Source: Parcubacteria group bacterium GW2011_GWD2_38_12 (lineage in GTDB: Bacteria > Patescibacteriota > Minisyncoccia > GWC2-36-17). From it: a stretch of 32,090 nt of DNA. Shown in pieces: positions 1 through 32,090 of this stretch. The position numbers and the translations under genes are program-made. Positions within the stretch are counted from its first letter, which is position 1. The number at the start of each line of letters is the position of its first letter. The DNA is taken from positions 1-32,090 of the forward strand of contig LBUA01000006.1 of the NCBI GenBank assembly GCA_000992345.1, written 5' to 3'. A model generated the notes under the pieces. It ran no database searches, was not told where the DNA came from, and saw nothing but the letters and a program-made list of their open reading frames with translations.

Positions 1-902
1 TATTGCCTGACTGGCGCAGTCACCCAAGCGGATGCGCCTTGGGATTCTGCGCCATTTGCCTGATAGTTTATCAAATTTTCACCATCAAGGGTAAGAGACA
101 TTCTTTCGGTGTTATTTTCCTTTTCTCTATGAATGGAAAAATCGGTTTGTGAGCTATTGAGTAGATGAGAATTGATTTTTACTGTTCTTGGCGTTCCGTT
201 TACAGTGACGATTTGTTCCCAATTGAAGGAATCTTTGGCCGGAGTTAGATAATCTTGGAAAGATATTGATACATTATCAGCCGGAAAATCCGGGAAAGAT
301 AATAATAAGGTGGTGGCATTTTGCGCGTTATTATTATAAGTGAAATGAACATGACGCGAATCAATTAATCTTGTTCCCGTTGGAGGTTGATTTAGTGTTG
401 TCGTGGTTACCTGGCCGGAATTTTCAATGGTGATATTTATTAAATTAGTCGGCTCGCTGATTTTTCTGACAGAGATTGACCCATAGTTTTGGGTTTGTCC
501 CGTGATGCGGTCAAAAAGCGTATTTACTCCTCCGCCATCTAGGGTAATATTTGAAATTTCCAGAGTTGACGGGAGGTTGTATATTTTTGTATCCGGGTCA
601 ACAGCGCTATATGTTGTTCCCCTAAATAGCGCATAGCTGGATGTTTCAAAATGCGTTCCCCATTGGCTGGCTTGTTGCGAGGAAATGGTGTTCGACCTTG
701 CTATATTTAAAACAGAAATTATATTTTGCGCGTTGCCGTTTAAATCCGTCCTCGAACGCAAAGATGCAAAGGAAATTATTGTAATTACCGTGATAACGGA
801 CATTATTGATATCGCTATTATCAATTCCAAGAGAGTGAAGCCTCTCTGCCGCTTCGCGGTAGAGAAAGAGTTTGGAGTTTGGAGTTTGGAGTTTGGAAGC
901 AT
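1..902 (-). CDS. Type IV prepilin / pseudopilin, partial (C-terminus runs off the left edge)
   Basis: Manual reverse-strand translation, open from ATG at 902 to position 1: MLPNSKLQTPNSKLQTPNSFSTAKRQRGFTLLELIIAISIMSVITVITIISFASLRSR... GFTLLELI is a class III prepilin cleavage/methylation motif followed by a hydrophobic helix. Not in the supplied ORF track because it is open at the edge. Confidence 0.85.
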   Translation of the reverse strand, partial: MLPNSKLQTPNSFSTAKRQRGFTLLELIIAISIMSVITVITIISFASLRSRTDLNGNAQNIISVLNIARSNTISSQQASQWGTHFETSSYALFRGTTYSAVDPDTKIYNLPSTLEISNITLDGGGVNTLFDRITGQTQNYGSISVRKISEPTNLINITIENSGQVTTTTLNQPPTGTRLIDSRHVHFTYNNNAQNATTLLLSFPDFPADNVSISFQDYLTPAKDSFNWEQIVTVNGTPRTVKINSHLLNSSQTDFSIHREKENNTERMSLTLDGENLINYQANGAESQGASAWVTAPVRQ

Positions 903-964
903 TGCTTTAAAATAAAAGATTGAAGATCATCTGCTAAGCTCTAATCTCCAACCTCTAGACTCTA

Positions 965-2194
965 TTATTTTGAATACATTGGTTGCATCATGGAGATGGC
1001 AAATAGGCCTACAATCACGCCGATGATTATCATTAGGAACGGTTCAATGATGGTAGCCATATTTTTTGTGGTTTGAGTGGTTTCGGTTTCGAAAAATACA
1101 GCGAGGCGCTTTAAAATATCGGAAACCGCTCCGGTCTCTTCGCCAACAGCGATCATTTGAGTGACGAGTGGCGGATAGAGTTCCGGATATTTTTCCAGCG
1201 ATTCTGAAAGAGTTTTTCCTTTCCGCACTTCATCGATGACGGTTTTCAGGGAATCTCTATAATAATGGTTTGGTATGGTTTTGGAAATAATCTCAAGGCT
1301 TTTTAGTATAGGCACCCCGCCTTCCAAGAGAGAGCTTAATGTTCTTGCGAATCTTGCAGAATTTATTTTTTTTGTTAAAGATCCAATCAGTGGCAATTTA
1401 AGGAAGAGTATATCTATTAAATTTTTCCCAATAGCTGTTCTTGAAAAAAGCACCGATGAATAAATTGATCCGCTTATTATTGCTATAAAGAAGTACCAAT
1501 AGTTTATTCCGAATTCCGCGATGGCGATTATAACTCTTGTGCTAAGAGGCAATGGAACGCCAAGGTCTTTAAATGTTTTAGCAAGGGAAGGCACGACAAA
1601 AAGCATCATCAAAACGCCAATGCCGGTCATGGCGACAAGTATTACTAGAGGGTACATAAAAGCTCCCTTAACCCTTCTTTTCAGGTCGTATTCTTTTTTC
1701 AATTGCTTGGCGAGAAGCTTTAAGATGTCTTCTAGATTTCCGGCGGCTTCCGCGCTGCGCACCATATTTATATAAAGATCGGAAAAGGCGCCCTGATGCA
1801 TAGCAAGAGAATCACTGAAAGTTTTTCCCTTTTGAACTTCAGCTGTGACATCTGCCAGGGTTGTTTTCAGTATTTCGTTAGTGGTTTGCTTGGATAAGAC
1901 TTCTAGAGCGCGCGTCAGAGCAAGACCGGCCCCTATCATAACCGATAAATTTTTTGAAAAGACCATTAATTCCGATACCGGGATAGAGCGACTGAATTTT
2001 AAAGACCCCCGTATTTTAGAAATGTAATTTTTCAAATTTTGCGCTTTTTGGGTTGAGGTTACCGGTTTGGAGTATATCAGGAATATATTTTCTTTGCGCA
2101 AGATATTGGCAAGGTCAAATTCGTCTCTTGCCTCCATTTGTCCTTTTTTTTCTTCGCCAGTGGATGTTCTGGCATTGTAATTGTATAAAGGCAC
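965..2194 (-). CDS. pilC: Type II secretion/type IV pilus inner membrane protein PilC (GspF family)
   Basis: 409 aa with duplicated GspF-type domains (SELMVFSKNLSVMIGAGLALTRALEVL; NSARFARTLSSLLEGGVPILKSLEII; MIAVGEETGAVSDILKRLAVFFE). Confidence 0.93.
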   Translation of the reverse strand: MPLYNYNARTSTGEEKKGQMEARDEFDLANILRKENIFLIYSKPVTSTQKAQNLKNYISKIRGSLKFSRSIPVSELMVFSKNLSVMIGAGLALTRALEVLSKQTTNEILKTTLADVTAEVQKGKTFSDSLAMHQGAFSDLYINMVRSAEAAGNLEDILKLLAKQLKKEYDLKRRVKGAFMYPLVILVAMTGIGVLMMLFVVPSLAKTFKDLGVPLPLSTRVIIAIAEFGINYWYFFIAIISGSIYSSVLFSRTAIGKNLIDILFLKLPLIGSLTKKINSARFARTLSSLLEGGVPILKSLEIISKTIPNHYYRDSLKTVIDEVRKGKTLSESLEKYPELYPPLVTQMIAVGEETGAVSDILKRLAVFFETETTQTTKNMATIIEPFLMIIIGVIVGLFAISMMQPMYSK

Positions 2195-2269
2195 TTTAGC
2201 GGTATAGCGGTTAGCGGTATAGCGGTATAGCCAAAAGCCAAATCGCCAAACTCACAAGTCCGCCAGAAT

Positions 2270-4021
2270 TTACTCTTTGGTTACTCTTAAAATTTCCTCT
2301 ATTGATGTCACTCCTTGCGCGACCTTCATGAATCCGTCTTCTAACATTGAATACATTCCTTCTATTTTTGCTTGCTTGTCTATATCTCCAAAAGACGCCT
2401 TCTTTACGATTAAATGTTTAATTGTTTCACTGACTAGCAGAACTTCTTGGATGCTTACTCTACTTTTGTATCCGTCGGGGCAATCTTTTGACGGCTTTGC
2501 TTTATAAAAAGGAATCGTTTCCCATGTGTCTTTTTCTTTCGCAAAGCCCTCCTTTTTGAAAATCTCTAAAATTCTGTCCAAATCATATTCTGCGCCAAGG
2601 GTTTTAATTTGTTCTTTGGTGAGATTGTATTTTTCTTTTTCTGGACAAAGCCGCCTGACCAAGCGTTGTGCTGTGATAATGTTTACTGTGGAGGCGATTA
2701 AAAACGGTTCAATGCCCATATCAATTAAACGAGGCAATGCTCCGGCAGCGGAATTAGTATGGAGGGTAGAGAGCACTAAGTGGCCGGTGAGGGCGGCATT
2801 CACGGCAAGCGATGCAGTTTCATCATCGCGGATTTCGCCTACCATAATGATATTCGGGTCTTGTCTCAAAAGCGATCTTAGTCCGGCGGAAAAAGTCATT
2901 CCTATTTTTGCGTTGACTTGCGTTTGGTTTACGCGTGGCATTCTGTATTCAATGGGATCTTCAATGGTTGATATGTTGACGTTTGGGGTGTTGAGCATGC
3001 CAAGCACGGTGTAAAGGGTGCTGGTTTTTCCCGATCCTGTCGGACCAGTCACGAGTATCATACCCATCGGTTTTTTGATCGCTTTTTGGATGCGTTCCAG
3101 GGTTTCACCGTAAAAACCAAGCTCCTCAAGACTAAAAGTTTTGGAACTTTCCTTCAAGAGGCGTATGACTATTTTTTCTCCATCATAGACCGGTAAAATG
3201 GAAATGCGGAAAGAAAATTTATATTCTTCGGTTTCTGTTTTGAATCTGCCGTCTTGCGGTAGGCGATGCTCATCCAGTTTTAAATTGGAAAGTACTTTAA
3301 TGCGGGCTACTATGCCGGCGGCCAGTTGTTTGGGCAATATCATGGTGTCGTGCAAAATACCGTCAATTCTATATCTAACAACAACATCTTTTTCGGTGGG
3401 TTCTATGTGAATGTCGGAAGCAGTTTGCAGTATTGCATGTTTGAGTAGGGTATCCACAATGCGAATCACGGGCAAATCTTCCGCTAATTTTGCCAAATCT
3501 TCCTTGACTTCTTCTGCGCCCGCTTCTTCTCCGATTACTTTTATCTTTGCAGATTCTTTTTTAATCAACTCGCCAAATTCCGCTTCCAGACTTTTTTGAT
3601 ATTGTTTTAAAAGATGCTTAATGCTTTGGGAATCTGTCAGGCGAGGTAAAATTTTAAGATTTGCCTTTTTTTTAATAAATTCAATAGTTTGCAAATCTTC
3701 GGGGTCAAGCATCGCGATTTCTAGCTCGTTACCTTTCTTTTTGTAGGCGACTATATTGTATTTATTGGCAATCGGTTCGGGTATAATGCTTAAAATTTCC
3801 GGCGCAACATCGGTTTTTTCCAAGTTTATAAAAGGAATGCCCAGAATATAAGCTTTTAGCTGGACGAGCTGATTTTCCTTTATGTAATTTTCTGATACCA
3901 AGATATCCTCAATTTTTTTATTTTGATCCTGAGATTTTTTTTGGACTTCGTTAAACAACTCTTCAGTCAAGAGGCCGGCTTCAATGGCAAAAGATTTTAG
4001 TTGGTTGGGTTCGACGTGCAT
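2270..4021 (-). CDS. pilB: Type IV pilus assembly ATPase PilB (GspE family)
   Basis: 583 aa; N-terminal MshEN-like domain, Walker A GPTGSGKTSTLY, VGEIRDDETASLAVNAALTGHLVLSTLHTN. Confidence 0.94.
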   Translation of the reverse strand: MHVEPNQLKSFAIEAGLLTEELFNEVQKKSQDQNKKIEDILVSENYIKENQLVQLKAYILGIPFINLEKTDVAPEILSIIPEPIANKYNIVAYKKKGNELEIAMLDPEDLQTIEFIKKKANLKILPRLTDSQSIKHLLKQYQKSLEAEFGELIKKESAKIKVIGEEAGAEEVKEDLAKLAEDLPVIRIVDTLLKHAILQTASDIHIEPTEKDVVVRYRIDGILHDTMILPKQLAAGIVARIKVLSNLKLDEHRLPQDGRFKTETEEYKFSFRISILPVYDGEKIVIRLLKESSKTFSLEELGFYGETLERIQKAIKKPMGMILVTGPTGSGKTSTLYTVLGMLNTPNVNISTIEDPIEYRMPRVNQTQVNAKIGMTFSAGLRSLLRQDPNIIMVGEIRDDETASLAVNAALTGHLVLSTLHTNSAAGALPRLIDMGIEPFLIASTVNIITAQRLVRRLCPEKEKYNLTKEQIKTLGAEYDLDRILEIFKKEGFAKEKDTWETIPFYKAKPSKDCPDGYKSRVSIQEVLLVSETIKHLIVKKASFGDIDKQAKIEGMYSMLEDGFMKVAQGVTSIEEILRVTKE

Positions 4022-4203
4022 GCCAATGTTGTCTAAATTTATTAAGCGGAGCTCAAGCGTAGCGTGATAAATTTAGCTACAACACTGAGCACCCTGTTAA
4101 ATAATTTTGCCTTGCAAAATTCCTGCGAAGCAGGATTTAACAGGGAAAGGTTTCGTATCTAAAATTTGTTTGTCTTTTAGGTTCCAAATTTTGGATGAAG
4201 CCC

Positions 4204-4569
4204 TTATTTCAACACTTCCCTTATTTTTGCTACGATTTCATCTAGATTGTAGTTGGCCTTCACCAAATAGTTGAGTGGCCCGTATTCTATTATTTTTTCA
4301 ACGCTTTGCGTTTGCTCCAGGTTGGTTAGGATAATAATTCGGATATCTTTGGTTTCCGGAGAACTTTTGAGGCGTTTTAGAACTTCAAATCCGTCAATTT
4401 TCGGCAAAATCAAATCAAGGAGTATCAGGTCCGGTTTCTCTTTGATAGCGGCATCTATTCCTGCTTGACCGTCATAAGCGCCGATAACATTAAATCCCTC
4501 CATTTCAAGCGCTTTAGCCAGGGATTTTTGCAATGCTTCTTCGTCTTCAATAAATAAAATTTTTGCCAT
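4204..4569 (-). CDS. Single-domain response regulator (CheY-like receiver)
   Basis: 121 aa; MAKILFIEDEEALQ, phospho-acceptor region PDLILLDLILPKIDGFEVL, conserved T and K (IILTN, YLVKA). Confidence 0.92.
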   Translation of the reverse strand: MAKILFIEDEEALQKSLAKALEMEGFNVIGAYDGQAGIDAAIKEKPDLILLDLILPKIDGFEVLKRLKSSPETKDIRIIILTNLEQTQSVEKIIEYGPLNYLVKANYNLDEIVAKIREVLK

Positions 4570-4706
4570 AATTATCTGAATTTTGAAGCGAAGCGCATAA
4601 AATTCAGTTTAGAATTATGAGCACCCCGCGCAAATTTTTTAAATTAATAAACTTATATTTTGTAAAAAATTAAAAATTATTTAGAATTTGTGCGGGGTAG
4701 CCGTGT

Positions 4707-5642
4707 CTACAATTTTGCTATTGGTAATGTAAACCAAAAATCACTGCCTTTATTTTCTTCTGATTCAAATCCGATTTTTCCTCCCAGCATGTCAATTATG
4801 TATTTGGATACGTAAAGACCAAGGCCTGATCCCAAGGTTTGAAATCTCATCACATTACTAGACCGGAAAAATTTTTGGAAGATAAACGGTTTTTCCTCTG
4901 AGGGGATTCCGACACCATTATCAATAACGGAAAACTTTAAAAATCCACCATCCCCTTTTAATATTACCATAATTTGCCCGTTTTCTTTAGTGTATTTTAT
5001 TGCATTGCTGATAAAATTTTGTGCTACGAGCTTAATTTTCATGGCATCTCCAATGACTTGGTTTTTTCCATTTGTTTGGTCGAGAATTTGCAAGAAGATT
5101 TTTGACGCTTCAATGGCAGGTTTTTCGTCACTTACGACTTCTTGCGCCAACTGTTTTAAATCTATCGGTTTTTTTTCAAAAACCATTTTATTTGATTCTA
5201 TTCTAGAAACATTGAGAAGCGCGTTTACAAGTTGCACGGATTTGGTGTTGCTTGATTTCAAAAGTTCCAGATATTCTTTTTGTTCATTGTTTAACGCTCC
5301 TAATTTTTGGCCGAGCAATAAATTAACTAGCCACTTTTCAGAGGTTAAGGGGGTGAGAATTTGATGCGATACGATATTTAAAAATTCCGTCTTCATTCGG
5401 TTTGTCTCGGCAAGCTGAGTAAATGTTCCAACAATGACATAGCTGATGATGAAAATTACCAACGAAACGCCGATTACAATTCCCACAACAAGCTCCGGTT
5501 CTTCGGTGTATCTTTGAGCTATGAAAAATACCGTGAATATGGAAGTGATATTTATCAATCCCATCACAACGAATAAAAAGCTCGGACATTGGAGTAACGG
5601 CACATTATATTGCTTGCATTGTTTAAATAAGCTTAAGCTCAT
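4707..5642 (-). CDS. Membrane sensor histidine kinase
   Basis: 311 aa; TM segments, H-box NIVSHQILTPLTSEKW, N-box NFISNAIKYTKENG, VIDNGVGIP, GSGLGLYVSK. Confidence 0.9.
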   Translation of the reverse strand: MSLSLFKQCKQYNVPLLQCPSFLFVVMGLINITSIFTVFFIAQRYTEEPELVVGIVIGVSLVIFIISYVIVGTFTQLAETNRMKTEFLNIVSHQILTPLTSEKWLVNLLLGQKLGALNNEQKEYLELLKSSNTKSVQLVNALLNVSRIESNKMVFEKKPIDLKQLAQEVVSDEKPAIEASKIFLQILDQTNGKNQVIGDAMKIKLVAQNFISNAIKYTKENGQIMVILKGDGGFLKFSVIDNGVGIPSEEKPFIFQKFFRSSNVMRFQTLGSGLGLYVSKYIIDMLGGKIGFESEENKGSDFWFTLPIAKL

Positions 5643-5670
5643 ATTGAAATTATATCACAATCATGTAGCA

Positions 5671-5768
5671 TGGAAAATGAAACTTGAAATTTGAAACATG
5701 GAACATGAAACTTGAAACCTAAATTTTAAGCTTCAAGATATAAGTTTTAAGCTTTAAAATATGATTTA
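5671..5768. repeat. Degenerate heptameric tandem array, about 14 x 7 bp (consensus TRAAWYT)
   Basis: TGGAAAA TGAAACT TGAAATT TGAAACA TGGAACA TGAAACT TGAAACC TAAATTT TAAGCTT CAAGATA TAAGTTT TAAGCTT TAAAATA TGATTTA. Confidence 0.8.
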
Positions 5769-5770
5769 AT

Positions 5771-5818
5771 CGGGGTGTAGTGTAACGGCTAACATGTCCG
5801 CCTTAGGCGGGTGACTCA
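5771..5818 (+). pseudogene. tRNA-Pro 5' fragment (acceptor 5' strand, D-arm, altered anticodon arm, variable loop); T-arm and 3' acceptor missing
   Basis: The 28 nt CGGGGTGTAGTGTAACGGCTAACATGTC are identical to the intact tRNA-Pro at 6081; then CCGCCTTAGGCGG replaces the anticodon arm and TGACTC is retained. Confidence 0.8.
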
Positions 5819-5829
5819 TAGTTATTGTT

Positions 5830-6069
5830 ATGGCTTATTTCGTTTATATTATTAAAAATTTAAAAAATAATATTTATATTGGTCAAACCAATAATTTAGA
5901 TGATAGGATAAAAAGGCACAATAATAATACGGAAAAATATACGAAGAATAAGGGTCCTTTTGGATTAATTTATAGTGAAAAATTTGCTACTAGAGCAGAA
6001 GCAATGAAAAGAGAAAAAATGTTAAAATTTGGCAAAGGAAGGGAGTGGATAAGAAATAATTTGTTATAA
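5830..6069 (+). CDS. GIY-YIG nuclease-domain protein (UvrC N-terminal-like, small single domain)
   Basis: 79 aa MAYFVYIIKNLKNNIYIGQTNNLDDRIKRHNN...; Y-V-Y / Y-I-G motifs and R-x3-H. Confidence 0.9.
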   Translation: MAYFVYIIKNLKNNIYIGQTNNLDDRIKRHNNNTEKYTKNKGPFGLIYSEKFATRAEAMKREKMLKFGKGREWIRNNLL

Positions 6070-6080
6070 TAATATTTCAT

Positions 6081-6153
6081 CGGGGTGTAGTGTAACGGCT
6101 AACATGTCTGTTTTGGGAACAGATGACTCCGGGTTCGAATCCCGGCACCCCGA
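6081..6153 (+). tRNA. tRNA-Pro (anticodon TGG)
   Basis: Cloverleaf: CGGGGTG/CACCCCG acceptor, anticodon arm TCTGT-TTTGGGA-ACAGA, T-arm CCGGG-TTCGAAT-CCCGG, discriminator A; CCA not encoded. Confidence 0.95.
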
Positions 6154-6155
6154 CT

Positions 6156-6203
6156 AATTAAAACTCCCGCCAATCCATGCATGGATTGGCGGGAGTTTTA
6201 ATT
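6156..6203. terminator. Perfect 48-bp palindrome, probable bidirectional terminator downstream of tRNA-Pro
   Basis: AATTAAAACTCCCGCCAATCCATG|CATGGATTGGCGGGAGTTTTAATT; both arms 24 nt, fully complementary, with flanking A/T tracts. Confidence 0.75.
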
Positions 6204-6236
6204 GTTTGCTTGCGTTATTTGAATTAGAATGATTAT

Positions 6237-6557
6237 ATGGAAATTCAGAAATCAAAAAATATATTTTGGACCAAGCACTCTAAGGGCAAGATGTATTTTT
6301 ATAAATTGTCCGAATCGCAGATTAAAAGAATTTTAAGATCTCCAAAGCGCGCGGAAGAGGGTGTTGCTCCAGATACCATAGCATTGATGCAACCTGCCGG
6401 AAGTAGAAAAAACCCTTATGAAATTTGGGTAATGGTTCAGGATGAAAAAAATAAGAGAAAAATTATTTCCGCGTGGCGTTACCCGGGCAAAACGAAACCA
6501 AAAAGTAAAGTATTGTCGGATATTTTATATAATGAATTTAATGAATACAGTTCTTGA
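6237..6557 (+). CDS. Hypothetical protein (small basic, possibly DUF4258-like)
   Basis: 106 aa ORF, MEIQKSKNIFWTKHSKGKMYFYKLSESQIKRILRSPKRAEEG...; overlaps the next ORF slightly. Confidence 0.65.
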   Translation: MEIQKSKNIFWTKHSKGKMYFYKLSESQIKRILRSPKRAEEGVAPDTIALMQPAGSRKNPYEIWVMVQDEKNKRKIISAWRYPGKTKPKSKVLSDILYNEFNEYSS

Positions 6558-6592
6558 TCCGAGGTTCTTATTTTATATTTAATTTATATTCC

Positions 6593-6853
6593 ATGAAAAT
6601 TATTGAAATTTTAGCTTTAATAATGGGATTTTTAATGCCTGCAGGCTATTATTTCCAGGCCTGGCGTATTGCCAAAACAAAATTGGCTCATGACATTTCT
6701 TTGCCAATGTATGCAATTTTGTCTTTGGGAATGCCGATTTGGATGATTTATGGCATTTATATTAATGATTGGCCGATTATAACAAGTTTTTTATTGGGTA
6801 CGATCGGCGCATGGCTAGTCTTAGCTCTAATTTTTATTTATAGAAATAAATAA
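6593..6853 (+). CDS. SemiSWEET/PQ-loop family transporter
   Basis: MKIIEILALIMGFLMPAGYYFQAWRIAKTKLAHDISLPMYAILSLGMPIWMIYGIYINDWPII...; three TM helices, SemiSWEET-like DISL..MY and PII motifs. The track start at 6554 is probably too early. Confidence 0.75.
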   Translation: MKIIEILALIMGFLMPAGYYFQAWRIAKTKLAHDISLPMYAILSLGMPIWMIYGIYINDWPIITSFLLGTIGAWLVLALIFIYRNK

Positions 6854-6862
6854 AGTAATTAT

Positions 6863-7462
6863 ATGAATAAAAAGCGTCTTTTTGTCGCAATCAATTTACC
6901 CGAAAAAATAAATCAGAAAATAGATGACGTGGCGCGTGATCTGACGGCGGCTGTGGGGGGTGAGGATTTAAGATGGATTTCCGCGGAGAATTGGCATTTG
7001 ACTATTTCCTTTTTGGGTTTACAGCCAGACGAGGCGATAGATAAAATTTTAAGATCAATAAAAGAGGTTGCCGAAGAATTTGAATGTCCGGAAATTGAAT
7101 TTGAAAAAATAATTTTGGCTCCAACCGGAAAAAAACCGCGCATGGTTTGGTTGGCAGGATCAAAAGAATCATCAGAAATTATCAGTCACATTAAAGATAG
7201 ATTGGAAAATTCGTTGATTGACGAAGGCGTAAGATTCAGGCAGGAACTTCGCGCGTATAACATGCATATCAATCTGGCTCGATTCCGCAATCTTGATGAG
7301 CAGATACTTGGCGCGCTGAAAACTGGAATTGATAAATTGAAAATTGAAAGCACAATTAGATTTAAAGCCCAGAGTATTGATTTAATGGAATCGGAATCAG
7401 GGCATTCTGGGGTAGGATATACTATTTTATCAAGCGCGTTGTTTGGACGCGGTCAACAATAA
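6863..7462 (+). CDS. thpR: RNA 2',3'-cyclic phosphodiesterase / 2'-5' RNA ligase (2H superfamily)
   Basis: RLFVAINLPEKI, first HxT motif HLTISFLG, second motif HINLARF. Confidence 0.88.
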   Translation: MNKKRLFVAINLPEKINQKIDDVARDLTAAVGGEDLRWISAENWHLTISFLGLQPDEAIDKILRSIKEVAEEFECPEIEFEKIILAPTGKKPRMVWLAGSKESSEIISHIKDRLENSLIDEGVRFRQELRAYNMHINLARFRNLDEQILGALKTGIDKLKIESTIRFKAQSIDLMESESGHSGVGYTILSSALFGRGQQ

Positions 7463-7568
7463 GGAAGAGCCGATGCAAATTACACCCCTATTTATGTAAG
7501 AAGAAAAATCTGTTAAAATAGTAATAAATACAATCCCCCGATAACTCCAATAATTTTCATTATAAATT

Positions 7569-9020
7569 ATGAAGAGAATTTCATTGATTTACAAATTAGT
7601 CCTGTTTTTTTCCGTCATTATTTTTATAATTATATCTTTTGTTGTGGTTTATTCTTTCATTGAATCTAAGGATGTTTTAGAGAATCAGATAAAACGCGAT
7701 TTAACGGCGATTGCCGAAGGAACCGAGGGTCAGATACTTATATTTTTTGAAAAAATAAAGGCACAATCCGCTGATTGGTCCTCTGATGGATTTATTCGTC
7801 AACAAACAGAAGAGCTGGCAAGAACCGGCAATCAGGATTTTGCCAGAGCAATCCGGAGGCATCTTTTAAAAAATAAAGTATCTCTCGATCCATTGGTGGT
7901 TGTTGCGGATATTTTAAATACCGACATGAAGACGATAGCGTCGTCCGACGAGAAGCGTGTTGGCGTTGAAGAACAGGAACACAAAGAAGGCAAAAGTAAA
8001 GAGGAATTGATGGCGTTAAAATACGGCGAGACGATGATTTCTCAGATTATGATAGAGCAGGAAAGCGAAATAGCCGGCGGCATTCATCCTGAATATCCGG
8101 TTTTCCATTCTTTAACTCCAATTAAATCAGCTGACAATGAAACGACGGTTGGCTTTTTACTCTTGCATTTCTCCGCTGATAGCATAAATAAAATAGTGGG
8201 GGGCTCTTTTCAGATAGATTTGGGCGCTTTATCCGGTCAGGAGTTCATTTTAAATCAAAAAACCGCAGAGATGTTTTTAGTTAATAAAAATGGATTTATG
8301 ATTACTCCATCCCGATTTATCAAGGACTCAGTTTTAAATAAAAAAATTGATAATCCGGCAACGCAAGCGTGTTTCAATGACAGGAGGGAATATAATGGCG
8401 ATTATGTCGGCTATCTTGGTGGGGAAGTCCAAGTCGCCTCTATGTGCTTGGTTGATTACGATGTTGTTTTATTGACGGAAATCGGGACTGATGAAATTTT
8501 TGCTCCGCTGGTCAAAGAAAGGAACAACACTATATTAGTAGCTGTTTTATTATGGATTGTGAGCATTATTGTCATCCTTCTGTTTGGGCGGATTTTTTTA
8601 AGGAATATTTTGAAAATTAATGATACAGCAAATAAAGTTAAGGAGGGAAATTTCAGCGTAAGAACGCGCATTGAATCAAGAGATGAGGTTGGAGATTTAG
8701 CTCAAACTTTTAATTCAATGCTTGATAATATTGAGCATTCGCAAATAGAGCTCAATGAATTTAATGAAAAAATTAAAAAATCATCTCAGGAATTAGAAAA
8801 ATTGAATTTATCGTTGGAGGGGAAAATAAAAGAACGCACAAAAGAATTGGAGGAAATTAGGGCGACATTGGAATTACGGGTACATGAAAAAACAATAGAG
8901 CTTCAAGAACGGATTAATGAACTTGAGAGATTCAAAAAATTGACAATAGGAAGAGAGTTGCGGATGGTTGAACTAAAAGAAGAGATGGAGAGCTTGAAAA
9001 GGAAAACAGGGGGGGGTTAG
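7569..9020 (+). CDS. Cache-type sensor with HAMP domain and C-terminal coiled coil, no recognisable output domain
   Basis: 483 aa; N-terminal TM, extracellular region, second TM (ILVAVLLWIVSIIVILLFGRIF), HAMP (ANKVKEGNFSVRTRIESRDEVGDLAQTFNSMLDNI), long coiled coil ending GRELRMVELKEEMESLKRKTGGG. Confidence 0.82.
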   Translation: MKRISLIYKLVLFFSVIIFIIISFVVVYSFIESKDVLENQIKRDLTAIAEGTEGQILIFFEKIKAQSADWSSDGFIRQQTEELARTGNQDFARAIRRHLLKNKVSLDPLVVVADILNTDMKTIASSDEKRVGVEEQEHKEGKSKEELMALKYGETMISQIMIEQESEIAGGIHPEYPVFHSLTPIKSADNETTVGFLLLHFSADSINKIVGGSFQIDLGALSGQEFILNQKTAEMFLVNKNGFMITPSRFIKDSVLNKKIDNPATQACFNDRREYNGDYVGYLGGEVQVASMCLVDYDVVLLTEIGTDEIFAPLVKERNNTILVAVLLWIVSIIVILLFGRIFLRNILKINDTANKVKEGNFSVRTRIESRDEVGDLAQTFNSMLDNIEHSQIELNEFNEKIKKSSQELEKLNLSLEGKIKERTKELEEIRATLELRVHEKTIELQERINELERFKKLTIGRELRMVELKEEMESLKRKTGGG

Positions 9021-9073
9021 ATGAAAATAAAGAAGATAAATGGTCCAAATTTAAATTTTATTAGTGAAGAATT

Positions 9074-9322
9074 TTAATTATTAATTAACCTCTTTCTTTT
9101 AAATGCAATTCCAGAAGAACTTTTTAAATATTTTTCAAATTCTTCAGCTTGTTTTTTAATGGGGAATGCGCAAAACCAAATAATTTTCCACGGTCTAAAT
9201 TTGCTCGTATGCTTATTAGACCCTTCGTTATGGGATTTTATTCTCTGTTTTAAATTTTCTGTTGAGCCCGTATATATTTGTTTTGGGAGCCCGATGCTTC
9301 TTAGAATATAAACAAAATACAT
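9074..9322 (-). CDS. GIY-YIG nuclease-domain protein
   Basis: MYFVYILRSIGLPKQIYTGSTENLKQRIKSHNEGSNKHT...; the track ORF to 9409 adds an unlikely N-terminus read through palindromic DNA. Confidence 0.85.
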   Translation of the reverse strand: MYFVYILRSIGLPKQIYTGSTENLKQRIKSHNEGSNKHTSKFRPWKIIWFCAFPIKKQAEEFEKYLKSSSGIAFKRKRLINN

Positions 9323-9429
9323 AAAAATAGGCGTAGCCATTCGAAGCCTGCCGCGATATTCAAATAAGATTTTAATAGTCCTTCTTCGCATTAAGCTACG
9401 AAGGACCATTCTTCTCCTGCGGCGAAGAA

Positions 9430-9504
9430 TGGAGCGGACGAGGGGAATCGAACCCCTGTTATTAGGTTGGAAACCTAAAGTAATAGCCGCTATACGACGT
9501 CCGC
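9430..9504 (-). tRNA. tRNA-Gly (anticodon TCC), CCA encoded
   Basis: Reverse strand GCGGACG...TTAGG-TTTCCAA-CCTAA...GGGGTTCGATTCCCC...CGTCCGC T CCA. Confidence 0.94.
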
Positions 9505-9705
9505 GTTTATAAATAGTAATTTAAACTTGTTCTAGCGCACTGTCAATCCACCCTATTATTTTCTGTGCAATTTTACGCCAAATTCCGGGTTGCCATTGTT
9601 TGTGATTGTTATATGCGCAGTGCCATATGGTAGTTTTCTTTTTTTGAGCAGATTTATTTAGCCGTCTATCAATTTAAGTTTTTCTAAATTGCTTAAGCGA
9701 GATAT

Positions 9706-10365
9706 TTAATAATTTATTTTTTTAATAATAGAAATAATAATCCAAAGCCATACTCCTCCCAAGATATAGCTTGCGATGACATCACTTGGCCAATGGGCGC
9801 CAAGATAGATTCTGGCGAATCCGGCAAGTAAAATTATAATTCCGCAAATCAAGATTAAGACATTGCGCCAAATTTTATTTTTTATATTTTTGTAAAAGAA
9901 ATAAATCAAAAATCCGTAAAAAGATATGGCCGCTGTGGTATGGCCAGAGGGGAAACTGGCAGTGCTTTCGTGGACTAGATTTATGAATTCCGGCGGTCTA
10001 TGCCTATTGACGGCATTTTTTAGCACGAAAGAAACAATTTCCGCAATCCCGATTGATAGCGCGATGCCGATGGAATAAGTGTAGTGCTTTTTCAGGAAAA
10101 GTAGCGCAACTGCGGCTATGGTCAGGAAAATCATTAATTTTGTATCGCCAAGGTCAGTGAAGATATTGAGCGCCTTGGTCAAAGAATCAGTTCTTAGGCC
10201 AATAATGAGATTTTGAACGATCACGTCGAGTTTCACTAAATATTTTATTTCCGACGTCAGTTTGGCGGTGATGGCAAATACGGCCACAAACAGAAAATAG
10301 CCTAAAAAAGCGATGAAAAAATATTTATCAAAAAATTTTCTCAGAATTTCCAATTGTTTTTGCAT
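9706..10365 (-). CDS. PAP2-family phosphatase
   Basis: 219 aa; KNAVNRHRPPE, SFPSGHTTAAISFYG, RIYLGAHWPSDVIASYILG. Confidence 0.93.
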   Translation of the reverse strand: MQKQLEILRKFFDKYFFIAFLGYFLFVAVFAITAKLTSEIKYLVKLDVIVQNLIIGLRTDSLTKALNIFTDLGDTKLMIFLTIAAVALLFLKKHYTYSIGIALSIGIAEIVSFVLKNAVNRHRPPEFINLVHESTASFPSGHTTAAISFYGFLIYFFYKNIKNKIWRNVLILICGIIILLAGFARIYLGAHWPSDVIASYILGGVWLWIIISIIKKINY

Positions 10366-10387
10366 TAAAATTATGATAACATAAATT

Positions 10388-10503
10388 ATGAAATTTTATA
10401 ATTTTTTAAGTTTAAATTTTTAAATAGTGCCTTATTTTTTAATGTTTTAAACATTTAGCCATTCAAAATTATTTAAAAATTAAAAATTTGAAATTAAAAA
10501 TTC
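10388..10503. repeat. AT-rich intergenic repeat, copy 1 of 3 (core TTTTTAATGTTTTAAA)
   Basis: Shares TTTTTAATGTTTTAAA..ATTTA..CATT.AAAATTATTT..AAATTA with 11761-11857; a related copy lies at 12275-12345. Confidence 0.6.
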
Positions 10504-10514
10504 ACCAATAAACT

Positions 10515-11759
10515 ATGTCTAAAGTATTGATTCTTGGCGCGGGATTCGGGGGCGTGCGGTGCGCTTTGGATTTAGAAAAAAATTCAAAAGATTTAGAGAT
10601 TATCATTGTAGATAAAAATAATTATCATACTTTTCAGCCGGCTCTTTATGAGGTGGCTAGCGCTTTTTACATCGGCGATAATTTCCGAGAGCAGAGATTT
10701 AATTTCCAAAAGATAAAAAGAAGCGCCGCGGTGCCATTTGGAGAAATTTTCCAAAATAGAAATATCAAATTTATGCAGGCAGAGGTCAAGAGTGTTGATG
10801 TTAACGCAAAGAGCGTATCTTTTACATCCGGAGAAGTGATGAATTTTGATTATCTTGTGCTTGCTTTGGGGTCTGAGACAAATTATTTCGGCATTCCGCA
10901 TTTGGCGGAAAAATCTTATCCATTAAAGTCGGTTGAAGATGCTTTGAATATTAAAAGCGCTATTGACGAGCTTTTTTATAATGCTAAGCCGGACGAGCTA
11001 ATAAAGATAGTAATCGGTGGCGGAGGTGTGGCGGGATCCGAGCTTGCGGCGGAACTTGCGGGTGATATCAAAAAATTAGCGAAAAAACACAAACATTTAA
11101 AAAATAAGGCAATACTTACGATAATCGAGGCGTCACCCAATGTTTTGGGCAGGGCTGCGCCATGGATTATCAATATCGCGCAAAAAAGATTGGATGATTT
11201 GGGAATAAAGGTGCTTATTTCTAAAAAGATTATAGATGTTATTGATCACGAAGTTTTATTTGAAGGAGGAGAGAAGGTGCCTTTTGATGTTTTGATTTGG
11301 ACAGCGGGCATTAAGGCAAATAGCATTCTAACCCAAATAGCAGGTCTTGAAATGGATAAAACTTGCAAGGCGGTTGTGGATATGTCTTTACAGGCGCATC
11401 CGCACTCCAATGTTTTTGCAATCGGTGATAATACCTGGTGCTTTGATCCAGAATCACAAATGGCGGCTCCAGCGATGGTTCAAACAGCGATTAATCAAGG
11501 CGCGCTTGCGGCAAAAAATATCTTAAATCTAATTGCCGGCAGGCCATTGGAAAAATATAAGCACAAAGGCGTAAGGTTTATAATCCCTCTTGGCAAAAAA
11601 TTCGGAATTGCCGATCTTGGGAAAGTTCATTTGGTGGGATTTATGGCCTGGTGCTTAAAACAATTGACATTTCTGCAGTATTTTGCGACCATTTTACCGA
11701 AATTCAAAGCTATCAGATTTTGGTGCAAAGAGCAGAATGTATTTAGGAAGAATGATTAA
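10515..11759 (+). CDS. ndh: Type II NADH dehydrogenase / FAD-dependent oxidoreductase
   Basis: 414 aa; VLILGAGFGGVRCALDL, VVIGGGGVAGSELAAELAG, VFAIGDN, C-terminal hydrophobic region. Confidence 0.9.
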   Translation: MSKVLILGAGFGGVRCALDLEKNSKDLEIIIVDKNNYHTFQPALYEVASAFYIGDNFREQRFNFQKIKRSAAVPFGEIFQNRNIKFMQAEVKSVDVNAKSVSFTSGEVMNFDYLVLALGSETNYFGIPHLAEKSYPLKSVEDALNIKSAIDELFYNAKPDELIKIVIGGGGVAGSELAAELAGDIKKLAKKHKHLKNKAILTIIEASPNVLGRAAPWIINIAQKRLDDLGIKVLISKKIIDVIDHEVLFEGGEKVPFDVLIWTAGIKANSILTQIAGLEMDKTCKAVVDMSLQAHPHSNVFAIGDNTWCFDPESQMAAPAMVQTAINQGALAAKNILNLIAGRPLEKYKHKGVRFIIPLGKKFGIADLGKVHLVGFMAWCLKQLTFLQYFATILPKFKAIRFWCKEQNVFRKND

Positions 11760-11760
11760 T

Positions 11761-11857
11761 AAAAGTTTTAATTTTAAAATAAATTCTAATTTTTAATGTT
11801 TTAAAATTTAATCATTGAAAATTATTTTAAAATTATAAAATTAAAAATTACAAAATT
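11761..11857. repeat. AT-rich intergenic repeat, copy 2 of 3, with inverted-repeat ends
   Basis: AATTTTTAATGTTTTAAAATTTAATCATTGAAAATTATTTTAAAATTATAAAATTAAAAATT; AATTTTTAAT/ATTAAAAATT ends. Confidence 0.6.
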
Positions 11858-11870
11858 GGTTATATAAATT

Positions 11871-12275
11871 ATGTTCAATAAAGTTATCATTATTTCAGTT
11901 TGGGTAGCTATTGGCATTGCGATTATATGGATCGCGGGATTTGTTATTATGAAAAAAAATAACGAATCACCCATTGCCAACATCTCTAGTCCGTTGGATT
12001 CTTTTGCGCAATGCTTATCTGATAAAAACGTTAAGATGTATGGTGCCGATTGGTGTTCTCATTGTCAGAATCAGAAAAAGCTTTTCGGTACATCATTTAA
12101 ATTCATCAATTATATTGAATGCGCTGACCCGTCAAATTCCAGAAAACAAATGCAAGCCTGTACCGATGCGGATATTTCCGGATATCCGACGTGGATTTTT
12201 TCCGATAACCAAAGAATTGAAGGTGAAGTCACATTTGATCGTCTGGCGGAAAAGACGGGATGCAGGTATAAATAA
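11871..12275 (+). CDS. Membrane-anchored thioredoxin-like protein (CxxC = CSHC)
   Basis: 134 aa; N-terminal TM, KMYGADWCSHCQNQKKLFG, SGYPTWIF cis-Pro. Confidence 0.88.
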   Translation: MFNKVIIISVWVAIGIAIIWIAGFVIMKKNNESPIANISSPLDSFAQCLSDKNVKMYGADWCSHCQNQKKLFGTSFKFINYIECADPSNSRKQMQACTDADISGYPTWIFSDNQRIEGEVTFDRLAEKTGCRYK

Positions 12276-12357
12276 TTTTATAATTTTAAATCTAAATTTT
12301 TAGTGTTTTAGAATTAAGACATTAAAAATTTTATTCAGAATAATTAGAACAATTCTA

Positions 12358-12795
12358 ATGTCCAAAGAAAAAGTATTAAAACTAATAAAAATATTGTCGT
12401 TCATAGGCATTATTGTCGCCAGCTACTCTTTATATGAGTATTATTTTGGAGCCCCCTCTGATTTTTGCAATATAAACGAAGCATTTAATTGTTATCAAGT
12501 AGCGAAAAGCGGATACTCGGATATTTTAGGAGTTCCAATCGCGCTATTTGGCATGATTGGATTTGGGCTGATATTTACCTGCGCCGCCTGGAATAGAGAG
12601 GGTAAAAACATGCATAAATTCTTATTGCCATTGACCTTACTGTCACTGCTCTCGGTTTTTTATTTTATATATTTAAGCGCATTTGTTATTCACGTTTGGT
12701 GTCCTGCATGTATTGTGTCATGGATTATAATAGTGACATTGTTTATATTGTCTGTATTGTTGGGAAAACGAGGCAACACAACAGTTAACAGTTAA
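12358..12795 (+). CDS. Vitamin K epoxide reductase (VKOR) family protein
   Basis: 145 aa; four TMs, NCYQVAKSGYSDILGVPIALFG, active-site VWCPACIVSW. Confidence 0.92.
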   Translation: MSKEKVLKLIKILSFIGIIVASYSLYEYYFGAPSDFCNINEAFNCYQVAKSGYSDILGVPIALFGMIGFGLIFTCAAWNREGKNMHKFLLPLTLLSLLSVFYFIYLSAFVIHVWCPACIVSWIIIVTLFILSVLLGKRGNTTVNS

Positions 12796-12843
12796 CAGTT
12801 AACAGTTAACAAATAATGAATTCAGTTAAAAGTTAAATGTTAA
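12781..12843. repeat. Heptameric tandem repeat: ACAGTTA x4, then CAGTTAA/AAGTTAA/ATGTTAA
   Basis: Read directly; contains the VKOR stop codon (12793-12795). Confidence 0.92.
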
Positions 12844-12859
12844 GTGTTCGCGTAAGCGA

Positions 12860-13771
12860 ATGAAGTATCACGGTTTAGGAAGGGGCCTTGGAGCTCTAAT
12901 TTCCAAAAAAGATAATTCAACGAACGAAGTTTTTCGGGATAATTTTTCCGATGCGAAAAATGGCGATGCTGTTTTTTATATTGAAATAGAGAAAATCAAT
13001 CCCAATCCGGAGCAACCCAGAAAAGAATTTAATGAAGATCAGCTCAGGAATTTATCCGATTCCATCCGCGAACATGGAATTCTGCAGCCGCTAGTCGTGT
13101 CTAAGCTGGAAAAAATAAGTTCAAGTGGCATTGAAGTCAGTTATCAATTGATTGCCGGCGAGCGCCGTTTGCGGGCTGCGAAATTATCTGGACTTTTTCA
13201 GGTCCCCGTGATCATCAGAAAAACAACGCCAAAAGAAAATTTGGAACTGGCTATAATTGAAAATGTCCAAAGGAGCGATTTGAATGCGATTGAAAGAGCC
13301 GTAGCATATCAGAAGTTGATAGAGGAATATAATCTGACTCAACAAGAAGTGGCGGCTCGCGTTGGGAAAAGCCGTGAAGCAGTAGCGAATTTATTGCGTC
13401 TTTTGAATCTATCCCAAGAAATTAAAGATGCGATTTCCAGCGGGAAAATTAATGAAGGCCATGCGCGCGCAATTTTAATGGTCAAAGACCAAAGGGGTCA
13501 GATGGATTTGTTTTATAGGATTTTAAATATGGGACTCAATGTACGCGAAGTGGAAAATATCGCAAGAACAGCCTTGGCGAGAGTGAAAAAAATTATTGAA
13601 ATTGATCCTAATATGAAATTTATGGTTTCCCAGATTGAAGACGCCGTGGGCGCGAAAGTCTCGGTTCAGCCAAGAGCTAAGGGAGGAAGGATAATAATTG
13701 AATATTATCAGTCAAGCGACCTGGAAAATATCGTCAATAAAATTTACAAAAATATAAACTCGGAAATTTAA
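12860..13771 (+). CDS. parB: Chromosome partitioning protein ParB
   Basis: 303 aa; GLGRGLGALIS, NPEQPRKEF, LIAGERRLRAAKLSG, ENVQRSDLNAIERA. Confidence 0.95.
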   Translation: MKYHGLGRGLGALISKKDNSTNEVFRDNFSDAKNGDAVFYIEIEKINPNPEQPRKEFNEDQLRNLSDSIREHGILQPLVVSKLEKISSSGIEVSYQLIAGERRLRAAKLSGLFQVPVIIRKTTPKENLELAIIENVQRSDLNAIERAVAYQKLIEEYNLTQQEVAARVGKSREAVANLLRLLNLSQEIKDAISSGKINEGHARAILMVKDQRGQMDLFYRILNMGLNVREVENIARTALARVKKIIEIDPNMKFMVSQIEDAVGAKVSVQPRAKGGRIIIEYYQSSDLENIVNKIYKNINSEI

Positions 13772-15498
13772 TCTTTGGAGGATATCTTGTAATTTACCTC
13801 ATACACATTTTTTATTTGCTTTAATTTTGTCGCTAGTTTCTCTATTAGATTTCGCTCTTTAATTGTTGAGGTAATCGTTATTATTGCCGGATCATGCTTG
13901 TGATTAGCCACGGTATTTAATGATTCAATATTTATTTTTAGTTTCTGGATTTCTTCGGAGACATCTTTCACTAGTCCCACTCTGTCTTGGCAAGAGATTT
14001 TCATCTCTACATGATAGCCCGCGGACTGTTTTTTTATTGGCGCAATTTCTACCCCAAATTCTTTTTTAAGTGAATGCCTGATTCTGTTTTGGGCGATGCT
14101 GGTTTTGACAAATTCCAACCAGGCGCGCGAGGGTTTGTGTTTCTTCTGTATTAAAATCTCCACCACATCGCCATTTTGCAAAGTATGAGATAATGGCACC
14201 ATTTTTTCATTTACTTTTGCGCCGGAGCAATGGTCGCCAATATCGGAATGGATGTGATAGGCAAAGTCAATCGGTGTTGCGCCTTTTGGCAGATCAATAG
14301 CATCGCCTTTCGGCGTTAAAGCAAAAATACGGTCATTGAAAAAATCAATTTTCAAATTTTCCAGAAATTCCTGAGATCCGGATACTTTTTTTTGCCAATC
14401 GCGAAGCTGGGAAACCCAAGAGAATTTTTGCTCATTTAATTTTACGCCGGTCTTTGGCTTACCCTTTTCACTATAGAGCCAGTGCGCGGCAATACCTAAT
14501 TCTGCTTCATCGTGCATTTTAGCGGTTCGGATTTGAAATTCCGTTATTTTACCGTCAACGCAGAAAATCGTGGTATGCAAACTTTGATAGCCGTTGGGCT
14601 TGGGCAATGCGATGTAATCTTTTATTTTTCCCGGCAATGGCCTCCAAAGTTTATGCAAAACTCCGAGAGCGCCGTAGCATTCTTCAATAGTATTAACTAC
14701 GATTCGCAATGCTATTAAGTCATGAATTTTCTCAAAATTCATATCATATTTCTGAAGTTTTTGATATAAACTCCAATAATGTTTGGCGCGCGCATCTATC
14801 TTGATGGCATTGATGTTTTCTTTGCTTAATTCCTGTAAAATGACAGGTTTTATTTTTTCTACATATTTTTCTCTTTCTTGATATTGTTCTGCAATATTCT
14901 CAATTAGCCATTTATATTGATCTGGTTGAAGATATTGGAAGGTAAGATCTTCGAGCTGGCCTTTTATTTCTCCAATCCCAAGACGGTGTGCCAGCGGAGC
15001 ATAAATCTCCATGGTTTCCAAGGCGATGCGTTTTTGCTTTTCCGGTTTTACATATTGCAGGGTTTGCATATTGTGCAGGCGGTCTGCCAATTTGATTAAA
15101 ACTACTCTAATATCTTTAGCCATAGCCAAAAACATTTTTCTAAGATTTTCCGCTCTTTGTTGGTCGCCTCGATATTTGATTTTTCCGAGTTTGGTAGCTC
15201 CCTCCACTAAAGATGCTATCTCGGCGCCAAAATTTTTTTTAATGTCTTGGAGCGTAAATTTCGTATCTTCGGCTACATCGTGAAGTAGGCCCGCGACAAT
15301 TGTTTTGGCATCTAACTTCATTTTTATCAAAGTTTCCGCAGTTTTTACACAATGATTAAAATAGGGTTCTCCGGATGCTCTCTTTTGGCCGTTATGGGCC
15401 ATTTGCGCAAACTCCCATGCGCGTCGGCAAATATCAACCGCCTGTGGGTCATCGCCTGACAGCGAACTGATTTGTTTGAGAAATTCGTTTAATTCCAT
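13768..15498 (-). CDS. rel: Bifunctional (p)ppGpp synthetase/hydrolase (RelA/SpoT family)
   Basis: 576 aa; HD (VAGLLHDVAEDTK), synthetase (DLIALRIVV, DYIALPKPNGYQSLHTT), TGS and ACT domains. Confidence 0.95.
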   Translation of the reverse strand: MELNEFLKQISSLSGDDPQAVDICRRAWEFAQMAHNGQKRASGEPYFNHCVKTAETLIKMKLDAKTIVAGLLHDVAEDTKFTLQDIKKNFGAEIASLVEGATKLGKIKYRGDQQRAENLRKMFLAMAKDIRVVLIKLADRLHNMQTLQYVKPEKQKRIALETMEIYAPLAHRLGIGEIKGQLEDLTFQYLQPDQYKWLIENIAEQYQEREKYVEKIKPVILQELSKENINAIKIDARAKHYWSLYQKLQKYDMNFEKIHDLIALRIVVNTIEECYGALGVLHKLWRPLPGKIKDYIALPKPNGYQSLHTTIFCVDGKITEFQIRTAKMHDEAELGIAAHWLYSEKGKPKTGVKLNEQKFSWVSQLRDWQKKVSGSQEFLENLKIDFFNDRIFALTPKGDAIDLPKGATPIDFAYHIHSDIGDHCSGAKVNEKMVPLSHTLQNGDVVEILIQKKHKPSRAWLEFVKTSIAQNRIRHSLKKEFGVEIAPIKKQSAGYHVEMKISCQDRVGLVKDVSEEIQKLKINIESLNTVANHKHDPAIITITSTIKERNLIEKLATKLKQIKNVYEVNYKISSKD

Positions 15499-15602
15499 AA
15501 TAGTTATTTTATATACTAAAAAGACAAGATTTGCCAGTCGGGATTTGACAAATGGCGTTTATTTTATTAATTTTGATTTATATAAATTTCGGAGGTGGTG
15601 AT

Positions 15603-16184
15603 ATGCCATTTGTAATCGGACTGGTCGGAAAATGCGGAACTGGAAAAAGCACTTTTAAAAATTTTCTAAGAGAGATTGCCGTTAGCAATGGTCGCTCAGT
15701 CGGTTGCATAGGATTTTCCGATATTTTAATGGAGACTTTGCGTTTATGGGGCATTGAAAGCACAAGAGAAAATCTCCAAAGATTAGCTGTTATTATGAAC
15801 AATTCTTATGGTGACGGCATTTTAAGCAAAGCGGTTTTTACAAGGGCCTCAGAAGATAAAAGCGATATTATTATTCTTGACAGCATAAGATGGAAGAGTG
15901 ACGTGGAGATGTTAAAGCTATTTCCGCGCAATATGCTTATTTACATCACTGCCGATACTAAAATACGCTTTGAAAGGATGAAAGATCGTAAAGAAAAACC
16001 CGGAGAAAACGAGAAAACTTTCAAGCAATTTTTAAAAGAAGAAGAAGCCATTAATGAGACTTTAATTTCTGATATTGGCGCTAAGGCGGATATTCAATTC
16101 GAGAATATTTCTTCTTCGCACGATTTCGAATTTGATGTTATAGATTTTTTTTATAATTATTTAGTATCTTTATGCAGTGTCTAG
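15603..16184 (+). CDS. P-loop nucleotide/nucleoside kinase-like protein (dephospho-CoA-kinase-like fold)
   Basis: MPFVIGLVGKCGTGKSTFKNFLREI; DSIRWKSDVE, YITADTKIRFERMKDR. SD-like GGAGGTGGTGAT precedes ATG 15603, so the track start at 15552 is probably too early. Confidence 0.75.
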   Translation: MPFVIGLVGKCGTGKSTFKNFLREIAVSNGRSVGCIGFSDILMETLRLWGIESTRENLQRLAVIMNNSYGDGILSKAVFTRASEDKSDIIILDSIRWKSDVEMLKLFPRNMLIYITADTKIRFERMKDRKEKPGENEKTFKQFLKEEEAINETLISDIGAKADIQFENISSSHDFEFDVIDFFYNYLVSLCSV

Positions 16185-16196
16185 GGGGTGTGTGAC

Positions 16197-16349
16197 ATGG
16201 CACAGACAGACGAAATCATCATCAGACAATTTCTTTGTATGCATTGTGAGGAAATTTGGGAAACGAGTGATAGTTCTTTCCCTGATATATGCCCGTTTTG
16301 CGGACATGGCACAGACAAGATAAAAGAAAAATCCATAAAAGGAAATTAA
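16197..16349 (+). CDS. Small zinc-ribbon-like protein (50 aa)
   Basis: Manual translation MAQTDEIIIRQFLCMHCEEIWETSDSSFPDICPFCGHGTDKIKEKSIKGN*; two CxxC knuckles; purine-rich GGGGGTGTGTGAC before ATG. Below the ORF-track size cutoff. Confidence 0.65.
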   Translation: MAQTDEIIIRQFLCMHCEEIWETSDSSFPDICPFCGHGTDKIKEKSIKGN

Positions 16350-16356
16350 AAAATAC

Positions 16357-16426
16357 CGTGGCGGGGAGGAAGTCCTCTTCTGGCTATAACCAGAAAAAGC
16401 TGGTTTACGATCAGCCGCCACGACCA
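16357..16426 (+). ncRNA. Candidate tRNA-like cloverleaf element ending in ACCA
   Basis: CGTGGCG/CGCCACG 7-bp outer stem enclosing GAGG-AAGT-CCTC, TTCTGG-CTATAA-CCAGAA and GCTGG-TTTACGA-TCAGC, followed by A-CCA. Confidence 0.4.
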
Positions 16427-16432
16427 AAAATA

Positions 16433-16459
16433 AAAAACTCCCGCAAAGAGGGAGTTTTT
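16433..16459. terminator. Bidirectional intrinsic terminator (3' of topA and of the 16357 element)
   Basis: AAAAACTCCC-GCAAAGA-GGGAGTTTTT, A/T tracts on both sides. Confidence 0.85.
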
Positions 16460-16496
16460 GTTTCGTCTTCGCTTGATTCTTTATTTTTTTGTAATT

Positions 16497-18764
16497 CTAT
16501 TTTAGCTTGTGCGGATTATGATTTTTACACGCCTTATTTGAGCATCTCTCCGGTATGGTTTTGGTCCCTTCCATCATCAATGACCCGCAGAAGTCGCAGA
16601 CTTTGCCGGTAGGACGCGCTTTGATAGCGAATTTGCATTTGGGGTAATTAGAGCAGGAATAAAATAATCCAAATCTTCCTCGGCGCTCAACAATTTCTCC
16701 AACATTTTCATTGTTTGTAGATTCGGATGCATTCGTAGTTTTGGATCGCGATATGCAATCAGGACATTTTACTCCGGTTTTTTTCTTTGCTTCTTCTTCC
16801 GGACTGGTTTTGATGAATTTACATTTAGGATAATTATTACAAGAGATGAATTTTCCGAATTTTCCTTCACGTTCAATCAATTTGCCGGTTTTGCATTCCG
16901 GACAGATTTCCCCGGTTTCTTTTGGCCCTTCCATTTCCGTTCCATCCATTTTTCTTGCGCCCATGCAATCAGGGAACTTTTTGCAACTTAAAAATTTGCC
17001 ATTTTTAGAAAGTTTGATAACCATTGGGCCGCTACAGATAGGGCATTTGAATTTTGCGTCCGCTTCTCCGAGATTTGTCAGTTTCTCTGTTGTTTTGTCT
17101 TTTATTTTTATTTCTTTGGAAAAGGGGCCATAGAAATCTTTGAGCATTTTTTCATATTCTCTTTTGCCCTCGGCGATTTCATCCAGTTTATTTTCCATTT
17201 CCGCGGTAAAAGAATCGCTGATATATTCGGCAAAATTATTTTCAAGAAAATCACTAACCACTTCTCCGGTATCTGTCGGATGCAAGGTTTTGCCTTCTTT
17301 TACTACATAGCCGCGATCATTAATTGTTTTTATGATGGAGGCATATGTGCTTGGTCTTCCGATTTCGCGTTTTTCTAATTCCTTGACTAGACCCGCTTCT
17401 GTATATCTTCCCGGCGGTTCCGTTTGTTTGTCTTGACTGTCAATGTTTAATAATTTTAGCGATTCATTTTCTGAAATTTTGGGGATTTGGATTTCTTCAC
17501 CTTGAGCGTCTGTGTCTGCCGCAAGCCAGCCGTCAAAAACAGTCACACTACCAATGACTGAAAAATTTGGAATAGTCGTCGGTTGTTTGTTGTCGGTTGT
17601 TTGTTGAATTATATTCGCCGATACTTTTGTTTTCATCATCTTTGCATCTGTCATCTGAGAGGAAATGGCGCGCTCCCAAATGAGGCGATAGAGGTTTTTT
17701 TGTTCGTCATTGCCCCCGGCGGTTTTCAAGGCGACATTAGTCGGGCGCACCGCTTCATGCGCTTCTTGAGCGCTTTTACTTTTGGAAGTATAAGTTCGCG
17801 GAGAAAGATATTCTTTGCCGTAAAGTTTTTCTATTGTTGTGTAAATTTGCGGGAGTGCTTCTTTACTCATATTTACACTATCTGTTCTCATATAGGTGAT
17901 AAGACCTTGTTCGTAAAGTTTTTGCGCCACACCCATTGTGCGAGAAGGAGAAAATCCAAGCCGTGAGCTTGCTGTTTGCTGGAGCGTAGAGGTGGTAAAT
18001 GGCGCGCGAGGAGATCGTTTTGTTTCGTTTTGTTTTATCTCTACGACTTTCCATGGATTTTTGCGCGCAATTTCCAGGATGCGGTTTGTTTCTTTTTCAT
18101 TTTTCGGCTCTTCTCCGCAGGTTAATGTAATTTTATCTTTTTTTTCTGTTTCAAATTCTCCTGTTAGCACCCAATAATTTTCCGGTACAAAAGCGCGGAT
18201 TTCTCTTTCGCGCTCCATTATTATACGTAGAGCCGGAGATTGGACACGGCCAGCTGATAGTCCGTAGCGCACCTTTTTCCAGATTAGGCCGCTTAAATCA
18301 TAACCAACGAGCCGGTCCAGCACTCGGCGCGCTTCTTGGGCTTTTACAAGGTTGGCGTCGATGTCGCGAGGATGTTTTATCGCTTCTTTGATAGCGCTCT
18401 CGGTAATCTCGTGAAAGACTATGCGTTTAATAGTTTTTAGTTTTGAGTTTTTAGTTTTTAGCTCGTTCAAGCCACAGGCTTGAACGATGTGCCAAGAAAT
18501 GGCTTCGCCTTCACGGTCAGGATCAGTAGCGAGTATTACTTCATCAGCTTCTTTTGATAGTTCCCTCAATTCCGCTACCACTTTTTCTTTTCCCCTAGAG
18601 ATTTCATAATGCGGAATAAATCCCCCGGGAATATCAATCGCTTTTTTGTTGCTTTTTGGTAAATCGCGGATATGTCCCACGCTTGCGCGAACGACATAAT
18701 CGCCTTTGAGATATTTTGATATTGTTTTTGTTTTCGTCGGCGACTCGACGATGACCAGCTTCAT
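16497..18764 (-). CDS. topA: DNA topoisomerase I
   Basis: 755 aa; MKLVIVESPTKTKTISKYL, DPDREGEAISWHI, LITYMRTDSVNMS, GRPSTYASII, and C-terminal zinc ribbons. Confidence 0.96.
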   Translation of the reverse strand: MKLVIVESPTKTKTISKYLKGDYVVRASVGHIRDLPKSNKKAIDIPGGFIPHYEISRGKEKVVAELRELSKEADEVILATDPDREGEAISWHIVQACGLNELKTKNSKLKTIKRIVFHEITESAIKEAIKHPRDIDANLVKAQEARRVLDRLVGYDLSGLIWKKVRYGLSAGRVQSPALRIIMEREREIRAFVPENYWVLTGEFETEKKDKITLTCGEEPKNEKETNRILEIARKNPWKVVEIKQNETKRSPRAPFTTSTLQQTASSRLGFSPSRTMGVAQKLYEQGLITYMRTDSVNMSKEALPQIYTTIEKLYGKEYLSPRTYTSKSKSAQEAHEAVRPTNVALKTAGGNDEQKNLYRLIWERAISSQMTDAKMMKTKVSANIIQQTTDNKQPTTIPNFSVIGSVTVFDGWLAADTDAQGEEIQIPKISENESLKLLNIDSQDKQTEPPGRYTEAGLVKELEKREIGRPSTYASIIKTINDRGYVVKEGKTLHPTDTGEVVSDFLENNFAEYISDSFTAEMENKLDEIAEGKREYEKMLKDFYGPFSKEIKIKDKTTEKLTNLGEADAKFKCPICSGPMVIKLSKNGKFLSCKKFPDCMGARKMDGTEMEGPKETGEICPECKTGKLIEREGKFGKFISCNNYPKCKFIKTSPEEEAKKKTGVKCPDCISRSKTTNASESTNNENVGEIVERRGRFGLFYSCSNYPKCKFAIKARPTGKVCDFCGSLMMEGTKTIPERCSNKACKNHNPHKLK

Positions 18765-18838
18765 ATGAAAATTAAATATTAAAAATAAAAAATTAAAATG
18801 ACAAGTTAAATATCAAAAATTTAGGAATTAACAATTTT

Positions 18839-18866
18839 ATTTTTAAATTTTGATTTGTCATTTTGA
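18839..18866. repeat. Heptad repeat element without an ORF (topA-dprA intergenic)
   Basis: Reverse strand TCAAAAT GACAAAT CAAAATT TAAAAAT matches 23306-23340 apart from one inserted heptad and one substitution; a related opposite-orientation arm lies at about 18772-18823. Confidence 0.75.
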
Positions 18867-18884
18867 TATTTCATATTTGATTTT

Positions 18885-19970
18885 TTATTTTATTTTAAAT
18901 ACCTTTCCATTTTGACTTCTAATTATTCCTTTTATTTCCAGCATTGTCAAAATTGAATTAAAACGGTTGGCGGGGATGTTAGCAGATTTTAACAGTTCGT
19001 CAAGTTCGCAAGGTTCTCGTGAAAGCAGATTTAAAATTTTACTTTCTTCTTCGGAAAAATTCTTTTTTGTTGAGACTTTATTATTTTCATCATTTATTTC
19101 GATATTTAATTCTTCTAAAATATCTTTTGCAGAGGTGACGATTTTTGCCCCTTGCTTTATCAGATTGTTTGTTCCCGAGGAATTCTCGGAAAAAATTTGT
19201 CCGGGCATGGCAAAAACTTCGCGATTTTGTTCGAGCGCGCAAGTCGCCGTGATGAGCGAACCGCTTTTTTCTCCGGCTTCCACTACTAAAACGCCTTTAG
19301 ATAGTCCGGATATTATGCGGTTGCGCATTGGAAAATGATATGGCATTGCTGGCGTTTGGGGAGCGAATTCGGAAATTAAAGCCCCATTATTTTTTAAGAT
19401 ATTTTTCGCGAGATTCAAGTTTTGCGCCGGATAAATCGTTTTATTATCTATTCCCGTGCCGAGTATGGCGATAGTTTTTATGCCATTATCAAGCGCTGAT
19501 TGATGGGCGATGGAATCAATGCCGAGCGCAAGGCCGGAAACAATGATTATATTGTAATTGAAGAGTCCTGAAATGATTTTTTCACAGCTTTGTTTTCCAT
19601 AAGATGTACATTTGCGAGATCCTACTACTCCAATGCAGAGTTCATCTGATTGCGGCAGTATTCCTCTTATATATAGCGCGTGAGGCGGCTGGGGAATTTG
19701 TTTTAAAATCGCCGGATATTTAACGTTATTTTTATCAATCATTAGAATATTTTCATTTTCCAATTTTTGCCATTCTTTTTCGGGGTTTATTTTGCTCCGC
19801 ATTTCTATTATTTGCTCCAATGTTTCTTTTTCAAGTAGTGCGTTTTTTAATTTCGCTTCGTTTGCATCCCAGGCCTTTTCAAAATTGCCAAAATAATTGT
19901 TTAATTTTTCAAAACTTGACCATGCTCCCGGCACGGCAATATTAAAAGCGTTTAAAAATTTTAAGTCCAT
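18885..19970 (-). CDS. dprA: DNA processing protein DprA
   Basis: 361 aa; GVVGSRKCTSYGK, IIVSGLALGIDSIAHQSAL, ILGTGIDNKTIYPAQN, MRNRIISGLSKGVLVVEAGEKSGSLITATCALEQNREVFAMPG. Confidence 0.95.
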   Translation of the reverse strand: MDLKFLNAFNIAVPGAWSSFEKLNNYFGNFEKAWDANEAKLKNALLEKETLEQIIEMRSKINPEKEWQKLENENILMIDKNNVKYPAILKQIPQPPHALYIRGILPQSDELCIGVVGSRKCTSYGKQSCEKIISGLFNYNIIIVSGLALGIDSIAHQSALDNGIKTIAILGTGIDNKTIYPAQNLNLAKNILKNNGALISEFAPQTPAMPYHFPMRNRIISGLSKGVLVVEAGEKSGSLITATCALEQNREVFAMPGQIFSENSSGTNNLIKQGAKIVTSAKDILEELNIEINDENNKVSTKKNFSEEESKILNLLSREPCELDELLKSANIPANRFNSILTMLEIKGIIRSQNGKVFKIK

Positions 19971-20068
19971 AAATTAGCAATTAAAAAAATAGCGGATGAC
20001 TAATCACTTAATTTATTATAAACTATTTAAATCAACTTTCCTAAAAAATAATTCTAGATAGTATTTTA

Positions 20069-20100
20069 TTATTCTCACATTCTTGAGAATGTGAGAATAA
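20069..20100. promoter_or_regulatory. 32-bp near-perfect palindrome upstream of the GH1 gene (operator candidate)
   Basis: TTATTCTCACATTCT-TG-AGAATGTGAGAATAA; 15-bp perfect arms ending 17 bp before the start codon. Confidence 0.5.
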
Positions 20101-20117
20101 AGAAAAAATAAAATAGA

Positions 20118-21368
20118 GTGAATTTTCAATTTCCAAAAAATTTTTATTGGGGGTCTGCAACTTCAGCTCATCAAGTTGAAGGCGGGAATCATAATGATTG
20201 GTCAGAGTGGGAAAAAGAGAATGCGAAGCGTTTAGCTCGCGAAGCGGAAGGCAGATTTGGCTATCTCTCAAATTGGACAAAAATAAAAATAGAAGCGCAA
20301 AATCCGCAAAACTATATTTCCGGCCGAGCTTGCGACCATTACAATAGATACGAAGAAGATTTTGATATTGTCAAATCCCTGGGCCACAACGCTCACCGAT
20401 TTTCCATTGAATGGTCGCGGATTGAGCCGGAAGAAGGAAAATTTAACGAGAAAGAGATTGAGCATTATAGAAATGTGATAAAGGCGCTTCGCGCGAGAGG
20501 TATTGAGCCGTTTGTAACGCTTTGGCATTGGACACAGCCAATATGGATTGCCGATATTGGCGGTTGGGAAAATAAAAAAACAATTGATCATTTTTTGCGT
20601 TATATAGAAAAAATAGTTGGCGAGCTGAAAGAAAATGTCAAATTCTGGATCGTATTAAATGAGCCCAATATTTATACTGGATTTGGGTTCGTAAAAGGCA
20701 GTCATCCGCCAGGGAGAAGGAATATTTTTAAAGCCTTGAAAGTATATTTAAATCTGTTGAAAACTCAAAAACGATCGTATGAAATCATTCATAAAATTGA
20801 TCAGGATGTGGAGGTTGGTATTGCAAATAGTTTTATGCATTTTGAAGAAAAAAATAATTTTTTTCTCAATAAATCAATAAAAAATATCGTCAATTATTTT
20901 TGGAATTTCTGGTTTCTTAATAAAATTGGAAAAGAGCTGGATTTTATTGGCTGTAATTATTATAGCCGTCAGTTAGTCGGCATCATCGGTAAAAAAGTTG
21001 GGCTTGGCGAAGTTTCTGATTTGGGATGGGAGATTTTTCCACGAGGAATTTATCTTGTCATCAAAAAATTAAAAAAATATAAAAAACCGATTTATATAAC
21101 TGAAAGTGGCATTGCCGATGCTAATGATGAGAAACGGGCAAAATTCATAAAAGATCACTTGTTCTGGGTTGGTATGGCCATAAAAGAGGGTTCGGATGTG
21201 CGCGGATATTTCCATTGGTCGCTGTTGGACAATTTTGAATTTCCCGAGGCGCGCGGTTTTTGGCCGAGATTTGGCTTAGTGGAGATTAATTATGAAACTA
21301 TGGAGCGGAAAATTCGCTCAAGCGCTTGGGAGTATAAAAAGATTATTGATGGCAAGGATTTGTTATAA
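20118..21368 (+). CDS. Glycoside hydrolase family 1 (beta-glucosidase-like), GTG start
   Basis: 416 aa; FPKNFYWGSATSAHQVEGGNHNDWSEWE, WIVLNEPNIY, YITESGIADANDEKR, HWSLLDNFEF. Confidence 0.93.
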   Translation: MNFQFPKNFYWGSATSAHQVEGGNHNDWSEWEKENAKRLAREAEGRFGYLSNWTKIKIEAQNPQNYISGRACDHYNRYEEDFDIVKSLGHNAHRFSIEWSRIEPEEGKFNEKEIEHYRNVIKALRARGIEPFVTLWHWTQPIWIADIGGWENKKTIDHFLRYIEKIVGELKENVKFWIVLNEPNIYTGFGFVKGSHPPGRRNIFKALKVYLNLLKTQKRSYEIIHKIDQDVEVGIANSFMHFEEKNNFFLNKSIKNIVNYFWNFWFLNKIGKELDFIGCNYYSRQLVGIIGKKVGLGEVSDLGWEIFPRGIYLVIKKLKKYKKPIYITESGIADANDEKRAKFIKDHLFWVGMAIKEGSDVRGYFHWSLLDNFEFPEARGFWPRFGLVEINYETMERKIRSSAWEYKKIIDGKDLL

Positions 21369-21372
21369 TTAA

Positions 21373-21407
21373 GTCAAAGGTCAAAAGTTAATAGTCAAAT
21401 GTTAAAT
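21373..21407. repeat. Heptameric repeat GTCAAAG GTCAAAA GTTAATA GTCAAAT GTTAAAT
   Basis: Five heptads ending 2 nt before ATG 21410. Confidence 0.75.
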
Positions 21408-21409
21408 TC

Positions 21410-23290
21410 ATGCCCTGGCTCTATATTGCAATTTCATCTCATTTTATTTTTGCGCTCGTTTTTATTTTAGATAAAATTCTCGTTAAAAAAGTATTCTCCC
21501 CTCTGAATTATGTTTTGGTTATTGGGGGCCTCAGCAGTCTTTCGCTATTTTTGTTGCCATTCGTTGATTTTTCCAATTTAAATGGAATGGTTTTGGCCAC
21601 CGCGCTCTTGAGCGGTGTTTTTTCTATTATTGGAATTTATTTTTATTTTAAAATTCTTTTAAAGCACGAGGCTAGTTGGGTTGTGCCCTTGCTTTTTGGA
21701 GTTTTTGTTCCGATAGTCACATTTATTTTGAGCCGTTTTTTCCTTGGAGAAATTTTATCATCTGTTCAGTTTGCCGCTTTTACCATATTAATTATTGGCG
21801 GTTTTATTTTATCTTTTGGAAGAAAATATAATTTTCATTCCATTCTAATTTTATTGATTGCCGGTATATTTCTTTCCCTGGAGCTTGTTTTTTTGAAGTC
21901 CGCGTTCAATCATGTTGATTTTATTTCCGGGTATATTCTGTCTCGCTTTGGAGGTTTTCTGGCTGGATTTATAATATTTTTAATTTTTTATCGTAAAAGA
22001 CTAACGGAATTTAGTGGCGGGAATATAAGAAACTATATTTCAAATTCCTATCGGGGTATCGGTCTTGTACTTTTTAAGCAATTTTTATCTTTGGTGGGGA
22101 ATTTAATTCTTGTTTTTTCTGTTTCCATTGGGAATCTGACCTTGATTAACGGGCTTGGAGGCATTAGATATTCTTTTGTTTTTTTTCTGGCGATTTTTTT
22201 CTCCAGAAAATGGCCGGCCGTGATGGAAGAACCGTTGAATTTTTGGATGTTGGTTAAAAAGAGTATTGCCATTATATTTATTATGTCAGGTGTTTTGATT
22301 TTGCTTTTGGAGCCGGCTGAAACTCCGGGGGCGAAAAGTTGGGGAGCGACCTTTACGACGCTTTATTCTCGCGAATTAGGCCTCAACGAAAAAGATGTTT
22401 TAATCGCGGCGTTAGACGACTTAAAAATTAAAGAATTTAGAGTTGTTGCTTATTGGTCTCAAATTGAAGAGCAAAAAGGTCAATATGATTTTTCCGATCT
22501 GGATTTTCAAATAGAGAGTATTGCGTCACGCGGCGGTAAAATAATTTTGGCTGTTGGGGAGCGTTTGCCGCGCTGGCCAGAATGTCATATTCCAGATTGG
22601 GCGAGCGAGCAAGAGCCAGCAGGTTTTATAAGGCAAGTGATAAAGCAATTCCCACATTATGAGAAAGCCGAAGAATTTCAGGGAGCATTGCTTGGATATA
22701 TTGAAGCTACGGTAAATCGCTACAAAAATAACTCAGCGATTTGGGCTTGGCAATTGGAAAATGAACCATTTTTAATCGGCTTTGGCGAATGTCCATATGT
22801 TGATGATGAGCTCATAGATAAAGAAATAGATTTAATAAAAAGATTAGACAGCGCTCGTCCTTTAATTCTCACGGACAGCGGGGAATTTGGAATGTGGTTT
22901 CGGGCATATAAAAGAGCGGATATTTTTGGCACAACAATGTATCGTGTTGTACTGTCGCGTTTAATTCCCATCGGGCATTTTAAATATCCTTTGGATCCTG
23001 ATTTTTTCAAAATTAAATTGGGGATTATGGAGATGTTTTGGGGAAAAAAGCCGATCGTCGGCGTGGAATTGCAAGCTGAGCCCTGGCTATTAAAGCGGCC
23101 ACCGCTTGTGTCGCTTGACGAGCAATTGAAAGCGTTTAGTTTTGAGCAATTTAAGGAAAATATTGGATATGCGCGCGAAGCGGGATTTGAAAAAAATTTT
23201 TTGTGGGGTTTGGAATGGTGGTATTGGATGAAAGAAAAACAGGGGCATCCGGAGTTTTGGGAAGAGGCAAGGAAATTGTTTGTACAGTAA
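21410..23290 (+). CDS. Fusion: EamA/DMT-type 10-TM membrane domain plus C-terminal clan GH-A-like glycoside hydrolase domain
   Basis: 626 aa; residues 1-300 carry about 10 hydrophobic helices with EamA-like layout; C-terminal part GATFTTLYSRELGL...AIWAWQLENEPFL...GVELQAEPW...NFLWGLEWWYWMK. Confidence 0.8.
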   Translation: MPWLYIAISSHFIFALVFILDKILVKKVFSPLNYVLVIGGLSSLSLFLLPFVDFSNLNGMVLATALLSGVFSIIGIYFYFKILLKHEASWVVPLLFGVFVPIVTFILSRFFLGEILSSVQFAAFTILIIGGFILSFGRKYNFHSILILLIAGIFLSLELVFLKSAFNHVDFISGYILSRFGGFLAGFIIFLIFYRKRLTEFSGGNIRNYISNSYRGIGLVLFKQFLSLVGNLILVFSVSIGNLTLINGLGGIRYSFVFFLAIFFSRKWPAVMEEPLNFWMLVKKSIAIIFIMSGVLILLLEPAETPGAKSWGATFTTLYSRELGLNEKDVLIAALDDLKIKEFRVVAYWSQIEEQKGQYDFSDLDFQIESIASRGGKIILAVGERLPRWPECHIPDWASEQEPAGFIRQVIKQFPHYEKAEEFQGALLGYIEATVNRYKNNSAIWAWQLENEPFLIGFGECPYVDDELIDKEIDLIKRLDSARPLILTDSGEFGMWFRAYKRADIFGTTMYRVVLSRLIPIGHFKYPLDPDFFKIKLGIMEMFWGKKPIVGVELQAEPWLLKRPPLVSLDEQLKAFSFEQFKENIGYAREAGFEKNFLWGLEWWYWMKEKQGHPEFWEEARKLFVQ

Positions 23291-23340
23291 ATAAAATATT
23301 AAATATCAAAATGCAAAATGACAAATTAAAATTTAAAAAT
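23290..23340. repeat. Left inverted repeat/heptad array of the four-helix-bundle cassette
   Basis: TTAAATA TCAAAAT GCAAAAT GACAAAT TAAAATT TAAAAAT; partner at 23697-23740. Confidence 0.75.
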
Positions 23341-23709
23341 GAATTCAAGAAAAGATTATATAATTTCACATTAAAATTAATAAAATTTATTGATAAATTA
23401 TCCAATGATAATGTTTCAAGGAGAATGGGTGATCAACTATTAAGAAGTGGAACAAGTATTCTGGGAAATTATGTTGAAGGTCAATCATCTAGCAGTAGGA
23501 AAGATTTTATAAATTTCTTTAACCACTCTTTAAAATCAACTAACGAAAGTAAGTTGTGGATTGCTATATTAAGAGATAGTAAGAGAGCTAAAGATATTGA
23601 TGTAGGGTGGTTTTTAAAGGAATTAGATGAGATATTAAATATATTTGCTTCGAGTATTTTAACGTTAAAAGGTAAAAAGTATTTTTTTATTTTTTATATG
23701 TCATTTTGA
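23311..23709 (+). CDS. Four-helix-bundle protein (23S rRNA intervening-sequence protein family)
   Basis: MQNDKLKFKNEFKKRLYNFTLKLIKFIDKLSNDNVSRRMGDQLLRSGTSILGNYVEGQSSSSRKDFINFFNHSLKSTNESKLWIAIL...; the track start at 23203 lies inside the upstream gene. Confidence 0.85.
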   Translation: MQNDKLKFKNEFKKRLYNFTLKLIKFIDKLSNDNVSRRMGDQLLRSGTSILGNYVEGQSSSSRKDFINFFNHSLKSTNESKLWIAILRDSKRAKDIDVGWFLKELDEILNIFASSILTLKGKKYFFIFYMSF

Positions 23710-23740
23710 TATTTAATTTTTAATATTTTAATTTATTTAT
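23697..23740. repeat. Right inverted repeat of the four-helix-bundle cassette
   Basis: TATGTCATTTTGATATTTAATTTTTAATATTTTAATTTATTTAT; reverse complement contains TTAAATATCAAAATGACA. Confidence 0.7.
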
Positions 23741-24503
23741 GTATAAACTTGGCATAGATATTGGCGGGACAAAAATAAGGGGGGTGGTGATTGATGACCG
23801 TAATAAAAAAGTGGCGGATTTTGATATTAAAACGCCAAAAAATAAAAATTTTTTTTTGGTGGCGCTGGAAAGAGAAATTATAGGAATCTCGGTTTGTTAT
23901 AAGATTTCTGGCATTGGTATCGGACTTCCCGGGATTGTTGATGTAAAAAGGGGTGTGTTGGTTAAGGCGCCGAATTTGCCGTTTTTAGACGGCTGGCAGG
24001 CGCGAGAATTTTTTAAAAAATACAGTCGTAAAGTAGCGGTAGAAAATGATAGTCGATGTTTTTTGTTGGCTGAGTCAAAATTGGGCAACGCTCAAAAATA
24101 CAAAAATGCGATTGGCCTGACTATTGGTACGGGCATCGGCGGAGCAATGATGATTGGAGAGGAAATTTATCGGGGCGCAAATTTTGGAGCTGGGGAATTT
24201 GGCCATATGATTATTGATGATAAAAAAAGTTTTGAACAATTAGCCGCCAAGAAAGCGTTTGAAAAATATGGCGACAGGAGCAAGATAATCGGCATTGGAA
24301 TTGCCAATATTATTAATATCTTGAATCCCGAAGCGGTGATTTTGGGCGGAGGTGGCGTTGCGACTGGCGGAGTAAAAATTGAATTAGTGAAAAAAGAAGC
24401 AAAAAAATATATTATGTCTCCGCTCGCTAAAAACACCATTATTATTAAGGGAAAATTAGGAAAATACGCCCCTGCCATTGGCGCAGCATTACTTATTTTT
24501 TAA
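23739..24503 (+). CDS. ROK family sugar kinase-like protein
   Basis: 254 aa; LGIDIGGTKIRGVVI, GIGIGLPGIVD, VENDSRC, IGLTIGTGIGGAMMIGEEIYRGANFGAGEFGHM. Confidence 0.88.
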   Translation: MYKLGIDIGGTKIRGVVIDDRNKKVADFDIKTPKNKNFFLVALEREIIGISVCYKISGIGIGLPGIVDVKRGVLVKAPNLPFLDGWQAREFFKKYSRKVAVENDSRCFLLAESKLGNAQKYKNAIGLTIGTGIGGAMMIGEEIYRGANFGAGEFGHMIIDDKKSFEQLAAKKAFEKYGDRSKIIGIGIANIINILNPEAVILGGGGVATGGVKIELVKKEAKKYIMSPLAKNTIIIKGKLGKYAPAIGAALLIF

Positions 24504-26486
24504 TTTCTCTACTGCCTCTGATAGTATTTGGCAATATAAATTCAGTCCGACTTTATTCATGTTGCCGCTCTGGGAGCGACCGAGAATATTGCCGGCGCCG
24601 CGGATTTCTAAATCTTTTTGGGCGATTTTCCAGCCATCGCCAAGTTCGGTGGCTGATTCCAATGCTTCAAGACGTTCTTTGGCGGCATTTTTTAATTCCT
24701 TTTCGTTGTAAAGGAAATAAGCATGGGCGGTTTTGTCCGACCGGCCAATACGGCCACGAAGTTGATAGCTTTGAGCGAGTCCCAACCTTGTGGCATTGGC
24801 GACAATTAATGTGTTGGCATTGGGAAGATCTAATCCGTTTTCAATAATGGTGGTCGCCAGCAGTAAATCATATTTTTTGTCGCGAAAATCGTGGATAATT
24901 TTGCGAAGTTGTCCCTCGCTCATTCGGCCGTGGGCGATGGCGATTTTCAAATTAGGCATTATTTTGCGAAGTCGCATTGCTTCGCTTTGAATCGTTTGGA
25001 CGCGATTATAAAGGAAAAATATCTGGCCATGGCGGCTCAACTCTTTTTTCACAGCTTTGATTATTATGTTTTCTGAGTAAGGCAGAACAAATGTTTCTAT
25101 AGCTTTACGTCCGGGTGGAGGTGTTTGAATAGTGCTGATTTTTCTCATCCCTGAAAGCGCCAAATACATCGTGCGAGGGATTGGTGTAGCCGATAAACTC
25201 AATATATCCACCTCCTCGCGCAGATGCTTGAATTTTTCTTTTTGTTTCACTCCGAATCTTTGTTCTTCATCAATTATCAAAAGCCCGAGATTTTTAAAAT
25301 GTATGTCATTAGAGAGTAGGCGATGAGTTCCGATGATAATATCAATTTTCCCCACTTCCAATTCTCTGGCGGATTTTTGTTGATTTTGTTTTGATTCCAT
25401 GCGGGACATTAAGGCGGTTTTTAGTGGGAAATTTTTTAGACGCTCGGAAAAAGTCTCAAAATGTTGGTCAGCAAGAATTGTTGTCGGGCAAAGGAGCGCT
25501 ACTTGGCGGCCGCTCATCACGGCTTTGAAAGCGGCGCGGAGCGCGACTTCGGTCTTGCCAAATCCCACATCGCCGCAAATCAATCTATCCATTGGCTCTG
25601 CGAGTGCCATATCTTTTTTTATATCTTCAATGGCTTTGAGCTGGTCTTCAGTTTCAAAATGTTTAAATTGCGATTCAAAATCTCTTTGCATTTGATCATC
25701 TAAATGGTAGGGAGGGCGCGTGGAGATTTCTCTTTTAGCGTAAATTTCAAGCAGTTCTTTAGCGAATTTTTCCACATCTTCTTTTATCTTATGTTTTGTT
25801 TTTAACCAGATTTCCGAACCAAGACGATGAACGGTTGGATTTTCAAAACCGATATAGAGTGAAAGTTTTTTGGCTTGTTCCAGTGGCACATAGAGCCGAT
25901 CGGGATTTTGCCCGTGTTTTGGCGTGGCGTACTCAATAATGAAAAAAGAGTTTGGAGTTTGGAGTTCAGAGTTTAGAAATTGATCCGCCACGGCGGATCC
26001 GCGAAAAATCCCAATTCCGTGGTCAAGGTGAACAATATAATCTCCTTCTTTGAATTCTTTTGATTCCTCTTGTGATTTTTCCTGCGCTTTGATTTTTTTG
26101 TTTAAAATTTTCAGTCGTAGATCATCATTTATTTTTTCGCCAAGCGATATAATACTTTCTATTTTATTGCCAAAAAATTCCAGACGCAAAGCTTGGAGCG
26201 AATTAGCGGGAAAAATATCAATAATCCCTCCGCGACTGGCGAATTCTCCGGGGCTGGCGATAGTTTGGACTTTTTCGTATCCCATATCGGATATTTTGCG
26301 CATAAATTCCGATGGATTCAACTTTAAATTTTTTTCAAAAAACAAAATATTTTTTTGCCACCAGCTATTCGTCAAGGCTTGATTTTTGATTTTGGAAATA
26401 TTTTCCGAAAACCAAATCTCCCCTTTGTCCAAAAAGAAGGGGTCGAGCGATGCGATCAAAAATTCCATTGATTTTTTGTCAGCCAT
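24489..26486 (-). CDS. mfd: Short Mfd-like transcription-repair coupling factor (RecG/Mfd helicase)
   Basis: 665 aa; SRGGIIDIFP, VHLDHGIGIFRG (RNAP-interaction domain), RLICGDVGFGKTEVALRAAF, IIDEEQRFGV, SATPIPRTMYLALSG, TTIIENGLDLPNANTLIV, QLRGRIGRS. Confidence 0.9.
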   Translation of the reverse strand: MADKKSMEFLIASLDPFFLDKGEIWFSENISKIKNQALTNSWWQKNILFFEKNLKLNPSEFMRKISDMGYEKVQTIASPGEFASRGGIIDIFPANSLQALRLEFFGNKIESIISLGEKINDDLRLKILNKKIKAQEKSQEESKEFKEGDYIVHLDHGIGIFRGSAVADQFLNSELQTPNSFFIIEYATPKHGQNPDRLYVPLEQAKKLSLYIGFENPTVHRLGSEIWLKTKHKIKEDVEKFAKELLEIYAKREISTRPPYHLDDQMQRDFESQFKHFETEDQLKAIEDIKKDMALAEPMDRLICGDVGFGKTEVALRAAFKAVMSGRQVALLCPTTILADQHFETFSERLKNFPLKTALMSRMESKQNQQKSARELEVGKIDIIIGTHRLLSNDIHFKNLGLLIIDEEQRFGVKQKEKFKHLREEVDILSLSATPIPRTMYLALSGMRKISTIQTPPPGRKAIETFVLPYSENIIIKAVKKELSRHGQIFFLYNRVQTIQSEAMRLRKIMPNLKIAIAHGRMSEGQLRKIIHDFRDKKYDLLLATTIIENGLDLPNANTLIVANATRLGLAQSYQLRGRIGRSDKTAHAYFLYNEKELKNAAKERLEALESATELGDGWKIAQKDLEIRGAGNILGRSQSGNMNKVGLNLYCQILSEAVEKLKNK

Positions 26487-26617
26487 TGATGAGTTTTTAT
26501 GTTATACTATACAAATATATTTTTGGCAAATAATAGAAATTTATAATTTCTTTATCTTTTCTTTATCCGGTTTTTGAGATAATAAAAATAAGGAATTTTA
26601 TTTAGGAGAAGTTAAAA

Positions 26618-27670
26618 ATGAAGAATTTTTATAGGATAATTATTTATTCGGTTTTTGGCGCCATACTATTGAGCTTGGCGGCGACGGGATATTTTTTGAG
26701 AGCGAAATATTACGAACAAATGATGGATAGTATACTCAATAATTTTCACGCGCCGTCTTTAAAAACAGAAACTCAAAATCTCGCGCGGCAATTGGAAGAT
26801 AAGATAAAGGAAGCGATGAATATCGCAAAAATCGCGGTAAATAATCCGGCATTTCAAAATATCGGCACCGATTGCTCAAAAGAACAATCGGAAGCGGTGG
26901 AGAGAATAAAAATCGCCATTGGAGATATTGCTGACCATTCCGCTTTGATAAACAAAGAGGGAATTGTCGTTTGTTCTCCGTTTTTAGAAGAAATGATCGG
27001 GAAAAATATCGGCAGTACGCCTTATATCCAGGAGGGTTTATTATCTAAAAACTCTATTTTGAGCCGTATTTTTACGAATGTTTCGGGTGATAAAACAATT
27101 TTAATAATAACGCCGGTAATTTCGCAAAAAGGAGAAATTATCGGCCTTTTGAATTCGGCGATAAGGGTGGACGCGCTTGAAAAGATTTTGACGAATAATT
27201 TTAAATTTACGCCTTCGGAATACACTACTTTAATTGATGATGACGGGACGGTTATTTATCATCCAGTTTATTCATTTGTTATGAAAAATGTTTTTGGCGA
27301 TGAAATCCAAGAAGCGATTGAATATAACAAGGGGACAAACAATATGTTTAAAAAAATGCTTCTGGCTGAAACCGGATATGATTTTTATTTCTTTCAAGAA
27401 GATAAAATAGCCGGTTATGCGCCGGTGAGATTGACTGACGGCAACAGGTTTTGGTCGGTGGCTTCAACTGCTAAAGTCAAAGAATATAAATACGTGGCTG
27501 ACCCGTTTTTTATAAAAGCGCAGATTGTGAATTTGACTTTGTTTATAATTATTATTTTAGTCGCGTTTTTGGCGATTTATTTTTTGCGAATGCAGGAATG
27601 CAAATCGAGAGAGAGAGAGAGAGAGTTAAAGGGTCGGTCGCGAAAAGAAGTAAGCATAAATGATAGATAA
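26618..27670 (+). CDS. Double-Cache-type membrane sensor without cytoplasmic output domain
   Basis: 350 aa; N-terminal TM, Cache-like region (DHSALINKEGIVVCSPFLEEMIGKNIGSTPYIQEGLL), C-terminal TM, short charged tail; SD-like AGGAG upstream. Confidence 0.8.
   Translation: MKNFYRIIIYSVFGAILLSLAATGYFLRAKYYEQMMDSILNNFHAPSLKTETQNLARQLEDKIKEAMNIAKIAVNNPAFQNIGTDCSKEQSEAVERIKIAIGDIADHSALINKEGIVVCSPFLEEMIGKNIGSTPYIQEGLLSKNSILSRIFTNVSGDKTILIITPVISQKGEIIGLLNSAIRVDALEKILTNNFKFTPSEYTTLIDDDGTVIYHPVYSFVMKNVFGDEIQEAIEYNKGTNNMFKKMLLAETGYDFYFFQEDKIAGYAPVRLTDGNRFWSVASTAKVKEYKYVADPFFIKAQIVNLTLFIIIILVAFLAIYFLRMQECKSRERERELKGRSRKEVSINDR
27607..27625. repeat. (GA)9 dinucleotide microsatellite within the sensor C-terminal tail
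   Basis: TCGAGAGAGAGAGAGAGAGAGTTAAAG; encodes SRERERE. Confidence 0.95.
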
Positions 27671-29483
27671 TTCTTCAGAAAAAATTTATAAGGGTTCTCT
27701 TGCCAAAAAATTTACAGTTATTTTTTCGGTTTTTATTTTGCTATTTTTGGTATTCTCCGCGGCAATGCTTTATATTTTACAGTCGGAGATTTACGAATAT
27801 GTAATTGATTTCCAAAAATATAAAGTGACGGAAGAGGCGGAGCGGATAAATGATTTTACCAAAGATATAATTATTGACTTGAAATCTTTTTATGTGCTCA
27901 AAGAAGATGTTTTAAATAATGATTTTTCTTTGACCACGACTCATATTTATCAATTGTTTTTGGTCAATAAAAGTATAGACGCGGTTAAAATTATTAGCCC
28001 CGCCGGAGATGAATTGTTGGCGGTTTCTCGGGTCGGCATAACGCCAAAAAAGCAATTAGGGAGTGTCAAAGACGCGCAGTATTTTCAGCAAGCGAAAAAC
28101 GATATTATTTTTTATGGTGAGCCGCGCCTTGAGGGGAAAAATGTTTATGCCGATATTGCGGTGCCGTATTTTGAAAATTTCAATTTAACGGCTGTTGTTT
28201 GGGCACGGATAAATTTTAGCCCATTTTTTAGCGAGTTGACATCAGAAATTACATTTAATGAAGGACATCTCCATATTTTAGATAAGAATGGCATTGTGCT
28301 GTCCGCTTTGGACATTAACTTGATTGGTTTTGATTCGTCAAAAATGGTTTTGTTTGAGGAATTAAAAAATAAAAAAGAAGTTTTCGGGATTGAATGCCGT
28401 CCCTGTGTGGAAGAACACGAATTTGACATTATAGCGTCGGCAAAGCGAGTTGACGCAGAGCAGGAATTTATCTTGGCGCTGGAAAGCGACGAGAAAAAAG
28501 TTTTTGAGCTTTATTATCAATTTAGAAACATAGCGATTATGGGATTTGTGGTTTTTATTGTTTTTAGCGGGATTTTTATTTTTATCATAAGGTTGCGGAC
28601 GCAGAAATACTTAAAAATATTAGTTGAAGGAGTGAGAAAAATTCACGAAGGCAAATACGGCGAAAAAATTGTTTTAGAAACCGGCGACGAGTTAGAATAT
28701 TTTGCCGAACATCTTAATCATTTTTCTTCGGATCTTGAACAGAAAATCGGAAAATTAAGAGAGGTTGATATTATAAAATATAATTTCATCAAAGCCGTTT
28801 CCCATCAATTGCGAACACCGATTAGCTCAATGATGTGGTTGACCGAAGCCCTGATGGGTCAAATGGCCGGCAAATTTACTTCGGAACAAAATGATATTTT
28901 TAGGGATATTTACAAGGCGAATAAAAATATCAGCCAGATAATAAATGATATGATTTTAATGGCGGATGTGGATGATGATAAGATTGTTTTAGAAAAGTCA
29001 ACGGCAAATTGTGATGATATTATTGGATCAGTAATGTTTGAAGTTCAAGAGCAGTCTCGTCAAAAAAATATTTCTATCAATTATAAGAAGCCGGAAAATC
29101 CACTGCCACTTTGCGAAGGAGATGTGAAGAAAATAAAGTTTATTTTGTATCGTCTTTTGGATAATGCCGTAAAATACAGTGAAGAAGGAAAAGATATTGC
29201 AATAACAGTAAAAGTTTCAAATGAGGGTATTACTTTTATTATTCAAGATTTTGGTATCGGCATACCCAAAGATGAACAACCCAGGATCTTTATAAAATTT
29301 TATCGCGCTACCAGCGCCTATAAAATGGTTCAGGATGCTTCTGGACTCTCGCTTTATATTTGTAAATATTTTGCCGAACTTCATGGTGGCAAGATTTGGT
29401 TTGAATCCAAAGAAGGAGAGGGGTCTACATTTTATTTTTTCTTACCCGCATTATCAACTAATAAAATCAGTAAAACTGATTAA
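27660..29483 (+). CDS. Sensor histidine kinase (extracellular sensor, HAMP, HisKA, HATPase_c)
   Basis: 607 aa; KAVSHQLRTPISSMMW, LLDNAVKYSEEGK, DFGIGIPKDEQ, SGLSLYICKYFAELHGGKIWFES. Confidence 0.92.
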   Translation: MIDNSSEKIYKGSLAKKFTVIFSVFILLFLVFSAAMLYILQSEIYEYVIDFQKYKVTEEAERINDFTKDIIIDLKSFYVLKEDVLNNDFSLTTTHIYQLFLVNKSIDAVKIISPAGDELLAVSRVGITPKKQLGSVKDAQYFQQAKNDIIFYGEPRLEGKNVYADIAVPYFENFNLTAVVWARINFSPFFSELTSEITFNEGHLHILDKNGIVLSALDINLIGFDSSKMVLFEELKNKKEVFGIECRPCVEEHEFDIIASAKRVDAEQEFILALESDEKKVFELYYQFRNIAIMGFVVFIVFSGIFIFIIRLRTQKYLKILVEGVRKIHEGKYGEKIVLETGDELEYFAEHLNHFSSDLEQKIGKLREVDIIKYNFIKAVSHQLRTPISSMMWLTEALMGQMAGKFTSEQNDIFRDIYKANKNISQIINDMILMADVDDDKIVLEKSTANCDDIIGSVMFEVQEQSRQKNISINYKKPENPLPLCEGDVKKIKFILYRLLDNAVKYSEEGKDIAITVKVSNEGITFIIQDFGIGIPKDEQPRIFIKFYRATSAYKMVQDASGLSLYICKYFAELHGGKIWFESKEGEGSTFYFFLPALSTNKISKTD

Positions 29484-29484
29484 T

Positions 29485-29528
29485 TAATTTTACCTTATAC
29501 TCACCATGGCGAACATAAAGTAAAATTA
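29485..29528. terminator. Bidirectional terminator-like inverted repeat between convergent HK and pth
   Basis: TAATTTTACCTTAT ... ATAAAGTAAAATTA (14 bp, one mismatch/wobble). Confidence 0.55.
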
Positions 29529-29546
29529 GAAATATAAAAAGATAAA

Positions 29547-30110
29547 TTATTTTAAGATTTGACTCATTTTTCCAAGGAGTTCCTTGAAGATTTTTGGGAG
29601 CCCTTGTTGTTCTTTGGGGGTGAATTTGCGAAGGACGAGATCGGCGGCGGGGATATGTTTTTTGGCGCTTGGCTGTATGCCGATACGGCTACGCCAGATT
29701 TTTTCGGTTTTTAATATTTTAAATATTGATTGTACGCCTCTGTGTCCGGCGGATGAGCGATTGAAAGAATTCTTTGTATATCCAAAAGGCATATCAGAAT
29801 CGTCGTGAATAATTATGATGTCTTGCGGTTTGATCTTGTAAAGTTTAGCAATCAGTAGAGCGGCATTGCCGGATTTATTCATAAATGTTTGCGGTTTGGC
29901 GATGATAATTTTATTTTTGTTTACCTTGCCTTTTGATGGGGCCAGTAATTTTCCCTCGGACACTTCGGCGAGTAATTTTTCTTTGAGAGTTGGTTTATTA
30001 AATTTATTTTTTTTAATGAGGTAATCGGCGAAAAGAAAACCTGCGTTATGTCGCGTGTCTGTATATTCGTCGCCCGGATTGCCGAGGCAGATAAGTAGTT
30101 TGGTGGACAT
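29547..30110 (-). CDS. pth: Peptidyl-tRNA hydrolase
   Basis: 187 aa; LLICLGNPGDEYTDTRHNAGF, KPQTFMNKSGNA, IIHDDSDMPFG, SSAGHRGVQSI. Confidence 0.95.
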   Translation of the reverse strand: MSTKLLICLGNPGDEYTDTRHNAGFLFADYLIKKNKFNKPTLKEKLLAEVSEGKLLAPSKGKVNKNKIIIAKPQTFMNKSGNAALLIAKLYKIKPQDIIIIHDDSDMPFGYTKNSFNRSSAGHRGVQSIFKILKTEKIWRSRIGIQPSAKKHIPAADLVLRKFTPKEQQGLPKIFKELLGKMSQILK

Positions 30111-30269
30111 AAAGATTCGTTAATTTTTAAGCTCCAAGTAAATAATTTCCAAGCAATTTCTAATTATTTAATTTCCAACCATTAAAACGATTCTGTTTGG
30201 ATTTTACTTTTTGAAAATTGAGATTTGTTTGGAAATTGTCCGCCAGTTGGGGATTGGAAATTGAAAATT

Positions 30270-30485
30270 TTACTTGCAGCTATAGCATACTTGGCAGAAT
30301 TCGCAAAAGCCGTCAGTAAGTTCGGCATCATGAACAGGGCAAATATCGGCGTTATTATGATTATTTGATGCAGGATCGGTATTTTGATTAGTTTGAGAAG
30401 TTAAAGAGGCGACAATTTGCGGTTCCATATTGTTTTTTACCATTTCTGAAGCCAAAGTTACGGTTTTTTTGTCATTTTCTTCCAT
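30270..30485 (-). CDS. Small protein with Cys/His-rich C-terminal tail
   Basis: 71 aa; ...ADICPVHDAELTDGFCEFCQVCYSCK. Confidence 0.6.
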   Translation of the reverse strand: MEENDKKTVTLASEMVKNNMEPQIVASLTSQTNQNTDPASNNHNNADICPVHDAELTDGFCEFCQVCYSCK

Positions 30486-30561
30486 AATTTTGTCAACAAA
30501 ATAATTAATTATTCCGAATTATATTTTTAATTATAGCTTCTTTAAATTTTAATGCAAATTC

Positions 30562-31590
30562 TTAAAACTCCAGTGTTGATTTTATGAAATTTTTAATATC
30601 TTCATAGTTTTCAATGCCATTTCTCGGTTTTACTATTGAGGCGACGAGGCCATTTTCTATATTTATGTTGTCGGTTATGACAAGCCCAGTTTCTTTTTCG
30701 TCGATCACTTTATAAATGAGATTTTCCGGAGTAATTTTTTTTATAATTTTATAAATCATCCGCATTTCTTCAAAGTCCATGTTAGTTTCTATGTGGCTTT
30801 GAAGTTCCGTGTATATTCTTAATATCTTGGAAAAGTCCCAGAGGATATTCAATCCGAAAATTTTCTTACGGAAAGCTTCAATGACATCTTGCTGGCGCTT
30901 CATACGGGAAAAATCTCCGCCCGAGGAGTGGCGCGTGCGCAGATATTTCAGAGTTGTCTCTCCGTCAAGATATTTTTGCCCCTTATCTATTCTGAAAGTT
31001 TCATATCCGTTGCTCGCGGTGGGGAATTGGGGATCATTTATGGTTTCTGAAACATCAACATTTAATCCTCCGAGGTCATTAACAATTTTTTTGACGGCTG
31101 ATAAATCCATAATTGAGAAATAGTCTATTTTTTCTCCGGTAATTTTTTGAGTAGCTTCAATTATTAAATTTGCCGGAAAATCGGGATTTTGATTTTTCCC
31201 GATTTCATAAAGCGAATTGATTTTGGAAAAATTTTGCGATTCTCCGATGCGCGCGTAAATATCGCGGGGAATGGAGAAAAAATATATTTTTTTGTCTCGC
31301 GGTTTTAGCGAAGCGAGCATTATTGTGTCTGTGAGATTAGGGGCGTTATTTCCCGGCCCGGGATTGCCAAGGAGAAGAAAATTTATTTTCTGGGGAAGAT
31401 TTTCATTTGCTTTCTCCGGCATTAACGATAATAAAATTACACCGCCGAAAGACTTTGATTTCTTTACGGAAAAAGATTTTCCCAAAGAGGGGTTCTTGTT
31501 TCCAAAAATGGAATTGGCGATATTGGCCAGTAAAAAGGTCGCAACAGCGATTATTGTGAATATTGAGATTATTTTTAAGATGATTCTCAT
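30562..31590 (-). CDS. LytR-CpsA-Psr (LCP) family protein
   Basis: 342 aa; NLTDTIMLASLKPRDKKIYFFSIPRDIYARIG, KINSLYEIGK, LDGETTLKYLRTRHSSGGDFSRMKRQQDVIEA. Confidence 0.93.
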   Translation of the reverse strand: MRIILKIISIFTIIAVATFLLANIANSIFGNKNPSLGKSFSVKKSKSFGGVILLSLMPEKANENLPQKINFLLLGNPGPGNNAPNLTDTIMLASLKPRDKKIYFFSIPRDIYARIGESQNFSKINSLYEIGKNQNPDFPANLIIEATQKITGEKIDYFSIMDLSAVKKIVNDLGGLNVDVSETINDPQFPTASNGYETFRIDKGQKYLDGETTLKYLRTRHSSGGDFSRMKRQQDVIEAFRKKIFGLNILWDFSKILRIYTELQSHIETNMDFEEMRMIYKIIKKITPENLIYKVIDEKETGLVITDNINIENGLVASIVKPRNGIENYEDIKNFIKSTLEF

Positions 31591-31657
31591 TTATTACATT
31601 ATATAAGGTTCTTGTTTTTTGGCAAAATTTATGATATTATCCGCTTATTAATTTGTT

Positions 31658-32090
31658 ATGCCAGACTCTTTTTTCAAAAAAATTCTGCTGGGATTTTGGG
31701 AGGTTGTTAAGGTCGTTGCTGTCTCTTTGGCAATTATTTTGCCTGTGCGATATTTTTTAATTCAGCCGTTTTTCGTGATCGGCGCTAGTATGGAGCCGAA
31801 TTTTTCCGGTGGCAACTATTTGATTATTGATGAATTGAGTTATCTTTGTGTTCGGCAAAGATGCGTGGGCGATCCTTCGCGCGGTGAGGTGATTATTTTT
31901 AAATATCCTTTAAATCCCAAAGAATACTACATTAAAAGAATTATTGGCCTTCCCGGAGAGACTGTTATCGTTAAAGGAGGAAAGGTGATTCTCAAAAATA
32001 TCAATAACCCGGAAGGATTTATATTGGATGAATTGGCGTATTTTAATGGGTATACGGGAAAAGATAAAGAAATCACATTAAAAGAAAAGG
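31658..32090 (+). CDS. lepB: Signal peptidase I, partial (runs off the right edge)
   Basis: Manual translation MPDSFFKKILLGFWEVVKVVAVSLAIILPVRYFLIQPFFVIGASMEPNFSGGNYLIIDELS...EYYIKRIIGLPGETV; catalytic Ser (GASMEP) and Lys (KRIIGLPGE). Confidence 0.92.
   Translation, partial: MPDSFFKKILLGFWEVVKVVAVSLAIILPVRYFLIQPFFVIGASMEPNFSGGNYLIIDELSYLCVRQRCVGDPSRGEVIIFKYPLNPKEYYIKRIIGLPGETVIVKGGKVILKNINNPEGFILDELAYFNGYTGKDKEITLKEK

Follow-up and report, generated by a model that had tools for sequence, protein, structure and literature searches.

How does a stretch of DNA found at the start of a prepilin gene come to lie inside mfd, which encodes an unrelated protein? We analysed a window of 32,090 nucleotides (contig LBUA01000006.1, Parcubacteria group bacterium GW2011_GWD2_38_12), for which the original prediction was an in-frame insertion of a heptad repeat and a palindrome in mfd from position 25947 onwards. 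The segment is real, and its true start is 25945, 2 bp earlier. As shown in Table 1, the 20-mer AAAGAGTTTGGAGTTTGGAG is identical in mfd and at the prepilin start, and dinucleotide-preserving shuffles gave 0 matches. This 20-mer overlaps the heptad array, and 7 bases beyond the array lies the perfect palindrome GATCCGCC-AC-GGCGGATC. Both the 20-mer and the palindrome are in frame in the minus-strand mfd ORF; the 20-mer region and the palindrome jointly encode SAVADQFLNSELQTPNS, in the mfd-strand context RG-SAVADQFLNSELQTPNS-FFIIEYA, and the palindrome codes for SAVADQ. The heptad is indeed free of stops in both orientations, reading LQTPNSK or FGVWSLE. The mfd site is a one-armed copy, in which heptads flank the palindrome core on one side and are absent on the other. 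We saw no further copy in which GAGTTTG arms adjoin this core directly, so heptad and core may have reached mfd separately, in two steps. Within the window, the palindrome is its own sole match at ≤3 mismatches; because 4 of 100 shuffles also reached one such match, the palindrome evidence from the window is weak when taken alone.

Table 1. Repeat-derived features and the genes that carry them in the window.
Feature	Position	Strand	Remarks
mfd, 665 aa, short form	24489..26486	minus	UvrB-interaction domain, RID, translocase domains
20-mer AAAGAGTTTGGAGTTTGGAG	25945..25964	+	exact match to 865-884
GAGTTTG heptad array, 3.9 units	25948..25974	+	mfd strand CTCCAAA, peptide NSELQTPNS
Palindrome GATCCGCCACGGCGGATC	25982..25999	.	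member of dispersed family AATCCGCCNNGGCGGATT; encodes SAVADQ
Heptad array in topA	18431..18461	minus	peptide LKTKNSKLKT, net +8 aa vs E. coli TopI
Second heptad array in topA	17578..17606	minus	peptide QQTTDNKQPTT
GAGTTTG heptad array over prepilin start	865..898, strongest 868-897	+	encodes leader peptide MLPNSKLQTPNS
Inverted heptad arm, pilC-prepilin gap	939..962	minus	hairpin with 865-898

The host protein carries both the RNA-polymerase-interacting domain (RID; Pfam CarD_TRCF_RID, residues 145-212) and the RecG-like helicase/translocase domains by which an Mfd is recognised, and its fold matches Mfd structures. Here and in relatives of the class, Mfd is a short form of roughly 650-750 aa which ends at about E. 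coli residue 987; the regulatory domain at the C terminus is missing, as is much of the N-terminal part. The peptide SAVADQFLNSELQTPNS is the beta-hairpin turn of the RID. An AlphaFold2 model from a 30-sequence alignment has strands at residues 157-167 and 179-185, with pLDDT <50 at 168-177; because this low-confidence region lies between two predicted strands, the heptad-coded part is probably an exposed and flexible hairpin turn, in line with the surface loop that had been expected. By phmmer, E. coli L499 aligns opposite Ala167, with an uncertainty of 1-2 residues at that point. In E. coli Mfd, changing L499 to Arg abolishes RNA polymerase binding (PMC5910403).

In an alignment with about 130 other Mfds, the stretch proves to be derived rather than ancestral. 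HGIG and the [LIV]xVP strand are 37 residues apart here, compared to 25-26 in 72 of the 73 Mfds from outside the class in which this spacing could be measured (out of 80 such loci) and 29 in the remaining one, which agrees with the short canonical connection that had been assumed. Conservation of the stretch across diverse Mfds, the sign of an ancestral sequence, was looked for in the alignment and was not found. Other Mfds do not have the stretch: none of the 80 outside Mfds has an insertion of ≥7 residues at this turn, and the short turn of G017 (62% identical, the nearest relative identified) reads RG-ITVQDGTN-YCVIEYA, relative to which the 17-residue turn here has a net gain of 9 residues. 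No same-genus relative turned up in the genome search or among the mfd loci compared. Against this nearest relative, about 55 bp of repeat-derived DNA yields a net gain of only 27 bp, and hence part of the native loop codons must have been lost or replaced too. Thus the prediction of an insertion holds for a derived stretch in mfd but not for a simple, clean insertion.

We found that the repeats occur throughout the 674-kb genome (23 contigs, 96% complete). The palindrome family AATCCGCCNNGGCGGATT is present at 31 places at ≤3 mismatches of the window version, whereas the reversed control gave 0. The exact core has a patchy distribution in the class: of 191 genomes, 6 contain it, and two genomes from a single genus have 4 and 15 copies. 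The GAGTTTG heptad occurs at about 20 sites in this genome. In a sample covering about half of the genome (15 stretches plus the window, 331 kb, with simple ORF calling), 121 of 212 non-redundant tandem arrays have a period of 7, 14, 21 or 28, compared to 2 per simulation in three Markov simulations. The density of period-7 arrays per 100 kb is 36.5 here and ranges from 4 to 23 in ten other class members; 50 kb of E. coli contained none, and the mfd loci from outside the class gave 0.8. Core and heptads also occur together, as in the intergenic core with heptad arms CATGAAACATGAA-GTCCGCCGCGGCGGAC-TTCATGTTTCATG, and 11 of 23 cores have a period-7 flank, compared to 11% of random intergenic positions. 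Inverted partners within 100 bp were counted for 12 of the 56 arrays between genes, for 2 of the 41 in coding sequence and for 5 of 121 control places. Intergenic GAGTTTG arrays often form hairpins (contigs C4, C7, C14 and C10, and 865-962 in the window), and those inside genes are mostly single.

Several side observations concern the make-up of these repeats. In the 331-kb sample, differing heptads hold an AC/GT dinucleotide in register at about 100 times expectation over four units (AG, 35 times), and the heptads look as if built on GTNNNNN. A separate ORF at 23203-23709 encodes a 23S-rRNA-intervening-sequence (four-helix) protein, PF05635, and has period-7 arrays near both ends. A role of the half-site AATCCGCC as a DNA uptake sequence was considered and rejected, since its 52 occurrences in 331 kb, compared to 41 expected, are not an enrichment of the single site. 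Several hairpins with the tip AATCCGCC..GGCGGATT in the genome G044 end in T-runs; a simple terminator reading is nevertheless insufficient, as the copy in mfd lies in the middle of a gene and T-runs are missing from many of this genome's copies. In G044, G013, G188 and G143 (L272-L285) and in G004 (L245-L251), hairpins share a conserved tip, AATCCGCC..GGCGGATT or TTCGAGGTTSAACCTCGAA, and their arms are long, pair perfectly and vary in sequence between copies; the arms look as though one had been made or mended by copying the other.

Other genes have captured the repeats too. In the 331-kb sample, 41 of 121 heptad arrays lie wholly within ORFs; IleRS has three of them, LeuRS four and TopA two. 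Set against solved structures, IleRS and TopA are longer by a net 7 and 8 aa, respectively. All ten CTCCAAA arrays >15 bp within ORFs (two of them at ORF starts) read LQTPNSK and none reads the aromatic FGVWSLE, although both orientations are open, which suggests selection for the polar peptide. CTCCAAA heptads were also observed in a RecG-like helicase gene (G000, C20:2839-2869, L030), between the DEQHRFGV and TATPIPRT motifs. At the prepilin locus, the space separating pilC from the prepilin gene is bridged by inverted heptad arms (865-962); because the prepilin start codon adjoins one arm, the heptads form the prepilin leader MLPNSKLQTPNS, and the prepilin ORF has no other usable start before GFTLLEL. 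The sharing between mfd and prepilin is no special link between the two genes but an instance of something seen across the genome and across the class.

Could the heptads have arisen in place in each gene by pure local slippage, with their likeness reflecting a slippage-prone unit? Period 7 is typical of bacterial slippage arrays (PMC4692102), and the IleRS insertion, compared with a solved structure, measures exactly three heptads (net +7 aa, 21 bp). However, one and the same GAGTTTG unit recurs at its many sites, often with inverted pairs and a common palindrome core, and the mfd segment includes the palindrome core too. Slippage as the sole source is thus very unlikely, and the discrete element of G080 described below, with its fixed ends, counts against it as well; slippage may have lengthened arrays after arrival.

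We found that the same Mfd loop is filled in other lineages. An insertion of ≥7 residues at this turn is present in 13 of 50 class Mfds (this one included) compared to 0 of 80 outside (Fisher p 1.4e-6, a value that ignores kinship among the 50 Mfds), and the RID turn is the site most often lengthened in class Mfds. Three more class members have long inserts one loop further on, after EYA. In 7 of the 13 turn inserts, the insert DNA is a repeat of its own genome, which makes seven lineages: this genome and six relatives, each with a different family label. Comparable period-7 or hairpin structure is present in about 4% of background windows. G080, the clearest case, has an inverted-repeat element of 70-93 bp, ATCAACGAATTACGAATC...GATTCGTAATTCGTTGAT (62 terminus matches, about 30 elements, L212-L241), with fixed ends and a variable middle, and one element lies in mfd (C7:8109-8178). 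G004 has 9 copies of TTCGAGGTTSAACCTCGAA and G086 has 5 copies of CGAGGTNNNACCTCG, in each case with one in mfd. One run of CAAATCA-type heptads lies in mfd of G046, and one run of ATACCAA heptads (40 matches) in mfd of G109. The weakest case of the six is G054, in which a 28-bp palindrome has 2 copies, one of them in mfd. Each class genome was seen to have its own repeat set (L171-L210; L212-L241 in G080). With unrelated repeats at this position in at least six lineages besides this one, the loop is a natural acceptor of repeats inserted in frame.

These parallels bear on two further explanations. An assembly artefact, in which repeats misjoined two contigs within mfd, might be suspected in a genome of 23 contigs, as repeats are typical sites of assembly error; but the ORF runs uninterrupted through 665 codons and shows good homology to either side of the segment, and parallel in-frame inserts occur in independent genomes, so that this explanation is almost certainly wrong. 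The other is adaptive retuning, in which the turn inserts alter the grip of Mfd on RNA polymerase and lineages exploit repeats to adjust transcription-coupled repair. The turn comes directly after the strand contacting the RNA polymerase beta subunit, adjoining the E. coli L499 position, and is so often lengthened; in addition, REP-carrying genes are enriched for repair genes, and altered function has been speculated (PMC3733652). Against this, the 13 turn inserts are mutually unlike in sequence, length and charge pattern, the heptads are alike in many unrelated enzymes, the turn is predicted to be disordered, and most class members have no insert, which leaves retuning improbable.

Taken together, the analysis shows repeats that are dispersed, lie in frame and are independent between lineages, and we consider it highly probable that the mfd segment is an in-frame captured, tolerated fragment of the genome's own dispersed repeats in a permissive RID turn. 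The captured fragment would consist of one GAGTTTG heptad arm and the AATCCGCC..GGCGGATT palindrome core, translated as a polar and probably flexible loop. The repeats would spread fast, whether through an undetected transposase or through slippage or template switching at hairpins, and most coding insertions would be purged. Survivors would be those that keep the frame, bring no stop, encode a polar peptide and fall in an exposed turn, a description which the Mfd turn fits; for Mfd the insert is most likely near-neutral. A RAYT/Y1 transposase encoded in this genome was considered as the mobilizer and rejected, since the Y1 transposase family PF01797 is absent from this 96% complete genome and present in 5 of 14 control genomes. 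It is rather unlikely that the Mfd RID turn is a preferred and not merely tolerated landing site class-wide, through repair-coupled spread or a selected Mfd-RNA polymerase contact, in which case the repeats would be a general engine of loop growth with an undescribed mode of dispersal.

In-frame capture of repeats has a precedent in the Rickettsia palindromic elements (RPE; Ogata et al. 2000, 2002, summarised in PMC10969869), which are about 150 bp long and lie in frame in many genes. Compared with RPE as that summary describes them, the repeats here are likewise dispersed, palindromic and in frame in many unrelated protein genes (arrays in IleRS, LeuRS and TopA), and proteins with RPE are presumed functional (PMC10969869). 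In contrast to RPE as summarised there, no palindromic element of 100-150 bp with a conserved peptide was found; there is an 18-bp core with heptad arms (27-bp array) or the 70-93 bp elements of G080, the sequences are genome-specific and from another phylum, and one protein has the same loop occupied in several lineages. On the best reading, the system would work like RPE but draw on other sequence families and include heptads. REPs (GTAG/CGTC-tagged) are short stem-loop repeats, mostly intergenic and some inside DNA-repair genes, and the main text of the REP review does not mention mfd (PMC3733652). Unlike them, the core consensus AATCCGCCNNGGCGGATT has no GTAG or CGTC foot, and unlike RAYT-associated REPs the repeats have no Y1 tyrosine transposase in their genome. 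To our knowledge, no RAYT is known for CGTC REPs.

The heptanucleotide arrays of cyanobacteria and Xanthomonas (STRR) that have been studied are G-rich and mainly intergenic (PMC4692102). The heptads here resemble them in forming many dispersed period-7 arrays, some as inverted pairs, but have many units, are mostly A+T-rich and lie in about a third of arrays fully in coding sequence. The G080 element resembles a MITE in its size, near-perfect terminal inverted repeats and copy number; unlike a MITE, it has a variable middle and no known partner transposase, and no target-site duplication was seen in the flanks of 19 copies. Because of these mismatches in size, tag, transposase or unit sequence, the repeats are not assigned to RPE, REP, STRR or MITE.

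We found no account of such repeat capture in Patescibacteria in the open-licence literature. That dispersed repeats can be captured in frame as protein is an idea already known, though rare, with its best documentation in Rickettsia; here such capture spans a class of small-genome bacteria and includes essential enzymes. Genomes that are regarded as streamlined can thus bear a heavy load of 7-bp repeats, and the independent filling of one Mfd loop by different repeats in seven lineages amounts to a natural experiment, with replicates, on which protein loops accept random sequence.
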